In this document: positions 1-64,000 of the stretch, piece after piece
Position numbering within the stretch: the stretch's first letter is position 1
How the letters are laid out: each line of letters begins with the position of its first letter
Source: Hymenobacter cellulosivorans
Lineage (GTDB): Bacteria > Bacteroidota > Bacteroidia > Cytophagales > Hymenobacteraceae
Direction of reading: 5' to 3'
Assembly (NCBI RefSeq): GCF_022919135.1
Contig: NZ_CP095049.1
Coordinates: forward strand, 4,964,501-5,028,500
Length of the DNA stretch: 64,000 nucleotides
The notes under the pieces: generated by a model
The model's database searches: none
What the model was told of the DNA's origin: nothing
The model's input: the letters and a program-made list of their open reading frames with translations, nothing else
Position numbers and translations under genes: made by a program

Positions 1-480
1 CGTGGCGGTGTAGGTCCAGTCGAGGCCGTTGGGTTCGGCCTTGGCCGCGCCTTCTTCGACCAGGGTACCGTCGCCATTTTCGATGCGCACCCGCACGCCG
101 GTTACCTTGAAGTCGTCGGTGACGCGCACTCGGATAGCTTCGCCTTTTTTGCCGGCGTAGGCGCTCAGGTCTATCTGGTGAATATCGGGCGCCTGTAAGA
201 AATCGGCCACGGCAATGGCGTAGGCATTAGCCGTGCTGTCGGTGCTGCGGCCCGCCTCATACTCGACTTTGCTGGCCGCGTCCCGAATCTGGGCCTTGGC
301 GTAGAGGGCGGCCATTTGAAAGCGCTCCTGATGCACGAGCTGTTTAGCCGTGGGCGCCTTATCGGTTTCCCGCGGAGCCGCCGAAACGATGGTTTGCCCG
401 CCTACCTGCCGGAAAACCAGGGTGCCGCCCAGCGTACCGCTCAGGCCTTGGGTAATAATGTTGTTGTTAACGCGTGCCAT
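1..480 (-). CDS. Conserved hypothetical protein, 3' end cut by the window edge
   Basis: An uninterrupted frame runs from an ATG at 480 down to the left edge, giving 160 residues without a stop, so the C-terminus lies outside the window. The protein opens MARVNNNIITQGLSGTLGG and continues as a polar, charged chain. A region of alternating hydrophobic and charged residues (about 113-131, IRVRVTDDFKVTGVRVRIE) suggests beta strands. No signal peptide, membrane segment or catalytic motif is visible. I do not recognise a family of known function and assign none. The next gene on the same strand ends at 906 and a strong hairpin lies between, so this gene is probably transcribed on its own. The frame itself is well supported by codon use and by the lack of a competing gene. 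Confidence 0.75.
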   Translation of the reverse strand, partial: MARVNNNIITQGLSGTLGGTLVFRQVGGQTIVSAAPRETDKAPTAKQLVHQERFQMAALYAKAQIRDAASKVEYEAGRSTDSTANAYAIAVADFLQAPDIHQIDLSAYAGKKGEAIRVRVTDDFKVTGVRVRIENGDGTLVEEGAAKAEPNGLDWTYTAT

Positions 481-765
481 GTGGCTTGTAAGGAATAAAG
501 AAGGTGAATAATAGATTAAACCTTCTCAAAGCTAGACCTTTACCTCAAATCACCACCACCCCCAAGCTCCGCCTTACACCTTCCCGCCCATGCCCGGTAC
601 CTACGCCCCGAATACCGGTACTAAAGCCGAGCTACCCCCTGCCAGGCCCCCTAAAAGGTCTTTGCAGCGGGATTCGGGCCTACCCGCAAGCTCCCATAGC
701 CAGCCCCTCCCTCAGACGCATCCTCACCCTCACTGCCGCGAAACCAGACGCTTCGGCGCGTTTAC

Positions 766-804
766 CAAAACGGCGGCCCGGGAATCTCCCGGGCCGCCGT
801 TTTG
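766..804 (-). terminator. Intrinsic terminator after the metalloprotease gene
   Basis: A perfect 18-bp inverted repeat (766-783 with 787-804) closes on a 3-base loop. It starts with CAAAA and ends with TTTTG, so it could work in both directions. It follows the stop of the minus-strand metalloprotease. The rest of the 425-base gap 481-905 shows no gene or other structure that I can support. Confidence 0.75.
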
Positions 805-905
805 AACTGCTGTCCTTCGCTGCTGCCGCTTTGCCCGAGGCCGGGGCTCACGCTCCGTAGCGTCTTTCACCTACGCCTCAGGTTTGGTAGCGCACGTTGG
901 GTCTG

Positions 906-3491
906 CTAGGGCACGATGCTCAGGCGCACACTTCGTTGCCCGGCCTGCACCACGTACATGCCGGCGGCCAGGGCCTGGGCCGGCCAACTCAGGACGGCCT
1001 GCCCCGTGGCGTCGGCGTCGGCGGTAAGCACCACGCGGCCCAGGCTATCAATCAGGCGCACCGTGGTTCCGGGCGCGGCCCCGGCAAGGGTGGCTCCGTG
1101 GGTCGTGGGGTTGGGGAAAAGAGCCAGCCCCGCGGGGATAGAAACTACCTGCACGGTCCGCACGGGCGAGTATTCCGCCGTCCCCTCCTGATCTACCTGC
1201 CTCAGGCGGTAGTAGCGCGTGCCAAGCTGGCTGAGCGCCGAGGCCTGGTTCGGGTCCCGGAAAGTATAGGTGCGGGTGCTCGTGCTGTGGCCGGCGGCGG
1301 GCACCGTCCCGATGTGCTCGAAGCGGCTGCCATCAACGCTACGCTCGACCTCGAAGCGGGCACTGTTTTCCTCCGAGGCAGTGTGCCAGTCGAGCTGCAC
1401 CGCCCCCCGCTGGCACTCGGCCGCAAAGGTCACCAGCTCCACCGGCAGCGGGGCCGAAATGGTGAAGTTAGTATTCGAAATATCAAAGAAGTAGTTGTCG
1501 GCCGCTTCCACCATTACCCGGGCGGCGGTGGTGCCTACCCCGGGCACCGTAATGGCCTGGGAGCCGTCGTTGGGGGTATTCGCTAGCAGCAGCGTGGGGT
1601 AAGTCAGGCCGCCGTCGGTGCTCAGGCGCAGGTTGACGGTGGCGCAGTTCACCCCGTTGGCCGAGGTGCCGGCCACGTTCCAGGTCACGGTCTGGGTGGA
1701 GCCGCTGGCCCAGGTCACCGCGGAGTTGGGGGCCGTCACGAGGAAGGGGCCGGCGGAGTTGGTCGTACTCAGGCTCACGACGGGACTGCTGTTGAGGCCC
1801 CCCACCACGCCCTGGGTACCGCTATGCTGGTCGCGCACCGTCACCCGGAAGCGCAGGTTGCGCGTCACGGTTGGCAGCCGCTCCGTGCTGGTCGAGGTGT
1901 TGGCGACGAGGTCGGTCAGGCGGGGAAAGTAGCGCGTGGGGCTAGTGGTGGGCGCAAACGAGCGAAACAAGGGCACCGTCACATTGGTGGCCTGCGCGGT
2001 GGTAAGGTCGGCGGCGGGCCCCAGGTCGTATTCCTCCCAGCAGTAGGTCAGCGCGTCGCCCTCGGCATCGGTGCCAATGGCCGTCAGCTTGAAAGGCGTG
2101 CCGATGGGCAGCACTTTGCTGCTGGCGGGCAAGGCCACCACCGGAGCCGTGTTGCCGGTGGCCGAGATAATGCCGCAGGTGGTCGTAGCCAGGTAAGCGT
2201 AAATTTCCTCGTAGCTGGAGACGTGGAAGTAGGCGTCGGAGTTATTCTGCACGTTGTCGGGGGCGCAAATGCCGGCGTAGGCCATTATCGTGGAGCCTGA
2301 GCCCGGCTCGTAGGCCGTACTGGTATTGCGGTTACCGTCGCAGGCATCATTCTCACTGTTGAAGGTGTGGTCGGCCCCAAACTGGTGCCCCATTTCGTGG
2401 GCCACGTAGTCGATGTAAAACGCGTCGCCGACGGGCCGGAACAGGCCGGTTACTCCCCGAGCTTTGTTGCCGTTGAGGCACACCACGCCCAGGCCGGCAA
2501 TGCCCCCGCCCCCGGTGCTGAACACGTGCCCGATATCGTAGTTATCCCGGCCGATAAGGGTAGTCACATTCGTCTGATTCTCGCCGAGCATGGCCACGCC
2601 GTCGTCGTTCGAGTACGGGTCGGTGCTGCCGTTGGTGTACACCAGGGCCGCATTGCCGCCCACCAGCACCAGGCGCACGGCCAGCTCCCGCTCGTAGACG
2701 CCCACCACGCGGTTTACGGCCGTCACAATGGCGGCTTGCCCCTGGGCCACCGTGCCGCCGTGGTACTGCGTGTACTCGCCCGTAGCGGCCACGGCCAGCC
2801 GGTAGGTGCGCAGTTCGGGGGCCACGCTGCGCCGGGCCGGCCCCGAATCCAGGTCAGAGGCGTCGGCCGCGGCCTCCGCCCGACCAGCGGCGCAGTGCAT
2901 CTGCCCGCCGGGCATGTCGCGCCGGTAGAAGCTCAGGTAGTGGGTGTGGTCGGTTTCGCTGGCCGGGTCGATGTAGACCGTGCTATGGGCCGCCGACAGA
3001 ATCTGGGCGTGGAAGCCGCGGGGCGTCAGGTCGAGGCGGACGGTAGCGGTGGGGTCGTCGAGGCCCACGCCGCAGTAGGTTTTGATGGCGGGAAACTGCG
3101 CGGCCAGCGCCGGCTCCATCACCGCCGTTTCCAGGACCTGGAAGCGCCCGGTGGTGCCGTCGGGCAGCGGCAGGGCCACTTGCACCGGGGCTTGGCCGGG
3201 GCGGCTCAGGCCGGGCGCGACTTCCCGGGGCGCCGGGGCCAGGGCCGTGCGCAGGTCGGCCAGGGCCAGCGTGACGGGGCGCGAATGCCGCAGGGCCTGC
3301 GCCAGGCGGGTATCGGCGGTGGCGCTGCGAGCCGCCGCGTCGTCGCGGAACAGCACGGGTGTGGGTTTCTGCTGGGCCTGGGCCCCCACTATAACCCCGA
3401 AAAAAAGGCCGGTGCCCAGGAGCAGACTAGTGCGAGACGAAACAGAAAGGGCCCTTGAGGCTACGAATAGACGGGTAGATATGTATTTCAT
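906..3491 (-). CDS. Secreted reprolysin-type zinc metalloprotease with T9SS sorting domain
   Basis: An 861-residue exported protease. The start is the ATG at 3491; a TTG one codon upstream is less likely. Residues 1-40 form a signal peptide ending VGAQAQ. A propeptide-like region follows, then a metzincin domain with the zinc motif HEMGHQFGADH (first His about residue 365), which has the HExxHxxGxxH pattern with a catalytic Glu. Two beta-sandwich regions follow. The last 75 residues (LFPNPTTHGATLAG..., ending MYVVQAGQRSVRLSIVP) are a type A T9SS sorting domain, so the enzyme should be exported through the outer membrane by type IX secretion. TATATTTG at 3512-3519 (minus strand) fits a Bacteroidota -7 box just upstream. 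Its substrate is unknown. The protease call is secure from the motif; the exact peptidase family is less so. Confidence 0.9.
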   Translation of the reverse strand: MKYISTRLFVASRALSVSSRTSLLLGTGLFFGVIVGAQAQQKPTPVLFRDDAAARSATADTRLAQALRHSRPVTLALADLRTALAPAPREVAPGLSRPGQAPVQVALPLPDGTTGRFQVLETAVMEPALAAQFPAIKTYCGVGLDDPTATVRLDLTPRGFHAQILSAAHSTVYIDPASETDHTHYLSFYRRDMPGGQMHCAAGRAEAAADASDLDSGPARRSVAPELRTYRLAVAATGEYTQYHGGTVAQGQAAIVTAVNRVVGVYERELAVRLVLVGGNAALVYTNGSTDPYSNDDGVAMLGENQTNVTTLIGRDNYDIGHVFSTGGGGIAGLGVVCLNGNKARGVTGLFRPVGDAFYIDYVAHEMGHQFGADHTFNSENDACDGNRNTSTAYEPGSGSTIMAYAGICAPDNVQNNSDAYFHVSSYEEIYAYLATTTCGIISATGNTAPVVALPASSKVLPIGTPFKLTAIGTDAEGDALTYCWEEYDLGPAADLTTAQATNVTVPLFRSFAPTTSPTRYFPRLTDLVANTSTSTERLPTVTRNLRFRVTVRDQHSGTQGVVGGLNSSPVVSLSTTNSAGPFLVTAPNSAVTWASGSTQTVTWNVAGTSANGVNCATVNLRLSTDGGLTYPTLLLANTPNDGSQAITVPGVGTTAARVMVEAADNYFFDISNTNFTISAPLPVELVTFAAECQRGAVQLDWHTASEENSARFEVERSVDGSRFEHIGTVPAAGHSTSTRTYTFRDPNQASALSQLGTRYYRLRQVDQEGTAEYSPVRTVQVVSIPAGLALFPNPTTHGATLAGAAPGTTVRLIDSLGRVVLTADADATGQAVLSWPAQALAAGMYVVQAGQRSVRLSIVP

Positions 3492-3511
3492 CAAGAGAGG
3501 ATAGAAATTTC

Positions 3512-3519
3512 CAAATATA
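3512..3519 (-). promoter_or_regulatory. Candidate -7 promoter box of the metalloprotease gene
   Basis: On the minus strand these bases read TATATTTG, a match to the TAnnTTTG element of Bacteroidota primary sigma promoters. They lie about 20 bases before the ATG at 3491, which would give a short leader. No clear -33 TTTG is present at the expected distance. Confidence 0.4.
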
Positions 3520-3755
3520 AAGAAAACCCCTAGCCTGGAATATACTGGGTGAATGTTTGCGCTAGTCTAGTGAATTGGAAGCGGCAAACCTCCAGTTGCT
3601 TCTTCCTTTCCATCCCGACTTTATACTTCTACTTCAACAACGCTCCACTCCTGCGCCCTATTATAGCAGCGAAGCCGTACCTTAGAGAGCTGGCCGGAAC
3701 GGGTATCCGGTAGTGCTTTTGCATCGGTTTCATCCTCCACTTTTCTGCCGAATCT

Positions 3756-5444
3756 ATGTTCTTTTCTACTGCTATTGCGCGGGGTGCGGCCCTGCTGGCG
3801 GGTGTGGTGCTGACAGCAGCCCCGCTTTCGGCCCAGACTCCGCTTACCTGGACCAATGCCACCGTCGTGGGCGACTATAACTCCGGCTCGCTGAGCAACA
3901 TTGCGGTAGACGCGGCCGGCAACGTCTACGAAACCCGCACCTTTCTGGGCTCTGCCCAGATTGGCAACCAGACGCTGGTCAGCACGACCAGCTCCGACGC
4001 GCTGCTGGCCAAGTACTCGCCGGCGGGCGTGCTGCTCTGGGTGCGCCAGCTCAGTTCCGCCGGCCCCGACAGTGGCTTCGACGTGGAGGTCGATGCGGCG
4101 GGCAACTGTTACGTCGCCGGCTATTTTGCCGGGCCCATCACGCTGGGCAACGGCGTGGAACTGACCAGCACTACGACCTCTACCAAGGCCTACGTCGTCT
4201 CTTACGCCCCGGATGGCACCGTGCGCTGGGCCCAGCAAAGCTCGGCTACCGGGGCCAGCGGCACCGCGGTCCTCGGCAACAGTCTGGCCGTGGATGCGGC
4301 GGGCGCGGTGTATCTGGCCGGGCGCTTTCAGCAACAGGCCCGCTTTGGCAACACCATCCTCAACGCCCCGGCCGAGTCGAGTGGGGAAGCAGCCTTTGTG
4401 GCCAAGTTTGCGGCCGCCAATGGTGCGTTGCTGCTGGCGATACCCGCGTATTACTACGCCCGGCCGGCTCCTAACGCGTCGGCCCTGTACCAGGCGCCCC
4501 AGCTTGCCGTAAGCCCAGCCGGCGACATCACCCTGGCCACATACTTTTCGGGGCGCCCCGTATTCGGGCCTGTTACCCTCACCAGCCAGGGCCGCAACGA
4601 CGTGCTGCTGGCCCGCTACTCGGCTACCGGGACCCTGCAGTGGGTGCAGCAGTTTGGCGGCCCCCAGGATGAGCTGGTGTCCCAGGTAAAAACGGATGCG
4701 GCGGGCAACACCTACCTGGCCGGTTCCTACGAAGGCTCACCCTCTTTCGGCACCACCCCGCTGCCGGCGGCAGCCGTGCCCAACGCTTTTCTGGCCAAAT
4801 ATTCGGCCGTGGGCCAGCCCGACTGGGTGCAACCGGGCAGCTCAGCCAGCCTGAGTCGTTGGATGGACCTGGCCCTGGATGCTACGGGTGCCCCCTACGT
4901 GACCGGCTACTTCTCGGGCGAAACGCGCTACGGCACTACCCCGCCGGTCGTGCTGACCAGTGCCGGCGGCACCGATGCCGTTGTGGCGGCCTATACGCCG
5001 CAAGGACAGGCGCTCTGGGCCCAGGCCGGCGCCGGCACCTACGTGGATATGGGTACCACGCTCGGCCTGGATGCGCAAGGCAGCGTGTACGTGGCAGGAT
5101 TCTTCACCACGGCAGCAACGTTTGGCCCGGTGCGCCTTAGCCTGCCCTCGACGGCGAACAACAGGTTTCTGGCCCGCCTGAGCACTACCACCCTAGCCAG
5201 GCAGGAGGCCCGCACTCAGGCCCTGGGCTTGTATCCCAACCCGGCCACTTCGGTGCTGCAGGTACCCGCTCTGCCGGCCGGAACGGCCGTGCAGTTTGTC
5301 GATGCGCGGGGCCGGGTGGCCCGCCACGCCACGGTAGGCTCCGGAGCCCAGGTATCGGTACGAGGCCTGGCGCCGGGCCTGTATATTCTGCGCACCAGCA
5401 CGGCTCAGGGTCAGCAGTTTGCGGGCCGGGTGGTGGTCGAGTAA
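3756..5444 (+). CDS. Secreted SBBP-repeat beta-propeller protein with T9SS sorting domain
   Basis: A 562-residue exported protein. A signal peptide (residues 1-27, ending PLSAQ) is followed by repeated units of the type 'AVDAAGNVYvaGxF ... LLAKYSPxGxLxWVRQ' from about residue 45 to 470. These are SBBP beta-propeller repeats. The C-terminal 75 residues (LGLYPNPATSVLQVP..., ending LYILRTSTAQGQQFAGRVVVE in pattern) form a type A T9SS sorting domain. It is probably an adhesin-like or matrix-type surface protein; no enzymatic residues are visible. The gene at 7069 has the same length and a similar downstream hairpin, and the broken gene at 14334 is a third relative. The role is inferred from repeat type only. 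Confidence 0.85.
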   Translation: MFFSTAIARGAALLAGVVLTAAPLSAQTPLTWTNATVVGDYNSGSLSNIAVDAAGNVYETRTFLGSAQIGNQTLVSTTSSDALLAKYSPAGVLLWVRQLSSAGPDSGFDVEVDAAGNCYVAGYFAGPITLGNGVELTSTTTSTKAYVVSYAPDGTVRWAQQSSATGASGTAVLGNSLAVDAAGAVYLAGRFQQQARFGNTILNAPAESSGEAAFVAKFAAANGALLLAIPAYYYARPAPNASALYQAPQLAVSPAGDITLATYFSGRPVFGPVTLTSQGRNDVLLARYSATGTLQWVQQFGGPQDELVSQVKTDAAGNTYLAGSYEGSPSFGTTPLPAAAVPNAFLAKYSAVGQPDWVQPGSSASLSRWMDLALDATGAPYVTGYFSGETRYGTTPPVVLTSAGGTDAVVAAYTPQGQALWAQAGAGTYVDMGTTLGLDAQGSVYVAGFFTTAATFGPVRLSLPSTANNRFLARLSTTTLARQEARTQALGLYPNPATSVLQVPALPAGTAVQFVDARGRVARHATVGSGAQVSVRGLAPGLYILRTSTAQGQQFAGRVVVE

Positions 5445-5450
5445 GGGCCC

Positions 5451-5531
5451 TGCCGGCGGAGCACGGCCCATCGTGCTCCGCCGGCAATAGTAACCAGCCA
5501 GCAGGGGCCGCCTCGGAATCCGGGGCGGCCC
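5451..5531 (+). terminator. Double hairpin after the first SBBP gene
   Basis: Two hairpins follow the stop. The first has a perfect 15-bp stem (5451-5465 with 5472-5486). The second (5505-5516 with 5520-5531) has a 12-bp stem with one G-U pair around the sequence CGGAATCCGGGGCGGCC. Neither has a strong T tract. The second hairpin recurs after the related genes at 8757 and 15991. Confidence 0.6.
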
Positions 5532-5679
5532 TTGGGCTTTCTGCCGCCGCCAGGCAGGCCTGGCCTGAGCCGGGCCGGGGAGGCCGACGCGGACTGGGAC
5601 TGAGGTTGGCGGGCCGGCAGCTCTTGCATGAGCTTTCTTCTATATATTTGGGAATTTACGCTTGCCCCGCCCCTACTAC

Positions 5680-6885
5680 ATGGACAACTTTTCCACTGCT
5701 TTTGCCCGGCGTGCCGGTTTGCTTGCCCTGGCCGTGCTGCCCCTCGCCTCCCTGGCCCAGAACACCGACTCGCTCATGGTCGTGCACGGCGCGGCCGACG
5801 GCCACAAAGTCAGCCGCCTGACCGTCTTCAAGGGCGGCGGACTGCTGCTGGGCGGCAAGTTCGATGAGGACATAAGCGGCACGTATGTGCCGGCCGAGGG
5901 CAGCGGCACCCGGCTGATGTGGTACCCCGAAAAGGCCGCCTTCCGGTTCGGCTACGTAAACGGCACCCAGTGGGACGCGGCCAACATTGGGCTTTACTCT
6001 ACCGCGGGCGGCTATAACGCCCGGGCTTCGGGCGACTACGGCACGGCCTTCGGCAAAGACGTAGTGGCCGCCCAGATCAGCTCCACTGCCATCGGCGAGT
6101 ACTGCACCGCCACGGGCGCAGCCTCGGTGGCGTTGGGCTACTACGCCCACACCAACGCCCGCCAGGGTACCTTCGTCTTCGCCGACCGCTCGGTAATCGA
6201 CGACGGTAACTTCGTTACCGACGAGTCCTTTAGGGCCGAAACCAACCACTCGGCCACCTGGCGCGTGTCCAACGGTTTCCGCATCTACACCTCCGCCAAC
6301 CGTAGCAGCGGCATTATCTTCCAGTCGGGTGCGCCCATTACCGGCACCAACTCGACGCCTTCCTGGTACCAGTCTAACGCGGTAATTTCGACCTCTACGG
6401 GCGCCTACCTGAGCGCCAGCGGCGTGTGGACCAACGTGTCGGACCGCCACAAGAAGCACCGTTTCGCGGCCGTATCGGGCGAGGATGTCCTGACGCGCCT
6501 GCGCCGGGTGCCCATGACGCGCTGGAGCTACAAGGTCGATAAGAACAACGTGCGCCATCTCGGCCCCATGGCCCAGGACTTCCACCAAGCCTTTGGCTTG
6601 GGCCCCGACAGTGTCAGCATCGGCACCATTGATGCCGACGGGGTAGCCCTGGCCGGCGTTCAGGCCCTAGATGCCCGCACCCAGGCCCAGGCTACCCAGA
6701 TCAGCGCGTTGAAAGCCGAAAATCAGGAACTGCGCAGCCGCCTCGATGCCCTGGAGCGCCGGGCCTTGGCTGCTACCGTTGCTGCGGCTCCGCAGAGCCC
6801 GGCCACGGCGAGCCTGCCGCTGGCCGTGGCCGGGCTGCTGGCCGGTGGCGGCATCGGAGCCGCGCTGCTGCGCCGGCGCCGCTAG
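5680..6885 (+). CDS. Head-repeat surface protein with S74 chaperone domain and C-terminal membrane anchor
   Basis: A 401-residue protein starting at the ATG at 5680 (a TTG at 5662 is in frame but less likely). Residues 1-25 are a signal peptide. Residues about 100-180 contain YadA-type head repeats (GLYSTAGGYNARASGDYGTA, then SVALGYYAHTNA). Residues about 250-330 match a peptidase S74 intramolecular chaperone domain: SDRHKKHRF, then RWSYK, HLGPMAQDF and DADGVALAGVQAL. A heptad-like coiled coil follows (about 330-365), then a hydrophobic segment ending in RRRR. Such domains normally help trimers of tail fibres or adhesins to fold and then cut themselves off. The closing membrane segment with a basic tail is unlike the T9SS tails of the neighbours and suggests a different anchoring route. 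Confidence 0.8.
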   Translation: MDNFSTAFARRAGLLALAVLPLASLAQNTDSLMVVHGAADGHKVSRLTVFKGGGLLLGGKFDEDISGTYVPAEGSGTRLMWYPEKAAFRFGYVNGTQWDAANIGLYSTAGGYNARASGDYGTAFGKDVVAAQISSTAIGEYCTATGAASVALGYYAHTNARQGTFVFADRSVIDDGNFVTDESFRAETNHSATWRVSNGFRIYTSANRSSGIIFQSGAPITGTNSTPSWYQSNAVISTSTGAYLSASGVWTNVSDRHKKHRFAAVSGEDVLTRLRRVPMTRWSYKVDKNNVRHLGPMAQDFHQAFGLGPDSVSIGTIDADGVALAGVQALDARTQAQATQISALKAENQELRSRLDALERRALAATVAAAPQSPATASLPLAVAGLLAGGGIGAALLRRRR

Positions 6886-6911
6886 CCGCCTCTTACTGCC
6901 TCTTACTGCCT

Positions 6912-6944
6912 GCCGGCACGGTCCCCGACCGTGCCGGCTTTTTT
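6912..6944 (+). terminator. Rho-independent terminator
   Basis: An 11-bp perfect stem (6912-6922 with 6928-6938) with a 5-base loop is followed directly by six T residues. It lies 26 bases after the stop of the S74 protein. A direct repeat CCTCTTACTG sits just before it. Confidence 0.9.
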
Positions 6945-7068
6945 ATTTCCCCATCCAACGCAACCCCGGTGCTGGGGTGCTGGTCATGGGCCCAGCAACA
7001 GCAGGCTGGGCCCTATAACTGGCCTTCCCGCTACAGTCCTTTCCTATTCCCTTTTCACTTATCGTTTT

Positions 7069-8757
7069 ATGATGCGTATTTCTTCCTGCCTGGCCCGTCT
7101 GGCGGCCGTGCTGCTCCCCGCGCTGGCCGCAGCTTCCGTAGCTACCGCCCAAACAGCTCCGGCCTGGGGCAGTGCTACCCGGGTAGGCACCCGCTCCTCG
7201 ACCCATGATGAGTTTGGCCGTACCGCCGTCGACGGGGCGGGCAACCTGTACCGCGTGGGCTCTTTCTCGGGCTCCCTGGACCTGGGCGGCACGGTGCTTA
7301 CCGCCCGCAGCGCCGACACCGATGCGTATCTGGCTAAATATACTTCCAGCGGCACCCTGGCCTGGGTGCGGCACCTGAGTTCCGCGGCGCAGGATATAGC
7401 CCACGACGTGGCCCTGGATGCGGCCGGCAACGTGTACCTGACCGGCTCCTATACCGACGACCTGGACCTGGGCAACGACGTGGCCCTGACCGGCGGCGGG
7501 CAGATCGGCAAGCTTTTCGTGGCCCGCTTCTCGCCCCAGGGCCTGGCCCAGTGGGCCCGGCAAAGTGCCCCCGCCCCCGACAACCTGGTGGGCGGCTCAG
7601 GCCTGGTGGTGGATGCCGGCGGCACAGTGGCCGTTACGGGCCTATGCCACGGCAGCATCAGTATCGGCACGACGACGGCTACCCTACCCGCCCCGGCAAA
7701 GGGCGGCGCCTTCCTGGCCCGCTTCAACGGCGCCACCGGGGCCCTGCTGACGCTGGCGCCGGGCTTCTGGTACAGCCGGACCGGGCAGGAAGGTCTATAT
7801 CTTCCCCACCTGGCCCTGGCCCCAGCCGGCGACTACTACCTGCTTACCCAGCAGGCCGGTGACCAAACCCTGGAAGTGGGCTCGACGACGCTCCTGCCCG
7901 GGGGCACTGGTGATGCCGTAGCCACCCGCATCAGTGCCGCGGGCACGGTAATCTGGGCCCAGCACCTGGCCATTGGAAACAACCCGCAGGCCAACTTCTA
8001 CTACCGGGGCCGCACCGATGCGGCCGGCAACCTCTACCTGGCCGGCACCTTTTCCGGTACGGCCCACGCCAGCGGTACTACCATCGTCAGCAGCGGCGAT
8101 TATGATGCCTTCCTGCTGAAATACTCGCCCCAGGGCGCGGTGGAATGGCTGCGCACCAGCGGCGGCACCGGCCTCGACCGGTGGTCGGACCTGAGCCTGG
8201 ACGCCCAGGGCAATGCCTACGTTACGGGCAGCTTTGCCAGCACTGCTACCATCGGCAGTACTTCCCTGACGTCGGCCGGGGGCTCCGACGTGGCCGTGGC
8301 CTGCTACTCGCCCCAGGGCCAGGTACGCTGGGCACAGCGGGCCGGTGGCCCCGGCAACGACCACGCCTACTTTCTAGGCCTGGAAGAGCGGGCCGTGCGC
8401 GTGCTGGGCAGCTTCACCGATGGCAGCGCCTTCGGCTCCGTAGTCCTAAACAGCAGTCTGGCCAGCGGGGAGCTGTTTGTGGGCGTGCTGCAAAACCCGG
8501 TGCTGGCCGCCAGAGCAGCGCAGCCACAAGCCTTGGCGGGTCTGTACCCTAATCCGGCTACAGAGGTAGTACGCCTGCCAACCATGCCCGGCGGAACCCA
8601 CATCCAGTTTATCGACCGGCTGGGTCGGGTGGCCCGGGAAACTACCGTATCGGCAGCGGCCCAGGTTTCGGTGCGGGGCCTGGCGCCGGGCCTTTACACG
8701 CTGCGCGCCACGGATGTCGAAGGCCGGCAGTTCGCGGGCCGGGTGGCGGTCGAGTAA
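7069..8757 (+). CDS. Secreted SBBP-repeat beta-propeller protein with T9SS sorting domain, second copy
   Basis: A 562-residue exported protein, the same length as the copy at 3756. The start is taken at the ATG at 7069 because a signal peptide (MMRISSCLARLAAVLLPALA, ending VATAQ) begins there; upstream in-frame sequence overlaps the terminator of the previous gene. SBBP repeats (for example VDGAGNLYRVGSFSG and LDAAGNVYLTGSYT) fill about residues 45-480. A type A T9SS sorting domain closes the protein (LYPNPATEVVRLP ... LRATDVEGRQFAGRVAVE). The region after the stop also resembles that after the 3756 gene, which indicates a segmental duplication including the terminator. A surface or secreted role is likely; no enzyme motif is seen. 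Confidence 0.87.
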   Translation: MMRISSCLARLAAVLLPALAAASVATAQTAPAWGSATRVGTRSSTHDEFGRTAVDGAGNLYRVGSFSGSLDLGGTVLTARSADTDAYLAKYTSSGTLAWVRHLSSAAQDIAHDVALDAAGNVYLTGSYTDDLDLGNDVALTGGGQIGKLFVARFSPQGLAQWARQSAPAPDNLVGGSGLVVDAGGTVAVTGLCHGSISIGTTTATLPAPAKGGAFLARFNGATGALLTLAPGFWYSRTGQEGLYLPHLALAPAGDYYLLTQQAGDQTLEVGSTTLLPGGTGDAVATRISAAGTVIWAQHLAIGNNPQANFYYRGRTDAAGNLYLAGTFSGTAHASGTTIVSSGDYDAFLLKYSPQGAVEWLRTSGGTGLDRWSDLSLDAQGNAYVTGSFASTATIGSTSLTSAGGSDVAVACYSPQGQVRWAQRAGGPGNDHAYFLGLEERAVRVLGSFTDGSAFGSVVLNSSLASGELFVGVLQNPVLAARAAQPQALAGLYPNPATEVVRLPTMPGGTHIQFIDRLGRVARETTVSAAAQVSVRGLAPGLYTLRATDVEGRQFAGRVAVE

Positions 8758-8815
8758 GGGACCTGCCGGAGGAACACTACCCACAGTGCTCCCCGGCAAT
8801 AGTAACCAACTGGCA

Positions 8816-8844
8816 AGGGCCGCTCCGGATTCCGGGGCGGCCCT
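8816..8844 (+). terminator. GC-rich terminator hairpin after the second SBBP gene
   Basis: An inverted repeat AGGGCCGCTCCG / CGGGGCGGCCCT pairs 8816-8827 with 8833-8844 around a GATT-type loop. It matches the hairpin after the 5444 stop. The remaining bases to 9039 show no gene. Confidence 0.6.
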
Positions 8845-9039
8845 TGCTGCTTTATGGGAAGCAGGCGCTTGCCTACTGCTTAGCAGCTATTTACGCTGCC
8901 TCTTCTGGTCGCCGGGCCGCTGTAGAGACACCTACTTGGGTCTCAATCGGTGTTTAGCTTAAGGGTATGAGGCCGTCATGGCCCGGCCAGCAGTCAGCAG
9001 ATGCAGCATAAAGAGTAGCTGCCCGAAGGCTCGGCGCAC

Positions 9040-9477
9040 TTACTGCGCGGCGGCTTCGGGAGTAGCCGGCTGCTGGGCAAAGGCAGGGTCCATGTATAGC
9101 ACATTCCAGAGGTGGCCGTCGAGGTCCTGGAAGTTACGGTCGTACATGAATTCCATTTCATTTTGCGGCTGCTGCGGCACCGGCTGTCCCCCGGCGGCCA
9201 GGGCCGCTTCGGCGAGGCGGTCCACCTCGGCGCGGCTGTCGACCGCCAGACAGAGAATAACTTCTTTGGCCTGGTGAGCCTTGACCAGCGGCTGGGCAGT
9301 GAACGTCTGGAAAAACGGCTCCACCAGCAGCATCACGCAGATAGTATCGCTGACGACCATACAGGTGCCCTCTTCGTTGGTCATCTGCGGATTGAAGCTA
9401 AACCCGAGTTGGGTAAAGAAAGCCACCGAAGCGTTCAGGTCCTTAACGGGCAGGTTGACAAAAATATTAGCTACCAT
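9040..9477 (-). CDS. VOC family (glyoxalase/bleomycin resistance-like) protein
   Basis: A 145-residue cytosolic protein. The start is the ATG at 9477 (MVANIFVNLPVKDLNASVAF), where the family's usual N-terminus begins; longer in-frame sequence upstream belongs to a gene remnant. The pattern fits a single VOC unit pair: betaalphabeta with LPVKDLNASVAFFTQLGF, a central VILCLAVDSRAEVDRL, and DRNFQDLDGHLWNVLYM near the C-terminus. This subgroup resembles the 'lactoylglutathione lyase-like' proteins common in soil bacteria, whose substrates are mostly unknown. The last 18 residues are Ala/Gln-rich and probably disordered. It stands alone, with no obvious partner gene. Confidence 0.8.
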   Translation of the reverse strand: MVANIFVNLPVKDLNASVAFFTQLGFSFNPQMTNEEGTCMVVSDTICVMLLVEPFFQTFTAQPLVKAHQAKEVILCLAVDSRAEVDRLAEAALAAGGQPVPQQPQNEMEFMYDRNFQDLDGHLWNVLYMDPAFAQQPATPEAAAQ

Positions 9478-9660
9478 GTGAGTATTGGTTAAGTGGATAT
9501 AAGGCAAAAATACCAAGTAAATCACCCCCAACAGGCGGCAGAATGCGACAACTTGCGGGGTATTTGCGACAAGTTTTTTAGCAATGCAGAGCGCGCCCTT
9601 TTGCTTGCGGGCTGCTACGACCAACCCAGCCTGGGTGCTCGCCTCCGGACCAACAGTTGG

Positions 9661-9863
9661 CTTCACCCTCGCAAAAACGCCCCTCTTGAACTGGTAGCAC
9701 ACCTGTTTACCGCTGACCTTGCCACTAGCCCAGACCACGGGAATCAGTAGTACCCGAGCGCGCGTCGTAAGTGACGAGGTGCACGGGCCGCTCGGGCCAG
9801 TCGACAACAGAGAAGAAGTCGGAGCCAACGCCCCTGGTGTTTTTCAGCCCCGGCTGGGCGCAA
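9661..9863 (-). pseudogene. Remnant of a paralogue of the exported protein at 13352-14140
   Basis: Read on the minus strand, 9863-9775 encodes GLKNTRGVGSDFFSVVDWPE and then RPVHLVTYDAR. After a frame change, 9760-9661 encodes IPVVWASGKVSGKQVCYQF, then FARVKP. These match the last 60 or so residues of the protein encoded at 13352-14140 (GLKNTLGFEFDFFSVVDRPE ... IPVVWAEGKV ... FEKVK). Aligning the DNA shows a 2-base deletion near 9750-9765 that breaks the frame, and the N-terminal three quarters are missing. No other gene is visible between 9478 and 10177, so this gap holds only the remnant and unannotated sequence. Confidence 0.75.
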
Positions 9864-10177
9864 AAGTGGGCAATCGGGGCTGGCAAGCGCTGCCACGGCA
9901 CTGTACATAAGGCCCCGGGCAGGGCACCCCGCAGGTGGCCGGGATATTTTTTTCTTTTCGGCGTGGGGGTACGGGCCGGGTTGGGGCTCTTATAGACGAA
10001 ACGTTTCAAACCGGACGGCTGTACGCGGCAGCCCTCCTTTCAGCCGGCCCAGCTTTTCCACTGCCTAACGTCTGCCCGGTGCTGCCGGTGCAGGCAACTC
10101 CCGGCAGGGTGGTTTGGCAGCGGCATTTCCCTTACCAACGGCTCGGCAGCGGGCTTCCACTTCTTGTCTTTTCTCCG

Positions 10178-11317
10178 ATGAAACTTGCATCCTTACTCTT
10201 TACTTCCGGCCTGCTCTATCTGGGCTCGGCCCTCCAGCTTCACGCCCAAACGCAGGCGGCGGCCAGTGTGGCCCCTGCGGCCTCCGCTGCCGCCCCAGCT
10301 TCTGAGCGGGAGCACCAGGCGTTTCAGTTCAGCGTGGTTCCTCCCCTGGGCACCAATGGCCTGGCCAGCGGCCGTACCATTAATACCGTGTCCTTGAACT
10401 TTCTGGTCGGTTATGCGGCCGGGGTGCAGGGCCTGGAACTCGGAACCCTGCTCAACGTGGATCGAGACGCCGTGCAAGGCGTGCAGGCCGCGGGCCTGGC
10501 CAACGTGGTAGGAGGTCCGGTGCGGGGCACCCAGCTGGCGGGCCTGAGCAATGTGGTGACCGGCGGTGGGCAGGGCCTGCAAATGGCGGGCCTGGCCAAT
10601 GTGGCGGTTGGGCCCGTGGAGGGCGCTCAGCTGGCCGGCATGGTCAACTACCAGGGCGGAGCTGCCCAAACCCGCACCGTGCAACTGGCGGGCCTGGCCA
10701 ACGTCGTGCCCGGCACTGTGCGGGGCACCCAGGTAGCGGGCCTGCTCAACGTCGCCAAGCACGTGCGGGGGCTACAGCTGGCCCCGTTTAACATTGCCGA
10801 TTCGGTATCGGGAGCCAGCATCGGGGTGCTAAGCCTGGTGCGCCACGGCTACCACCGCGCCGAGGTCTGGACCAGCGACGCGCTGCCGGCCAATGCGGCC
10901 CTCAAATTGGGCGGCTCGCGCAAGTTCTACAACATCCTGTCCGTGGGCGTGCAGCCCGGCAGCTCTTTCCGCTGGGGCTTTGGCTACGGCGTGGGCAGCG
11001 AGCTGGAGCTCTCCAGCCGCCTGACGCTAAGCGTGGATGCACTGGCTACCCAGGTCAACGAGAAGAAAGGCTGGACCGACGAACTAAACCTGCTGAACCA
11101 GCTCCGCCCCCTGTTCGGCTGGCGCTTGTCGGCAGGCGGCCGGACTACCCTACTGCTGGGCCCCACGCTCAACGTCATGGTTTCCCGCTACCAAGCACCA
11201 GAAAAGGCGGGCTACGGCTCACGCCTGGCCGGTAAGCACTTGGAGCTGTTCAACGAAACCCACGGCCGCACCAATACCCGCGCCTGGGTGGGCGCCCAGG
11301 CGGGCATCCGCTTTTAA
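10178..11317 (+). CDS. Exported protein with LA_2272-type glycine-rich repeats
   Basis: A 379-residue protein. The ATG at 10178 begins a clear signal peptide (MKLASLLFTSGLLYLGSA, cleavage near LHAQT). From about residue 85 to 215 there are at least seven imperfect repeats of roughly 20 residues with the core 'G.Q.AGLaNVv.G.v.G', for example RGTQLAGLSNVVTGGGQG and RGTQVAGLLNVAKHVRG. This matches the LA_2272-type surface repeat seen in Leptospira and Bacteroidota proteins of unknown function. The last 150 residues look like outer-membrane beta strands ending in aromatic Phe (GAQAGIRF). A surface beta-solenoid or barrel is likely. It is transcribed alone and ends at a strong terminator. Confidence 0.75.
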   Translation: MKLASLLFTSGLLYLGSALQLHAQTQAAASVAPAASAAAPASEREHQAFQFSVVPPLGTNGLASGRTINTVSLNFLVGYAAGVQGLELGTLLNVDRDAVQGVQAAGLANVVGGPVRGTQLAGLSNVVTGGGQGLQMAGLANVAVGPVEGAQLAGMVNYQGGAAQTRTVQLAGLANVVPGTVRGTQVAGLLNVAKHVRGLQLAPFNIADSVSGASIGVLSLVRHGYHRAEVWTSDALPANAALKLGGSRKFYNILSVGVQPGSSFRWGFGYGVGSELELSSRLTLSVDALATQVNEKKGWTDELNLLNQLRPLFGWRLSAGGRTTLLLGPTLNVMVSRYQAPEKAGYGSRLAGKHLELFNETHGRTNTRAWVGAQAGIRF

Positions 11318-11353
11318 GTTTCTGCCTGAGCCCGGTAAGCAACCCGGCCTACC

Positions 11354-11402
11354 CCAGCCAGCCCCCTCCCGCAGCTACCACGCCCGAGAGGGGGCTGGCT
11401 GG
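11354..11402 (+). terminator. Terminator between convergent genes
   Basis: A perfect 15-bp stem pairs 11354-11368 with 11388-11402 and is followed by CTTTT. It lies between the stop of the LA_2272-type gene and the convergent SDR gene, so it can serve both. Confidence 0.75.
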
Positions 11403-11447
11403 CTTTTGAACAAGTGAATACGTAACGGCTGACTTATCGGCCGGTCT

Positions 11448-12158
11448 TTACCAGGGCAAGGAGCCGGTGGCAGAAGAGGCTGTGCCGGTGGGACCATCCG
11501 GAGGCAGCAGGGCCAGGCGGATGGCTTCGGCCGCTCCCTGCGCGGGCGTATCGGTGCCCGCAAAGCCATTCAGGTCGGTAGCCGTGTAGCCGGGGGCAGC
11601 TGCGTTTACCTTGATGGCCGTATTCCGCAGCTCGTAGGCCAGCTGCACGGTGAGCATGTTCAGGGCGGCCTTCGAGGCCGAGTACCCCAGCAGGCCCCAG
11701 TCGTTCTGCCCGCTGAGGGTGAGCGAGCCCAGCGGACTGGACACGTTGACGATGCGCCCCGCCGCAGCCTGCCTTACCAGCGGTAAAAATGCTTGGGTGA
11801 CGGCCAGCGTACCCAGGAAATTGGTCTGGAGCACTTGCTCCACGCTGCGCACGGCGGCCGTGCTGGGGGCGCCGTCGCCGGCCACGTTGATGCCCGCATT
11901 GTTGACCAAAATGTCGAGGCGGCCTTCCTCACGCTGCAAGTGGGCCGCTGCCGCATCGAGGGTTGCCTGATTAGCTAGGTCTAGCTCCAGGAACAGGACG
12001 TCGCCCTCGGCGGCCAGCGCGGCGACGGCCTGCTGGCCTTTGGCGGCCTCGCGGGCTCCCAGATACACCCGGCAGCCCGCCTGCAGCAGCCCCCGCACGA
12101 TTTCGAAGCCGATGCCCTTGTTGCCGCCAGAAACCAGCGCAATTTTCTTGTATGCCAT
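11448..12158 (-). CDS. Short-chain dehydrogenase/reductase (SDR)
   Basis: A 236-residue cytosolic NAD(P)-dependent oxidoreductase. All hallmarks of a classical SDR are present: the cofactor motif GGNKGIG (about residues 11-17), NNAG (about 86-89), the catalytic Ser in NVSSPLGS, and the YSASK catalytic Tyr/Lys pair. A PG motif follows (AAPGYTATDLNG). The pattern is closest to plant and bacterial carbonyl-reductase-like SDRs that reduce small aldehydes and ketones. It lies downstream of the AraC-type gene on the same strand with a 227-base gap, so it has its own promoter or is a target of that regulator. The substrate cannot be read from the sequence. Confidence 0.9.
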   Translation of the reverse strand: MAYKKIALVSGGNKGIGFEIVRGLLQAGCRVYLGAREAAKGQQAVAALAAEGDVLFLELDLANQATLDAAAAHLQREEGRLDILVNNAGINVAGDGAPSTAAVRSVEQVLQTNFLGTLAVTQAFLPLVRQAAAGRIVNVSSPLGSLTLSGQNDWGLLGYSASKAALNMLTVQLAYELRNTAIKVNAAAPGYTATDLNGFAGTDTPAQGAAEAIRLALLPPDGPTGTASSATGSLPW

Positions 12159-12298
12159 GTTGCCTGTGGGTTTGAGTTAGTACTCCACAAAGGTCCGGCG
12201 GGCAGGCGGGCAATAGACTTCGCCAATCAATCCATCTGTTTTAGATTTCAAACAGGTTGGCGTGGATTATAGCCCCTTATAAACCGACCTTACGCAAG

Positions 12299-12369
12299 GC
12301 CTCACCCCCAGAGTCCCTCGCCTATTCGGAGACTCTGCGCATAAAGCAGATGCGGGCCGGAGGTGAGGC
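12299..12369 (-). terminator. Possible terminator hairpin after the AraC-type gene
   Basis: GCCTCACC (12299-12306) pairs with GGTGAGGC (12362-12369), and an inner AGAGTC/GACTCT repeat lies between. It starts 17 bases after the AraC stop. There is no T tract, so a terminator role is uncertain. Confidence 0.4.
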
Positions 12370-12385
12370 ACCCACTCGCCCCTTC

Positions 12386-13323
12386 TTAGCTCCCACTCCC
12401 AGCCAACCGCCGGAAGTCGCCCGGGGTTTGGGCGGCGTGGCGCTTGAAGAAGGTGCAGAAGTGGGCCACATCGGCAAAGCCCAGGCTGTCGGCAATTTCG
12501 GAGATGCTCCAGGTGGTTTGCTTGAGCAAGAGCCGGGCTTCCTGCGCCAGCCGGCGGCTGATAAGGGCAGTGGTGGTGTGGCCCGTCGTCTCCTTGAGCA
12601 CCCGGTTGAGGTGGTTGACGTGCACGGCGAGTTGGTCGGCGTAGTCGGTGGCGGTGCGCAGGCGCAGCGGCGGCTGAGGGCTCGGGCGCGGAAACTGCCG
12701 CTCCAGCAGCTCCGTGAACTGGGCCGCTACCCGTTCGGCAGCGCTATGCGTCGCCAGCTGGACGGGGGCCGGCTGCAGCTTTTGCACCAGGTGAATCAGC
12801 TCCCAGAGGTAGGTGCGCAGCAGGTCCTGCTTGTAAGCGTAGCCCGACTGGAGCTCGTGGGCCATCTTTTGGAAAATGGCTTCTACTGCCGCGCACTCGG
12901 CTTCGGCCACTTCCCACACCGGGTAGGCTCCGGGCTGAAAAATCGGCAGCTCCGAGAGCACCACCCCGGGCCGGGCGGGCAGCAGAAAGGCGTCGTCGAA
13001 AAGGCAGCAATAGCCGGCGGGGGCTTCGGTGAGCGGCAGCCAGCGGTAGGGCACGCGCGGCGTCACCAGAAACAAAGTATTGGTGCCGATGTGCGCGGCT
13101 TGGTCGGCGTACTCTACCTGGCTGCGCCCCCGGCAGAGCGTGATTTTGTGGTAGTCCCGCCGGCTGAACTCCATTGGCGGCCCCTGAGGGATGTCGGCCA
13201 AGGGGAACACGTTGAAATGCCCCCGCCCGGCCCCAACTCAGGCGGCGGCAAGACGCCACCTACGGCCGACCCGGGAGTAGGGGCGCAGGCGTCGTAAAAG
13301 GCGGCGAGGGAGTTGGGTTTCAT
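12386..13323 (-). CDS. AraC family transcriptional regulator with an apparent frameshift near the N-terminus
   Basis: The main frame (12386-13210) encodes 274 residues: an AraC-type ligand-binding cupin region and a C-terminal double helix-turn-helix (from about residue 185, with ISEIADSLGFADVAHFCTFF as the second helix pair). It has no ATG; it would need the GTG at 13210. The expected N-terminus, MKPNSLAAFYDACAPTPG, is found in another frame from the ATG at 13323. The two frames join at the C-run 13220-13224: one extra base there would give a continuous ...GPGGGHFNVFPLAD... typical of the family. I therefore treat it as one gene carrying a 1-base deletion or a sequencing error. It probably senses a small molecule and may control the SDR gene next to it. 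Confidence 0.8.
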
Positions 13324-13351
13324 GCGGGCAATTATACAAATCAACCCTGTT

Positions 13352-14140
13352 CTACTTTACCTTCTCGAACACCGTTCCATTGAACTGGTAACGGATTCGC
13401 TTAGGAGTGACCTTGCCCTCGGCCCAGACCACCGGAATTTCCAGCACCCGGGTTTTGGCATCGTAGGTAATCAGGCGCACGGGCCGCTCAGGACGGTCGA
13501 CGACCGAGAAGAAGTCGAATTCAAAGCCCAGGGTATTTTTCAGGCCCGACTGGGTCCGAATCAGCTTGGCATCCGTGTTGAGCTGCCCATTTTCAATGGC
13601 AAAGGCCTTCACGTGCTGGTAGCAGTCCTTGCTGGAGTAGATGCCCTGCCCGTAAGCCAGGTAATAGGTCTGGGTGCCGCTTAGCACCGGGAAAACATCG
13701 AAGTAGAAGTGGCCGGCGTCGGGGTTGTCGTCGGGCTTGGGGGTAATCAGGCGTCGGGACGCCACTTTGGCCCCGGCCCGGTACTGCACCACGTTCTCGA
13801 AGTAGTGCATAGTGCCACCCTCCTCGGTGTCCCAGGAATAGATGCGCAGGCGGCCATCGGGGGCGGTGCTGATGGTAATATGCTCCTGCTGCAGGGCCGG
13901 GAAGGCGTAGGTCAGCGTGGCGGGCTCGGTGGCGGTGTAGCGCAGCAGGCGGGCCAGGAACCGCTCGTTGGCCCGGGTCAGGGAGTCGATGCCACCGACG
14001 GCTGCCGCCGTGTCGTTGTAGTTGGCCCAGTAGGTGATGCGCCGGGCGTCGCGCACCAGCTCCCGCTCAATGGTTTTGAGGTCTTTGCCCAACAAGGCAG
14101 CGGGCAAAAGCAGCAAAACGAAACAGAGTAGACTTCGCAT
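13352..14140 (-). CDS. Exported protein of unknown function
   Basis: A 262-residue protein starting at the ATG at 14140, where a signal peptide begins (MRSLLCFVLLLLPAALLG). An upstream in-frame extension exists but adds nothing protein-like. The mature part is mostly beta-strand, with a central FYFDVFPVLSGTQTYYLAYG and a C-terminal segment FDFFSVVDRPERPVRLITYD. No lipobox, enzyme motif or membrane segment is seen after the signal. I do not recognise the family. A decayed copy of its C-terminal quarter lies at 9661-9863, so the family has been duplicated locally. It is 11 bases or more from any neighbour on its strand and may be transcribed alone. Confidence 0.75.
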   Translation of the reverse strand: MRSLLCFVLLLLPAALLGKDLKTIERELVRDARRITYWANYNDTAAAVGGIDSLTRANERFLARLLRYTATEPATLTYAFPALQQEHITISTAPDGRLRIYSWDTEEGGTMHYFENVVQYRAGAKVASRRLITPKPDDNPDAGHFYFDVFPVLSGTQTYYLAYGQGIYSSKDCYQHVKAFAIENGQLNTDAKLIRTQSGLKNTLGFEFDFFSVVDRPERPVRLITYDAKTRVLEIPVVWAEGKVTPKRIRYQFNGTVFEKVK

Positions 14141-14174
14141 TAGAGAGGATAAAAAAGGGCAGTGCCCAAGTCCG

Positions 14175-14195
14175 CGCCGCGAAAGTCGACAATTC
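14175..14195 (+). repeat. Intergenic repeat, copy 1
   Basis: CGCCGCGAAAGTCGACAATTC is repeated exactly at 17515-17535. (Only the first 20 bases need matching; the last is also identical.) In both copies the next 35 bases form a GC-rich hairpin built on GGGCC/GGCCC. Both lie in intergenic spacers. Confidence 0.55.
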
Positions 14196-14333
14196 GGGCC
14201 GGGAAGCAAGCCGGCGGCCCGAGAATAGGAAGAAGCAGGTCGCGTCACCCCTACATTTGAAATTCAGTGGTCTATTTTCTCGTCATAGGAAATAGGTATA
14301 ATTTGCATTCTTTTTATTTTCCTGTACCTGGAT

Positions 14334-15991
14334 ATGAGCCAACGTTTATTCTTTTTTCTCGGTGCCCTAAGCACCTTCCTGTTGAGTACCCTGATGGTTT
14401 GCCCGGCGCGGGGACAAACTTCGGCCTTTAGTTTCGCCGCCGTCTGCGGGGCATCCCCCACCGGCGGGTATTCTTACTGCTATGGCACTGCGGTCGACGG
14501 CACGGGCAGCCTATATACAACGGGCTACTTTAGCGGTACCATCAGCTTTGGCAATACGACCCTGACCAGCGCTGGTGATTTTGATATCTACGTAGCGAAG
14601 ATGAGCCCCAGTGGCAGCTGGCTCTGGGCGGTCCGGGGAGGCGGCAGCGGAAGCGACAAAGCACAGGCCCTGGCTCTGGACGCGACGGGCAACGTCTACG
14701 TAACCGGCTCTTCTTTCAGCCCGGACGCCAACTTTGGCCCTACTACCCTCAACTCCATGGCCGCCAGCGTAGTAATAGCCCGGCTCGACCCGCAAGGCAA
14801 CTGGACCTGGGCGGTGGCAGCCGGCAACAATGGTTCGGTTGGCCGCAGTGTTAAGGTCGACGCGAGGAGCAATGTCTACGTAGCGGGTCTCCTCGTTGGC
14901 AGCACCCCCGGCATTTTCGGGAGTACGACCTTAACCAATACGGGTACGTCGAACGCCTTCGTAGGGAAGCTGACCAGTGGTGGCGGCTGGCAATGGGCTA
15001 CTGCTACCACGGGCGTGACTACTGCCACCGTTCAACTGCTGGGTATGGCAGTAGACCAGGCGGGCAACTCCTACGTTACGGGCAGCTTTAGCAGCGGCAC
15101 CCGATTCGGGCAGACTACGCTGACTCCTGAAAACAACAGCTCGGACGTTTACGTGGCGAAGATGAGCCCCGCCGGCTCCTGGCTCTGGGCTAGCGCGGGC
15201 GGGGCAATGGGAGAGATGGGGGTTCTGACCTAGTAGTGGATGCGGATGGCAATAGCTACGTTGCCGGCTATTTAGAGCCAAGACCGGCCACGTTCGGCAC
15301 GTTGAGCCCCTCTTCTGCTGACGGAACGCTGTTTGTTGGCAAGCTTAGCTCCGGCGGCAGCTGGACGTGGGTCCTTCGCGCAGGCGGAGCCGGATCGGCC
15401 ACCCCAAACTCGGTAGCCCTGGCCCCGAACGGCAACCTACTCCTGACCGGCTCCTTTACTGCCCATCAGGCGCCCGTGCAGTTTGGCATCATCCCGTTAG
15501 CATACCAGGATCTTAGCGACGTTTTCGTGGCCGTACTTGATCCTGCCCAGCAATGGCAAACCGCGCTAAGTGGCGGCGGCAGGGGAATAGATAGCGGCAA
15601 AAGTATTTCAGTCGATGCCCAGGGCAATGCATGGGTTGGTGGTAATATCGGGAGCACCGCAATCAGTTTCCCACCCTTCACTCTCCCGTCAAACGCTAGC
15701 GTAGAAACCGCTTTTATTGCTCGTGTAGCCCCCGCGGTGCTGGGTGTACAGCCCAAACAGTCGCGGCAACTGCTCCTTTACCCAAGCCCGGCTACGACTA
15801 GCATCCGCGTGCCAGCTCTACTGCCAGGCACCCAAACCGAGTTAGTTGATCGACTAGGCCGCGTCGTGCGCACGATGCCTGTGTCTACTAGTGGCGAAGT
15901 ATCAGTACGGGACCTTGCCCCCGGGCTGTATATTCTGCGGGCTACCAACGGACAAGGCGTCCCCTACAGTGGCCGCGTGCTGGTAGAGTAA
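14334..15991 (+). pseudogene. SBBP-repeat/T9SS surface protein, third copy, frameshifted
   Basis: Two adjacent frames make one gene. The first (14334-15233) has a signal peptide (MSQRLFFFLGALSTFLLSTL, ending ARGQT) and four to five SBBP repeats, then runs out in an unrelated tail MGEMGVLT and stops. The second frame, which resumes at about 15205 as NGRDGGSDLVVDADGNSYVA, continues the repeats and ends in a T9SS sorting domain (LLLYPSPATTSIRVP ... GVPYSGRVLVE). A single missing base in the G/C run at 15196-15206 explains the break. The restored protein would be about 552 residues, close to the 562-residue paralogues at 3756 and 7069. It is either a real frameshift or an assembly error. Confidence 0.8.
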
Positions 15992-16033
15992 TTTCCCGGC
16001 AGCGGGTGCCGCACCGAAGGCACAGGCTTTTCT

Positions 16034-16064
16034 AACGGCCGCCCCGGAATCCGGGGCGGCCGTT
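16034..16064 (+). terminator. Terminator hairpin after the third SBBP gene
   Basis: A perfect 14-bp stem pairs 16034-16047 with 16051-16064 around AAT. It is the same hairpin type as after the other two SBBP genes, with the shared core CGGAATCCGGGGCGGCC. Confidence 0.7.
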
Positions 16065-16208
16065 GCTATTTGCCGGGCGGGCCTTTCTCGGCTCACCGCC
16101 CCAGCAGCAAAGCCAGCCCGCGCCGAATAAGCGGACTGGTTTATGCAGATTCTTCTATACTTGCCGCGGCAGTTTTTGCATCTTACGCTTCTAATCCATT
16201 CTTCCGGC

Positions 16209-17363
16209 ATGCCGACCCGCACTACTTCCCTTAAGCAACGCTTTTACTTTGGCCAGGGCTACGTCAGTGGCTATATCTCGATTTTCCTTTCGATGCTGGC
16301 CCTGTGCGCGGTGCTGTGCTTTCACTACCCTGAGTACCTGACCACGCCCGAGTTTCGGGAAATCTACACCGGGGAGCTGATGAAAACCCTGCTGGTGGCC
16401 GTCATCGTGGCGTCCTTCTTTTTTGCCACGCTCAGCTTTCTGCTCAGCCAGCGCAAGCAGCACGCCGTCATGGGCATTGTGCTGTCGGCCATGGCCGTGG
16501 TTATTGGGGGCTTTTCGGTGCAGCCCCGGCCCGTGGAGAAAACTTTCTGGCATATCGGCCTCGACTGGCTTCTGCTCGACTTGCTGCTGATGGCCGTCAT
16601 TTTCGTACCCATTGAAATGGCCTGGCCCCGGCACGAAAAGCAGGCCCGCTTTCACGCCGAGTGGCGCACCGACCTAGTGTACTTTGCCATCAGCCACCTG
16701 TTCGTGCAGTTTTTCGGCGTCATTACCCAGGCCCCGGCCAAGCTGCTTTTCGGCTGGATGGGCCTGGCTCCGCTGCAGCACTGGGTGCAGGCGTTGCCCT
16801 TCGTGGCGGGCTTTCTGCTGGCCTTGCTCGTCACCGATTTGTTTCAGTACGCGGCCCACCGCCTGTTCCACTCCCACGTGTATTTATGGCGCTTCCACTC
16901 GGTGCATCACTCCACTCAGGCTATGGACTGGCTGGCCGGCTCGCGCACCCACTTCATCGACATCTTCGTGACCCGGTCTATTTCCTTTATTCCGCTCTAC
17001 GTGCTGGGGTTTTCGGAGCTGACCTTTAACGCCTACATCCTGTTCGTGTCCATTCACGCGGTGCTGATTCACGCCAACACCAGCCTCAACTTCGGCTGGC
17101 TGAAATACCTGCTCGTCACGCCCCAGTTTCACCACTGGCACCACTGCGAAGACCCGGCCCATTACGGTAAGAACTTCGCCATCCACTTTCCCCTCATCGA
17201 CCGCCTTTTTGGCACTTACTACCTGCCCGGCAACGAGTGGCCGGAAGCTACCGGGGTGCGGGAAGGCTCCTACCCCAAAGGCTACTTGAAGCAGCTCAAG
17301 CACCCTTTCACCAAGAGCCCCTTCGACAACAACCTGAACATGGAAGAGCAGAGCAGCCGCTAG
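16209..17363 (+). CDS. Fatty acid hydroxylase/sterol desaturase family membrane protein
   Basis: A 384-residue integral membrane protein starting at the ATG at 16209. Hydrophobic segments lie at about 20-40, 60-80, 90-110, 125-145 and 190-235. The di-iron histidine motifs of the family are present: HRLFH, HSVHH and HHWHH, with a further HANTSLN. The family inserts oxygen or double bonds into lipids such as fatty acids, sterols or carotenoids at the inner membrane. The substrate cannot be told from sequence; ornithine-lipid or fatty-acid hydroxylation would fit a Bacteroidota. It is followed by a bidirectional terminator and has no operon partner. Confidence 0.85.
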   Translation: MPTRTTSLKQRFYFGQGYVSGYISIFLSMLALCAVLCFHYPEYLTTPEFREIYTGELMKTLLVAVIVASFFFATLSFLLSQRKQHAVMGIVLSAMAVVIGGFSVQPRPVEKTFWHIGLDWLLLDLLLMAVIFVPIEMAWPRHEKQARFHAEWRTDLVYFAISHLFVQFFGVITQAPAKLLFGWMGLAPLQHWVQALPFVAGFLLALLVTDLFQYAAHRLFHSHVYLWRFHSVHHSTQAMDWLAGSRTHFIDIFVTRSISFIPLYVLGFSELTFNAYILFVSIHAVLIHANTSLNFGWLKYLLVTPQFHHWHHCEDPAHYGKNFAIHFPLIDRLFGTYYLPGNEWPEATGVREGSYPKGYLKQLKHPFTKSPFDNNLNMEEQSSR

Positions 17364-17514
17364 CCCTCGGCGCTGAGTCAGCCAAAAAACCCTGCCATTG
17401 TCCGGCTTATCCTTGTCCCATTTGTCCGAAAAGCCAGGAGCTCACGAACCTCACCGCAAATCAGCGTTTTGGGAACGTTGAGAAGTGAACCAATCATTAG
17501 GGTTGAGGCCGATA

Positions 17515-17535
17515 CGCCGCGAAAGTCGACAATTC
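17515..17535 (+). repeat. Intergenic repeat, copy 2
   Basis: Exact second copy of the repeat at 14175-14195, again followed by a GC-rich hairpin (AGGGCGCGGCC / GCGGCCCT). It lies between the hydroxylase gene and the terminator at 17568. Confidence 0.55.
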
Positions 17536-17567
17536 AGGGCGCGGCCAACCTGCGGCCCTTCCGCACG

Positions 17568-17611
17568 CAAAAGCCCACTCCTAGACCAGCCGGTCCGGGA
17601 GTGGGCTTTTG
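17568..17611 (-). terminator. Bidirectional terminator
   Basis: CAAAAGCCCACTCC (17568-17581) pairs perfectly with 17598-17611, and both flanks supply T tracts on the relevant strand. It lies between the convergent hydroxylase and alpha/beta hydrolase genes. Confidence 0.85.
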
Positions 17612-17626
17612 GGTTTTCGTCAGCCT

Positions 17627-18355
17627 CTAGGAAGCGGCTACACTCACGCCTACGTGGTTGGCGGCGGCAATGATGACGGCGGCTACTTTCTCAGGCTGGG
17701 AAAGCATGACCACGTGACTGGCTTCCACGGTGGTCGTCGTGGCGTTGAGCTTTTTGGCCAGGGTGCGTTCCAGGTCGGGGTTAATCATGCGGTCCTGGCC
17801 GGCAATGATGTACCAGGAAGGCTTGGTTTTCCAGGCCGCCTTGGTGATTTTCTCCTGCAACGCCGAAAACGCCTGGGGCCCCTGGGTGGAAATCAGCAAC
17901 TGCTGCTCGGCCGGGGGCAAGTCCTGGGCGAAGTCCTCCACGATGCCCTTGGGCGTCATGCTCACGTAGCCCTGGGCATCGGGCCGGATTTCGTCGTTGC
18001 CGGGCGTGGCCGGGGCTGTTTGCACCAGCTCCAGAAACGACTGGCCCTCGTCGGGAGCCGCGGCGGCCACGTACACCAGGCCGGCCACCTTGGGGTCGTT
18101 GCCGGCTTCGGTGATGACCACCCCGCCCCAGGAGTGGCCCACGAGCAGCGTGGGGCCATCCTGCAAGGCCAAAGCCCGCTGGGTGGCGGCCACGTCGTCG
18201 GCCAACGAAGTCAGTGGGTTCTGGACCGCCGTGACGTGGTAGCCCTGGGCCTGGAGCAGCGGAATAACTTTGGCCCAGCTGGAGCCGTCGGCCCAGGTGC
18301 CGTGTACGAGTACGATATTCTTGACGCGCGCAGCGGACGCAGTGTTTTCGGTCAT
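17627..18355 (-). CDS. Alpha/beta hydrolase (esterase, EstC/salicylate-esterase-like)
   Basis: A 242-residue cytosolic hydrolase. The oxyanion region NIVLVHGTWADGSSW is near the N-terminus, the nucleophile Ser sits in VGHSWGG, and the catalytic His is in VEASHVVMLSQP near the C-terminus; an Asp in IIAGQDRMINP fits the acid. This arrangement is that of the small esterases related to plant methyl-salicylate esterases and hydroxynitrile lyases. No signal peptide is present. It is followed on the same strand by a terminator and preceded, 63 bases away, by another hydrolase gene in the same direction, so the two may be co-transcribed. The substrate is unknown. Confidence 0.88.
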   Translation of the reverse strand: MTENTASAARVKNIVLVHGTWADGSSWAKVIPLLQAQGYHVTAVQNPLTSLADDVAATQRALALQDGPTLLVGHSWGGVVITEAGNDPKVAGLVYVAAAAPDEGQSFLELVQTAPATPGNDEIRPDAQGYVSMTPKGIVEDFAQDLPPAEQQLLISTQGPQAFSALQEKITKAAWKTKPSWYIIAGQDRMINPDLERTLAKKLNATTTTVEASHVVMLSQPEKVAAVIIAAANHVGVSVAAS

Positions 18356-18418
18356 AAAATGTGTGGTTAGGATACCGGAAAAGGCGCTAACAAGAGGCTT
18401 GGGGCTACTCCCGTCAGC

Positions 18419-19414
18419 TTAGGCACCGAGGTATTTCTTCAATTCAGTGGCGGCTTGCCGGATGTGGGCCTGTACCTGGGGCAGCTCGGCCAGGCCGTTG
18501 AGCAGGCCAAAGTCGTGGATCATGCCGTTGTAGCGCACGGTAGTCACGGGCACGCCGGCCTCGTCGAGCTTACGGCCGTAGGCTTCGCCCTCGTCGCGGA
18601 GCACGTCGGCTTCGGCTACCTGAATCAAGGCCGGCGGCAGGCCTTGCAGCTGCTCGGTGGTGGCGTTCAGCGGGGAAGCATAGATCTGGGCGCGCTCCTC
18701 GGGGTCGGTGGTGTAGAGGTCGTACATCCACTTCATCAGCGAGGTCGTCAGGAACCGGTCCTGGCCAAACTGCTGGTAGGATTCGGTTTCGAAGTCGGCC
18801 GCCACAATGGGCCAGAACAGAATCTGCAGCTTGATGTGGGGGCCGCCTTTTTCCTTGGCCAGTAGCGTAGTTACGGCCGTCATGTTGCCGCCGACGCTGT
18901 TGCCGACCACGGCCAGGTTCTTGCCATCCACGTTGAGTTCTGCCCCGTTCTCAGCTACCCACTTCGTGGCGGCGTAGATTTCGTGGATGGCCTGGGGGTA
19001 CTTGGCGTCGGGTGTGGGCGTATAGTTCACAAATACGGCCGCGAAGCCCGAGGCCACGACCAGGTCGCGCACCAGACGCTGGTGGGTGGGGAAGTCGCCC
19101 AGCACCCAGCCGCCGCCGTGAATGAAGATGAACACGGGCAGCACCGTACCAGAAGTGCCGGTGGGGCGCACGATGTGCAGAGGCACCGTGTAGCCGTCCT
19201 GGGTAATGGTTTTCTGGCTGACCTCGATGCCCGACAAATCGACGTTGACCGAAGCCTGGGCACCAACCAATACCTGGCGGGCGGCTTCGGGCGAGAGGGT
19301 TTCCAGGGGCGGACCGCCGGCGCCGTTCAGCGCGGCCAGAAAGGTTTTTACTTCCCGCGAAATGGCCGAATCTTCGGCAACAGGCACGGGGGCGGGGAAA
19401 GTGAGGTTGCTCAT
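18419..19414 (-). CDS. Alpha/beta hydrolase of the hormone-sensitive lipase group
   Basis: A 331-residue enzyme from the ATG at 19414. The HSL-family signature HGGGW (in VFIFIHGGGWVLGDF) forms the oxyanion hole, the nucleophile is in VGNSVGG, the Asp is in VAEADVLRDEG and the His in GMIHDFGLLN. Such enzymes hydrolyse short acyl esters. The start is set at 19414 because residues before it are not protein-like. It lies directly upstream of the esterase at 17627 and divergent from the histidine kinase gene at 19609, with a 194-base shared spacer. Confidence 0.9.
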   Translation of the reverse strand: MSNLTFPAPVPVAEDSAISREVKTFLAALNGAGGPPLETLSPEAARQVLVGAQASVNVDLSGIEVSQKTITQDGYTVPLHIVRPTGTSGTVLPVFIFIHGGGWVLGDFPTHQRLVRDLVVASGFAAVFVNYTPTPDAKYPQAIHEIYAATKWVAENGAELNVDGKNLAVVGNSVGGNMTAVTTLLAKEKGGPHIKLQILFWPIVAADFETESYQQFGQDRFLTTSLMKWMYDLYTTDPEERAQIYASPLNATTEQLQGLPPALIQVAEADVLRDEGEAYGRKLDEAGVPVTTVRYNGMIHDFGLLNGLAELPQVQAHIRQAATELKKYLGA

Positions 19415-19608
19415 GGCAAAAAACAGGTAGAGAAGTGACGAGTCGAGGCCCCACGGGCGCGGGACCGGCAGCACCTTGCTGACGCCACAAACGTAGCCGC
19501 TGCCCCGGCCCGGCCCGCGGTAGAAAACCCGGATAAATCGGTACTTTATGCTGGCAGTGCGGTTTGCTCGCCTCCGGCGGGCGAAATTGCCCGTAGTTTC
19601 CTGCTTGT

Positions 19609-21906
19609 ATGCCCTACCCCGTCCGCCGCTTGCCCCGGCTGCTGCTCGTTTTCTTCCTGCTTGCCGGCTTTGCCAGTCAGGCCGAGCCGCTTTACCCCCT
19701 ACTCAGCCGTGCGGCCACCGACAGCCTGCGCGCCCGCCTGCGCCAGGGCCTGCCCGACACCAACCGGGTAAAAGCCCTGCTGACGCTCAGCCACGACCTA
19801 ATTTCGGGGCACGACGAGCTGGGCCTGCCCCTGGACAGTGCCGATGCCTACGCCCGCCGAGCCCTGCGCCTGAGTAACGCCCTGGGCTTTGCCCCTGGGC
19901 AGATTAGCAGCCAATACGCCCTGGGGCGGCTGTTGCTCAGCACGGGCCAGCCGGCCGCGGCCCGGGGATGGTTGCAACCAGGGCTGACCCGGAGCCGGCA
20001 GCTCGGGGCCCGGCACCTTGCGGCCGACGGCTGGTACTACTGGGCTACCACCTACGCCCGCAACCCCGACGAAATGCCGGAGCGCATCCGCTGCTTTGCC
20101 CGGGCCATGCAGCTGTATCAGAACCTGGGCGACCGGGCGCAGCACGCCTACGTGCTCAAAAGCATTGCCGATATGCACCTGTTGCAGGGCAACGCGGCCC
20201 AGGCCCGAACCGAGCTGCTGCAGGTAGTGGCCCTGTACCGGGCCGCGGGTTACCGCCACCTGCACTACACCTACGATTTGCTGCGGGCCGTGCACCGCAA
20301 TACCGGCAATTACAAAGAAGCCCTGCGTTACGGGCTGGCCGCCGTCGAAAGCGCCCGGGCCACCCGGGACACGGCCCTGCTGCCGTATTTCTACACCACC
20401 GTGGGCACGGTGTATACCGGCCTGAACCAGCTGGAGCAAACCCTGACCTACTACCGCCTGGCTTTGCGACAGGCCCACCAGGAGAAAAACGTTTCGCAGA
20501 TTCTCGACATAGCCGGCGGTATTATCTACGTGCTGATTGCCCAGCACCACCCCGAGCAGGCGCTGAAGTTTTACCAGCAGGAAATTCAGGCCTACCCGCC
20601 CACCAATGAGCACCAGCGCTACATTGTCGCCCTGGCCCTGGCTACGTGCTACACCGCTACCGGAGACTTTGCCCGGGCCGAGCACTACAAAGACCAGCTG
20701 GTGCGGGCCCTGCAGGTAAAGAAAATGTATGCCGACGATTACCCCCAGCAGCTGGACACCTACTACCGGCTGGGGCAGCTGAGTGTGACCAGCCGGCAGT
20801 ACGCCAAAGCCCGGGACTTTCTGCGCCGGGCCCAGGCCGCGCTGCCCTGGGCCAACAACGTAGCCATAGCCGCCAAGCTGGAGCTGCTCCTGTTTAAAGT
20901 CGACTCGGCCGAAACCAACTACCAGGCGGCTATTGGGCACTACCAACGCTATAAGGCCCTGAATGACTCCATCTTCAACGAATCCAAGAACAAGCAGCTG
21001 GCCAGCCTGGAAGTGCAGTACGACACGCACAAGAAGGAGCAGAACATTGCCCTGCTCACCAAGCAAACCCAGGTGCAGCAGGTCCGCCTCCGGCAGCAGG
21101 AGTTTCAGCGCAATGCCTTTCTGGTCGGCGGGGGGCTGCTCATCGGGCTGCTGGGGTTGGGCTACAACCGCTACCGCCTCAAGCAGCGCAGCAACCGCCT
21201 GCTGGAAGCCCAGCGCCAGGAAATCGACAAGCAGAATCAAGCATTGCAGCGCCTGCTGCGGGAAAAGGATTGGATGCTCAAGGAAATTCACCACCGCGTC
21301 AAGAACAACCTGGAGGTTATCAGCAGCCTGCTCGCTACGCAGTCGGACTACCTACACGATGCCGGGGCCCTGGCCGCCCTGCGCGAAGGCCAGAACCGGG
21401 TGCACGCTATGGCCCTGATTCACCAGAAGCTTTACCAGTCGGCCAGCCTCTCGGTGGTGAATATGGCCGCCTATATTCAGGACATCACCGAGCACCTGCT
21501 CGAATCGTTTGACCAGCAGGACACCGTGCAGATGGAACTACAGGTGGCGCCCGTGGAGCTGGACGTTACGCTGGCCACACCCCTGGGTCTGATTCTCAAC
21601 GAAGCTCTGACCAATGCCCTGAAGTACGCCTTTCCGGCAGGCCAGCCCGGCCGCATCACCGTGGCCCTGACCGAGCCCAGCCCCCAGCGCTACGAGCTCA
21701 CCATTGCCGACGACGGCGTGGGGTTCCCCGCCGGCCTCGACGTGGAAGAGCATGACACGATGGGCCTGACCATCATGCGCGGACTCAGCGCCCAGATTGA
21801 CGGCACCCTGCACATTACCCACTCGCCGGGAGTCTGCATCAGCCTGCGTTTCGCCGCCGTCCCGGTGCCGGGCACCGCAGCCGTAGTGTCGGCCGTACCG
21901 GCGTAG
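19609..21906 (+). CDS. TPR-containing sensor histidine kinase (HisKA_2 type)
   Basis: A 765-residue membrane sensor. A signal or anchor segment (RLPRLLLVFFLLAGFASQAE) precedes about 450 residues of TPR helices in the periplasm or exterior. One membrane span lies at about 505-523 (FLVGGGLLIGLLGLGYN), followed by a coiled coil and the kinase core. The phospho-accepting His is in EIHHRVKNNL (residues 561-562), the HisKA_2 type. The ATP-binding domain shows the N box NEALTNALKYAF, DDGVGF and MGLTIMRGL. Its stop is 12 bases from that of the convergent response regulator at 21919, which is a likely partner. The signal sensed is unknown. Confidence 0.92.
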   Translation: MPYPVRRLPRLLLVFFLLAGFASQAEPLYPLLSRAATDSLRARLRQGLPDTNRVKALLTLSHDLISGHDELGLPLDSADAYARRALRLSNALGFAPGQISSQYALGRLLLSTGQPAAARGWLQPGLTRSRQLGARHLAADGWYYWATTYARNPDEMPERIRCFARAMQLYQNLGDRAQHAYVLKSIADMHLLQGNAAQARTELLQVVALYRAAGYRHLHYTYDLLRAVHRNTGNYKEALRYGLAAVESARATRDTALLPYFYTTVGTVYTGLNQLEQTLTYYRLALRQAHQEKNVSQILDIAGGIIYVLIAQHHPEQALKFYQQEIQAYPPTNEHQRYIVALALATCYTATGDFARAEHYKDQLVRALQVKKMYADDYPQQLDTYYRLGQLSVTSRQYAKARDFLRRAQAALPWANNVAIAAKLELLLFKVDSAETNYQAAIGHYQRYKALNDSIFNESKNKQLASLEVQYDTHKKEQNIALLTKQTQVQQVRLRQQEFQRNAFLVGGGLLIGLLGLGYNRYRLKQRSNRLLEAQRQEIDKQNQALQRLLREKDWMLKEIHHRVKNNLEVISSLLATQSDYLHDAGALAALREGQNRVHAMALIHQKLYQSASLSVVNMAAYIQDITEHLLESFDQQDTVQMELQVAPVELDVTLATPLGLILNEALTNALKYAFPAGQPGRITVALTEPSPQRYELTIADDGVGFPAGLDVEEHDTMGLTIMRGLSAQIDGTLHITHSPGVCISLRFAAVPVPGTAAVVSAVPA

Positions 21907-21918
21907 CCAAAGTTCGCG

Positions 21919-24447
21919 CTACTCCCCGGGCCGGTTAATTTGCAGCTTTTTCATGCGCGACTCCAGCGTGGTGGGCTTGAGGTGGAGCAATTCGGCGGCT
22001 CCGCCCCGGCCCCGGATGCGGTTGTTGGCCTGGGCCAGGGCAGCCAGGATGGTTTCGCGCATGGCGTCCTGCATGGGCTTCACGGCCGCGGGAGCCGCCG
22101 CCGCAGCGCACGGCCCAGGCTCGGCTACCAGGGGCTCGGGGAGTTCTAAGGTGGTGGTGCGGGCCATGATGGCGGCGCGCTCCAGCACGTGTTCCAGCTC
22201 CCGCACGTTGCCGGGCCAGCTGTACTGCTCTAGCTGCCGCCGCATGGCGTTGGAGAGGCCCGTGAGCGGCTTGCCCAGCTGCTTGCTGATTTTCTGCAGG
22301 AAGTGCATGGTCAGCGGCAGGATGTCCTCGGGCCTTTCGCGCAGGGGCGGCACCAGCAGCGGAAACACATTGAGGCGGTAGTACAAGTCGGCGCGGAAGC
22401 GGCCGGCGGCTACTTCCTGCTGCAGGTGGCGGTTGGTGGCGGCCACAATGCGCACGTCGACCTGAATCGGGCCTTTGCCGCCCAGCCGCTCGATTTCCTT
22501 TTCCTGCAGCACCCGCAGCAGCTTGGCTTGTAGCTCCAGAGGCAGCTCCCCGATTTCGTCGAGGAAGATGGTGCTGCCGTGGGCCAGCTCAAACTTGCCG
22601 ATGCGCCGGTCGTGGGCACCCGTGAAGGCGCCTTTCTCGTGCCCGAACAACTCACTCTCAATCAGCTGGGGCGGCAACGCGGCACAGTTCACCTTCACCA
22701 TGGTGCGGCTGCGGCGCTTGGAGAGGTTGTGCAGGGCCCGGGCCACCAGCTCTTTGCCGGTGCCGGTTTCGCCGGTTACCAGCACGGTGTAGTCGGTGGG
22801 CGCTACCTGGCTGATGCTGGTAAAAACGCTCTGCAGGGCCGGGCTGCTGCCGACGATTTCCCCGAAGTTGTGACTGGTCTTGATTTCCTCACTCAGGTAG
22901 GTTTTCTCCTGCTCCAACTGCTCGCTCAGGGCCTTGATCCGCTCAAAGGCCAGCAGGTTGTCCAGGGCCAGGGCCAGCTCGGCAGCCAGGCTTTGCAGGG
23001 TCTGCAGGTCCTTGGGTGTAAAGGCGTAAGCGGCCTTGCTGGCCACCACCAACGCCGCTACGGCCTCGCCCTTGATAAAGACCGGCACGTACATCGACGA
23101 CTGCAAACTCAGCTGGTCGCCGTAGAGCCGGGTCACGGGGTTTCGGTCGCGCACCTGGGCCGCCTGCCGGCCCACGTTCAGCGTCGGCTGCAACAGCCAG
23201 GGTTCCATATCGGCCAGTATCTGCTGCCAGCCGAGCGGCGACGTGGTGCCGGGCGGGATCATTTCTGCGGCGGGCAGTAGCCTAAACTGCCCGTCCTTTT
23301 TCTGAGCTACCGCGTCGGACGGGGTGCTGCCCGCGGCCCGCCCCACCCGATAGATGCTCAGCAAGTCAATGCCGGGCAGCAACTCGTTGAGGGCAGCGGC
23401 CACGGCAGGCACAATTTCGGCCATGCTTTTGCCATTCTGAAAGGCACTGGCTACGGCCAGCTCGGCCGTTTTGAGGCGGCGCCGTTCGTCGATTTCCTCG
23501 CAGGCCAGCAGGTTATCCAGAGCCAGGGCAATCTGGGAAGTGGTCAGGCGAACGGCCTCGTACTCGGCCGCCGTGAAGCCGGCCGCATCGGTGCGGGCCA
23601 GCTGCAGGTTGGTAAAGGAGCGGCGCTTGAGCACCACCGGCAACACCAGCAACGACTGCACCCCAAACGTGTCGCGGATGGCCCGGGCGGTGAGGTACTC
23701 GGCGCAGAGGGCTTCAAAGTCGGGCCCGGTAAAGATGCCGGGCTGCTCACCCAGCTGGTCGGGGGTTTCCTGGGTCAGCTTTTCCAGCAGCTCATCGGAG
23801 GCGTTGGGGCCCAGCAAGACGGGCAAATGGATGCGTTCAAACGTGCCTAGGGCCGTTTTGCGCAGCATTACCCAGTAAAATGACTGCTCCTCGGGCAGAG
23901 CAATGCGCAGGTTGAGAAAGGAAAACGGCACGAGCTTATCAATCTGGGCGGCAATGGCCAGGCTGAGCTGGTCCCGGTCGTGCAGGGTGATAATGGCGTT
24001 GTTGACGGCCACCTGAATCTGCTGCTGCCGGCGCAGCTTGGCTTCCTCGCTGTGGGCGTGGCGGTAGCGGGCTATTTCCAGAGTAGTCAGCACGTCCTTG
24101 GCCCGGAACGGCTTGTTTAGAAACCCGAAGGGCTGGGTCACCTTGGCCGCTTCCAGGACGCTGTCGGAGAGGTTGGCCGACAGGTACACGAACGGAATGT
24201 GGGCCTCTTGCAGCTCCTGGGCCAGGTCGATGCCGGTTTCTTCGCCCCGCAGAAAAATATCGAGCAGCACGATGTCGGGCGTGTTTTGGGCAATAAGTTG
24301 CCGGGCTTCGGCCACGGTTTTGGCCAGGCTCGGGACCTGGTAGCCGGCCTGGGTAAGGATGCGGCGCAGGTTGTTGGCAATCACAAACTCATCTTCGACA
24401 ATGAGGATGCTGGCCGCGGGCGAAAGTTCTGTGCTGGGTGCTAGCAT
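21919..24447 (-). CDS. NtrC-type sigma-54 activator with receiver and two GAF domains
   Basis: An 842-residue response regulator from the ATG at 24447. A receiver domain (about 12-130) holds the acceptor Asp in [11 protein letters not shown]. Two GAF domains follow (about 145-310 and 330-500). The AAA+ core has Walker A GETGTGKE, the sigma-54 contact motif GAFTGA and Walker [12 protein letters not shown] Fis-type helix-turn-helix ends the protein ([19 protein letters not shown]). It should activate RpoN-dependent promoters after phosphorylation, perhaps by the kinase encoded convergently at 19609. Its own promoter region contains four CCTCCGA half-sites (24504-24561) that could bind it or the AraC proteins encoded on the other side. 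Confidence 0.92.
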
Positions 24448-24503
24448 AAGAAAGTGAAGTAGCTGTGGCGAGCCGCAAGGCAACCCGGCGGCAAGGTACG
24501 ACG

Positions 24504-24561
24504 CCTCCGACGCACCGCCGGTTTTGCCTCCGAAATATCGGAGGCTACGCAGTATCGGAGG
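24504..24561. promoter_or_regulatory. Cluster of four CCTCCGA/TCGGAGG half-sites
   Basis: CCTCCGA occurs at 24504-24510 and 24527-24533, and its complement TCGGAGG at 24538-24544 and 24555-24561. The inner two form an 18-base palindrome with a 4-base centre. The cluster lies 57 bases upstream of the NtrC-type gene and 158 bases upstream of the AraC pair, in the shared divergent spacer. Confidence 0.5.
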
Positions 24562-24718
24562 TTCCACGGCTGTGCTTAGCAAAGCATATTTACCTATATA
24601 CTATCTGTATATCAGCAATATAAATAACATAATATGTAGTAGCGGGCAGTTGGCACCCCGTTCGTAACGGTCGAGCTGAAACGTCTCAATTCTTTGCTCC
24701 TGCCTACTTCCGTACGTT

Positions 24719-25597
24719 ATGAAAAGCGCTATCCAACCCGAGCCCCTGGTGGTAGAAGAGTTTGAGCTGGGCGCCTGGCCCGGCCCGCGCCACCTGCGCC
24801 ACCACTTCGAGCTGATTAGCATCCGCCAGGGCAGCGGGGCCTACCTCGTCAACGACCAGCACCTGCGCTACCGCACCGGCAACCTGTTCTTGCTGGCCCC
24901 CGCTGCCCGCTATTCCTTCGCCATCGACCAGCCTACCAGCTTTGGCGTGCTGCGGTTTACGGAGGCCTACCTGACCGGGCTGACCACCTCCGGCCGGCAC
25001 ACCGGGGCCTGGCAGCTGCTGCGCGACTATACCCTGCACGCCGCGCTGGGGCTGCCGGGCTGCATTACCCTGGAGCCCGCCGAGCAGCAGCAGGTGGAAG
25101 CCCTGCTCACCATCCTGTTTACGGAGCACGACAAGCCCGGGCAGCCTTTCAACGACACCCTGGCCGAGTCGCTGCTCGGGGCCGTGCTGAGCTTCGTGGG
25201 CCGCCGCCTCCCCGACTGCCTGCCCGGGTCCTGGCCAGCGGCTACCTACGCGGGCAATCTGGTGCAACGGGTGCTGCGCTACATCCAGCGCCACATCAGC
25301 CAGCCTGACTGCCTACGGGTCGAGCGGCTGGCTTCGGAGTTTGCCTACTCGCCCAAGCACCTGAGCGCGGTGTTCAAGCAGGAAACGGGCGAGTCGCTGC
25401 GGCAGTACATCCTGCGCTACAAGCTCAAGCTGGCCGAAACCCTGCTGCTGCGCAGCACCCGCACCGTGTCGCAGATTGCCGACGAGCTGGCCTTTACCGA
25501 TGTGTGCCACCTCAACAAGCTCTTTAAAAAGCACTACGACACGACGCCCACCGACTACCGCCGGCTGCTAACCACCCAAGCCCTGGTAAGCGCATGA
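24719..25597 (+). CDS. AraC family transcriptional regulator, first of an overlapping pair
   Basis: A 292-residue regulator. The N-terminal 150 residues form a cupin-type sensor (HHFELISIRQGSGAYLVND, LFLLAPAARYSF). The C-terminal 100 residues are the AraC DNA-binding domain, with two helix-turn-helix units (RVERLASEFAYSPKHLSAVF and VSQIADELAFTDVCHLNKLF). Its stop overlaps the start of the next AraC gene by 4 bases (ATGA), so the two are translated together. The gene faces away from the NtrC-type gene and shares the spacer with the four half-sites. The effector and targets are unknown. Confidence 0.9.
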   Translation: MKSAIQPEPLVVEEFELGAWPGPRHLRHHFELISIRQGSGAYLVNDQHLRYRTGNLFLLAPAARYSFAIDQPTSFGVLRFTEAYLTGLTTSGRHTGAWQLLRDYTLHAALGLPGCITLEPAEQQQVEALLTILFTEHDKPGQPFNDTLAESLLGAVLSFVGRRLPDCLPGSWPAATYAGNLVQRVLRYIQRHISQPDCLRVERLASEFAYSPKHLSAVFKQETGESLRQYILRYKLKLAETLLLRSTRTVSQIADELAFTDVCHLNKLFKKHYDTTPTDYRRLLTTQALVSA

Positions 25598-26475
25598 AAA
25601 CGGCCATCGACTTCCGCCCCGCCCCCGCTGCCCTGCCGCCCTTCGATATTCACCCGCTGGCCTGGCTCCGGCAGCAGCCCGCCGCACCCCAGAGTCAGCG
25701 TCCCGGGTCGGCCCTCTACACCCTGATATTGGTAGACGAGCCAAGCCTGGGTGCCGGGCCCGCCATCCTGTCGGCGCAGGCGAGTGGGGAATTATATCTG
25801 AGCCGGCCCGGGCAACCCGCACTGGCTACCGTGCCGGCCCGGGCCCAGGGGCAGGTGCTGCGCTTCACCGACGAATTTGTGGGCCTGGCCGGTCACGAGC
25901 GGGAGTTGCTGCTGTTTCAGCTGTTTCACCCAGCGGCCACCGAGCCCCTGCAGGTGCCCGCCGAGCAGGCCACCGATATGGCCTTTCTGCTGACCAGCAT
26001 GCAGCGGCAGGCCGCCGGGGCCACGCTGTTGCGCGAAGACCTGCTCCGCTCCTACCTCAAAACCCTACTCTTGTATTGCAGCCGCCTGCGCCAGCAGCAA
26101 AGTCCGCCCACGCCGCTGCTCCAGGCCGGGTTGCTGGGCCGGTTTCAGCAGCTTTTGGAAGCGAATTACACCACCTGGAAATCGGTGGCGGAGTATGCCC
26201 AGCGCCTGCACGTGACGGCCAACCACCTGAGCGTGAGCATCCGGAAGGAAACCGGCCAGCCGGCCAGTGAGCATATCCGGCAGCGCATCGTGCTGGAGGC
26301 CAAGCGGCTGATAACGCTGAGCGACGTACCCCTGAAAGAAGTGGCCTACCAGCTGGGCTTTGAGGACGTGGCCCATTTCAGTAAGCTTTTCAAGCGCTGC
26401 ACCGGCCTCACGTTTTCCCAGTTCAAGCAGCAAACCCGAGCCCAGTACCACCCGCTGCAGCTGGCCGTGGCGTAG
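25594..26475 (+). CDS. AraC family transcriptional regulator, second of an overlapping pair
   Basis: A 293-residue regulator whose ATG overlaps the previous stop. The sensor half (FDIHPLAWLRQ ... LRFTDEFVGLAGHERELLLF) is of the type found with AraC proteins that bind small hydrophobic or aromatic effectors. The DNA-binding half starts near residue 185 (WKSVAEYAQRLHVTANHLSV and LKEVAYQLGFEDVAHFSKLF). Similarity to the first gene of the pair is weak outside the DNA-binding domain, so this is not a recent duplication. Two AraC proteins from one mRNA could form a heteromer or regulate in sequence. Confidence 0.9.
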   Translation: MKTAIDFRPAPAALPPFDIHPLAWLRQQPAAPQSQRPGSALYTLILVDEPSLGAGPAILSAQASGELYLSRPGQPALATVPARAQGQVLRFTDEFVGLAGHERELLLFQLFHPAATEPLQVPAEQATDMAFLLTSMQRQAAGATLLREDLLRSYLKTLLLYCSRLRQQQSPPTPLLQAGLLGRFQQLLEANYTTWKSVAEYAQRLHVTANHLSVSIRKETGQPASEHIRQRIVLEAKRLITLSDVPLKEVAYQLGFEDVAHFSKLFKRCTGLTFSQFKQQTRAQYHPLQLAVA

Positions 26476-26573
26476 GGTGTAGCTAACGGCACATTATCTT
26501 TTTCATCCTGAGCAAAGCATTCTGCGCATCAAGCGGCGTGACCTTCCTCATCTATTACATATTTCTCAAGATG

Positions 26574-26609
26574 CAAAGCCCTTTACTGCCGGCGCGGTAA
26601 AGGGCTTTG
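26574..26609 (-). terminator. Terminator at the end of the eight-gene minus-strand run
   Basis: CAAAGCCCTTTAC (26574-26586) pairs perfectly with 26597-26609. It follows the stop at 26719 on the minus strand. The same stem core (AAAGCCCTTTA) ends the gene at 46950. Confidence 0.7.
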
Positions 26610-26633
26610 TGGGTTAAGAATGAGACTACCTTC

Positions 26634-26690
26634 GCAGAGGACGGATTGCCGCCGCTTGATTCGCGGAATGTCGTGCCTCCTCGCAATGAC
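26634..26690. repeat. Dispersed intergenic repeat, copy 1
   Basis: GCAGAGGACGGATTGC at the left end and CCTCGCAATGAC at the right end flank a variable centre. Both ends recur at 46864-46901, in both cases beside a terminator with the AAAGCCCTTTA stem. Repeats of this kind (complement GTCATTGCGAGG ... GCAATCCGTC) are widespread in bacterial spacers. Confidence 0.55.
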
Positions 26691-26718
26691 AGCTGTTTTT
26701 ATAAACCCAAGGCCTTTG

Positions 26719-27432
26719 CTACAAGCCTGTTAGTACCGAAACCAAGGCTTCGGGCTGGGCGAAAAAAGGGCTGTGGCCACAGTCTAGGGCTACGACGTCA
26801 GCTACGGAGCCGTTGGCCAGCAGCATCTGCCGCTGCAGCCGGGTGCTAATGCCCACGTCGTGCTGGGTTTCGACGTAGAACTTCGGCACTTGCCCGAAGT
26901 TGGCGGCCGTCAGCATTACCCGCTGCTGAAACGGGGCCAGGGGCTCGGGCCGGTGCCGGGCCACAACTAGCTCTTGCACGGCCAGCGGGCAGTCGGCGGC
27001 GAAGATGGGCACGATGGCCGCGGGTTGGATGGTGGCCGTTTGCTGGTCGGGAGCTACTACCAGGTTGGGCGGCAGCAGGCTGTCGGCGTCGCGGAAGTCG
27101 AAGGCGCTTTGCCCGTCGGCCGGCAGGTAGGCGCAGAGGTACACCAGCCGGCTGATGCGGTGGGAAATCAGCTCCGCGACCTGCGAGATAATCATACCGG
27201 CCAGGCTGTGGCCGACGAGCACCACCGGCCCGGCTTCGGCCTCGATACGGCGGATGGTGGCCTGCACGTAGCTGCTGAGCGTGAGGCCGGCGGCGGGCGT
27301 CACGTCGTCGCCGTGGGCGGGCAGGTCAAAGGCGACGACCCGGTGCCCGGCTTGTTTCAGCAGGGGCTGCACCACGGCCCAGGCATAGCGGCCCGACCAG
27401 GCGCCGTGCACGAGAATAAAAGTCGAGGGCAT
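26719..27432 (-). CDS. Alpha/beta hydrolase (small esterase type)
   Basis: A 237-residue cytosolic enzyme. The order is FILVHGAWSGRYAW (oxyanion region), the nucleophile in VGHSLAG, and the His in DCGHSPFFAQPEAL at the C-terminus; this resembles the EstC and salicylate-esterase group again, as at 17627, but the two differ widely in the central lid. It is the last gene of the run that starts at 34207 and is followed by a terminator. The context with a flavin reductase, an amidohydrolase and an isochorismatase-type hydrolase suggests breakdown or detoxification of small carbonyl or ester compounds. Confidence 0.85.
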   Translation of the reverse strand: MPSTFILVHGAWSGRYAWAVVQPLLKQAGHRVVAFDLPAHGDDVTPAAGLTLSSYVQATIRRIEAEAGPVVLVGHSLAGMIISQVAELISHRISRLVYLCAYLPADGQSAFDFRDADSLLPPNLVVAPDQQTATIQPAAIVPIFAADCPLAVQELVVARHRPEPLAPFQQRVMLTAANFGQVPKFYVETQHDVGISTRLQRQMLLANGSVADVVALDCGHSPFFAQPEALVSVLTGL

Positions 27433-27477
27433 AGAGTAAGAATAGCGGGTGGGAAGGCAGGCAGCAGCAGCAGAAGC

Positions 27478-28890
27478 TTAGAAGCGGAAGGTCACGCGGG
27501 GCGACAGGTAGGTCTGGTCTTGGCCGGGGCCCGACTCGCGCAGGAAGGCGCCGGCCCGGAAGTAGGTCATAAATAGCTCCAGCTCCCAGTGGCGCTGCAC
27601 CTGCCAGTCCAGCTCCGCCGTCAGCTGGTCGCCGATAAAAGCTGATTGAGCCACGGTGCCGGGGCGGCTGAGCACGTAGGGCACGCTGTAGAGGCCGTCG
27701 GTGCGGCGGGCTCGCCAGAAAAAGTCCCAGTCGATGCTCAGAGTGAAGTCGTTGCTGCGGGTTGGGTACAGGGTGAGCACCGGGTGAATGTCGCGCAGGT
27801 TGGCCGGCCCTATAAGTGCCGCCTGCCCGAAGTACGCCCCCTTGGGAAACAGCGGGTTAAAGGTTTGCAGGGCCGGGCTTTCCGGATTCTCGTCGCCGCT
27901 GATGTACTCGGTGCGCAGCTGCAGCAAGGGCCGCCACGGCAGCGCCTCAAAGGCGTAGCCAAACTCCCCGGAGGCCGTCCAGGCTCGGATGGCGCCACGG
28001 CCAAACTGCCCGAACTGGTAGACGGCCTCCACGTTGTAGCGCCAGGAACCCGGCGCCCCCCACCACCGCGCCCCCACCGAGTGCCGCCGCTCAGCCGCCC
28101 GCCCCTGCTGGTAGCGGGCCTGGGTGTTCCGGAAGCCGAGGTAGTACACGTCGAGCCCACCGCCCAGGGGCCGGATGGTTTTGACCCCATACACGCCCCA
28201 AAACCACACGTTTGGATTAGGCGCATCGTCGAAGACGCCGGGCTTGGTGGTAGCGGGTCGGGTCACGAAACCGTCGAGCTGGAGCGCGGGCGTGTGCCAG
28301 AGCAGGCGGCCCCCGTCGAAGGTCTGGCGCACGTTGGGCGCTTCCCGCCAGGAAATCAGCCTCGACGAGCCGTAGGCCATTTCCTGCCGGCCCAGGCGCA
28401 GCGTCAGCTGACCGGGGCCCGCGGCGGTGCGCAGGTCCACGAAGGCCTGGTGTAGGTCGAGCTGGTCTTTTTCGGTGGACTCGGGCTCGAAGGCTTTGCC
28501 CGCCACCAAGCCGCTTTTCAGCTGCCCGAACACGCGCACGTGCGGCCCCAGCTGCCAGTCGGTGTGCAGCATATAGCGCTGCAACAGGTAGCCGTTGTCG
28601 TCCTCGGGGCCGGCGCCCCAGTCGTTGTGCCGCACCCGCACGTACTGCAGCCGGACTTCGCCGCCCAGGCTCAGGTAGCTGGTTTTGGTTGGGTTAAGCG
28701 CAATAAACTTTACGGGGTCGAACAGGTCGGGGCGGACGGTAGTGGTATCGGCGGCCAGGTAGCGGTAGTCTTCCTGGGCGCGCTCCATGCGGTACTCCGG
28801 CGGGGCCTGCTGGTGCTGGGCGTAGCCGGCGCTGGTTCCGCCGAGCAAGCTCAGCAGCAGGCCCAGGCGGGGCAGTCGGCGCGGGCTCAT
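27478..28890 (-). CDS. Alginate-export family outer-membrane beta-barrel protein
   Basis: A 470-residue protein from the ATG at 28890. A signal peptide (RLGLLLSLLGGTSAGYAQ) precedes a long series of amphipathic beta strands that end in an aromatic Phe (LSPRVTFRF), as outer-membrane barrels do. Strands such as YLSLGGEVRLQYVRV and HVRVFGQLKSGLV match the alginate-export family (relatives of AlgE). In Bacteroidota such barrels usually pass small anionic or organic compounds, not alginate. It is embedded in the degradative gene run, 18 bases after the small gene at 28909, so it may be the uptake or export porin for the compound handled there. Confidence 0.8.
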   Translation of the reverse strand: MSPRRLPRLGLLLSLLGGTSAGYAQHQQAPPEYRMERAQEDYRYLAADTTTVRPDLFDPVKFIALNPTKTSYLSLGGEVRLQYVRVRHNDWGAGPEDDNGYLLQRYMLHTDWQLGPHVRVFGQLKSGLVAGKAFEPESTEKDQLDLHQAFVDLRTAAGPGQLTLRLGRQEMAYGSSRLISWREAPNVRQTFDGGRLLWHTPALQLDGFVTRPATTKPGVFDDAPNPNVWFWGVYGVKTIRPLGGGLDVYYLGFRNTQARYQQGRAAERRHSVGARWWGAPGSWRYNVEAVYQFGQFGRGAIRAWTASGEFGYAFEALPWRPLLQLRTEYISGDENPESPALQTFNPLFPKGAYFGQAALIGPANLRDIHPVLTLYPTRSNDFTLSIDWDFFWRARRTDGLYSVPYVLSRPGTVAQSAFIGDQLTAELDWQVQRHWELELFMTYFRAGAFLRESGPGQDQTYLSPRVTFRF

Positions 28891-28908
28891 CGGCAACAAC
28901 GCACAGAG

Positions 28909-29223
28909 CTACTGCGCCGAGGGCAGCTGGAGGCGACGAATAAAGTCGGCGGCCTGGGCGTCCACGTCGGCCCCGTAGGCCGCCACGAGCAGGCCTTTGT
29001 TGCCGGCATTCTTGCGCGACTGAACCGCGTAGAGCACCGTGTTATCATCGGGGTTGGAGTCGCCCTCGAAGCGGTGCACTTCCTGGATATCCAGCTCCTC
29101 GGGGCCCAGAATTTCGGGCAGCTGCTGGCACTGGGCGCCGGCGCCGGTCAGGTTGTAGTCGAGCACGTAGTCGCGCTTGCGCAGGTCGGCAATGGCCTCG
29201 GTCAGGGTATCGTAGGTATTCAT
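28909..29223 (-). CDS. Small conserved protein (misnamed 'phosphoribosylpyrophosphate synthetase' family)
   Basis: A 104-residue cytosolic protein from the ATG at 29223. The pattern MNTYDTLTEAIADLRKRDY ... DIQEVHRFEGDSNPDDNTVLYAVQS ... GLLVAAYGAD is that of a small Bacteroidota family. Databases often call it phosphoribosylpyrophosphate synthetase, but it lacks the catalytic loop and nucleotide sites of that enzyme, so no such activity should be assumed. It may be a small regulator or accessory protein. It lies between the Old Yellow Enzyme gene and the porin gene, with 18 bases to the latter. Confidence 0.75.
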   Translation of the reverse strand: MNTYDTLTEAIADLRKRDYVLDYNLTGAGAQCQQLPEILGPEELDIQEVHRFEGDSNPDDNTVLYAVQSRKNAGNKGLLVAAYGADVDAQAADFIRRLQLPSAQ

Positions 29224-29369
29224 CAACAAGCAGGTGAAGAGGCCAGGCGCAAAAAGCTGGCTGGCCGATGGTTGGGTTAGTTGAAGTCGAAAAAGGGGAA
29301 GCCCCGCCCGCCGGTATTCCTCTGCGGCGGAGCTTACCGGAATTAAGGCGGCCCCGAGCCCAGGCCGCG

Positions 29370-30455
29370 TTAGTGCGGGCGGTGAGTGGGGAAGGCGCGG
29401 CCGTATTGCACGGGCGCCGCGGTTGCGGCCCCGAGCACCGCGGCGGCGCGCAGCGGGAAATACGGGTCGCGCAGCAGCTCCCGGGCCAGCAGCACCAGGT
29501 CGGCCTGGCCGTTGGCAATCAGGTCATTGGCTTGCTGGGGCGTGGTAATCAGGCCCACGGCCCCGGTCAGCACCCCGGTTTCCGCCCGGATTTTTTCGGC
29601 GTAGGGCACCTGGTACAGCGGGCCAACCTGGGACTTTTCGGGGGCGCTGAAGCCGCCGGCCGAGGCCGTCACCACGTCGACGCCGTGCTGCTGCAGCAGC
29701 CTGGTGAGCCGGACCGAATCGGCTAGGTGCCAGGCGTGAGCTTCGGCGGAAAAGTCGACGGCGGAGAGGCGCACCAGCAGCGGCATGGCCTCAGGGATGA
29801 CGGCCCGGATGGCCTGCACGGTTTGCAGCAGCAGCTGCACCCGATTGTCGAAAGAGCCGCCGTAGTCGTCGGTGCGGTGGTTGGCCAGGGCCGAGTAGAA
29901 CTGGTGGAACAGGTAGCCGTGGCCCGCGTGCAGCTCAATGGCATCGAAGCCGGCCTGCACGGCCCGCCGGGCGCCCTGGGCAAACTCGGCAATCAGGGTC
30001 TGGATTTCGGCTACCGTCAGGGCCTCGGGCGTGTGCTGCTGGTCGAGGGAAACGGCCGAGGCGCTCTTGGTTATCCAGCCACCTTGATCTGGGGGCAGGT
30101 GATGAAAGCCGGCCGCCGGGTGGGCGTGGCTGCCCTTGCCGCCGGCGTGCCAGAGCTGCACGGCAATTTTGGCGCCCTGGTCCTGCACAAACCTCACGAC
30201 GGGTCGCCAGGCTTCGACCTGGGCCTCGTTCCACAGGCCCGTGTCGAAAGGCGTGTTGCGGCCTTCAGGCGACACAGCCGTAGCCTCGGTAATAATCAGC
30301 CCGATGCCGCCCACGGCCCGGCTGCCCAGGTGCACCAGGTGCCAGGCGCCCACCAGCCCGTCGGGGCTGCTGTACTGTTGCATGGGCGACATCACCAGCC
30401 GGTTTTTAAGCTGTACGCTACGAATGGACAGAGGCGAAAACAGGTGGGGCTCCAT
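29370..30455 (-). CDS. NADH:flavin oxidoreductase, Old Yellow Enzyme (YqjM-like)
   Basis: A 361-residue FMN-dependent ene-reductase. The barrel start is PHLFSPLSIRSVQLKNRLV, the substrate-binding pair HAGHGYLFHQF is at about residues 183-193, the DYGGSFDNR motif follows, and the C-terminus PVQYGRAF matches the YqjM group. These enzymes reduce activated double bonds in quinones, maleimides and other electrophiles using NAD(P)H. It lies 39 bases after the YoaK gene in the same run. With the DoxX, MhqD-like and MhqO-like genes nearby, a role in electrophile or quinone stress is likely. Confidence 0.92.
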   Translation of the reverse strand: MEPHLFSPLSIRSVQLKNRLVMSPMQQYSSPDGLVGAWHLVHLGSRAVGGIGLIITEATAVSPEGRNTPFDTGLWNEAQVEAWRPVVRFVQDQGAKIAVQLWHAGGKGSHAHPAAGFHHLPPDQGGWITKSASAVSLDQQHTPEALTVAEIQTLIAEFAQGARRAVQAGFDAIELHAGHGYLFHQFYSALANHRTDDYGGSFDNRVQLLLQTVQAIRAVIPEAMPLLVRLSAVDFSAEAHAWHLADSVRLTRLLQQHGVDVVTASAGGFSAPEKSQVGPLYQVPYAEKIRAETGVLTGAVGLITTPQQANDLIANGQADLVLLARELLRDPYFPLRAAAVLGAATAAPVQYGRAFPTHRPH

Positions 30456-30494
30456 AAAAGCTACAAGGTGAAGTAAAGGTCAAAACGAGGCTGG

Positions 30495-31175
30495 TTAGGC
30501 TTCCCGTCGGGCCTGCCGGTGCCAGCCCAGCGCCAGCCCGAGCAAGGGCAGGCCGGCCCCGGCCACTATGCCCAGGCCCGCGGTTTTGGCGGCTACGGCC
30601 CCCAGCAGACAGCCCAGCAGAAAGGCCCCAATTACCAGCAGCTGCTTGCGCAATGAGCCGGCTTGTTCGGGAGTAGCGGCGGCGCTCAGCACGGCCACCA
30701 CGTCGAGCGTAGCCTGGGTCACGTTGCCGGTCATCACGGTGCTGGGGCCATAGGTTTCCTTGGCAAACAGGCGGCCGAAGGCGTTTTGCAGGCCCATGGC
30801 AAACACCACCAGCAAGGCCGCCGCCTGCAGCAGCTCCGCCGTGCCGTGGCCCGACCATTGCAGGCCCAAGGCCAGCAACCCAGCCAGCACCAGCAGGGCA
30901 CCTTCCCAGAGCAGCAGGGCGTAGCGGTTCTGGCTGCGCCCTCCCACCCAGCGCCCCGCCGCCACGGCGGCCACAAACACCGGGAAGCTGCAGAGCTTGG
31001 TCCAGGCGTGGCTTTCGACCTGGTGCACGGCGTCGTAGGCAAAGACGATGAAGTTGCCGGTAACGTGGGCCGAAAACAGCGAATCGGCAGCTACGAAGGT
31101 GACCGTGTCGCAGAAGCCGGCCACCAGGGTCAGCACCACGCTCAGCAGTTGGATACGGTTGGCCAGAAGCTCCAT
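30495..31175 (-). CDS. YoaK/DUF1275 family membrane protein
   Basis: A 226-residue inner-membrane protein with six or so hydrophobic segments (for example LLSVVLTLVAGFCDTVTFVA, VFVAAVAAGRWVGG, ALLVLAGLLALGL, LLVVFAMGLQNAFGR). The HVTGNF motif and the MTGNVTQ motif in the second half are the family signature. The function of the family is unknown. It is 10 bases from the DoxX gene upstream, so the two are almost certainly on one mRNA. Confidence 0.85.
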   Translation of the reverse strand: MELLANRIQLLSVVLTLVAGFCDTVTFVAADSLFSAHVTGNFIVFAYDAVHQVESHAWTKLCSFPVFVAAVAAGRWVGGRSQNRYALLLWEGALLVLAGLLALGLQWSGHGTAELLQAAALLVVFAMGLQNAFGRLFAKETYGPSTVMTGNVTQATLDVVAVLSAAATPEQAGSLRKQLLVIGAFLLGCLLGAVAAKTAGLGIVAGAGLPLLGLALGWHRQARREA

Positions 31176-31184
31176 ACAGAAGAA

Positions 31185-31622
31185 TTAGCGGGAAAGCAGC
31201 GTCCAGAGGTAATAGTCGACCGAGCGGGTGCCGGGGCCCAGCAACAGCAGCAGCAGAAAGCAGATGGTGTACACGTAGGGCACGTCGCGCACGGCCACCG
31301 AGTCGCGACGGTGCACCACGAAGTAGCCGATGGCCGTGACGCCGATGGTGGGCAGCACGGCCAGCCGCGTGCCCACGCCCAGAATGACCAGGGCTGGCAC
31401 GACGGTATCGGCGAAGGTGGCAACCAGCTGGTTAAGGGCCGCCGGCAGCCCGAGCGGGTTGGGCACCACTTCGGGCGCCTCCCCGGCCTGGGGCTGAAAC
31501 TTGCGCAGCCCGTGCACCCGAAACAGCTCCAGGGCCAGCAACACCCGAAAGCCCAGCAGGGCCCAGTTGTTCAGGCTACTGCCCACGTCGGTGTAGAGCA
31601 GGTTTTTCAGCAGGTCGAGCAT
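31185..31622 (-). CDS. DoxX family membrane protein
   Basis: A 145-residue inner-membrane protein with four hydrophobic segments (ALLGFRVLLALELF, VVPALVILGVGTRLA, VLPTIGVTAIGYF, YTICFLLLLLLGP), the DoxX fold. Family members couple to quinone or thiol redox systems; in Bacillus the MhqP protein of this family is induced by methylhydroquinone. It lies between the amidohydrolase and YoaK genes, with spacings of 21 and 9 bases, so it is part of the run. Confidence 0.85.
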   Translation of the reverse strand: MLDLLKNLLYTDVGSSLNNWALLGFRVLLALELFRVHGLRKFQPQAGEAPEVVPNPLGLPAALNQLVATFADTVVPALVILGVGTRLAVLPTIGVTAIGYFVVHRRDSVAVRDVPYVYTICFLLLLLLGPGTRSVDYYLWTLLSR

Positions 31623-31643
31623 AAGAGAAAGTTGGTTCTAACC

Positions 31644-33554
31644 TTAAAAAGCAAAGCAGGAGCAGCCCAGCGCGCCCCAGAAAGCGGTGTAGTTGTTGAC
31701 CGGCACCCGGCTCAGGCGGGCCTGCTCGTGGCGGTGGCCATGCACGCCGCAGCTGCCCACGCACTGGTGTACCCGGCTCAACAGCTGGTGCTGGGCGGCC
31801 CGGGCTTCCGGACTATCGGCGGCGGGTGGGCGGTTGGCCGTCACGCGGTAGGCAGGGTTGGCCGGGTAGTAGCCGTTCTGCAAAGCCGTCGGCGACCAGT
31901 CAGGCAGGATGGGCAGAGGCTCGGGGCTGAAGGAGCCGAAGCCGCCCTTGGCGTACACAATCCGGCCACCCACGATGGTCAGCTCGGCCTCAATCTGCTT
32001 GATGACTTCCTCCTCGACGGTGAAATAATCCTGGTCGAGCACGGTGAGGTCGGCGAGCTGGCCCACCGTGATGCTGCCTTTCTTGTCCTGCTCGTTGGAA
32101 AACCAGGCGCTGCCGCGGGTGTAGAGTTCCAGGGCCGTTTCCCGGCTCAGGCGGTTGTGCTCGGGGTAGAGCTGCATGCCGCCCACGGTGCGGCCGGCCG
32201 TCAGCCAGTACAAAGCCACCCAGGGGTTGTAGCTGCTCACGCGGGTAGCGTCGGAGCCGGCGCCCACGGGCACGCCCGCGGCCAGCATGCGCTGCACGGG
32301 CGGGGTGTGCTGGGCGGCTTCGATGCCGTAGCGCTCGGCGAAATATTCGCCCTGGAAGGCCATGCGGCTCTGAATGGCCAGGCCGCCGCCCAGGGCTTTT
32401 ACCCGGTCGATGTTGCGCTCATCAATGGTTTCGGCGTGGTCGAACAGCCAGGGCAGCCCGTCGAAAGGCACCTCGCGGTTGACCTTCTCAAACACGTCCA
32501 GAAACCGGCCGATGCTCTCGTTGTAGGTGGCGTGCAGGCGAAACGGCCAGCGGTTCTCGACCAGCAGGCGCACCACCCGCTCCAGCTCGGCGTCCATGGT
32601 GGCGGGCAAGTCGGGCCGGGGCTGGAGGAAGTCCTCGAAGTCGGCAGCCGAAAAGACGAGCATCTCCCCCGCCCCGTTGTGACGGTACATATCGTCGCCC
32701 TGGTAGAGCTTCACCGATTTAGTCCAGCTCTCGAAGTCCTCGTATTCCTGCTTGGGGCGCTGGGTAAACAGGTTGTAGGCAATGCGCACGGTGAGCTGGT
32801 CCTGGGCGTGCAGCTGGTTGATGACCTCGTAGTCGTCGGGGAAATTCTGAAAGCCGCCGCCCGCATCAATCACGCTGGTAATGCCGAAGCGGTTCAACTC
32901 GCGCATGAAGTGCCGGCTGGAATTGAGCTGGTACTCCAGGCTGAGCTTGGGTCCCTTGGCCAGGGTCGAATACAGAATCATGGCGTTGGGCGTGGCCAGC
33001 AGCAGGCCGGTGGGCTCCCCATGGGCGTCTTTCTGAATCTGGCCGCCGGGCGGGGCGGGCGTGTCGCGGGTGTAGCCCACGGCCCGCAGCGCCGCGCGGT
33101 TGAGCAGGGCCCGGTCGTAGAGGTGCAGGATAAATACCGGCGTATCGGGGGCCACGGCGTTGAGCTCGTCGAGCGTGGGCATGCGCTTTTCGGCAAACTG
33201 CTGCTCGGTCCAGCCGCCCACCACCCGCACCCACTGGGGCGAAGGCGTGCGGGCCACCTGGGCGGCCAGCAGGCGCAGGGCATCGGCCAGGGAAGGCACC
33301 CCATCCCAGCGCAGCTCCAGGTTGTAGTTGAGCCCGCCCCGAATCAGGTGAATGTGGGAGTCGTTGAGGCCCGGAATGACCCGTTTGCGCTGCACATCAA
33401 TCTGTACCGTGTTGGGGCCGGCCAGGGCCAGCACGGCCGCGTCGTCACCGACGGCCACGAAGCGGCCCGCCTCGATGGCCACGGCCGTAGCCGCGGGCTG
33501 CCGGGCATCCACGGTGTGGAAGCGGCCGTTGTAGAGAATCAGCTCGGCGGGCAT
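31644..33554 (-). CDS. Amidohydrolase family protein (YtcJ-like)
   Basis: A 636-residue metal-dependent hydrolase. The N-terminal metal-binding pair is in PGLNDSHIHLIRGG, a second His in LFDHAETID, and an Asp in VGAGSDATRVS near the C-terminus; the final barrel strand and the small beta-sandwich lobe (LADLTVLDQDYFTV) complete the fold. The subgroup is the 'predicted amidohydrolase with TIM-barrel fold' (YtcJ type), which acts on N-acyl or cyclic amide substrates. The last 35 residues are Cys/His-rich and unusual (QCVGSCGVHGHRHEQ, GCSCFAF). It starts 2 bases after the isochorismatase-type gene. Confidence 0.9.
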   Translation of the reverse strand: MPAELILYNGRFHTVDARQPAATAVAIEAGRFVAVGDDAAVLALAGPNTVQIDVQRKRVIPGLNDSHIHLIRGGLNYNLELRWDGVPSLADALRLLAAQVARTPSPQWVRVVGGWTEQQFAEKRMPTLDELNAVAPDTPVFILHLYDRALLNRAALRAVGYTRDTPAPPGGQIQKDAHGEPTGLLLATPNAMILYSTLAKGPKLSLEYQLNSSRHFMRELNRFGITSVIDAGGGFQNFPDDYEVINQLHAQDQLTVRIAYNLFTQRPKQEYEDFESWTKSVKLYQGDDMYRHNGAGEMLVFSAADFEDFLQPRPDLPATMDAELERVVRLLVENRWPFRLHATYNESIGRFLDVFEKVNREVPFDGLPWLFDHAETIDERNIDRVKALGGGLAIQSRMAFQGEYFAERYGIEAAQHTPPVQRMLAAGVPVGAGSDATRVSSYNPWVALYWLTAGRTVGGMQLYPEHNRLSRETALELYTRGSAWFSNEQDKKGSITVGQLADLTVLDQDYFTVEEEVIKQIEAELTIVGGRIVYAKGGFGSFSPEPLPILPDWSPTALQNGYYPANPAYRVTANRPPAADSPEARAAQHQLLSRVHQCVGSCGVHGHRHEQARLSRVPVNNYTAFWGALGCSCFAF

Positions 33555-33556
33555 GG

Positions 33557-34207
33557 CTACTCGCTGACGGCGGCTTCGTGCTTGAGCATGCGGTGGGCGT
33601 ACTGAATGCCCAGGCCGTAGCCGGCGCCGTACTTTTTCATCAGGTCCGTTACGGCCGCGTAGGTTTCCTGCCGGGCCCAGTCGCGCTGCAGCTCCAGCAG
33701 GTACTGCACGGCCGTAATGGGCCGCACGCCGGCGTGAATCATGCGCTGCATGGCCCGCTCGTGGGCTTCCGTCGATACGTCGCCGCAGGCATCGGCCACC
33801 ACGTACACCTCGTAGCCCTCGGCCAACGCCGACAGGGCCGGGCCCACGATGCAGACGCCGGTCCAGAGGCCGGCCAGCACGACTTTGGGCTTGCCCGTGG
33901 CCGTAATGGCGCGGTAGGCGGGCTCGTCTTCCCAGGTGTTCATCGTGGTGCGGTCGAGGTAGTTGGACGTCGCCTGGGGGTAGAACTCCTCGATTTCGGG
34001 AAACACCGGCCCGCTGAACGCCTCCTCGGCTACGGTAGTGACGATGGTGGGCACCGAGAAAATGCGCGAGGCACCGGCAATAATGGCCGTGTTGGTGCGC
34101 AGCTCGGTGAGGCTGATGCTCTTGGTGGCAAAGGCCATCTGCCCTTCAAAGTCAATCAGAACCAGGGCGTGATTCGTGGGCGTAAGCAGCTGGGGCGAGG
34201 GTTTCAT
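33557..34207 (-). CDS. Isochorismatase-type cysteine hydrolase (YcaC-like)
   Basis: A 216-residue hydrolase and the first gene of the run. The catalytic triad positions are visible: Asp in LVLIDFEGQMAF, Lys in GKPKVVLAGLW, and Cys in TGVCIVGPAL. The C-terminal TAVQYLLELQRDWA matches the YcaC subgroup, whose substrate is unknown; related enzymes cleave amides. Its stop is 2 bases from the amidohydrolase start, so both hydrolases are made together. The promoter side carries the 20-base element at 34318-34338 shared with the divergent run. Confidence 0.9.
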   Translation of the reverse strand: MKPSPQLLTPTNHALVLIDFEGQMAFATKSISLTELRTNTAIIAGASRIFSVPTIVTTVAEEAFSGPVFPEIEEFYPQATSNYLDRTTMNTWEDEPAYRAITATGKPKVVLAGLWTGVCIVGPALSALAEGYEVYVVADACGDVSTEAHERAMQRMIHAGVRPITAVQYLLELQRDWARQETYAAVTDLMKKYGAGYGLGIQYAHRMLKHEAAVSE

Positions 34208-34317
34208 AGGTACAGCAGGAATAAGTGAAAAATCCGGGGCCCGGCCGCAGTACTGGACGGCGCGGCGACGAGCTGCTCAAAGGTCCCGCCGGCCCCAGTC
34301 CGGCTCCATAGCCGTAT

Positions 34318-34338
34318 CCTGCAATCGGAGGTATATTT
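34318..34338 (-). promoter_or_regulatory. Shared upstream element, minus-strand copy
   Basis: Read on the minus strand the site is ATATACCTCSGATTGCAGG (S is C here), about 110 bases before the ATG at 34207. A second copy lies at 34518-34538 in the same orientation relative to its own gene at 34629. The pair matches at 20 of 21 positions. I take it as a promoter or activator site shared by the two divergent runs. Confidence 0.6.
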
Positions 34339-34517
34339 TCTGGATTCGGGCTGGGGCAGGCGGGCAATGCGGCATTCCAGCAGGTTGAATCAGGCCAAAA
34401 CCGGCTCTTCATTAACTCAGCGCAGCTGCCCGCGCACCGCATCGCGCTGCCGCGCCAGAACCGGCGGCCGCGCTGGCTTCACCAGCTGCGGCTTCTCGGC
34501 GGCGGCCCGCAACCGTG

Positions 34518-34538
34518 AAATATACCTCGGATTGCAGG
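34518..34538 (+). promoter_or_regulatory. Shared upstream element, plus-strand copy
   Basis: Plus-strand copy of the element at 34318-34338 (S is G here), about 90 bases before the ATG at 34629. The 421-base gap 34208-34628 holds these two sites and no gene. Confidence 0.6.
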
Positions 34539-34628
34539 GTTTGACCATCGCGCCGCGGCCGGCGGTATCGGTCCTTTGCCCCTGGCCCGCCCGGCTTGTG
34601 CTGCGGAATTTCGGCCAGCCCCTACCCC

Positions 34629-35255
34629 ATGCATCAAGAACCGATTCACACCGCTGGCCAGCCCCTGGCTACGGCCACCAAGGCCCTGGTGCTGCTGCAC
34701 GGCCGCGGCGGCAGCGCGGCCGACATTCTCTCCCTGGCCCGCCACCTGGCCGTGCCCGATTTTGCCCTGCTCGCGCCCCAGGCCACCCAGCACACCTGGT
34801 ACCCCTACTCCTTCCTGGCCCCGCCCGCGCACAATGAGCCGGGATTGTCAGCGGCCCTGAGCGCCGTGGGCCGGGCCGTGGCCGAGGCCCGACAGCACGA
34901 CATTCCGCTGGAAAACATCTACCTGCTCGGCTTCTCCCAGGGCGCCTGCCTCACGCTCGAATACGTGGCCCGCCACGCGGCCCGCTACGGGGGCGTGGCA
35001 GCCTTTACCGGCGGCCTCATCGGCGACCAGCTCTACCTCGAAAACTACGCCGGCGACTTTGCCGGCACGCCCATCTACCTGGGCAGCAGCGACCCGGACC
35101 CCCACGTGCCGGCCGGGCGGGTGCGGGCCTCCACCCAGGTGCTGCGCGGCCTGGGCGCCGCCGTCACCGAGCAGATTTACCCCCACATGGGCCACACCAT
35201 CACGCCGGCCGAAATCAGCGAGGTCAACCGGCTGCTGTTCGGCGCGGCCTCCTAG
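34629..35255 (+). CDS. Alpha/beta hydrolase, phospholipase/carboxylesterase group (MhqD-like)
   Basis: A 208-residue cytosolic esterase from the ATG at 34629. The oxyanion region is LVLLHGRGGSAADIL, the nucleophile is in GFSQGACLTLEY, the Asp in YLGSSDPDPHVP and the His in PHMGHTITPAEI. This is the phospholipase/carboxylesterase group that includes MhqD of Bacillus subtilis, which is co-induced with a ring-cleaving dioxygenase by hydroquinones. The next gene is exactly such a dioxygenase, 66 bases on, which supports that reading. Confidence 0.88.
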   Translation: MHQEPIHTAGQPLATATKALVLLHGRGGSAADILSLARHLAVPDFALLAPQATQHTWYPYSFLAPPAHNEPGLSAALSAVGRAVAEARQHDIPLENIYLLGFSQGACLTLEYVARHAARYGGVAAFTGGLIGDQLYLENYAGDFAGTPIYLGSSDPDPHVPAGRVRASTQVLRGLGAAVTEQIYPHMGHTITPAEISEVNRLLFGAAS

Positions 35256-35321
35256 CCGGCAGGCAGTACCGGGCCGCTGTGCCGGGTGGCTTTTCTCTCA
35301 ACTCTTCTTTTTCTCAACTCT

Positions 35322-36257
35322 ATGGAACACCGCATTCTGGGTTTGCACCACGTCACGGCCATTGCCGGCCAGGCCCAACGCAACCACGACTTCTACACCA
35401 AAGTACTGGGCCTGCGCTTTCTGAAGAAAACCGTCAATTTCGACGACCCCGGCACTTACCACTTCTACTTTGGCGACGAAACCGGCTCGGCTGGCACCAT
35501 TCTCACCTTCTTTCCCTGGGAGCATATCACGCCCGGGCGGCGGGGCACCGGGCAGGCCACCGAAATCGGCTACGCGGTGCCCGCCGGCAGCTTCGACTTC
35601 TGGATGCGGCGCTTCGAGCAGCACGGGGTGACCTACAACAAGCCCAGCGAGAAATTCGGGGAGCCGTATCTGACGTTCCTCGACCCCGACGGACTGAAGC
35701 TGGAGTTGATTGTGCCCAAAACCCCCGATGCCCGCACGCCCTGGACGACGACCGAAGTAAGCGCCGAGGTAGCCACGCGCGGCTTTCACACCGTTACGCT
35801 CACGCTGGCCAACGTGCAGCGCACAGCCGAAATCCTGACCGACGTGTTTGGCTACCAGCTCGTGGAGCAGCACGTGAACCGCTACCGCTACGCCACCGAC
35901 GCCGTGCCGACGGCCAACTTCATTGACCTGGTGGAAGTGCCCGGCGAGGCCCGCAGCGTAACGGCCGGCGGCTCGGTCCACCACATTGCCTTCCGGGTAA
36001 AAGACGACGCGGCCGAGCTGGCCATCCGCCAAAAGCTCATCGAGAAAGGCCTGCAGCCCACCCCGCAAATTGACCGGGACTATTTCCACTCGGTGTACTT
36101 CCGGGAGCCGGGCGGGGTGCTGTTCGAAATTGCCACCGAAAACCCGGGCTTCACCGTGGATGAGCCCCTGGCTGAGCTGGGCACCGGCCTGAAGCTGCCC
36201 AAGCAGCACGAGCCGCTGCGGGCCCGCCTGGAAGCCAGCCTGCCCCCAATTGTTTAA
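35322..36257 (+). CDS. Ring-cleaving dioxygenase of the VOC family (MhqO-like)
   Basis: A 311-residue protein from the ATG at 35322. Two VOC modules are present: the first opens ILGLHHVTAIAGQAQRNHDF (about residues 4-23), the second HTVTLTLANVQRTAEILTDV (about 155-175). Metal ligands of extradiol-type enzymes fit His in HHVT, His in VHHIAF and Glu in GVLFEIATENPGF. The family includes MhqO and MhqA of Bacillus, proposed hydroquinone-specific extradiol dioxygenases. It lies 66 bases after the MhqD-like esterase gene and 35 bases before dps, so the three are likely one operon. Confidence 0.9.
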   Translation: MEHRILGLHHVTAIAGQAQRNHDFYTKVLGLRFLKKTVNFDDPGTYHFYFGDETGSAGTILTFFPWEHITPGRRGTGQATEIGYAVPAGSFDFWMRRFEQHGVTYNKPSEKFGEPYLTFLDPDGLKLELIVPKTPDARTPWTTTEVSAEVATRGFHTVTLTLANVQRTAEILTDVFGYQLVEQHVNRYRYATDAVPTANFIDLVEVPGEARSVTAGGSVHHIAFRVKDDAAELAIRQKLIEKGLQPTPQIDRDYFHSVYFREPGGVLFEIATENPGFTVDEPLAELGTGLKLPKQHEPLRARLEASLPPIV

Positions 36258-36292
36258 GGTATCGACGCTTTACTTGCTGCTACTCAACCTCC

Positions 36293-36799
36293 ATGACTCT
36301 GCATACGCAACCTTCCCTGCTGGCCACGCCCTCCGACCTCGACGAAGCAGGTCGCGAAACCGTCGCCGCGGGCCTGCGCCGCCTGGTGGCCGACCTGTTT
36401 GCCCTCTACGTCAAGACCAAGAACTACCACTGGCACATGAGCGGCCGGCACTTCCGCGACTACCACCTGCTACTCGACGAGCAAAGCCAGCAGATTCTGG
36501 CCGCCATTGACCCCGTAGCTGAGCGGGGCCGGGCCCTGGGTTTTGCCACGCTGCGCTCCGTCGGCGAAATAGCCCAGCTCCAGCGCATTGCGGATGATGA
36601 CACGCCCAGCGTCCGGGCTCACGACATGCTGACCACGCTGGCCGCCGACAATCAGGTGCTGGCCCAGGGCATGCGGGAGCTGCACGCCCGCTGCGACGAG
36701 GCCAACGACGTAGCCACGGCCAGCATCCTGGAAAACTACATCGACGAGGCCGAGCGCCGCACCTGGTTCTTGTTTGAAACGACCCGGGAAATCGACTAG
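36293..36799 (+). CDS. dps: Dps-type ferritin
   Basis: A 168-residue DNA-protection ferritin. The ferroxidase motif KNYHWHMSGRHFRDYHLLLD (about residues 43-62) has the conserved His and Asp, and the partner Glu/Asp lies in DEQSQQILAAID. Dps binds and oxidises ferrous iron with peroxide, and often DNA, protecting against oxidative stress. Its position directly after the MhqD- and MhqO-like genes fits a redox or electrophile-stress operon. A terminator follows. Confidence 0.92.
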   Translation: MTLHTQPSLLATPSDLDEAGRETVAAGLRRLVADLFALYVKTKNYHWHMSGRHFRDYHLLLDEQSQQILAAIDPVAERGRALGFATLRSVGEIAQLQRIADDDTPSVRAHDMLTTLAADNQVLAQGMRELHARCDEANDVATASILENYIDEAERRTWFLFETTREID

Positions 36800-36859
36800 G
36801 CAGGAAAGTAGACCCAGTACGAAACCGCCCGATTGCCCAGGCAACCACTCCGAAGCACG

Positions 36860-36892
36860 AAAGCCCCACCTGGTAGACTAGGTGGGGCTTTT
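36860..36892 (+). terminator. Terminator after dps
   Basis: A perfect 12-bp stem (36860-36871 with 36880-36891) with an 8-base loop is followed by T residues. It can also serve the convergent META-domain gene. Confidence 0.85.
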
Positions 36893-36919
36893 GTATGTCT
36901 CTACGGTTTAGGAGTGCGG

Positions 36920-37396
36920 CTATTCAGCGGCCACAGCCTTGAGCCGGGCCAGCGGGGTGCCCAGGGTATCGGCGGCGTAAAGGCGCAGGGTGCTGCCGCT
37001 GATGCGGTACTGCTGGGCCTGGTTGAGAGCCTGCAGAAAGCTGATTTCAGTGGCTTGGTCGGGGCAGATGCTGCGGGTCGTGACCAGGGGCCCCAGGCGC
37101 AGGCGGCCGGCTTCGGCCAGCTTGTAGGGGCCCGAAAACTTGTTGCAGCCGGCGCGGCCCTCGGCCCGGGCCCGGCCGCCCTGCAGCACCAGGTAGGGCG
37201 TTTCGGCGGCGGCCGTAGCCGGTTGTCCATCGAGTTCTACCAGCACCCAGCGCACTTCCTGCAGGGTAGCAGCTGGCACGGTGGAGGCGGTAGCGTCGTT
37301 GTTGGCATTGGGCCGCTCGTTGAGGTCGAGGCTGCAGGCGCCCAGGCCCAGCAGCAGCGTCAATGCCGCGGGGCGAATGGTAGAAGAATACAGCAT
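36920..37396 (-). CDS. META-domain lipoprotein (HslJ-like)
   Basis: A 158-residue protein from the ATG at 37396. A lipoprotein signal ends LLLGLGACSLD with the lipid-bearing Cys. The META domain core follows: VRWVLVELDGQPA, then GRAGCNKFSGPYKL with the conserved Cys-Asn. HslJ-type proteins are heat-shock or novobiocin-related outer-membrane lipoproteins whose molecular role is unclear. The gene stands alone, convergent with dps. Confidence 0.88.
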   Translation of the reverse strand: MLYSSTIRPAALTLLLGLGACSLDLNERPNANNDATASTVPAATLQEVRWVLVELDGQPATAAAETPYLVLQGGRARAEGRAGCNKFSGPYKLAEAGRLRLGPLVTTRSICPDQATEISFLQALNQAQQYRISGSTLRLYAADTLGTPLARLKAVAAE

Positions 37397-37499
37397 AGTG
37401 GTAGGGGCAACAATGGCTGATGCTTGTACCTACGTGCCCGCGCCGGTTTGGTGACGCCCAGGCTGGGCAAACCGCTCAACGTGAGTCGCGGGGCCAGCC

Positions 37500-38033
37500 C
37501 TACCCTGCGGCCTCCGACTCGGCCAGCCACTCTTCCCGCAAGACGGACATCACCAACTTGTCGTGAAAGGCATTGTGGCGGTAACAGGCCTTGCGCAAGC
37601 GGCCTTCCAGCTGAAAGCCAGCCCGCTGATAGGCCTTTACCCCACCCTCGTTCGGTACGGACACCGTGAGCATGATGCGCTGCAAGCCCAGGTCCTGAAA
37701 GCCCCGGCTGACAACCTGCCGCGTAACGGCCGTGCCGATGCCCTGGCCCCAGTAGCGCTTCTCGCCCAGCAGAATAAAGTACTCCCCGGCGCGGTTAATC
37801 CGGGAAATATTGGAGATACCCGCGTACCCAATCAACTCGTTGGTTGGGGCCAGGTAAACGCCCAGATTAAGGCTTTTGGTATCCTGCAGCGTGAGGCGGA
37901 GCCATTCCGCTACCTGCTCCAGGGTAGTCATAGCCTGAAAAGCCGACAGGGAATAGAGGACAACTTCGGGGTCACTGATCCAGCGGTGGAAAGCCGGGGC
38001 CTGGTCATCGTGCAAGGGCAGCAGTTGGATCAT
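37500..38033 (-). CDS. GNAT family N-acetyltransferase (RimJ/RimL type)
   Basis: A 177-residue acetyltransferase. The fold is recognisable from AEWLRLTLQDTKSLNLGVYL, LIGYAGISNISRINRAGEYF (motif before the CoA site), and the acetyl-CoA pyrophosphate loop GEKRYWGQGIGTAVTRQVV (about residues 94-112). QRIMLTVSVPNEGGVKAYQR is the C-terminal signature of the RimJ/RimL subgroup, which acetylates protein N-termini or small amines. No partner gene helps choose a substrate. Confidence 0.88.
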   Translation of the reverse strand: MIQLLPLHDDQAPAFHRWISDPEVVLYSLSAFQAMTTLEQVAEWLRLTLQDTKSLNLGVYLAPTNELIGYAGISNISRINRAGEYFILLGEKRYWGQGIGTAVTRQVVSRGFQDLGLQRIMLTVSVPNEGGVKAYQRAGFQLEGRLRKACYRHNAFHDKLVMSVLREEWLAESEAAG

Positions 38034-38118
38034 TGAGGGAGCGGCCGGGAGCCGGCTTAGGGGAAGTAATAAGGTAGAAAGACGTGGTAGTTGCCGTAGA
38101 GGCTACCCTCGGCCCATG

Positions 38119-38784
38119 CTAGTCCAGGCCCTGGTTCAGGAAATAAATAAGCGGCTGCAAAGCACCGAAGGCCGCCGTAATCTGCTGACTTACGCCGGGG
38201 CGCTGCAGGGCCGCGTCGGGCAAGGGATGGGAGGCGGTAAAGCTTTTGAGCTTGAGGTAGGCCAGGGCCGGGTTGGCCGCGTCGTAGCCCTTGGGCGGGC
38301 GCTGCAGGGTGTGCTCCTGACTCAGGCCGGAAAAGTAGCGGCGGAATTCGGGGGCGTGCAGCAGGGCCTCGAAGGCGGGCAGGTTGTAGTCGATTTCCTG
38401 GCGCAGGGTAGCCAGCACTTTGGCCTCGGGCATGTACATGCCGCCCGCCACGAAAGAGCCGCCGGGCTCCAGGTTGAGGTAGTAGCCGGCCGAGGCCGCC
38501 GCCTTGCCCCCGGCGTTAAACCAGGCCCCAAAGTTGGTTTTGTAGGGCGTCTTGTCATTCGAGAAGCGGATGTCCCGGTTAAGGCGAAATACGCACTTCT
38601 TGGGCTGCAGGTGCGACTCGGCAATGGCTGGGTCCTGGGCTTCGAGCTGGCTCAGTACTTCGGTTACCAGCGCCAGAAAGTCGGCTTTGGCGGCTTCGTA
38701 GGCCGGCCGGTTGGCGTCGAGCCAGGCCTTGTTGTTATTGGCGCGTAAGTCGGCCAGAAAGGTGAAGGTGGCAGCGTGCAGCAT
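38119..38784 (-). CDS. DUF2461 family protein
   Basis: A 221-residue cytosolic protein. The opening FLADLRANNNKAWLDANRPAY and the motif RLNRDIRFSNDKTPYKTNFG (about residues 67-86) are those of DUF2461, a widespread family whose function is unknown. The YYLNLEPGGSFVAGGMYMP strand is also typical. No signal peptide or membrane segment is present. It is divergent from the metal-efflux operon. Confidence 0.88.
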   Translation of the reverse strand: MLHAATFTFLADLRANNNKAWLDANRPAYEAAKADFLALVTEVLSQLEAQDPAIAESHLQPKKCVFRLNRDIRFSNDKTPYKTNFGAWFNAGGKAAASAGYYLNLEPGGSFVAGGMYMPEAKVLATLRQEIDYNLPAFEALLHAPEFRRYFSGLSQEHTLQRPPKGYDAANPALAYLKLKSFTASHPLPDAALQRPGVSQQITAAFGALQPLIYFLNQGLD

Positions 38785-38952
38785 AGACGGTTAGGATAAA
38801 TACAGGCGCAAAGCTCCGGCTTAGGAAAGCGCAACAGGCGCCAAATATGGCCAATAACCCGCAACTGCCCAGCCTAAATGAACCGTAACCGAGTACGGCG
38901 CGGCATGCCGTTCTTCTCTCACGGTCCGTACCGCTAGATTAGTCGCCCAAAC

Positions 38953-38982
38953 TTCAACGTAAGCGCCCTGTTTCTACCTTTG
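38953..38982 (+). promoter_or_regulatory. Candidate promoter of the metal-efflux operon
   Basis: TTC at 38953-38955 and TACCTTTG at 38975-38982 are 19 bases apart. TACCTTTG is a full match to the Bacteroidota TAnnTTTG -7 box, while the -33 box is one base off TTG. Transcription would start about 12 bases before the ATG at 39002. Confidence 0.5.
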
Positions 38983-39001
38983 CCGACCCGCTGACCCGCT
39001 T

Positions 39002-39451
39002 ATGCTGCTTTTGTCCCGCTCCACCATCCGCGTTATGGCCTCGACCCTGCTGGTCGTGTTCCTGAGCGCGCTGCTGGGCCCGTTGGCGGCCTGGGCCCGC
39101 CTGGCATCTACTCGGGACCACCTGCACTTGCCGGGCATGCCCCAGGCCCACCATCACCACCTGGAAGACCACACCCGCGCCGACGCCTGCGCCCGGCAGC
39201 CGGTGAAGCGGTCTGCCGCCGCCCAGCACGCCCACGCCGGCAGCGGCGAGCAGCAGCTGACCAGCGTAGCGCCCCTGCTGCAGAAGCTGGTGGGCAGCGT
39301 GGCCGTAGTGCCGACGGCGTATCTGGGGGTCGTTATGCCGGTGCGGCCCCTGGCCTGGCCCCGGTCCGCCACGGTAGCCCTGGTGCCGCCGGGCCACTTG
39401 CCGCCCAAGATTCCCGATCTGCGCATTTTTCTGGGTTCCCTGCTGATTTGA
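39002..39451 (+). CDS. His-rich exported protein at the head of the metal-efflux operon
   Basis: A 149-residue protein. A hydrophobic export signal (ASTLLVVFLSALLGPLAAWA) is followed by a histidine-rich stretch (DHLHLPGMPQAHHHHLEDH, about residues 39-58) that could hold metal ions. The rest is proline-rich without a clear fold. I do not recognise a named family. It lies 117 bases before the pump gene and is likely co-transcribed, so a periplasmic metal-binding or sensing role is a reasonable inference. Confidence 0.7.
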   Translation: MLLLSRSTIRVMASTLLVVFLSALLGPLAAWARLASTRDHLHLPGMPQAHHHHLEDHTRADACARQPVKRSAAAQHAHAGSGEQQLTSVAPLLQKLVGSVAVVPTAYLGVVMPVRPLAWPRSATVALVPPGHLPPKIPDLRIFLGSLLI

Positions 39452-39567
39452 CGCCTCGTTCCCGTTAAAGGTCCGTGCTGGTCCGGCTATGCCGGGGCCG
39501 GGGCGGACCTTTTGCGCGTGCCGTCCGCCCAGATTTTGTTCGTTGATTTCTCTTCCGCGCAGCCTCC

Positions 39568-42500
39568 ATGCTCGACCGAATTATTCACTTTTCCATTCAC
39601 AACAAGCTGCTCATCGGCCTGCTGACCCTGGCCCTGGTGGCCTGGGGCAGCTACTCGGTGCTGCACCTGCCCATCGATGCCGTGCCCGACATCACCAACA
39701 ACCAGGTGCAGGTCATCACCCAAACGCCGTCCTTGGGCGCGCCCGACGTGGAGCGGCTCGTCACGTTTCCCATTGAGCAGGCCATTGCCACCGTGCCGGG
39801 CGTGGAGGAGGTCCGCTCCTTTTCCCGCTTCGGGCTTTCGGTCGTCACCATCGTCTTTCCCGACGACACCGACATTTACTGGGCCCGGGCCCAGGTGAGT
39901 GAGCGGCTGCGCGAGGCCGAGCGCCAGATTCCGCCCGGCACGGGCACGCCCGAGCTGGCTCCGGTTACGACGGGCCTGGGCGAAATTTACCAGTACGTGC
40001 TGCACGCCAAGACCGGCTTCGAGCGAAAATACTCCCGCACTGAGCTGCGTACGTTGCAGGACTGGCTCGTGCGCCGCCAGCTGCTGGGCACGCCCGGAGT
40101 GGCCGAGGTCAGCAGCTTCGGCGGCTACGTGAAGCAGTACGAAGTAGCCCTCGACCCCGAGCGTCTGCGCAGCCTCAACGTGACGGTGGCCGAGGTGTAT
40201 AAGGCCCTGGAGCAGAACAACCAGAATACCGGTGGGGCCTACATCGACAAGAACCCGGCGGCCTACTTTATCCGCACCGAGGGCCTGGCCGCCTCCCTCG
40301 ACGACGTGGGCCGCATGGTGGTGCGGGCCCCCGGCCCAGCTACACCGGTGCCTATTCTGGTGCGCGACGTGGCCCAGGTGGGCTTCGGGCACGCCGTGCG
40401 CTACGGCCTGATGACCCGCAACCAGGAAGGCGAAGTGGTGGGCGGCCTGGTGCTCATGCTCAAGGGCGCCAACTCCTCGGCCGTTATTCAGGCCGTCAAG
40501 CAGCGCATGGCAACCATCCAGAAAACCCTGCCCGAGGGCGTGGTCATTGAGCCGTTTCTGGACCGCACCAAGCTCGTGGACCAGGCCATTGGCACCGTGA
40601 CCAAGAACCTGGCCGAGGGCGCACTGATTGTGATTTTCGTGCTGGTCTTGTTTCTGGGCCACTGGCGGGCCGGGTTGGTGGTAGCCTCGGTGATTCCGCT
40701 GGCCATGTTTTTTGCCCTGGGCCTGATGCGGCTCTTTGGCGTATCGGGCAACCTGCTCAGCCTGGGCGCCATCGACTTTGGGCTGATTGTGGACGGGGCC
40801 GTGATTATCGTGGAGGCCATTGTGCACCGCATTGCCACCCGCCCGGCCCGGCCCGATAACGCCCTACTTACCCGCCCCGAAATGGACGCCGAGGTCTACC
40901 AGGCCGCCAGCGGCATCCGCTCCTCAGCCGCCTTTGGCGAAATCATCATTCTGATTGTGTATTTGCCCTTGCTGGCCTTGGGCGGCATTGAGGGCAAGAT
41001 GTTCCGGCCCATGGCCCAAACCGTGGGCTTCGCCATCCTGGGCGCCTTTATTCTGAGCCTGACCTACGTGCCGATGATGTCGGCTCTGGCGCTGAGCCGG
41101 CAACCGGCCCGCCACGGCTTCTCCGACCGAATCCTGGACCAGCTGGCCGGGCGCTACCAGCGGGTCGTGGCCTGGGCCCTGGAGGCCAAAGCCCTGATTC
41201 TGGGCGCGGCCCTGCTGCTGCTGGTTGGCGCCGGGCTGCTGTTTCGCACCTTGGGCGGCGAGTTTATCCCGACGCTGGAGGAAGGCGACTTTGCCGTTGA
41301 AACCCGGGTGCTGCCGGGCTCTTCCATCAGCTACACCGCCGAAAAAGCCCAGCAGGCGGCCGGTTTACTGCTCAAGCACTTTCCTGAGGTCAAGGAGGTG
41401 GTGGCCAAGGTGGGCTCTTCGGAAATTCCCACGGACCCCATGCCGCCCGAAGCCTGTGACTTGATTATCGTGCTCAAGGACCGGGCGGACTGGACTTCGG
41501 CCGACAACCGCGAGGAGCTGGCCGAGCGGATGGCCGCGCGGCTGAGCACGATTCCCGGCGTCACGTTCGGGTTTCAGCAGCCCATTCAGATGCGCTTCAA
41601 CGAGCTGATTTCGGGGGCCAAGCAGGACGTGGTCATCAAGATTTTCGGGGAAGATTTGCAGCAGCTCGATGACTACGCCCAGCAAGTAGGCCACCTGGTG
41701 GGCAGCCTGCCCGGGGCTACCGACCTGTACGTGGAGCGGGCCACGGGCCAGACCCAGCTCGTGGTCCGCCTCAAGCGTGACCAGCTGGCCCAGTACGGCC
41801 TGTCGGTGGCCGACGTGAACCGTACCGTGCAAACCGCCTTCGCCGGCCAGACGGCCGGCCAGGTATTCGAGCAGGAGCGCCGCTTTGATTTGGTGGTGCG
41901 CCTGCACGAAAACGCCCGGCAGGACATCAGCAACCTGCGCCAGCTCTTCGTGGCCACTCCCGACGGCCGCCAGGTCCCGCTGGAGCAGGTGGCCGACGTG
42001 GCTCTGGTATCGGGCCCGAGCCAGATTCAGCGCGACGATGCCCAGCGCCGCATCGTGGTGGGCTTCAACGTGCGGGGCCGCGACGTGGAAAGCGTGGTCG
42101 AGCAGGTGCAACAGCGCCTCGACAAAAGCCTGAAGCTGGCCCCGGGCTACCACCTCACCTACGGCGGGCAGTTCGAGAATCTGCAGTCGGCCCGGGCCCG
42201 GCTGCTGCTGGCCGTGCCGGTGGCGTTGCTGCTCATCTTCTTGTTGCTCTACGCCACGTTTCACTCCGTTAGTCAGGCCATTATGATCTTCACTGCTATT
42301 CCGCTCTCGGCTATTGGCGGAGTGCTGGCTTTGTGGTTGCGGGGCATGCCGTTCAGTATTTCGGCCGGGGTAGGCTTTATTGCCTTGTTCGGGGTGGCCG
42401 TACTCAACGGCATTGTGCTCATCGGCTACTTCAACCAACTCCGGGCCGAGGGCATCACCGATTTGCGCACCCGCATCCTGGCCGGCACCCACGTGCGCCT

Positions 42501-43995
42501 GCGCCCGGTGCTGATGACGGCCACCGTGGCTTCCCTGGGCTTTCTGCCCATGGCCTTGTCCAACTCGGCCGGGGGCGAAGTGCAAAAGCCCCTGGCCACG
42601 GTGGTTATCGGCGGGCTAGTTACGGCCACGCTGCTGACTTTGCTGGTGCTGCCGGTGCTGTATTACCTGGAAGAAACCTGGACCGCCAACCGCCGCTCTA
42701 CCCCGCCCGCGCCTTCCCGGTTGGGGCCGGCCGGCCCGGCGGGTATGGTGCTCTTGGCCATGCTGTTGCCTACGTGGGTCCAGGGCCAACCTCCGGCACG
42801 TTCGGGTGGGGAAACCCTGAACGCCACGCAGGCCATAACGGCGGCCCTGGCTGCCAGCGGCACGGTGCTAGGGGCCCAGCAGCAGCTCGCAGCCCGGCAG
42901 GCCGCCGTCCGGGCCGCCCGCGACATTGGCCGCACCACTATTCAGGGCAGCTACGGGCAGTACAACTCTATCCAGAACGACAACCAATTTACTATTAGCC
43001 AGCCCCTGGCCTGGCCGGGTTACTACCGGGCTCTTACCGAGTTGGCCCAAACCCAGGTAGGCACTCAGCAGCAGCAGCTGACCCTGGCCCGGGCCGAGCT
43101 GACGCGGCAGGTGCGCCAGCAGTACGAAACGGCCGTGCACGCCCGCCACCGCCTACGGGCCCTGCGCAGCCAGGACAGCCTGTACTCGGCCTTCGTGCGG
43201 GCCGCCGAGCTGCGTTTCCGCACCGGCGAAACAGCCCGGCTGGAAGTAGCCTCAGCCCTGGTGCAGCAGGGCGAAACTCGCCTGCGCCTGGCGCAAGCCC
43301 GCACCGAGTACCAAGTGGCCACCCGGCAGCTGCAAGCGTTGCTCCAACGAGCCGAACCCGTTGCTCTGGCCGACAGTACCTTAATCTTGCTGGCACCAAA
43401 GATTTTAGCCGCGCCCGGCGACACGACTGCCTTAGCCCACAGCCCGCTGTTACAGGTCGTGCAGCAGCAGATTGCCAGCGCCCAGGCCGAAACCCGAGCC
43501 GTGCAGGCCCAGGGCAAGCCCGGTTTGAGCGTAGGCTATTTCAATCAGTCCCTGATTGGCCCGCAAGTGGTGGATGGCGTCACGCGCCACTACGGGGCCA
43601 CCGACCGGTTTCAGGGCGTGCAGGCCACGGTAGCGGTGCCCCTGGTGGCAGGGCCGCAAAAGGCCCGGGTGCAGGCGGCCCGTTTGCAGGAGCAGGTGGC
43701 CGTTACGGGTTTGCGCCGCTACCGGGCCGAGCTAGGTGGCCGCCTCGCAACCCTGCTCACCCAGCGCACCGAGCAGCAGCAACGCTTGGCGTTTTATGAG
43801 CAAACCGGCCTACCTCAGGCGGCCGTCATTACCCGCCTGGCCACCAAGGCATTCAAGGCCGGGGAAACGAACTACTCCGAGTATCTGCTCAGCCTGGACC
43901 GGGCCCTGCGCCTGCGCACCGATTACCTCGACGTCCTGCTCCAGCACAATCAAACCGTTATTGAACTCGACTTCCTGCTCAGCCCCGCCGAGTAA
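39568..43995 (+). CDS. cusA: CusA/CzcA heavy-metal RND pump fused to a TolC-type outer-membrane factor
   Basis: A 1475-residue fusion. Residues 1-1040 are a complete RND pump: an N-terminal span (LLIGLLTLALVAWGSYSVL), DAVPDITNNQVQV, the TM4 signature DFGLIVDGAVIIVEA typical of heavy-metal pumps, and a second span set ending TLLVLPVLYYLEE. After a hydrophobic linker (GMVLLAMLLPTWVQGQ, about 1052-1070) residues 1085-1475 form a TolC/OEP domain with coiled-coil hairpins (LAQTQVGTQQQQLTLARAEL). Such fusions are usual in Bacteroidota. The pump expels Cu(I)/Ag(I) or Zn/Co/Cd; the metal cannot be settled here. The adaptor gene follows 27 bases later. Confidence 0.93.
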   Translation: MLDRIIHFSIHNKLLIGLLTLALVAWGSYSVLHLPIDAVPDITNNQVQVITQTPSLGAPDVERLVTFPIEQAIATVPGVEEVRSFSRFGLSVVTIVFPDDTDIYWARAQVSERLREAERQIPPGTGTPELAPVTTGLGEIYQYVLHAKTGFERKYSRTELRTLQDWLVRRQLLGTPGVAEVSSFGGYVKQYEVALDPERLRSLNVTVAEVYKALEQNNQNTGGAYIDKNPAAYFIRTEGLAASLDDVGRMVVRAPGPATPVPILVRDVAQVGFGHAVRYGLMTRNQEGEVVGGLVLMLKGANSSAVIQAVKQRMATIQKTLPEGVVIEPFLDRTKLVDQAIGTVTKNLAEGALIVIFVLVLFLGHWRAGLVVASVIPLAMFFALGLMRLFGVSGNLLSLGAIDFGLIVDGAVIIVEAIVHRIATRPARPDNALLTRPEMDAEVYQAASGIRSSAAFGEIIILIVYLPLLALGGIEGKMFRPMAQTVGFAILGAFILSLTYVPMMSALALSRQPARHGFSDRILDQLAGRYQRVVAWALEAKALILGAALLLLVGAGLLFRTLGGEFIPTLEEGDFAVETRVLPGSSISYTAEKAQQAAGLLLKHFPEVKEVVAKVGSSEIPTDPMPPEACDLIIVLKDRADWTSADNREELAERMAARLSTIPGVTFGFQQPIQMRFNELISGAKQDVVIKIFGEDLQQLDDYAQQVGHLVGSLPGATDLYVERATGQTQLVVRLKRDQLAQYGLSVADVNRTVQTAFAGQTAGQVFEQERRFDLVVRLHENARQDISNLRQLFVATPDGRQVPLEQVADVALVSGPSQIQRDDAQRRIVVGFNVRGRDVESVVEQVQQRLDKSLKLAPGYHLTYGGQFENLQSARARLLLAVPVALLLIFLLLYATFHSVSQAIMIFTAIPLSAIGGVLALWLRGMPFSISAGVGFIALFGVAVLNGIVLIGYFNQLRAEGITDLRTRILAGTHVRLRPVLMTATVASLGFLPMALSNSAGGEVQKPLATVVIGGLVTATLLTLLVLPVLYYLEETWTANRRSTPPAPSRLGPAGPAGMVLLAMLLPTWVQGQPPARSGGETLNATQAITAALAASGTVLGAQQQLAARQAAVRAARDIGRTTIQGSYGQYNSIQNDNQFTISQPLAWPGYYRALTELAQTQVGTQQQQLTLARAELTRQVRQQYETAVHARHRLRALRSQDSLYSAFVRAAELRFRTGETARLEVASALVQQGETRLRLAQARTEYQVATRQLQALLQRAEPVALADSTLILLAPKILAAPGDTTALAHSPLLQVVQQQIASAQAETRAVQAQGKPGLSVGYFNQSLIGPQVVDGVTRHYGATDRFQGVQATVAVPLVAGPQKARVQAARLQEQVAVTGLRRYRAELGGRLATLLTQRTEQQQRLAFYEQTGLPQAAVITRLATKAFKAGETNYSEYLLSLDRALRLRTDYLDVLLQHNQTVIELDFLLSPAE

Positions 43996-44022
43996 GCGGG
44001 CCGCCGTTTTGCTTTCCTTTCC

Positions 44023-45183
44023 ATGAAGAATACTGCTTTTATTCTCTCCTTTATGCTACTAGGGGCCGGCTGCCAAAGTCACCCTGAGCCCGCCGAAACC
44101 GATGCCCCAGCTGCTAAAGAAGCCATTGAAACGGCGACGGACCAGGTTACGCTGACGGCTGAAGAACTGCAGCTGGCCGGGGTGCAAACCACCCTGCTGA
44201 CCCCGCGGGTGCTGGGGGAAGGCCTCAAGGTAAACGGGGTGCTGGATGTGCCGCCCGACCAGCTCGTAGCCGTCAGTGCGCCGCTCGGCGGCATCGTGGA
44301 AAGCACCTCTTTATTGCAGGGCACGCGGGTGCGCAAGGGTCAGGTCTTGGCCGTGATTCGCAACCCGGAGTTTATTCAGTTGCAGCAGAGCTACCTCGAA
44401 ATTCAAAGCCAGCTCACCTACGCCCGGGCCGAGCTGGCGCGGCAGCAGGAGCTGGTCAAGGAGGAAGTGGCCCCGGCCAAAAATCTGCAGCGGGCCCAGG
44501 CTGAGTATGGCGCTTTGCAGGCCCAGGCCGCTGGGCAACTGGCCCGCCTGCGCTTGGCCGGACTGCCCGCTGGCCGCCGACCTATTGTGTCCACAGCCAC
44601 CTTGCGGGCTCCGCAGGATGCCTATGTGAAGGCCGTGAACGTGACGGTGGGCCAGAGCGTGACGCCCACCGAAACGCTGTTTGAACTCGTCGACCCGCGC
44701 CACCTGCACGTGGAGCTGACCGTGTTTGAAAAGGACGTGCCCCAACTGCGTGCCGACCAGCGCATCCGTTTTACCTTGCCCAACGACAGTAGCGCCGAGC
44801 GGACGGCCAGCGTCTACCTCATCGGGCGCACCGTGGACGCCCAGCAACGCACGGTGCGCGTGCACGGCCACCTCGACCAGGAAAACGATCCGGCTCTGCT
44901 GCCCGGCATGTTCGTGCGGGCGGTGGTCGAAACCTCGGCCCGCCGGGTGCCCGCCCTGCCCGATAAGGCCGTGGTCGACTACGAGGGCAAGCAGTACGTA
45001 TTCCGGCTGGAGTCGTCCGCGGACAAGCAGCAGGTGTTCCGGATGCTGGAAGTGCGACGCGGCGAGCAGGCCGATGGCTACAGCGCCATACTGCTGCCCG
45101 ACGCCCGCGCCGGGGCCCGCTACGCCACCGACGGGGCGTACTCGTTGCTGAGTAAGCTTAAAAACGCCGGAGAGGAAGAGTAA
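44023..45183 (+). CDS. cusB: RND efflux periplasmic adaptor lipoprotein (CusB-type)
   Basis: A 386-residue membrane-fusion protein. The signal ends LLGAGCQSH with a lipobox Cys, so it is tethered as a lipoprotein. A lipoyl/barrel-sandwich core (VAVSAPLGGIVESTSLLQGT), a helical hairpin (QLTYARAELARQQELVKEE) and a beta-barrel domain (LHVELTVFEKDVPQLRADQR) follow in the usual order. It links the inner-membrane pump to the TolC part of the fusion upstream. Its stop is 11 bases from that of the convergent RtcB gene. Confidence 0.92.
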   Translation: MKNTAFILSFMLLGAGCQSHPEPAETDAPAAKEAIETATDQVTLTAEELQLAGVQTTLLTPRVLGEGLKVNGVLDVPPDQLVAVSAPLGGIVESTSLLQGTRVRKGQVLAVIRNPEFIQLQQSYLEIQSQLTYARAELARQQELVKEEVAPAKNLQRAQAEYGALQAQAAGQLARLRLAGLPAGRRPIVSTATLRAPQDAYVKAVNVTVGQSVTPTETLFELVDPRHLHVELTVFEKDVPQLRADQRIRFTLPNDSSAERTASVYLIGRTVDAQQRTVRVHGHLDQENDPALLPGMFVRAVVETSARRVPALPDKAVVDYEGKQYVFRLESSADKQQVFRMLEVRRGEQADGYSAILLPDARAGARYATDGAYSLLSKLKNAGEEE

Positions 45184-45194
45184 GCCGCCGGGAC

Positions 45195-46622
45195 CTACTC
45201 TCCACCTTTGCCGCCCTTGCCGCCGGCATCCATGCGCACAATTTTGGGCGTGAATGAACCCAGCACGTCGACTAGGTCGCGCTGGTGGGCCATGACTTGG
45301 TGAATGTCCTTGTAGGCCATCGGCGCTTCGTCGAGGCCGCCGCCCATGAGTTCGATGCCGTGGTCTTTGAGCTCCCGGCGCACGTCGCCTTCCTTAAGGG
45401 TTTTCATGGCCTGCCCCCGCGACATGCGCCGCCCAGCCCCGTGCGAAGCCGATTGCAGCGAGTCCCGCTCGCCACGGCCCCGCACAATGAAGCCAGGCGC
45501 GGTCATCGAGCCCGGAATGACGCCCAGCACGCCCTTACCGGCCGGCGTGGCGCCTTTGCGGTGCACAATGGCCTCGCGCCCGTCGGATAGGGTTTCGCGC
45601 CAGGCAAAGTTGTGGTGGTTTTCGACCTTGGCTAGCGGCTTCTCACCCAGGGCCCGGCTGATGCGGCGGTGAATCTGGTCGTGGCAGGCTGAGGCGTAGT
45701 CGCCGGCCAGGTTCATGGCGGCCCAGTATTCCTGCCCGGCCTGGGAGTCGAGGCTAAGCCAGGCCAGGTGGCGGGCTTCGGGCGGCAAGGGGCAGGCGTT
45801 CATGGCCAGCTTGGTGTAGTGCTGGGCCACAGCCGCCCCAATGCCGCGGGAGCCGGAGTGGCTAAGCAGGCCTACGTATTTGCCCACGGGCACGTCGAGC
45901 TCGTTGTCCGGGTCGGTGATGTCGACCACGCCGAACTCGACGAAGTGGTTGCCCGAGCCCGAGGTGCCGATTTGCTCAACGGCGGTTTGGCGCTTGCCGC
46001 GCAGTACGGCAATGTCCTTGAACTCGGGCCGCTCGAAAATGGCGTCGTCCATTTTCTTATCGAAGGCTGAAAACTTGCTACCAAAGCGGGTATTGGCCAG
46101 AATGATGTTGCGCAGCTCTTTGGCCCGCTGGTAGAGCTCGTGCTCGGGCAACGGAAACACCGACAAGGCCATGCGGCAGCCAATATCCATGCCCACGCCG
46201 TAGGGAATGACGGCATTGTCGACGGCCAGCACCCCGCCAATGGGCAGGCCGTAGCCCTGGTGGGCGTCGGGCATCAGGGCCCCGTCGATGGTGACGGGCA
46301 GCTGCATGGCAGTGTCCATCTGCTTGCGGGCCCCGTCCTCGATGAACTCCTCGCCGTAGCGGCGGTAGTCCTTAATTTCGGGATTGAGCCCTACGCTTTT
46401 GCTGGGCTGGGGCACGAGTTCCTTGGCCACGTCGCGCCAGGTTTCGTCGCGCAGGTATTTGTAAGGGTCAGCCTGGATTTGCTGGAGCAAGGCTAGGGCG
46501 CTGCCTTTGTCGAGCTTCTTGAACTGGCGGTCGGCCAGCACGTCGAGGGCGCGGCCAATGGCGGGGCCTTCGGGAAAACCAATCTTGCGCAGGTCGTTGC
46601 CGCGCACCGTTTGCTTGGACAT
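45195..46622 (-). CDS. rtcB: RtcB RNA ligase, first paralogue
   Basis: A 475-residue RNA ligase that joins 2',3'-cyclic phosphate (or 3'-phosphate) ends to 5'-OH ends using GTP and Mn(II). The Mn-binding motifs are DIGCRMALS, SGSGNHFVEFG and HSGSRGIG. The GMP-accepting His lies in SASHGAGRR (about residue 394). The last residues (GGKGGKGGE) are a Gly/Lys tail absent from the second paralogue at 51073. It is convergent with the metal-efflux operon and has no archease gene beside it. Both copies keep all catalytic residues. Confidence 0.95.
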   Translation of the reverse strand: MSKQTVRGNDLRKIGFPEGPAIGRALDVLADRQFKKLDKGSALALLQQIQADPYKYLRDETWRDVAKELVPQPSKSVGLNPEIKDYRRYGEEFIEDGARKQMDTAMQLPVTIDGALMPDAHQGYGLPIGGVLAVDNAVIPYGVGMDIGCRMALSVFPLPEHELYQRAKELRNIILANTRFGSKFSAFDKKMDDAIFERPEFKDIAVLRGKRQTAVEQIGTSGSGNHFVEFGVVDITDPDNELDVPVGKYVGLLSHSGSRGIGAAVAQHYTKLAMNACPLPPEARHLAWLSLDSQAGQEYWAAMNLAGDYASACHDQIHRRISRALGEKPLAKVENHHNFAWRETLSDGREAIVHRKGATPAGKGVLGVIPGSMTAPGFIVRGRGERDSLQSASHGAGRRMSRGQAMKTLKEGDVRRELKDHGIELMGGGLDEAPMAYKDIHQVMAHQRDLVDVLGSFTPKIVRMDAGGKGGKGGE

Positions 46623-46805
46623 AGCCGGGAGAAGTGGGTGGAGCTAGGTTGTAGCGCGGATTCCGGCTGCGGGGTTATGGTTGAGGTGAGATGGTGAAGT
46701 GGTGAAATGGCGAGTTTGATGTTCTTTCGGCACCAATAAACCGCGCGTCATGGCGCACGAAGCTTGGCCATCCGTCCGCTGAAATGGGCGGAGCTTTCTA
46801 ATGCA

Positions 46806-46839
46806 AAAGCCCTTTACTCCAGGTGGAATAAAGGGCTTT
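46806..46839 (-). terminator. Terminator after the zinc-ribbon gene
   Basis: AAAGCCCTTTA (46806-46816) pairs perfectly with 46829-46839, with T residues following on the minus strand. It lies downstream of the stop at 46950. The 327-base gap 46623-46949 also holds a dispersed repeat (46864-46901) and two TGAGATGGTGA-like motifs, and no gene. Confidence 0.7.
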
Positions 46840-46863
46840 CTGGTAGAAGAGAGTTTATCACTA

Positions 46864-46901
46864 GCAGAAGACGGATTGCTTCGGTTGCGCCTCGCAATGA
46901 C
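46864..46901. repeat. Dispersed intergenic repeat, copy 2
   Basis: GCAGAAGACGGATTGC at the left and CCTCGCAATGAC at the right match the ends of the copy at 26634-26690. The two copies differ in their centres. Confidence 0.55.
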
Positions 46902-46949
46902 GAGCGGCGTTGAACGTCAACTCACCATCTCACTAGGTCACAATTTCAC

Positions 46950-47600
46950 CTACTGCGGCTTGCCGCACTCGGCGCAGAAGCGCTGGCCGGGCTTGACGCT
47001 GGCCCCGCAGTCGGCGCAGAATTTCTCCTTGGTCTGGGCCGCCACGTTGGGCGTACCGCACTCGGGGCAAAACTTCTTATTGGCGTCAAGCGTGACCTGG
47101 CAGTTGTTGCACTGCACCACGCCGCCTTTGTTGAGGAAGTCCAGGTTGCCGGTGTAGTTCTGCTCCCGGGTTTTGGTGTAGATCTGCTCTTTGGCGGCCT
47201 GGCGCTGCTGGGAGGCCAGTTCCTCGTGCTCGTCGGGGGCGCAGTCTTCGCAGAGGCCGGCTTTGTGGTTCCAGCACACGTCGGGGCACACCCAGTGGCC
47301 GCAGCGGGTGCACTGCTTGAAGTACTGCTTACCTTCCTGCACCGCCTTTTCCAGGGCCGCGTCGTGGGCCTTGCCCCCGATGGCGCGCTGCACGTGGTAG
47401 GCCGCGTTGCCGGCGTCGGAGAAGTGGCCGCCGAAGAGGCTGCCGGCGGCCCGCATCAGCTCCCCGGCAATGCCGATGCTGTTGGGACTGAAGCGCGACA
47501 TGTGGCCGTTGCGGCATTTGTCGCAGTAAAATTTAAACTGGAAGCCTTTGTCAGTGGACAGGTCGTCGTGGTTGGCGACAAACTGAATCAGGTTGCTCAT
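46950..47600 (-). CDS. Zinc-ribbon protein with three Cys clusters
   Basis: A 216-residue cytosolic protein. The N-terminal region has FYCDKCRNGHMSRF, the centre CTRCGHWVCPDVCWN and CEDCAPDEH, and the C-terminus three zinc-ribbon knuckles (VQCNNCQV, FCPECGTPN, FCADCGAS and FCAECGKPQ). The last part resembles DZR double zinc ribbons, the first the virion-core-type or 'zinc ribbon domain-containing' proteins of unknown function. It probably mediates protein or nucleic acid contacts. No partner gene suggests a process. Confidence 0.85.
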   Translation of the reverse strand: MSNLIQFVANHDDLSTDKGFQFKFYCDKCRNGHMSRFSPNSIGIAGELMRAAGSLFGGHFSDAGNAAYHVQRAIGGKAHDAALEKAVQEGKQYFKQCTRCGHWVCPDVCWNHKAGLCEDCAPDEHEELASQQRQAAKEQIYTKTREQNYTGNLDFLNKGGVVQCNNCQVTLDANKKFCPECGTPNVAAQTKEKFCADCGASVKPGQRFCAECGKPQ

Positions 47601-47712
47601 GGTGGCAGGGCATGTGGTTGGTTGCCTAAAAGTAGCAGATATCCCAGGATTAGAATACGCTTACTGTTCCCAATCAAGCAATACCTGCGCCTTTTTACCC
47701 GCCAGTGGCAGC

Positions 47713-48609
47713 TTACGACGCCGGGGGCCGGGCCAGCAGCTTCTGCACGTCGGCGGCGGTAAAGCTGGGCGTGGCGCCGCGGTGCATAGCTACCAACGCC
47801 CCGGTGGCGCAGGCAAAGCGCAGAAGCTCTTGCGGCTCCTGCCCCGCCAGCCAGCCGCTGAGCAAGGCCGCCAAGAATGCGTCGCCGCTGCCGATAGTGT
47901 CTTGCACTTCGACGGGCACGCCAGGGGCTTGGTAGAGCTGGTCGTTGGTCCAGAGCAGGGCACCGCCGGCCCCGCGGGTGACGCACACGGCCTGGAGGTG
48001 GAAGCGGCGGGCCAGCATCGGCAGGCTGGTTTCCGGGTCAACTTCTTCCCCTAGCCAACCCATGATTTCGGCCAGCTCATTGTGGTTCATCTTTACGAAA
48101 TCAGCCTGACTGAGCAGGTATTCCACCACCTCCTGGGTATAGTGCGGGGCTCGTAAATTCACGTCGAACACCCGAAAACGAGCGTGCTTCAGCAAGGCGT
48201 AGAGCGTGGCGCGAGTAGTGGGGCTACGGGCGGCCAGGCTGCCATACACGAACATGCCGGCCTGCGCTACCAGCGTATGCAGGGCCGCTTCGGGCTGCAC
48301 AAAGTCCCAGGCGACGGGCTGCACGATGTCGTAGGTTACCTCATGGGCATCGTCGACGTTGGCGGCTACGATTCCAGTTTGGTGGGTTTGGTCGCGCTGG
48401 AGGTAGTCGGGGCTCAGGCCTTTGCCGGCCAGGAAGCCGAGCAGCTCGTTACCGGGGTCATCGTCGCCGATGCGGCTGATGAGCTGGGTTGGAACGCCGA
48501 GCTGACGCAGGTGGATGGCCACGTTAGCAGGAGCACCGCCGGGCTGCTGGCCGGTGGGCAGCACGTCCCAGAGGATTTCGCCGAAGCAGACGATGTTTGG
48601 GGTAGACAT
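47713..48609 (-). CDS. PfkB family sugar kinase (fructokinase-like)
   Basis: A 298-residue carbohydrate kinase from the ATG at 48609. The PfkB signature 1 region is PGGAPANVAIHLRQLG and signature 2, with the catalytic base, is DTIGSGDAFLAALLSG (about residues 232-247). The FGEILWDVLP start is typical of fructokinases, which phosphorylate fructose with ATP. The N-terminal extension visible upstream in frame is not protein-like. A 16-bp inverted repeat lies 65 bases upstream. Confidence 0.92.
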   Translation of the reverse strand: MSTPNIVCFGEILWDVLPTGQQPGGAPANVAIHLRQLGVPTQLISRIGDDDPGNELLGFLAGKGLSPDYLQRDQTHQTGIVAANVDDAHEVTYDIVQPVAWDFVQPEAALHTLVAQAGMFVYGSLAARSPTTRATLYALLKHARFRVFDVNLRAPHYTQEVVEYLLSQADFVKMNHNELAEIMGWLGEEVDPETSLPMLARRFHLQAVCVTRGAGGALLWTNDQLYQAPGVPVEVQDTIGSGDAFLAALLSGWLAGQEPQELLRFACATGALVAMHRGATPSFTAADVQKLLARPPAS

Positions 48610-48673
48610 ACGCGAACAAGAGAGTAGCCAGAACAGCAGGTTAAGCCTGGCAAAGAAACCTTGCGGACGGCAG

Positions 48674-48724
48674 TTATTCTGGCTGTCATCCTTTGGCTGT
48701 GCATTAGAATGACAGCCAGAATAA
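48674..48724. terminator. Perfect 16-bp inverted repeat between genes
   Basis: TTATTCTGGCTGTCAT (48674-48689) pairs perfectly with 48709-48724 around a 19-base loop. It lies between the stop of the gene at 48739 and the start of the sugar kinase. Either terminator or operator is possible; no T tract is present. Confidence 0.55.
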
Positions 48725-48738
48725 AACACCCCATTAAC

Positions 48739-49359
48739 TCAGTCCTGTAACCCTTTGCCCCTGAGAATGTGCGGGGTGTATTTTTCAATTCTGGCCGTGC
48801 GGGTTTTGGCTTGTTTGGGGGCCGAGAAATACAGCAGGTAGCCACGCTGGCGGCCGGGGGTCAGGGTATGGAACGCGGCTTTCAGCGCGGCATCACGGGC
48901 CAGGGCGTCTTGCAGCTCTTCGGGCATGGCAAATTCTGAAGTTGGCTTGAAACTGACTTTCAGCCCCGCTTTTTCTACTGCTATTGCCTCCTTGATGTAG
49001 GCTTGCAGAACGGTCTCCAGCTTGGCTATTTCCCGAACATCGGTAAACCGGATTTGACGGGCGGCCTGCACGTTCTGGGTTTGCTGGACCAGAATGCCGT
49101 TGGGGTCAGAGAGCAAGGCGCCGTTGAAAAAATTGAGGGCGCAATAGTCCTTGAAGGCGTGGATCAGCACAATGTTCTTTTGCGCCAGCGTGTAGCAGGG
49201 CACACCCCATTTGAGCTCTTCGGCGAGGCCGCAGCCGAGTAGCAGGGCCCGCAATTCGCGCAGCTCCTGCCCCCACCGGTTGACGTTGCAGGCGGGCGTA
49301 CTGACCAGGGCGCAACGGCCGCAGCCGTCGGTGAAATAAAAGTCAACGGAGGGAGCCAT
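48739..49359 (-). CDS. YdeI/OmpD-associated family protein with DUF1801 domain
   Basis: A 206-residue cytosolic protein. The first 120 residues fit a DUF1801 (YdhG-like) domain: LKWGVPCYTLAQKNIVLIHA, YCALNFFNGALLSDPNG. The C-terminal helical part (FAMPEELQDALARDAALKAAF, LTPGRQRGYLLYFSAPKQAK, RIEKYTPHILRG) is the YdeI/OmdA domain. Proteins of this kind are linked with resistance to bacteriocins or cationic peptides in some bacteria, but the mechanism is unknown. It follows the DoxX gene on the same strand by 5 bases, so the two are probably co-transcribed. Confidence 0.85.
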   Translation of the reverse strand: MAPSVDFYFTDGCGRCALVSTPACNVNRWGQELRELRALLLGCGLAEELKWGVPCYTLAQKNIVLIHAFKDYCALNFFNGALLSDPNGILVQQTQNVQAARQIRFTDVREIAKLETVLQAYIKEAIAVEKAGLKVSFKPTSEFAMPEELQDALARDAALKAAFHTLTPGRQRGYLLYFSAPKQAKTRTARIEKYTPHILRGKGLQD

Positions 49360-49364
49360 GTCGG

Positions 49365-49748
49365 TTAGTAGCTAGGAGTCGTAATTCGTCTACCGGCGGG
49401 CCGGAAATACCACGACAGGACCGTTAGAACCAGCAGGAGCAGAGCGGGGAGCAGTTCCTTTACCGGGTCGTGAGCGGCCAGATGAGAAAATACGGCTCCG
49501 GACATCATGAAGAAAAAGCCGGCGTAGGCCCATTCTTTCAGCAAGGCAAACCGTGGAATTAGCAGGGCAATGACGCCCAGCAGTTTCCAGATTCCGAGCA
49601 GCAGCAGGCAGTAGGCCGGGTAGCCCAGGCTGGCCATGGAAGCGGCTTCGGCCTGGGGGTTGAGCACCTGTACCAGCCCGGTGGATACCATGCCTAGCGC
49701 CAGCCAGGCCGTGCAAATCCAGTACATGAGGTTTTTCTGCTTGCTCAT
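49365..49748 (-). CDS. DoxX family membrane protein of the ArsR/AHSA1 operon
   Basis: A 127-residue inner-membrane protein from the ATG at 49748. Four hydrophobic segments are seen (ICTAWLALGMVSTGLVQVL, YCLLLLGIWKLLGVIALLIP, WAYAGFFFMMSGAVFSHLA, LLPALLLLVLTVLSWYF), which is the DoxX-like pattern often found downstream of ArsR plus AHSA1 genes. It starts 7 bases after the AHSA1 stop, so the three form one operon. Function unknown beyond the family. Confidence 0.87.
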   Translation of the reverse strand: MSKQKNLMYWICTAWLALGMVSTGLVQVLNPQAEAASMASLGYPAYCLLLLGIWKLLGVIALLIPRFALLKEWAYAGFFFMMSGAVFSHLAAHDPVKELLPALLLLVLTVLSWYFRPAGRRITTPSY

Positions 49749-49755
49749 AGCCCTG

Positions 49756-50226
49756 TTATTGCAGTTTACTGACAATCTCCTGCAAGCGGTTGTGGGCCAT
49801 ATTCAGGCCCTGGGCGAAGGGCAGCTGCAGCTGCTGATTGCGCTGCGCCACGGAGCGGTAAACGATGTGCATGCGCAGCTGGCTGGTATCGTTGGGCAGG
49901 CTCTCGAACTCTAAAAATTCGAGCTGGGGGCCAAACGGCGCATTCTCCATTTCGAAGGTTCGGACGATTTTCTGGCCGGGGATAAACTCGTGGATGGTGC
50001 CTCCGGCCCGGAACACCACGTGGCCCTGCGCATTGGTGGTTTCAAATTGCCAGCTGCCGTGCTTTCGGTTGTCCAGCTTCAGCACGTTGGTGCCCATCCA
50101 CTGCCCGATGATTTCCGGGTCGGTGTAGGCCGTGAAGAGCAAGGACACGGGCAGGTCAAAGTCCCGGGTGATAAGCAGGTCCTGCCGGTCATCCGCGGCG
50201 CTGATTCGGGTTTTGGGCTTCATCAT
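49756..50226 (-). CDS. SRPBCC/AHSA1-type ligand-binding protein
   Basis: A 156-residue cytosolic protein with the START-like SRPBCC fold: ITRDFDLPVSLLFTAYTDP, QWMGTNVLKLDNRKHGSWQF, then a C-terminal helix (NMAHNRLQEIVSKLQ). The family binds hydrophobic ligands in a deep cavity. Its ATG overlaps the stop of the ArsR gene (TAATG), so translation is coupled. Pairs of ArsR and AHSA1 genes are common and are thought to sense or handle a small hydrophobic compound. Confidence 0.9.
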   Translation of the reverse strand: MMKPKTRISAADDRQDLLITRDFDLPVSLLFTAYTDPEIIGQWMGTNVLKLDNRKHGSWQFETTNAQGHVVFRAGGTIHEFIPGQKIVRTFEMENAPFGPQLEFLEFESLPNDTSQLRMHIVYRSVAQRNQQLQLPFAQGLNMAHNRLQEIVSKLQ

Positions 50227-50555
50227 TATTCCGTTGCTTTGGCCTGGCGCGCCTGGAGAATACTTTCCAGCTGGTTGAATCGCTCGTCCCACATCTGGCG
50301 GAACGGCTCGATGAAGTCGGCTATTTCTCTCATGCCAACCGGGTTCAGGTGGTAGTACATTTCCCGGCCTTTCTGCTCTTGCGTAAGCAGCTCGCACTCG
50401 GTCAGGATTTGTAGGTGCTTGGACACGGTGGGCCGGGCCGTGTTGAAGCTGGCGGCTATGGCTCCGGCCGTCAGGGACTGGGCGGCCAAGAGCAGCAGAA
50501 TGGCCCGGCGGGTGGGGTCGGCAATGGCCTGGAAGGCGTCGCGTCGTAAGTTCAT
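50226..50555 (-). CDS. ArsR family winged-helix repressor
   Basis: A 109-residue repressor with the ArsR winged helix: [20 protein letters not shown], the recognition helix in [20 protein letters not shown], and the wing [14 protein letters not shown]. No metal-binding Cys pair is present, so it is of the non-metal type that pairs with AHSA1 proteins. It is the first gene of its operon. Two palindromic sites at 50558-50601 sit over its promoter, which points to autoregulation. Confidence 0.92.
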
Positions 50556-50557
50556 CG

Positions 50558-50601
50558 TGTAGCTATATGACTACAAGTATACATGTAGGCATTTAACTAC
50601 A
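50558..50601 (-). promoter_or_regulatory. Two ArsR operator palindromes over the operon promoter
   Basis: TGTAG-N8-CTACA occurs at 50558-50575 and again at 50584-50601, with starts 26 bases apart. On the minus strand CTTG (50602-50605) and TATACTTG (50574-50581) form a -33/-7 promoter pair 20 bases apart, which the two palindromes cover. Confidence 0.65.
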
Positions 50602-50664
50602 CAAGTTTTAATACGAGTTTTTTGTTAGCTGCATTCCTAGGCCCGAAACAGCATCTGGCGCTCT

Positions 50665-51020
50665 TTAGCTACTGGCCGCGCAATACATTACGTCGGAGCG
50701 CAGGACGTATTTCACGCCCTGGGTTACTTCGCGGCCGGCGTGGGAGAGGCTGTGGAGGAAAAGCAGGACCATGCCCTGGCGGGGTTGGATGCGCAGGTCG
50801 TGAAAGGTGGTGTCGCCGCCCTGAAAGTTGTCGTTGAGGTAGACCATAAACGTGAGCCGGCTGGCCTCGGTGGCGGAGCGAACGTAGCTGCCGTCGTAGT
50901 GGCCGCGGAACTGGTGGCCGCACTGGTAGCGGTAGAAGCGGAACAGCTCGTTGAGGCCGCAGGCATGACCAGCGCCTAGCTGGGCGGGTACGAAGTGGAC
51001 GACTGGGGCTAGGCTTTGGA
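50665..51020 (-). pseudogene. 5'-truncated 2OG-Fe(II) oxygenase
   Basis: The frame ending at the TAA at 50665 encodes the C-terminal two thirds of a prolyl-4-hydroxylase-like oxygenase: ACGLNELFRFYRYQCGHQFR, the iron ligands in GHYDGSYVRS (His-x-Asp), then LTFMVYLNDNFQGGDTTFHD and HAGREVTQGVKYVLRSDVMY with the distal His and the Lys/Arg for 2-oxoglutarate. Upstream the frame stays open only to the terminator of the RtcB gene at 51027-51058; the N-terminal 60-90 residues are gone and no ATG lies before MVYLND. I read it as a truncated remnant, possibly cut when the neighbouring RtcB region was inserted. Confidence 0.75.
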
Positions 51021-51026
51021 TTTTCG

Positions 51027-51058
51027 AAAAAAAAGAGGCCCCGGCAGGGGCCTCTTTT
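51027..51058 (-). terminator. Rho-independent terminator of the second rtcB
   Basis: A 12-bp perfect stem (51031-51042 with 51047-51058) with a GGCA-type loop is followed on the minus strand by eight U residues (51027-51034, partly in the stem). It lies 15 bases after the rtcB stop. Confidence 0.92.
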
Positions 51059-51072
51059 GGCAGATCATGGGC

Positions 51073-52473
51073 TCAGGCGCCGTCCATGCGCACGATTTTG
51101 GGCGTGAACGAGCCCAGCACATCCACCAGCTCCTGCTGGCTTTGCATCACTTGGTGAATGTCCTTGTAGGCCATCGGGGCCTCATCTACTCCCCCACCCT
51201 GCAGCACCACGTCGTGGTCTTTCAGGTATTGGCGGACCTGGGCTTCGCCGAGTTCCTGCTTGGCCCGGGTGCGCGACATGAGCCGGCCCGCGCCGTGGGA
51301 AGCTGAGCCCAGGGATTCGGGCACGCCCCGACCGCGCACGATAAAGCCGGGGGCCGTCATGGAGCCGGGAATGATGCCCAGCACGCCCTGGCCGGCCGGC
51401 GTAGCGCCCTTGCGGTGCACGATTACCTCGCGGCCATCGGCCAGCTGCTCTTTCCAGGCGAAGTTGTGGTGGTTTTCCACTTTGGCCAGGGGCCGCTCCC
51501 CCAGGGCCTTGGCCAGGCGGTGGTGAATCTGGTGGTGGCAGGCCGAGGCAAAGTCGCCGGCCAGAGTCATGGCGGCCCAGTATTCCTGGCCCAGCTCCCC
51601 ATCGAGACCCAGCCAGGCCAGATGCTTAGCTTCATTGGGCAGCTGGCAGTTTTCCATGGCCAGCTTGGTGTAGTGGTTGGCGACGGAAGCACCCAGGCCG
51701 CGGGAGCCGGAGTGGGAAAGCAGGCCCACGTACTGCCCCACGGCCAGGCCCATGTCGTTGGTCGGGTCGGTGATATCGACGATACCGAACTCTACGAAGT
51801 GGTTGCCGGAGCCGGAGGTGCCGATTTGCTCGGCGGCCGTAGCCTGCTTGTTGCGCAGGAAGGGCACGTCGCGGAACGTGTCGCTGTCCAGCACTTCGTG
51901 GCTTAGCTTCTTGCCCCGGTCGAAGCCGGTGCGGTTGCCGAAGCGGGTGTTGTCGAGCAGCAGCTTTTGCAATTCCTGCACCCGCTGGCTGATAAACTTG
52001 GGCGGCAGAGCAAACACCGACAAGGCCATACGGCAGCCGATGTCAACGCCCACGGCGTAGGGAATGACGGCATTATCAGTAGCCAGCACGCCCCCAATGG
52101 GTAGGCCGTAGCCGTGGTGGGCATCGGGCATCAGGGCCCCGGCGACGGTCACAGGCAGCTTCATGGCCGTGTCCATCTGGTGCAGGGCGCCGGGCTCAAT
52201 GTGCTCGGCCCCGTAGAGGGCATAAGGCTTGCGGGCTACCAGCTCGATGTGGCGCGACGGGGGCGGCAGCAGGGCAGCGGCCACGTGGCTCCAGTCGAGG
52301 TGGGTGGCAAACTCGTGGGGAGCGGCCAGGATATGCTGGAGCAGGGCCAGCTGGTCGGTGAGGGAAATTTTCTTGAGGTGCTTGCGCTGGAGCTGGGCCA
52401 GGGCAAGGCCGATGGCGCGGCCTTCGGGGAAGCCAAGCTGCCGAAGGTCGTTGCCGCGTAATTGGTGGGCCAT
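51073..52473 (-). CDS. rtcB: RtcB RNA ligase, second paralogue, next to the Y RNA array
   Basis: A 466-residue RNA ligase with all catalytic motifs: DIGCRMALS, SGSGNHFVEFG, HSGSRGLG and the GMP-accepting His in SASHGAGRL (about residue 393). It is clearly similar to the paralogue at 45195 throughout but diverges in the first 110 residues and lacks the Gly/Lys tail, so the duplication is not recent. Its start is about 100 bases after the terminator that ends the structured RNA array. In Salmonella, RtcB is encoded with Ro60 (Rsr) and Y RNAs, which is the same association as here. Confidence 0.95.
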   Translation of the reverse strand: MAHQLRGNDLRQLGFPEGRAIGLALAQLQRKHLKKISLTDQLALLQHILAAPHEFATHLDWSHVAAALLPPPSRHIELVARKPYALYGAEHIEPGALHQMDTAMKLPVTVAGALMPDAHHGYGLPIGGVLATDNAVIPYAVGVDIGCRMALSVFALPPKFISQRVQELQKLLLDNTRFGNRTGFDRGKKLSHEVLDSDTFRDVPFLRNKQATAAEQIGTSGSGNHFVEFGIVDITDPTNDMGLAVGQYVGLLSHSGSRGLGASVANHYTKLAMENCQLPNEAKHLAWLGLDGELGQEYWAAMTLAGDFASACHHQIHHRLAKALGERPLAKVENHHNFAWKEQLADGREVIVHRKGATPAGQGVLGIIPGSMTAPGFIVRGRGVPESLGSASHGAGRLMSRTRAKQELGEAQVRQYLKDHDVVLQGGGVDEAPMAYKDIHQVMQSQQELVDVLGSFTPKIVRMDGA

Positions 52474-52523
52474 AAGAATGGAGTCCGCAGACGTGAAGTT
52501 GAAGAAAAAACGGCTGGCAATGA

Positions 52524-52555
52524 GGCAGCGGCACCCTCATTTCGGTGCCGCTGCC
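52524..52555 (-). other. 12-bp hairpin in the rtcB leader
   Basis: GGCAGCGGCACC (52524-52535) pairs perfectly with 52544-52555 around an 8-base loop. On the minus strand it lies between the array terminator and the rtcB start, with a T6 run 13 bases after it, so it may be a second terminator or an mRNA leader structure. One arm reads GGUGCCGCUG, partly like the GGUGCCGUAG start of the array units. Confidence 0.5.
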
Positions 52556-52574
52556 GGGCCGCGTGTTGAGCGTG

Positions 52575-52601
52575 AAAAAAGCTGCTCCGACCCGGAGCAA
52601 C
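52575..52601 (-). terminator. Intrinsic terminator at the end of the Y RNA array
   Basis: On the minus strand GUUGCUCC (52601-52594) pairs with GGAGCAGC (52588-52581), 8 bp with one G-U, followed directly by six U (52580-52575). It uses the 3' strand of the last RNA unit, so termination and folding of that unit exclude each other. Confidence 0.8.
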
Positions 52602-52681
52602 GGGCCGCCCGCGTCGCAGTGGGGTACTTGCGTACTACCCGACGGGACAGGTCGAAGGAGCGCGGACGTACGGCATCCGGG
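52591..52681 (-). ncRNA. Y RNA-like unit F (91 nt), without a tRNA-like head
   Basis: The RNA runs 5' to 3' from 52681 to 52591. The outer helix CCCGGA/UCCGGG pairs 52676-52681 with 52591-52596. A bulged U follows (52675), then the conserved GC/GC pair and GCCGUA on the 5' side with GUUGC on the 3' side, as in the other units. A middle helix GUCCGCG/CGCGGGC (52661-52667 with 52607-52613) has 7 bp. The head contains CCUUCG and a GGGUA/UACCC hairpin, but no T-arm or D-arm. It is the last unit before the terminator. The call rests on the shared stem architecture; expression is not shown. Confidence 0.6.
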
Positions 52682-52696
52682 CCGGAAAAGCAGTTT

Positions 52697-52789
52697 GCCG
52701 GGCTTAGGAAACGGGTAACAAGGTGGGTAGTCCGGTGCGTATTTTCAGAACGAAGGAATACTACCCGACGACACCGTTTCCGGCCCGGC
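52697..52789 (-). ncRNA. Y RNA-like unit E (93 nt), short head
   Basis: 5' end near 52789. Two stacked outer helices pair 52783-52789 with 52697-52703 and 52774-52781 with 52707-52714 (GGAAACGG/CCGUUUCC). Then come the bulged U (52773) and a GU/AC pair (52771-52772 with 52715-52716). In five other units this is GC/GC, so the change is compensated on both strands. The middle helix GGGUAGU/ACUACCC (52760-52766 with 52725-52731) closes a 28-base loop with CCUUCG. No tRNA-like arms are present. Confidence 0.62.
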
Positions 52790-52932
52790 TCCTGTAATGG
52801 GCAACAAGGCGGGCAGCCTCTCTATTACTGCGCCCTGACCGCTAGGCTACTGCCAGAATTGGCAGGAAGGATTCGAACCTTCGACCTCAGTAACCCTACG
52901 AAGTATGGCTGCCCTACGGCACCACGACAGGA
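52790..52932 (-). ncRNA. Y RNA-like unit D (143 nt) with a complete permuted tRNA-like domain
   Basis: 5' end at 52932. Outer helix: UCCUGU/ACAGGA (52927-52932 with 52790-52795), one mismatch, then 4 bp, bulged U (52921), GC/GC, the G-U/U-G/A-U step, and an 8-bp middle helix GGGCAGCC/GGCUGCCC (52907-52914 with 52811-52818). The head is a cloverleaf in permuted order: anticodon-stem 3' strand UUACUG (52888-52893), variable AGGUC, T-arm GAAGG-UUCGAAU-CCUUC (52866-52882), acceptor CUGCCA-AUUC-UGGCAG closed by a tetraloop (52850-52865), UA, D-arm GCCU-...-GGGC (52832-52847), and anticodon-stem 5' strand CAGUAA (52825-52830). The anticodon stem opens into the Y-type stem through an internal loop holding ACUUCG. 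Confidence 0.8.
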
Positions 52933-52945
52933 TGCTGTGTCGTTC

Positions 52946-52994
52946 GTTGTCAGTTGTCAGTTCGTGCTAACGACTACTCCTGACAACTAACAAC
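52946..52994. repeat. Hairpin repeat of the GTTGTCAGTTGT type, copy 1
   Basis: GTTGTCAGTTGTCAG (52946-52960) pairs over 15 positions with 52980-52994, with one G-U or mismatch, around a 19-base loop. It fills the only sizeable gap inside the array (52933-53005). TTCGTTGTCAGTTGT (52943-52957) recurs exactly in the hairpin at 54682-54737. Confidence 0.65.
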
Positions 52995-53005
52995 AAAAAA
53001 CTAAA

Positions 53006-53151
53006 CTCGTTGGGGCAACTGGGCGCTCAGCCCGTGATCCTGCTCTAACCAACTGAGCTACCGCCAATCCGAAGAACTGACGAGGAGGATTCGAACCTCC
53101 GACCCGGGCATTAAAAGTGCGAAGTAAGGCTAGGCTACGGCACCCAACGAG
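53006..53151 (-). ncRNA. Y RNA-like unit C (146 nt) with a Lys-like permuted tRNA domain
   Basis: 5' end at 53151. Outer helix CUCGUUGGG/CCCAACGAG, 9 bp (53143-53151 with 53006-53014), bulged U (53142), GC/GC. The T-arm GGAGG-UUCGAAU-CCUCC is at 53084-53100. The acceptor UCGUCAG/UUGGCGG (53077-53083 with 53061-53067, 7 pairs including three G-U) is capped by UUCUUCGGA with a cUUCGg tetraloop. The D-arm GCUC-AGUUGGUUA-GAGC is at 53042-53058. CUUUUAA before the T-arm equals a tRNA-Lys(UUU) anticodon loop. The anticodon-stem pairing is less clear here than in unit D. The 3' end is followed by UUUAGUUUUUU, which may end transcription. Confidence 0.75.
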
Positions 53152-53159
53152 GTACTAGT

Positions 53160-53326
53160 GCTATTCTGATTCCGGGGCAACAAGCGGGACGCCCTAACTA
53201 CTGGTGCGTCTACATTTCGCCACCGGCCGCCTCACGGCCGCCGGGCGGGAGTCGAACCCGCACGCCTTGCGGCTTTCAGTTCGGAACGAAGGATTGCGCC
53301 CCTACGGCACCCGAAAAAAGAATAGC
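53160..53326 (-). ncRNA. Y RNA-like unit B (167 nt) with a class II, Leu-like permuted tRNA domain
   Basis: 5' end at 53326. Outer helices pair 53319-53326 with 53160-53167 and 53310-53316 with 53170-53176; bulged U at 53309; GC/GC; middle helix GGGGCGC/GCGUCCC (53296-53302 with 53186-53192). The head has a T-arm GCGGG-UUCGACU-CCCGC (53245-53261), an acceptor of 9 positions with one G-G mismatch closed by a GUGA tetraloop (53223-53244), a D-arm GCG-AAAUGUAGA-CGC (53206-53220) of the tRNA-Leu type, and a separate variable arm GCC-GCAA-GGC (53264-53273). The anticodon stem is CAGU/ACUG. This is a mimic of a long-variable-arm tRNA. Confidence 0.78.
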
Positions 53327-53336
53327 TACAACCAAC

Positions 53337-53466
53337 CCCACCGGGGTAAAAAATGAGAAGCGCGTGCTCTACCAGACTGAGCGACTTTCGCCGGCCATTG
53401 CTGGCGTCGAAAGTCAGGAGTCGAACCTGTTACCCGATGGAACGCTCCCCGACGACACCCGGCGGG
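53337..53466 (-). ncRNA. Y RNA-like unit A2 (130 nt) with permuted tRNA-like domain
   Basis: 5' end at 53466. Outer helix CCCGCCGGG/CCCGGUGGG, 9 bp with one G-U (53458-53466 with 53337-53345); bulged U (53457); GU/AC (as in unit E); middle helix GGGGAGCG/CGCUUCUC, 8 bp with two G-U (53443-53450 with 53355-53362). T-arm CAGG-UUCGACU-CCUG (53415-53429), acceptor CUUUCG/CGAAAG (53408-53413 with 53385-53390) closed by a 17-base loop that can form GCC/GGC, D-arm GCUC-AGUCUGGUA-GAGC (53366-53382). The anticodon stem merges with the middle helix. Confidence 0.75.
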
Positions 53467-53487
53467 AAATTTACCAAGTGAACTCAA

Positions 53488-53634
53488 CCACAGGCCAGGG
53501 CAACAGTCGCCCGCGAATGTTTTCCTACGGCGACCAAAGCGGCCCTAGCGGGATTCGAACCCGTAACCATTCGTTGCCGAACAGCCTGAAAACTACCCAC
53601 GAAGTAACGCTCGGCTACGGCACCTGGCCGGTGG
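53488..53634 (-). ncRNA. Y RNA-like unit A1 (147 nt), first of the array, with a degenerate head
   Basis: 5' end at 53634. Outer helix GGCCAGG/CCUGGCC (53623-53629 with 53493-53499), extended by CCAC/GUGG across one mismatch; bulged U (53622); GC/GC; GCCGUAG on the 5' side and CUGUUGC on the 3' side. The 5' internal loop holds UUACUUCG. A T-arm CGGG-UUCGAAU-CCCG is at 53549-53563. The part where the acceptor and D-arm should be folds differently (GGCC/GGUC, then GUCGCC/GGCGAC), so the tRNA likeness is reduced to the T-arm. Confidence 0.68.
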
Positions 53635-53648
53635 AAGTATGCACCAAG

Positions 53649-53699
53649 TAGTCGGAGGCAGGCCCGGCCCGTTTGGCCTGGCATTTAGGCCCCCGACTA
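53649..53699 (-). other. Structured element between the PARG-like gene and the array
   Basis: UAGUCGG/CCGACUA (53693-53699 with 53649-53655) closes a segment with an inner GGCCU/AGGCC hairpin. It stands just before unit A1 on the minus strand. It lacks the unit signature and a U tract, so a processing site or attenuator is as likely as a terminator. Confidence 0.45.
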
Positions 53700-53742
53700 G
53701 GTTGGCTTTAGATGGTGGAATACATCATGACAGTCAGACGGC

Positions 53743-54582
53743 TTATGAGGTAAGACCTGCCAGTTCGATTTCAAAGGCCCGCAGCACTTGGTGCGGAGCA
53801 TTGGGGTCGAAGATGGCAAAGTCGAGGCGGGAGAAACTGTTGCGCCAGCCGGGCTGGGCCAGCGCTTCGGCAAACAGCCGGGCTACCTGGGCCGGGTCGT
53901 TGCCGAAGACCCCGCAGCCCCAAGCCCCGAGCACCAGGGCCTCGCAGCCGTGGCGGGCGGCCATGCCCAGCACCTGCCGGATACGCCGGCGCATAGTTGG
54001 CGCCAGCTCAGGTAGCAGCTCCGAAGTATTGCGCCGCAGGGCCCCGGCATTCACGGCCGGCGAGGTGATAATGTCGATGCGGTAGGGCTCCGGGAGCCAG
54101 CGGCCGGCGTCATCGAGCAACACCGGCACGCCGGGCGAGTAGATGGCGTAGTCGCTGTAGAGGCCGTTGCGGTGGGCGTTGTGCTGGTACATCTCCGGAA
54201 ACTGCAGCTGGCACGGATACAGCCCCGAGGAGCGGGCCAGGCTTTCTTCCTGGGCCTGGCTGCCGCCCAGAAACCCACCGCCGGGGTTGCGGGCCGAGGC
54301 GAAATTGAGCACCCCGACACGGGCAAATTTCTGGCTTAATTCAGCAGCGGCTTCGAGCGTAGTGGCCTGGTAGACCCGTACTTCGGCCGGCGCCTTGTCG
54401 GTGAGTCCGGGTTCCTGCCCCACCGCTTCGGCGTCCGCCGGCCGGTAAAGCAGACTGCCTTGCACGGCAGCGTGTTGCCAGGCCCCGATGCTGACTTCGG
54501 CTCCTTCCGCGGTGTGGTAGCGGCCGGTTTCGAGAGCGGCGAGGGTGAGGCGGGCCAGTTGTTGACGTTGTTCGCGGTTCAT
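53743..54582 (-). CDS. Microbial PARG-like protein (TIGR02452 family)
   Basis: A 279-residue protein of the macrodomain-related microbial poly(ADP-ribose) glycohydrolase family. The signature is NFASARNPGGGFLGGSQAQE (about residues 93-112) with the GGG-x6-8-QEE catalytic loop, then EESLARSSGLYP, and the late loop GAWGCGVFGNDPAQVA (about 219-234). Such enzymes bind or remove ADP-ribose from proteins or nucleic acids. It lies between the Ro60 gene and the Y RNA array on the same strand, 193 bases after the Ro60 stop. A role in reversing ADP-ribosylation of RNA or of the RNA-repair proteins is an inference from position. Confidence 0.88.
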   Translation of the reverse strand: MNREQRQQLARLTLAALETGRYHTAEGAEVSIGAWQHAAVQGSLLYRPADAEAVGQEPGLTDKAPAEVRVYQATTLEAAAELSQKFARVGVLNFASARNPGGGFLGGSQAQEESLARSSGLYPCQLQFPEMYQHNAHRNGLYSDYAIYSPGVPVLLDDAGRWLPEPYRIDIITSPAVNAGALRRNTSELLPELAPTMRRRIRQVLGMAARHGCEALVLGAWGCGVFGNDPAQVARLFAEALAQPGWRNSFSRLDFAIFDPNAPHQVLRAFEIELAGLTS

Positions 54583-54681
54583 AATGGGGCAGGAATTAGT
54601 CGGACTTCCGCAGGGCGGGGAGCAGCGGCCGAATTGCCGCCGCTCCGTACCGCTTTAGGGTCGCAGAGGGTAGTAGTTGTC

Positions 54682-54737
54682 AGTTGTTCGTTGTCAGTTG
54701 TTTTAACCTCTTTCCTAACAACGAACAACGAACAACT
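54682..54737. repeat. Hairpin repeat of the GTTGTCAGTTGT type, copy 2
   Basis: The arm at 54682-54702 pairs with 54717-54737 at 19 of 21 positions. It contains TTCGTTGTCAGTTGT, identical to the hairpin at 52946-52994. It lies between the Ro60 gene and the PARG-like gene. Confidence 0.6.
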
Positions 54738-54775
54738 AAGAGGGACAGAGAAGCTGAGGGTAATAGGGCTTCCCC

Positions 54776-56299
54776 CTACAGGTCTATTTTTTCAATTTCG
54801 GTTACTGCCGAGCCCCCGTTTTCCAGGGCCTGCAGCACGTCGAATACTTTATCCGACCAGCCGGCAATTAGCGCCACGCCGTGGCCTTCGCGCACTTCGA
54901 TGGGCGCCGAGCCGTGGCCGGCCAAATCGAAGAGGTAGAGCCGGGCCTGGGGGGCCACCGTGCGGCGGTAGTCTATCCAGGCCTGGGCCAGGGTGCCGCC
55001 GTCGCCGGTGCTGTTCCAGAGCTGGCAGTCGGTGAAAATCATCACCTTATCTACCACCTCGCGGTGCTGCAACAGGTCCTTGATGACCAGGTGCCCGTTG
55101 GTGCTGTAGCCCACCTCACCTTCGCGGCGGTAGAACTCCTGCACGTTTTGCAGGGTCCGGCCCCGGGGCAGGCTGATGCGCTTCCAGGTGTCGCCGAACA
55201 TGCCGGTCACTACGTGCCCGCAGCGGCTCTGCAGGAGCATGCCCAGCACCAAGCCCACGTCGTAGAGCAGCACTTTGCTGCGCTGGGACACCGGCTGCTG
55301 CATCGAGCCCGACACGTCGCAGGCGACTACCACGCGGGTGTCGGCCGCGAAGCCGCGCAGGTTGACCACGCTGTGGGCAATGGCCGTTTCCAAGGCTTCC
55401 AGCACCAACGGTACGTAGCCCGACTTCAAGACCAGCACCTCGCGGTAGGCGGCCAGGAAGCGGAAGGGCAGCTGCTTGGCCCGGGCCACGGCCTGCTCAT
55501 TGCTTAGCGTAGCGCACACCCGCTCTACCGCCCCAGCCGACACGTCGGCGTCGAGGATGTTGCGCAGGTTGCGCAGCAAGGCCATGTAGCCCAGCTTGCC
55601 GCTGCTAATCAGGGTTTCCCAGGTGGCGCGGAATGCCGCGGCTCGTTCTTGCGGCGAAGCAAAGGCCTGCTGGCCCAATGCCGACAGTTCGGTTTCCCAG
55701 GTGTAGGGCGTGGGCAGGGTACCGTGCACGAGCTGGTCGAACAAGGCTTGCTGCTCGACGTCCCGGGCCGTGGGGTGCACCAGGAACAGGGCGTCGCGCA
55801 GGCGCACCTGCCCGGCCCGGTCATACTTGGCCAGCTGGTAGCCGTCGAACCGGTTGAAACTCAGGGCCAGGCCTTTCTGCACCTGCTTGGAGAGGCGGTT
55901 AAGGGTTTTCACCCCTGCCCGCTCGTTGGCTCGGGCGTAGTAAGCCAGCAGTTCGGTGATTTCGTCGGCGCGCTGCACCACCCGGGCCACCAGGCGGCTC
56001 ACCAGGCTGTCGCCCTGGTGTAGGCGGGCCAGCTCCACGGTCAGGACCAGAGGCACGGTGCGCAGGTAGAGCTGCTCCCGGGCATAGACCGCCAGACGGG
56101 CCACAAACTCGGGGTCGTTGCGAGCTACCAGGTCCCGCAAGCGCTGCAAGCGGGTGTCGGCCTTTTCGTAGAACTGGTCGCTCAGGGCAGCCGTGGCTAC
56201 GGCGGCGTAGAGCTCCAGCTGGGGCGTGAGCGTATAGGCTACCGCGCCTTCGTGGTTGAGGACGGGCTGAGCTTTGCGGAAGGGTAGATTGAAGCGCAT
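54776..56299 (-). CDS. rsr: Ro60/Rsr protein (TROVE and von Willebrand A domains)
   Basis: A 507-residue Ro60 orthologue. Residues about 15-310 form the TROVE ring of helical repeats (YAREQLYLRTVPLVLTVELA, LLAYYARANERAGVKTLNRL, LGYMALLRNLRNILDADVSA). Residues 320-507 are a VWA domain with the MIDAS motif DVSGSM (Asp about 328), FGDTW and IFTDCQLW. In animals and in Deinococcus and Salmonella, Ro60 binds Y RNAs on its outer rim and damaged RNA in its central hole, and can pair with PNPase or other RNases. The Y RNA-like array 1.1 kb downstream fits this. It follows the PcfJ-domain gene by 61 bases. Confidence 0.95.
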   Translation of the reverse strand: MRFNLPFRKAQPVLNHEGAVAYTLTPQLELYAAVATAALSDQFYEKADTRLQRLRDLVARNDPEFVARLAVYAREQLYLRTVPLVLTVELARLHQGDSLVSRLVARVVQRADEITELLAYYARANERAGVKTLNRLSKQVQKGLALSFNRFDGYQLAKYDRAGQVRLRDALFLVHPTARDVEQQALFDQLVHGTLPTPYTWETELSALGQQAFASPQERAAAFRATWETLISSGKLGYMALLRNLRNILDADVSAGAVERVCATLSNEQAVARAKQLPFRFLAAYREVLVLKSGYVPLVLEALETAIAHSVVNLRGFAADTRVVVACDVSGSMQQPVSQRSKVLLYDVGLVLGMLLQSRCGHVVTGMFGDTWKRISLPRGRTLQNVQEFYRREGEVGYSTNGHLVIKDLLQHREVVDKVMIFTDCQLWNSTGDGGTLAQAWIDYRRTVAPQARLYLFDLAGHGSAPIEVREGHGVALIAGWSDKVFDVLQALENGGSAVTEIEKIDL

Positions 56300-56360
56300 G
56301 GTAGTGAGATGGTGAGATGGTGAACTAGTGGGCTCACCCGAGGTTTGGCAGTCGGGATTA

Positions 56361-57641
56361 TCAGATGTGCTTAGAGAGACTTAGCTGATTTTCAGCGGCC
56401 CAGCGCGTTACCCAGTGCCGCTCGTTGGCGAGCATAGAGCGGTTGTAGCGGCCCCGGGCCTGCACCACGGTGCGGTTGCGGAGCACTTCCAGGGTAATGC
56501 TGCGGGCACCGTCCATTTTAAGGGAAAAGATGCCACAGCGCCCCTTCTGACAGGAGTACAGGTAAGAGGCTACGCAATGGTGCAGGGCCCGGCCCTCTTC
56601 CACCAACTCCTCGTAAGTGCGAAGCTGGGTGATGCGTACGCGCTGATCTTCGCCGCTGCTAAAGTCGCTGACCAGCAGCGGGCTCCAGGTCGTGGATAGC
56701 AGCTCGCCACCGTGGCGCGGGCCCCGGGCCAGCAGGCGGTGCCACTGCTCGGTGTGCAGCAGCACGCTGGCCATGCTGCGGCCCTTCAGCGAAAAGCCCG
56801 GCTGGGGCGGCCCGTCGCCGATACCCACGGTGCGTTTCTGCTGAATCCAGTCGCAGACCGGCCCAAAGTGCTGCGGATCGACCATGGATGCGGCGGCAAA
56901 GAAGTCGACTACCCCGAGCCAGAAGTCGTCGTCGGACCCTACGGTACGGCTCCATTCGGTTTGCAGCACCGGCCCGAGCCAGTCCAGCGCGCCGCGGGAA
57001 GCCAGCTGCCCGTAGCGCAGGGCTTCGATAAAGGTACAGCCGGCCGGGGCCTGCCGCATTTCGTGCTCCTGCTTTTTGGTCAGGGTTCGGGGCAGGCCGG
57101 CAAAGCTGCGCAACGACCGGCCGGCACCCAGGTGAATGGTCAGCTCGGCCAGGTTGACGCCGGCGCAGTTCATTTCACCGGTGGCCCAGGCTTCGAGCAC
57201 CCAGCCGGGCACGTCGCCGTAGCCATCGAAGAGGTGACGCACTAGGCTTTCCAGCTGCCCGTACGCGTTGCGGGTGCGGGGCTGCCAGTCGGCCAGCTCG
57301 CGCTGCCGGCTCCAGTAGTACTTGCCGATCAGGCCCAGAGCCGGCACCACTTCGGGGCGGTTCAGCAGGGCGATGCGCTTGTCGGCCAGGGTCAGCAGCA
57401 CCTGCCGGGTGCGGCGCTGCTCCAGCACGGTGCGGCCCTTGACCCAGTGCCGGTAGCGCAAAGCCAGCGGCGAGTCGGCTTCGACCTGGGCGTACAGCTC
57501 CTTAGAGGTGGCGCAGGAAAAAAGAAACTCTATTTGTTGCCCTGCCGACCACTTGCGGCGGTCGGCGTGCCGGGCTAGGGCTACGAGGGCTTGTTGGGTG
57601 TCCCGGACTTGGCGGGATACGGGTTTGTGACGGTTAGACAT
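56361..57641 (-). CDS. PcfJ-domain protein upstream of Ro60
   Basis: A 426-residue cytosolic protein. The C-terminal 100 residues match the PcfJ-like domain: LVEEGRALHHCVASYLYSC, GIFSLKMDGARSITLEVLRN, VVQARGRYNRSML, with the conserved HHC core. The first 300 residues are alpha-helical without a motif I recognise; the pattern of short helical repeats (ALVALARHADRRKWSAGQQI, RAALLNRPEVVPAL in part) recalls but does not prove a TROVE-like layout. PcfJ domains were first noted on conjugative plasmids and their activity is unknown. It is the first gene of the Ro60 run, so both are probably one mRNA. Confidence 0.8.
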   Translation of the reverse strand: MSNRHKPVSRQVRDTQQALVALARHADRRKWSAGQQIEFLFSCATSKELYAQVEADSPLALRYRHWVKGRTVLEQRRTRQVLLTLADKRIALLNRPEVVPALGLIGKYYWSRQRELADWQPRTRNAYGQLESLVRHLFDGYGDVPGWVLEAWATGEMNCAGVNLAELTIHLGAGRSLRSFAGLPRTLTKKQEHEMRQAPAGCTFIEALRYGQLASRGALDWLGPVLQTEWSRTVGSDDDFWLGVVDFFAAASMVDPQHFGPVCDWIQQKRTVGIGDGPPQPGFSLKGRSMASVLLHTEQWHRLLARGPRHGGELLSTTWSPLLVSDFSSGEDQRVRITQLRTYEELVEEGRALHHCVASYLYSCQKGRCGIFSLKMDGARSITLEVLRNRTVVQARGRYNRSMLANERHWVTRWAAENQLSLSKHI

Positions 57642-57699
57642 CCGGGTGGATTCCCTGCGCGAGGGATATTACCGATAGAAAAATCAGACGAAGACGTAG

Positions 57700-57709
57700 C
57701 CTGTACAGG
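57700..57709 (-). promoter_or_regulatory. Palindrome upstream of the PcfJ-Ro60 run
   Basis: CCTGTACAGG, a perfect 10-base palindrome flanked by ACG and CGT, lies 59 bases before the ATG at 57641. It could be an operator for the Ro60 run. No second copy was found. Confidence 0.35.
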
Positions 57710-57881
57710 AGGCGTAGCGAGCAAGATTCTGAAGCTTTCGTACATGATATTTAGCTTAAAAGTGTGGAAGAAATAAATTCGCGCTTACGCAAATTCAGTT
57801 AGCTATTTAATTTAATTGTTTACCAAAAATACATACCTCTTCCAGGTCGCCTGAAATTAGTTTTCAGCGAATACATAGTAT

Positions 57882-57920
57882 GAAAAAGGCCCGAATTCTG
57901 GGAGAAGCCGGGCCTTTTTC
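57882..57920. terminator. Bidirectional terminator hairpin
   Basis: GAAAAAGGCCCG (57882-57893) pairs perfectly with 57909-57920; both ends carry A/T tracts. It lies in the 500-base spacer 57642-58140, which shows no other gene that I can support. Confidence 0.7.
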
Positions 57921-58082
57921 ACGAATCAGTCACGTAGTATTTACCTACGAGAAATGTTCGACAAAAAATCCCGGCCGCAACCCTGCCAGTCCCGGTTACT
58001 TGACCGTTTGGGCTGAGGTTGATGTAGGAAGCAATCCTGCGAGAGGTGCATGGCCGAAGGATATAAGGGGTTGAAAAACAAA

Positions 58083-58109
58083 CCGCCCGAACCTTATGGG
58101 TTCGGGCGG
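58083..58109 (-). terminator. Terminator of the small minus-strand gene
   Basis: An 11-bp perfect stem (58083-58093 with 58099-58109) is followed on the minus strand by UUUGUUUUU. It lies 31 bases after the stop of the 25-codon frame at 58141. Confidence 0.8.
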
Positions 58110-58140
58110 CGGAAGTATCAGGAGAAAACCTGCTGTTACT

Positions 58141-58218
58141 CTAGCTATACCGAACCACGGCCGAAGCCTCTGGCTTCATCCGATCTTGCTTGCTGGTGTA
58201 GTTAAAGTGGCGGAGCAT
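58141..58218 (-). CDS. Possible 25-residue small protein (or short RNA gene)
   Basis: ATG at 58218 to TAG at 58141 encodes 25 residues beginning MLRHFNYTSK and ending EASAVVRYS, basic and without a membrane segment. A good promoter (TTTG and CATATTTG, 58251-58282) stands upstream and a terminator (58083-58109) downstream, so a transcript of about 160 nt is likely. Whether the frame is translated is unknown; the A-rich leader before the ATG is usual for Bacteroidota. It could instead be a small regulatory RNA. Confidence 0.5.
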   Translation of the reverse strand: MLRHFNYTSKQDRMKPEASAVVRYS

Positions 58219-58250
58219 GGTTTTAGTTGTTTTTCTGTGGTTGAGTGATG

Positions 58251-58282
58251 CAAATATGAAGGGACTTTTTGTATCCACCAAA
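58251..58282 (-). promoter_or_regulatory. Promoter of the small minus-strand gene
   Basis: On the minus strand TTTG (58282-58279) and CATATTTG (58258-58251) are 20 bases apart, a near match to the Bacteroidota TTTG-N19-TAnnTTTG promoter. The A+T-rich spacer 58219-58609 shows no gene. Confidence 0.55.
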
Positions 58283-58585
58283 TTAGTTCGAAAAATAATT
58301 TAAATATTTTTCTATTTAGATTAATTCAACCATTCACAGCAGTAGCAAGGCCTTTGCAAAAGCTATTTAATTACCCTATAGCTTGTTTTGAATACTTAAA
58401 GCAGATACGGCCTAAATTATCAGAGTATTCTCTTACCTGAATTTGCTAGCCGCATACGTTACCTTGCTTACGACAGGTTACAACTATTACCAAAAAACGG
58501 CCGCGACGCATTACGGCTGTATTATCGGCAGATGAAGATTCTATAACCTCTGCGGCTGGCCCCTTACAACCCAACCAGAGCCGGC

Positions 58586-58593
58586 TACATTTG
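58586..58593 (+). promoter_or_regulatory. Candidate -7 box of the ECF sigma gene
   Basis: TACATTTG is a full TAnnTTTG match 17 bases before the GTG start at 58610, which would give a nearly leaderless mRNA. A small hairpin GGCGCA/TGCGCC (58593-58609) abuts the start codon. No -33 box is clear. Confidence 0.45.
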
Positions 58594-58609
58594 GCGCAAA
58601 CTATGCGCC

Positions 58610-59158
58610 GTGGTTACTGACAACTTACTCGGGCTGCTCGAGCGGATCCGCAACGACGACTACCAGGCTTTCGAACTGTTGTTCGAGGCGCAGTGGCGGG
58701 ACCTGTACCGCTACGCCCACAAGGTATTGCGCGACGCCCCCGACGCGGAGGACATCACCCAGGAGCTGTTTTGCGACCTGTGGGCCAACCGCGGCCAGCT
58801 GCAAGTGCACACCAATGCCCCGGGCTACCTGCTGGGAGCCTTGCGCAAGAAAATTCTGACCCGCTTCCGTGACGCCGACATCCGGGCCCGGCACCACCAG
58901 CTGATTGGGAAGGAGCAGGAACCTGGAGCCGAGCTGACGTTCCGGCGCCTGGTCAGCCAGGATACGCTGCGGGCCATTCAGCACCAGGCCCAGGTGCTGC
59001 CGCCCCGGGAGAAAGAGGTGTTTTTGCTGGGCATGGTCGATGATTTTTCGGTTAGGGAAATAGCCGAGCGGTTTGCCACCTCCGAGCAGACCGTGCGCAA
59101 CCAGCTCAACAGCGCCCTGCACAAGCTCTCCCCTTTCCTGACCAAGCTGCTGAGCTAA
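58610..59158 (+). CDS. ECF-type RNA polymerase sigma factor
   Basis: A 182-residue sigma factor starting at GTG 58610 (no in-frame ATG precedes it). Region 2 is YQAFELLFEAQWRDLYRYAH and DAPDAEDITQELFCDLWANR (about residues 19-67); region 4 is LPPREKEVFLLGMVDDFSVR with the helix-turn-helix VREIAERFATSEQTVRNQLN (about 128-167). It is the FecI-like type typical of Bacteroidota, which drives a SusC/SusD nutrient-uptake operon when released by an anti-sigma factor. The FecR and SusC genes follow after the phosphatase gene. Confidence 0.93.
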   Translation: MVTDNLLGLLERIRNDDYQAFELLFEAQWRDLYRYAHKVLRDAPDAEDITQELFCDLWANRGQLQVHTNAPGYLLGALRKKILTRFRDADIRARHHQLIGKEQEPGAELTFRRLVSQDTLRAIQHQAQVLPPREKEVFLLGMVDDFSVREIAERFATSEQTVRNQLNSALHKLSPFLTKLLS

Positions 59159-59371
59159 GCCGGGCCAGTGTTACGTCTTGGTTAAATCAACCAACGGGCA
59201 TAGTTAGAAGGGCCTTCATCCGCAACTATTGCTGCAGATGGCCATTCGGCCGGTTAGCTACCGGCCCAGCTGCTTGTATGCTCGGCCCCGACTGTCATCC
59301 GCAGTCCTGGGCCCAGTCCTCTCTTTCTTGCTTTCGTCCCGGCCTCCCTGTGCGGGGGCTGCTTCCACCGT

Positions 59372-61030
59372 ATGATTCGACCTATCCTGCTTTCCGCGCT
59401 GCTCCTGGGCAGTGCCAGTTCTTCGTTTGCCCAAGGCACCGCAAAACCCAAACTACTGGTCGGCATTATGGTCGACCAGATGCGGGCCGACTACCTGCCG
59501 CGCTTTGCCGACCAGATGGGTAATGACGGCTTTAAACGGCTGTTGCGCGAGGGTTTTCAGTGCCGCAACACCCATTATAACTACGTACCGACGGTAACGG
59601 GCCCCGGCCATTCCTCGGTGTACACCGGCACGACGCCCCGCTACCACGGTGTGGTGGGCAACTCCTGGTACGACCGGCGCCTGCGCCGCGACGTGTACTG
59701 CACCGACGACTCGACGGTGCGGCTGGTAGGCACCCCCAAAGGCATGGGCGTATCGGCCCGCAACCAGGTGAGCACCACGCTGGGCGACGAAATGAAGATG
59801 GTGTCCAACGGCCGCAGCAAGGTGCTGGCCCTCTCACTGAAAGACCGGGCTTCGGCGCTGCCCGCCGGCCACATGGCCGATGGGGCGTTTTGGTTCGACA
59901 TGAACACCGGCGACTTTATTTCGAGCACCTACTATATGCCGGCCCTGCCGAAATGGGTGGCGGATTTCAACGCCCAGAAAAAGGCCGACTATTACCGCCA
60001 GCAAACCTGGACGCCGCTGCGGGGGCCCGAGGCCTACCTCAACAGCGTGGCTGATTCCAATAGCTTCGAGCGGATTTTCAAGGGCAAAACGGCCGCTACT
60101 TTTCCGTATGAGCTAGGCAAGCTGGCGTCCCAGAATCCGCCACCCTACGAGATGGTCAACATCTCGCCATTCGGCAACAACCTGCTCACCGACCTGGCCC
60201 TGGCTGCCCTGGCCAATACCGACCTGGGCCGCGACGACGTGCCTGATTTGCTGGCCATCAGCTACTCCAGCCCCGACCCGGTGGGCCACACCTTCGGACC
60301 ACTTTCCAAGGAAGAAAACGACCTGTACCTGCGCCTGGACCTGGAAATTGCCCGCCTGCTGCAGGCCCTGGACAAAACCGTGGGCAAGGGCAACTACACC
60401 ATTTTCCTCACGGCCGACCACGGCGCCAGCGAGGTGCCCAGGTACCTGGCCCAGCACCAGGCACCCAGCGGAGCCCAAACCCACGCCACGCTCAACAAAG
60501 GCGCCGCCGACTTCCTGACCGAGCAGCTCGGGCCCGGGCAGTGGCTGGAGACCGAGCGCAACAACATGTACTACCTCAACCGGCCGCTCATTGCCAGCCG
60601 CAAGCTGGAGCTGGCTCGGGTGCAAAACCTGCTGGCCGACTACCTGCGCAGCCAGCCCGGCATTGCTCAGGTCAATACCACCGCCCAACTGCTGACCAGC
60701 AGCACTGGGGCTTTCCTGGAAACCAAGCTCCAGAACGGCCTTTACTACCAGCGCTTCGGCGACGTGCGCTTCGAGCTGGAGCCCGGCTGGACCTGGGAAA
60801 TGGGCGTGGGCGCCACCCACGGCTCGGGCTACCTTTACGACAGCCACGTGCCGTTGCTCTGGTTTGGGGCCGGCATTACGCCCGGCATCAGCTACGAGTA
60901 CCACGCCATTACCGACATTGCCCCCACCGCCGCCATGCTGGTCGAAAGCAAATTACCCAGCGCCTGCACCGGTCAGCCCATCGTGGAAGTGCTCAGCACA
61001 GGAGCTAATCCGAAGAAGCGGCGCAAGTAG
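59372..61030 (+). CDS. Exported PafA-like alkaline phosphatase family protein
   Basis: A 552-residue enzyme from the ATG at 59372. A signal peptide (PILLSALLLGSASSSFAQG) is followed by the metal-binding start LLVGIMVDQMRADYLPRF, the nucleophile region PTVTGPGHSSVYTGT with the catalytic Thr, then YSSPDPVGHTFGP and FLTADHGASEVPR with further zinc ligands. This is the PafA type of phosphate-irrepressible alkaline phosphatase or phosphodiesterase in Bacteroidota, active in the periplasm or outside. It sits between the sigma gene and the FecR gene, an unusual position that may place it in the same regulon. Confidence 0.92.
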   Translation: MIRPILLSALLLGSASSSFAQGTAKPKLLVGIMVDQMRADYLPRFADQMGNDGFKRLLREGFQCRNTHYNYVPTVTGPGHSSVYTGTTPRYHGVVGNSWYDRRLRRDVYCTDDSTVRLVGTPKGMGVSARNQVSTTLGDEMKMVSNGRSKVLALSLKDRASALPAGHMADGAFWFDMNTGDFISSTYYMPALPKWVADFNAQKKADYYRQQTWTPLRGPEAYLNSVADSNSFERIFKGKTAATFPYELGKLASQNPPPYEMVNISPFGNNLLTDLALAALANTDLGRDDVPDLLAISYSSPDPVGHTFGPLSKEENDLYLRLDLEIARLLQALDKTVGKGNYTIFLTADHGASEVPRYLAQHQAPSGAQTHATLNKGAADFLTEQLGPGQWLETERNNMYYLNRPLIASRKLELARVQNLLADYLRSQPGIAQVNTTAQLLTSSTGAFLETKLQNGLYYQRFGDVRFELEPGWTWEMGVGATHGSGYLYDSHVPLLWFGAGITPGISYEYHAITDIAPTAAMLVESKLPSACTGQPIVEVLSTGANPKKRRK

Positions 61031-61107
61031 TTCGGCCCGTTCATATTACGCTTTCGTTACATCGGGCCCCGGGGATGGTTACTCCGCCCGGCTTGTGCAA
61101 CTCTGTT

Positions 61108-62067
61108 ATGAAGCCCTCTGATTCCCCGTTCTACCACTTGCCCGCCCGCCTGCAACGCTACCTTCGGAGCCGTCTTACTTCGCAGCGGCAACAGCAGCGG
61201 GAACAATGGCTGGACGACCTGGCAGCTGCTACCCCAGACGATGACGAGCTCATCAACCGGGAGCGGGAGGCTGAGCGGCGGGCCCGGATTCTGGGGGGAA
61301 TACGGGCCCGCACCCAGCCTTCGGCGCGCGTGCTACCGCTGTGGCCGGTGCTGCGGGTAGCCGCCGTACTGGTGCCGTTGCTGCTGGCCGGTGCCCTGCT
61401 CTGGCCCCGGTTGCGGCCGGCCCCATCGATGCTGCGTTACGCTACCGGCGTAGGTCAGCACCGGGAAGTAGTGCTGCCCGACCGCAGCCACGTCTGGCTC
61501 CGGCCCGGCTCGGAGTTGACCTGCGCGGCTACATTTGGCACGGTGCGCACCGTGCAGCTGCGCGGCGAGGCTTTCTTCGACGTGACCAAGGACCCTAAGC
61601 ATCCTTTTGTGGTGCACACGGGAAAGGTAACGGTACAAGTACTGGGCACGTCCTTCCTGGTGAAAGCCTACGCCCCCTTGCCCACCACGATGGTCCTGGT
61701 ACGCACCGGCCGGGTGCAAGTGGCTCACCAACAGCGCATCCTGGGCGTGCTCCGGCCCTACGACCAGCTTCTCTATAATACCCGTACCCAGCAGCTTACC
61801 CGTAGCAAAAACGAATACGCCGACGCCATGCCCACCAGCCGGCTGCTAACCTTCGAGCAGGCCTCTCTGCCCGAAATTCTGCTCTTGCTGGAGAATAACT
61901 ACCCAATTCACGTCGAACTAGGCCGCGACGCCCCCACCGTGGCCCTGACCGGCACCCTGGACCCGAGCCTGTCGGCCGACCAGATAACGGACGTGCTCAA
62001 CGTGCTCCTGCAGCGCCACCATCTGCGCATTACCAAACGCTCGGCCTCGACCTACCAGGTACAGTAA
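61108..62067 (+). CDS. FecR-type anti-sigma/sensor protein
   Basis: A 319-residue inner-membrane protein from the ATG at 61108; an ATG at 61075 in the same frame would add 11 residues. The cytosolic part (about 1-75) is rich in charged residues, one span lies at about 85-105 (VAAVLVPLLLAGALLW), and the periplasmic FecR domain follows (REVVLPDRSHVWLRPGSEL, VQLRGEAFFDVTKDPKHPFV). A C-terminal STN-like region (ILLLLENNYPIHVE) contacts the receptor. It should hold the sigma factor at 58610 inactive until the SusC-type receptor is loaded. Confidence 0.9.
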   Translation: MKPSDSPFYHLPARLQRYLRSRLTSQRQQQREQWLDDLAAATPDDDELINREREAERRARILGGIRARTQPSARVLPLWPVLRVAAVLVPLLLAGALLWPRLRPAPSMLRYATGVGQHREVVLPDRSHVWLRPGSELTCAATFGTVRTVQLRGEAFFDVTKDPKHPFVVHTGKVTVQVLGTSFLVKAYAPLPTTMVLVRTGRVQVAHQQRILGVLRPYDQLLYNTRTQQLTRSKNEYADAMPTSRLLTFEQASLPEILLLLENNYPIHVELGRDAPTVALTGTLDPSLSADQITDVLNVLLQRHHLRITKRSASTYQVQ

Positions 62068-62153
62068 CCCCGCCCTTCGGCTCCCTCCATTCTACCTTTT
62101 TTCAACAGGCTTCCGGCCTGCCGGGCCGCGCCTTGCCCGAACCTTACCACCGT

Positions 62154-64000
62154 ATGATGCACCTTCACTCCGTACACGCCGCCCGCCCCCGCGGCCGCAA
62201 CCTCTTGCTGGCCAGCACTGTGCTGTTGTCGGCCATCAGTATGCCGCACCTCAGCCAGGCCCAGAAAGCCAGCAGCGAAGTAGCCTACTTCGCCGTGCAA
62301 TCCGGGCCGCTGACTACCGCCCTGCAGCGCCTGCAGCGCGAGGCTGGCGTCAACATCGTTTACGAGGCTACCGACCTGAAGCAGGCCAAGGTGGAAGCCA
62401 CCGAGTTTCGCAGCGCCCGGGTCAGCGAGATTCTGCGCCAGCTGCTGCGGGGCCAGGCCCTGAACTTCGAGGAAAAGCAGGGCGTGATTATTCTGCAGCC
62501 CAGCGCACCAACGTCGGCCCCCGCTCCTACGCCCAGCCGCCGGGCCGCCCGGGAAATCAAGGGCAAGGTGACCGATGCCAGCAGCGGTACTTCTTTGCCC
62601 GGCGTGACGGTGCTGGTAAAAGGCACCACCGTGGGCGCGGTAACCAATGCCGAGGGCTTTTTCAACCTGGAAGTGCCCGAAGACGCCTCCACGCTGGTTT
62701 TTTCCTTCGTAGGCTATCTGGCCCAGGAAGTAGCTATTGGCAACCAGGCCAGCATCGACGTGGCCCTGGCCGTGGATACCAAAGTGCTGAATGACGTGGT
62801 GGTAATTGGTTACGGCTCGGCCAAAAAAGGCGAGGTAACCAGCTCGATTACCAACGTGAATCCAAGGGAGTTTAACCGCGGCGTGGTGGCGACTCCCGAC
62901 CAGATTCTGCAGGGCAAGGTAGCCGGCCTGAACATCACCCGCAGCGGCGACCCGAACGCCACGGCCTCGGTGGTGCTGCGTGGGGCCTCGTCTTTGCGCA
63001 CGGGTCAGGCCCAGGAGCCGTTCTACGTAATTGACGGGGTGCCGGCGGCCAGTATCAACCTGGTGGCGCCCGACGATATCGTGAGTATCGACGTGCTCAA
63101 GGACGCCTCGGCTACGGCCATTTACGGGGCCCGGGCCGCCAACGGGGTTATCATTATTACCACCCGCCGGCAGAAGCCCAACGCGGCCGTGAGTTATAGC
63201 GGGTACGTGGGCGTGGAGCAGGTTTCCAATACGATAGACATGCTCAGCGGGGACGAGCTGCGGCGCTATTTGGAGGTGAACGGCAAGAGTCTGAGTCCGG
63301 CCGACAACGACGAAGGCACCAACACCGACTGGCAGAAAGAGGTGATGCGCACCGGCCTCAGCCACAACCACACCATCAGCTACGGCGGGGGCTCGGAGAA
63401 GTCGGCCTTCAACGCCAGCGTCAACTACTTCAAGCGCGAGGGCGTGATGAAGACCTCCGACAGTGAGCGGCTCATCGGCAAAATCAACCTCGACCAGAAA
63501 ACCCTCAAGGACAAGCTCCAGCTGCGCTTTACGCTGACCAACTCCCTGCTCAAGCAGCATTTGATTTCGGACCTGGTGTACCGCAACATGTTCACGCATT
63601 TGCCCACTACCAACATCCAAAACCCCGACGGCACCTATAAGGAAAACCTGACCCGCACCCAGTACTACAACCCGGTGGCCTTGCTGGAGCAAAACAGCGA
63701 GGAGCGCAAAATCAACACCCTGCTGGGCAACGCCAGCGCCCAGCTCAGCATTCTGCCCAACCTGACCAACACGCTCAGCCTCTCGATGCAGAATGAGTCG
63801 GTGAAGGGCGGGGCCTACCAGGGGCGGGAGTCGCCGGTGCCGAACAGCAACAACGTAACCGGCCTGGCGGCCAAGGGCCTGGCCCGGCGCTACAGCGTGG
63901 ACAATACCCGCAAAATCCTGGAGAACTTCCTGACCTACAACCCGCTCAACAACGATACGCACGACCTGAAGGTGCTGGTGGGCTACTCCTGGCAGGAAGA
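62154..64000 (+). CDS. SusC/RagA-family TonB-dependent receptor, 3' end cut by the window edge
   Basis: The first 615 residues of an outer-membrane receptor; the frame is open to the right edge. A signal peptide (about 1-38, ending HLSQAQK) is followed by an STN domain (about 45-115, GPLTTALQRLQREAGVNIVY) for signalling to FecR, a carboxypeptidase-D-like domain (about 140-215, GKVTDASSGTSLPGVTVLVK) and the plug (about 225-340) with LKDASATAIYGARAANG. Barrel strands start near 345. It takes up a large nutrient such as a glycan or peptide with a SusD partner, presumably encoded beyond the edge. Confidence 0.93.
   Translation, partial: MMHLHSVHAARPRGRNLLLASTVLLSAISMPHLSQAQKASSEVAYFAVQSGPLTTALQRLQREAGVNIVYEATDLKQAKVEATEFRSARVSEILRQLLRGQALNFEEKQGVIILQPSAPTSAPAPTPSRRAAREIKGKVTDASSGTSLPGVTVLVKGTTVGAVTNAEGFFNLEVPEDASTLVFSFVGYLAQEVAIGNQASIDVALAVDTKVLNDVVVIGYGSAKKGEVTSSITNVNPREFNRGVVATPDQILQGKVAGLNITRSGDPNATASVVLRGASSLRTGQAQEPFYVIDGVPAASINLVAPDDIVSIDVLKDASATAIYGARAANGVIIITTRRQKPNAAVSYSGYVGVEQVSNTIDMLSGDELRRYLEVNGKSLSPADNDEGTNTDWQKEVMRTGLSHNHTISYGGGSEKSAFNASVNYFKREGVMKTSDSERLIGKINLDQKTLKDKLQLRFTLTNSLLKQHLISDLVYRNMFTHLPTTNIQNPDGTYKENLTRTQYYNPVALLEQNSEERKINTLLGNASAQLSILPNLTNTLSLSMQNESVKGGAYQGRESPVPNSNNVTGLAAKGLARRYSVDNTRKILENFLTYNPLNNDTHDLKVLVGYSWQE

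What the first reader, a model, noticed from the sequence alone, without database searches (positions are those of the whole stretch)
52591..53634. Array of seven Y RNA-like units, five with tRNA-like parts
About 1 kb between the PARG-like gene and rtcB holds no protein gene. It reads on the minus strand as seven consecutive units (A1, A2, B, C, D, E, F), spaced 0-73 bases. Each has an outer helix of its own sequence, then one bulged U, then a conserved 5' strand G[C/U]CGU and 3' strand [C/U]UUGUU[G/A]C, then a middle helix. Five have a T-arm with UUCGAAU or UUCGACU. Bacterial Y RNAs (YrlA) with a tRNA-like module are known, usually as one or two copies; a seven-member array with different heads is new to me.
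Basis: partly seen in the sequence, partly recalled or inferred. Interest (0 to 1): 0.95.

Follow-up and report, generated by a model that had tools for sequence, protein, structure and literature searches.

The report
Seven-member bacterial Y RNA array
In this Hymenobacter-type bacterium seven structured RNA units stand in a row near the gene for a Ro60-like protein; each has the same kind of stem, which likely docks on that protein, and a different head, five of them partly tRNA-like, so the row would let one protein do several RNA-handling jobs.

Summary
The minus strand between the PARG-like gene and rtcB carries seven structured units; no further strong match was found in this genome. In the Hymenobacter family 100 of 101 Rsr loci examined have 2 to 9 such units (499 in all, against 5 on the reverse strand), and relatives occur across Bacteroidota. 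Covariation is strong, also in helices not used to find the units. Five window units have a T-arm; three of these also have a D-arm, in circularly permuted order, and across the family the tertiary tRNA pair 15-48 covaries. Two units have no tRNA-like part. The units go with Rsr (Ro60): of 200 family genomes 101 show both, 4 only RNA, 1 only TROVE; those four have a broken or missing rsr. Rfam's YrlA model hits four units, all far below its cut-off. These are bacterial Y RNAs of a divergent kind, in arrays whose heads are individually conserved. The likeliest role is a set of exchangeable Rsr adaptors. Transcription, Rsr binding and function are not shown. Whether such arrays are already in print could not be checked: the key papers are not held.

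The parts
53488..53634 (-). Y RNA unit A1 (147 nt), T-arm 53564-53548, no D-arm found
   Evidence: R1 E 1.1e-10, R2 E 2.7e-10; weakest middle helix of the seven (score 11)
53336..53467 (-). Y RNA unit A2 (132 nt), T-arm 53430-53414, acceptor-like helix, D-arm 53382-53366
   Evidence: R1 E 6.9e-22, but this unit is a row of A1; Rfam YrlA 27.3 bits
53163..53323 (-). Y RNA unit B (161 nt), T-arm 53261-53245, D-arm not found by the strict test
   Evidence: R1 E 2e-16; not a row of A1; Rfam YrlA only 15.6 bits, E 5.5
53006..53151 (-). Y RNA unit C (146 nt), T-arm 53100-53084, D-arm 53058-53042; of the seven it matches most units elsewhere (171)
   Evidence: R1 E 1.6e-28, a row of A1; Rfam YrlA 30.7 bits
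52790..52932 (-). Y RNA unit D (143 nt), T-arm 52882-52866, D-arm 52847-52832, clear anticodon-stem-like helix
   Evidence: (a row of A1); Rfam YrlA 35.3 bits, E 1.1e-5
52707..52781 (-). Y RNA unit E (75 nt), no tRNA-like part
   Evidence: R2 E 1.3e-12, a row of A2; R1 E 1e-8, not a row of A1
52585..52687 (-). Y RNA unit F (103 nt), no tRNA-like part; its 3' strand overlaps a terminator-like hairpin 52601-52581
   Evidence: R2 E 2e-15, a row of A2; R1 E 1.7e-10, not a row of A1
52933..53005 (-). C-D spacer: dispersed palindromic repeat, at the place where some relatives hold one more unit
54776..56299 (-). rsr: TROVE domain and Ro60 vWA domain (Ro60 homologue), 507 aa
   Evidence: PDB sequence hits 9l5y, 9kop, E 7e-29
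53743..54582 (-). microbial-type PARG catalytic domain protein, 279 aa
51073..52473 (-). rtcB RNA ligase, 466 aa
56361..57641 (-). PcfJ-like protein, 426 aa, upstream of rsr

Best explanation
Seven consecutive structured-RNA units lie between the PARG-like gene and rtcB in an rsr (Ro60-type) gene cluster; their shared stem is predicted to bind the Rsr protein, and their seven different heads likely serve as exchangeable adaptors that give that one protein different RNA partners or nucleases. Shown here by sequence comparison: the stem (outer helix, single bulged U, G-C and Y-R pairs, middle helix, fixed-distance CUUCG) and, in three window units, a tRNA-like body in permuted order (T-arm, acceptor helix closed by a loop, D-arm). 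Inferred: the units are transcribed with the cluster and cut apart; the stem seats each RNA on the Rsr ring, as published for other bacterial Y RNAs; tRNA-like heads mimic a tRNA elbow and may recruit PNPase or tRNA-handling enzymes; the other heads recruit something else or only gate the ring; RtcB and the PARG-like enzyme mend ends or remove ADP-ribose from damaged RNA.
For: Linkage: TROVE in 102 and model R2 in 105 of 200 family genomes, 101 in both; in the phylum sample 28 and 22 of 395, 21 in both. The four RNA-only family genomes keep two to six, in G191 one, R1 matches before rtcB, and rsr there is reduced to fragments or (G191) not found in the 16 kb fetched. Structure: covariation score 0.695 against 0.188 shuffled (0 of 500) in 42 full units, 0.760 against 0.215 (0 of 500) in 33 short ones; the middle helix, not used for selection, scores 14 or more in 92% of own mates and 33% of swapped mates; the acceptor helix scores 12 or more in 73% against 9%, and the tertiary pair 15-48 is G-C or A-U in 161 of 169 against a shuffled mean of 131.8, maximum 142 of 2000 shuffles. 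Separate units: reciprocal best partners of the window's units stand in the same order in 36 of the 50 loci that share three or more, and heads keep 0.71-0.82 identity among partners. Exchangeability: L065 unit 6 keeps the stem of L071 unit 5 and L083 unit 6, but its head does not align with theirs (identity 0.48 and 0.49, random-pair mean 0.59). Literature passages: the Y RNA stem binds Rsr and a T-arm-like part binds the KH and S1 domains of PNPase (PMC6181284); YrlA with a tRNA-like domain and the rsr-yrlBA-rtcBA operon (PMC8394870; PMC9879122).
Against: No RNA, binding or function data. No TAnnTTyG promoter motif within 60 bases upstream of the first unit in any of 100 loci, and terminator-like sites in the region are no more than in shuffles (2 against 2.0). 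That heads have separate jobs rests on conservation and one clear change of head, and 14 of 50 loci are not in the same order. Outer helix, G-C/Y-R coupling and, for full units, T and D stems were part of finding the units, so pairing counts for those are inflated. In the window itself unit A2 breaks the 15-48 pair (G-A) and A1 has a weak middle helix. Genome searches with R1 and R2 scored only part of the first-look candidates (for example 150 of 2696 in the own genome, 22 or 11 per genome in the surveys), so counts per genome are lower bounds and absences are not firm.
Confidence: 0.6

Rival explanations
1. Dosage and gating only: the units are redundant copies that cap the Rsr ring; multiplicity raises Y RNA level, and head differences are drift under a constraint for a compact fold.
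For: All units share one kind of stem; unit number varies from 2 to 9 between loci that have any; 97 of 555 pairs with similar outer helices have heads no more alike than the 75th percentile of random pairs.
Against: Partner units keep their order in 36 of 50 loci and 0.71-0.82 head identity; among 169 full units U8, A9, A26 and C48 are each kept in 148 to 156, which drift would not do.
Confidence: 0.2
2. Decoys: the tRNA-like heads act as baits that keep anticodon nucleases or other tRNA-attacking toxins away from real tRNAs, while RtcB mends those that were cut; several heads would cover several attackers.
For: rtcB follows in 89 of 101 loci; Hughes et al. 2020 name competitive inhibition of the anticodon nuclease by YrlA as a possibility (PMC7790460 passages). 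Acceptor helices differ (104 distinct 3' strands in 169 units).
Against: The anticodon loop is replaced by the Rsr-type stem; an anticodon-stem-like helix scores 8 or more in only 24% of full units (5% swapped). Two of seven window units and 162 of 499 in all have no T-arm or D-arm found. Fragments of YrlA were not detected in Salmonella.
Confidence: 0.15
3. Cis-acting leader: the structures are a regulatory leader or a series of attenuators for rtcB rather than separate RNAs.
For: The array usually lies directly before rtcB (median 110 bases from the last unit to the rtcB match, 89 loci).
Against: In 12 of 101 loci no rtcB match follows rsr in the stretch examined, yet 11 of these keep units; in 8 cases each a PcfJ-like or PARG-like gene lies inside the array.
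Confidence: 0.03
4. Permuted tRNA genes: the units are precursors of real tRNAs, circularised by the neighbouring RtcB and then cut to size.
For: The order T-arm, acceptor, D-arm is that of permuted tRNA genes (recalled), and rtcB is adjacent.
Against: 44 ordinary tRNA genes are found in the genome outside the window; ARAGORN finds no tRNA in the window; the anticodon position is a conserved stem shared with units that have no tRNA part; the units go with rsr.
Confidence: 0.02

Closest known systems
YrlA (Rfam RF02553), Salmonella and other bacteria
   Same: Closing stem, then T-arm, acceptor helix and D-arm in permuted order, as in the RF02553 consensus; rsr and rtcB in the same cluster (PMC8394870 passages)
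   Different: Best score here 35.3 bits against a cut-off of 69; no YrlA hit at the cut-off in 11 further loci; many units per locus, among them units with T-arm only or none; fixed-distance CUUCG after the stem
rsr-yrlBA-rtcBA RNA repair operon of Salmonella (two Y RNAs)
   Same: Rsr, Y RNAs and RtcB in one cluster and in that order (PMC9879122 passages)
   Different: Seven RNAs; PARG-like and PcfJ-like genes; no RtcA or RtcR among the nine neighbouring proteins scanned
Deinococcus radiodurans Y RNA in RYPER (Rsr, Y RNA, PNPase)
   Same: Y RNA stem on Rsr, part resembling a tRNA T-arm (PMC6181284 passages)
   Different: No Y RNA family other than YrlA is listed by Rfam for the window (that Rfam holds a Deinococcus one is recalled); the PNPase link is untested here
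Metazoan Y RNAs
   Same: Several small RNAs share one Ro60-binding stem (four in human; PMC6340977 passages)
   Different: No metazoan Y RNA match in Rfam; no tRNA-like body in them (recalled)

Membership tests
Bacterial Y RNA (YrlA kind) | Encoded near a TROVE/Rsr gene | tested here: met
Bacterial Y RNA (YrlA kind) | Closing stem with bulge and conserved helix (putative Rsr site) | tested here: met
   7 of 7 units; covariation, part of it by selection
Bacterial Y RNA (YrlA kind) | tRNA-like module, permuted T-arm, acceptor, D-arm | tested here: inconclusive
   3 of 7 units full (A2, C, D), 2 T-arm only (A1, B), 2 none (E, F)
Rfam RF02553 YrlA | Score at or above the gathering cut-off | tested here: not met
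   35.3, 30.7, 27.3 and 15.6 bits against 69; so it is not filed as RF02553
Bacterial Y RNA (YrlA kind) | Transcribed and bound by Rsr | not testable with these tools
   no RNA or binding data
Bacterial Y RNA (YrlA kind) | Tethers PNPase | not testable with these tools
   reported for Deinococcus (passages)
rsr-yrlBA-rtcBA operon | rtcB downstream of the Y RNAs | tested here: met
   89 of 101 loci
rsr-yrlBA-rtcBA operon | RtcA and RtcR present | tested here: not met
   nine neighbouring proteins scanned, none matches; the rest of the genome was not searched for them
tRNA gene | Recognised as a tRNA | tested here: not met
   0 genes in the window; RF00005 at most 15.6 bits against 29

The most novel reading that the evidence does not exclude
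Bacteroidota run a plug-in system: one Rsr ring with a constant RNA socket and a row of up to nine swappable RNA heads, some of them circularly permuted tRNAs, each head handing the ring a different partner or substrate, with heads replaced as cassettes while the socket stays.
Probability: 0.3. Interest if true: 0.85.

Novelty: new variant of a known kind. Interest (0 to 1): 0.62.

Why it matters
What bacterial Ro60 and its Y RNAs do is still largely open. A natural series of up to nine paralogous Y RNAs on one constant stem, in Hymenobacter species that are in culture collections, separates the putative Rsr-binding part from the effector part and makes the adaptor idea testable unit by unit. 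It also adds a large clade of Y RNAs that Rfam's model misses in the loci tested, and shows covariation of a tertiary pair in a permuted tRNA mimic.

Tried and rejected
Protein-coding explanation: rejected (stops in all six frames, gaps not in threes). Ordinary tRNA genes: rejected. Recent copies of local tRNA genes: no T-arm or D-arm of the window is identical to one in the 30 tRNA loci fetched of the 44 listed (best 15 of 17 and 16 of 17). Other Rfam hits in the region at E up to 10 (TUG1_1, tRNA-Sec, SOX2OT_exon4, Vault, mir-4774 and others) are chance-level. Bacteroidota promoter motif upstream of units: 0 of 100 first units and 3 of 399 others. Terminator scan: no excess, though a T-run of five or more follows 49 of 100 last units and 81 of 399 inner ones. 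Anticodon-stem helix: weak overall (24% against 5% swapped). The second TROVE copy in G146 (L131) has no units. G060 has one TROVE match (E 2.8e-8) and no R2 match at E up to 0.01. Phylum genomes with TROVE but no R2 match: 7 of 28; of the three that were fetched, R1 found units in G275 (L174) and G477 (L184) and none in G469 (L183). The one phylum genome with R2 but no TROVE call, G329, holds an rsr fragment (residues 1-127) beside its unit. Some of the 160 matches cover only the tRNA-like part of the model and may be tRNA genes. Four of the 46 loci (L239, L243, L249, L257) lie on contigs of the same length as ones already in the first set, and two of these (as L042 and L057) gave rows to A1, so they are not independent. 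The 80 named loci also overlap the first set and are not counted again.

Full report
What is there. The window belongs to an unnamed 6.1 Mb genome (G000). A genome that the tool calls same genus (G126) has a contig of 2,490,753 bases, the length of a contig of Hymenobacter metallicola, and the closest named Rsr, 94% identical, is in that species, so I call it Hymenobacter-type. On the minus strand run PcfJ-like, Rsr (TROVE and Ro60 vWA), PARG_cat_microb, the array, rtcB. Seven units were parsed at 53634-52585.

More than chance. A scanner asked for an outer helix, one U, G[C/U]CG, and a matching T[TC]GC or T[TC]AC 45-230 bases on, between rsr and rtcB (or in 3.5 kb downstream where no rtcB was matched). 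It was run on 101 loci: the window plus 100 loci of 99 genomes; two TROVE genomes, G060 and G199, were not fetched. It gave 499 units, 5 on the reverse complement and 6.85 in mononucleotide shuffles. 100 of 101 loci have 2 to 9 units; one (L131, a second TROVE copy) has none. Bases the scanner did not use are fixed in place: U at +5 in 496 of 499, G at +12 in 485, CUUCG at +18 to +22 in 480 to 490 each.

Structure. Rows of alignment A1 are 42 of 150 filtered full units, rows of A2 33 of 87 short units, picked for low word overlap. RNAalifold gives 35 pairs in A1, 30 with double changes, and 23 in A2, 21 with double changes. Counts on the named structure: A1 95.3% of cells paired against 67.8% shuffled, covariation 0.695 against 0.188, slid versions 0.09-0.14. 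A2 94.9% against 62.1%, 0.760 against 0.215; for one measure, pairs with a change on both sides, 2 of 500 shuffles reached the observed 21. The outer helix, the G-C/Y-R step and the T and D stems were selection criteria; the middle helix and the acceptor helix were not, and their own-mate tests are. In 46 loci outside Hymenobacter the middle-helix test gives 84% own against 9% swapped in 122 units, and CUUCG is kept at 82-96% per base.

tRNA-like body. Of 499 units 169 have T-arm and D-arm, 163 T-arm only, 5 D-arm only, 162 neither. The order is T-arm, 3' acceptor strand, closing loop, 5' acceptor strand, D-arm, as in the RF02553 consensus. Tertiary positions that the search left free behave as in tRNA (tRNA numbering is general knowledge): U8 156, A9 151, A26 149, C48 148 of 169, and 15-48 is G-C in 144 and A-U in 17. 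A14 and the GG of the D-loop were search criteria. The window's A2 departs (C9, A48); C and D fit. So most full heads look like closed, circularly permuted tRNA bodies, in line with what is reported for YrlA (PMC8394870 passages; the crystal structure paper is not held).

One genome, one family, one phylum. In the own genome these seven score E 9.6e-7 or better; the next two matches, E 0.0016 and 0.038, overlap ordinary tRNA genes (places compared); 150 of 2696 first-look candidates were scored. Family: R2 in 105 of 200 genomes, TROVE in 102, 101 both (compared by reading the two lists). The four without a TROVE match keep R1 matches before rtcB: six in G150, four in G036, two in G031, one in G191 (R2 gives two in G191). 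rsr there is reduced to residues 1-86 and 474-507 (G150), 24-81 and 469-507 (G036), 1-73 (G031), and not found in the stretch fetched (G191). Phylum: R2 in 22 of 395, TROVE in 28, 21 both. In 46 loci outside Hymenobacter R1 gives 160 matches at E up to 0.01, in 45 of the 46. The surveys scored only 22 or 11 candidates per genome with strict filters, so they undercount.

Unit identity. The window's units have reciprocal best partners in the same order in 36 of 50 loci with three or more partners; over all locus pairs 1078 of 1674 are in order against 196.6 expected for random order, the pairs not being independent. In up to 25 nearest loci per unit the stem core keeps 0.87-0.92 identity, heads 0.71-0.82, outer helices 0.52-0.82. 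Units are more alike than spacers in five relatives (0.69-0.86 against 0.57-0.72). A change of head is clear in L065 unit 6: its stem is that of L071 unit 5, its head aligns with none of the nearest partners, and matches only 33 bases of L104 unit 5 (E 1.8e-4), so the change may be stepwise. L086 unit 6 against L044 unit 5 and L070 unit 5 is a second, weaker case.

How it most likely works. Shown: conserved stem, different but conserved heads, close tie to rsr. Inferred from published Rsr work: the stem sits on the Rsr ring and the head recruits a partner, PNPase in Deinococcus through a T-arm-like part (PMC6181284 passages). A row of heads would then give one ring several functions. The PARG-like enzyme and RtcB suggest RNA damage as the setting; by tblastn with the window's proteins rtcB follows in 89, PARG-like lies in 35, PcfJ-like upstream in 39 and downstream in 9 of 101 loci.

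Known or new. Bacterial Y RNAs with tRNA-like domains, by rsr and rtcB, are known; two are described in Salmonella (PMC9879122 passages). Searches that joined Y RNA with Hymenobacter, Bacteroidetes, multiple or array listed no paper on such arrays by title, but the central papers are outside the library, so I do not claim that arrays are unpublished. Rfam's YrlA finds nothing at its cut-off in the window or in 11 more loci.

Noticed in passing
window 52933-53005: The C-D spacer is a palindromic repeat with 14 matches in this genome (itself included), at the place where L044, L086 and L070 hold one more unit with an outer helix beginning CTGCTTACC; the window may have lost that unit.
   Followed up: partly
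L275 and L278 (G150, G036): rsr remnants: residues about 87-473 and 82-468 are missing, with nearly the same end points in two genomes, and by coordinates the two parts are out of frame, while Y RNA units and rtcB stay.
   Followed up: partly
101 loci, for example L081: A PcfJ-like gene lies inside the Y RNA array in 8 cases and a PARG-like gene in 8, which would tie both to the system.
   Followed up: no
window 45195-46622: A second rtcB gene lies about 4.5 kb beyond the one after the array, same orientation.
   Followed up: no
window 52601-52581: A terminator-like hairpin followed by six T uses the 3' strand of unit F, so termination and the F fold would compete.
   Followed up: no
L065 unit 6: Head changed while the stem is that of its relatives; 33 bases of the new head match L104 unit 5.
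   Followed up: partly
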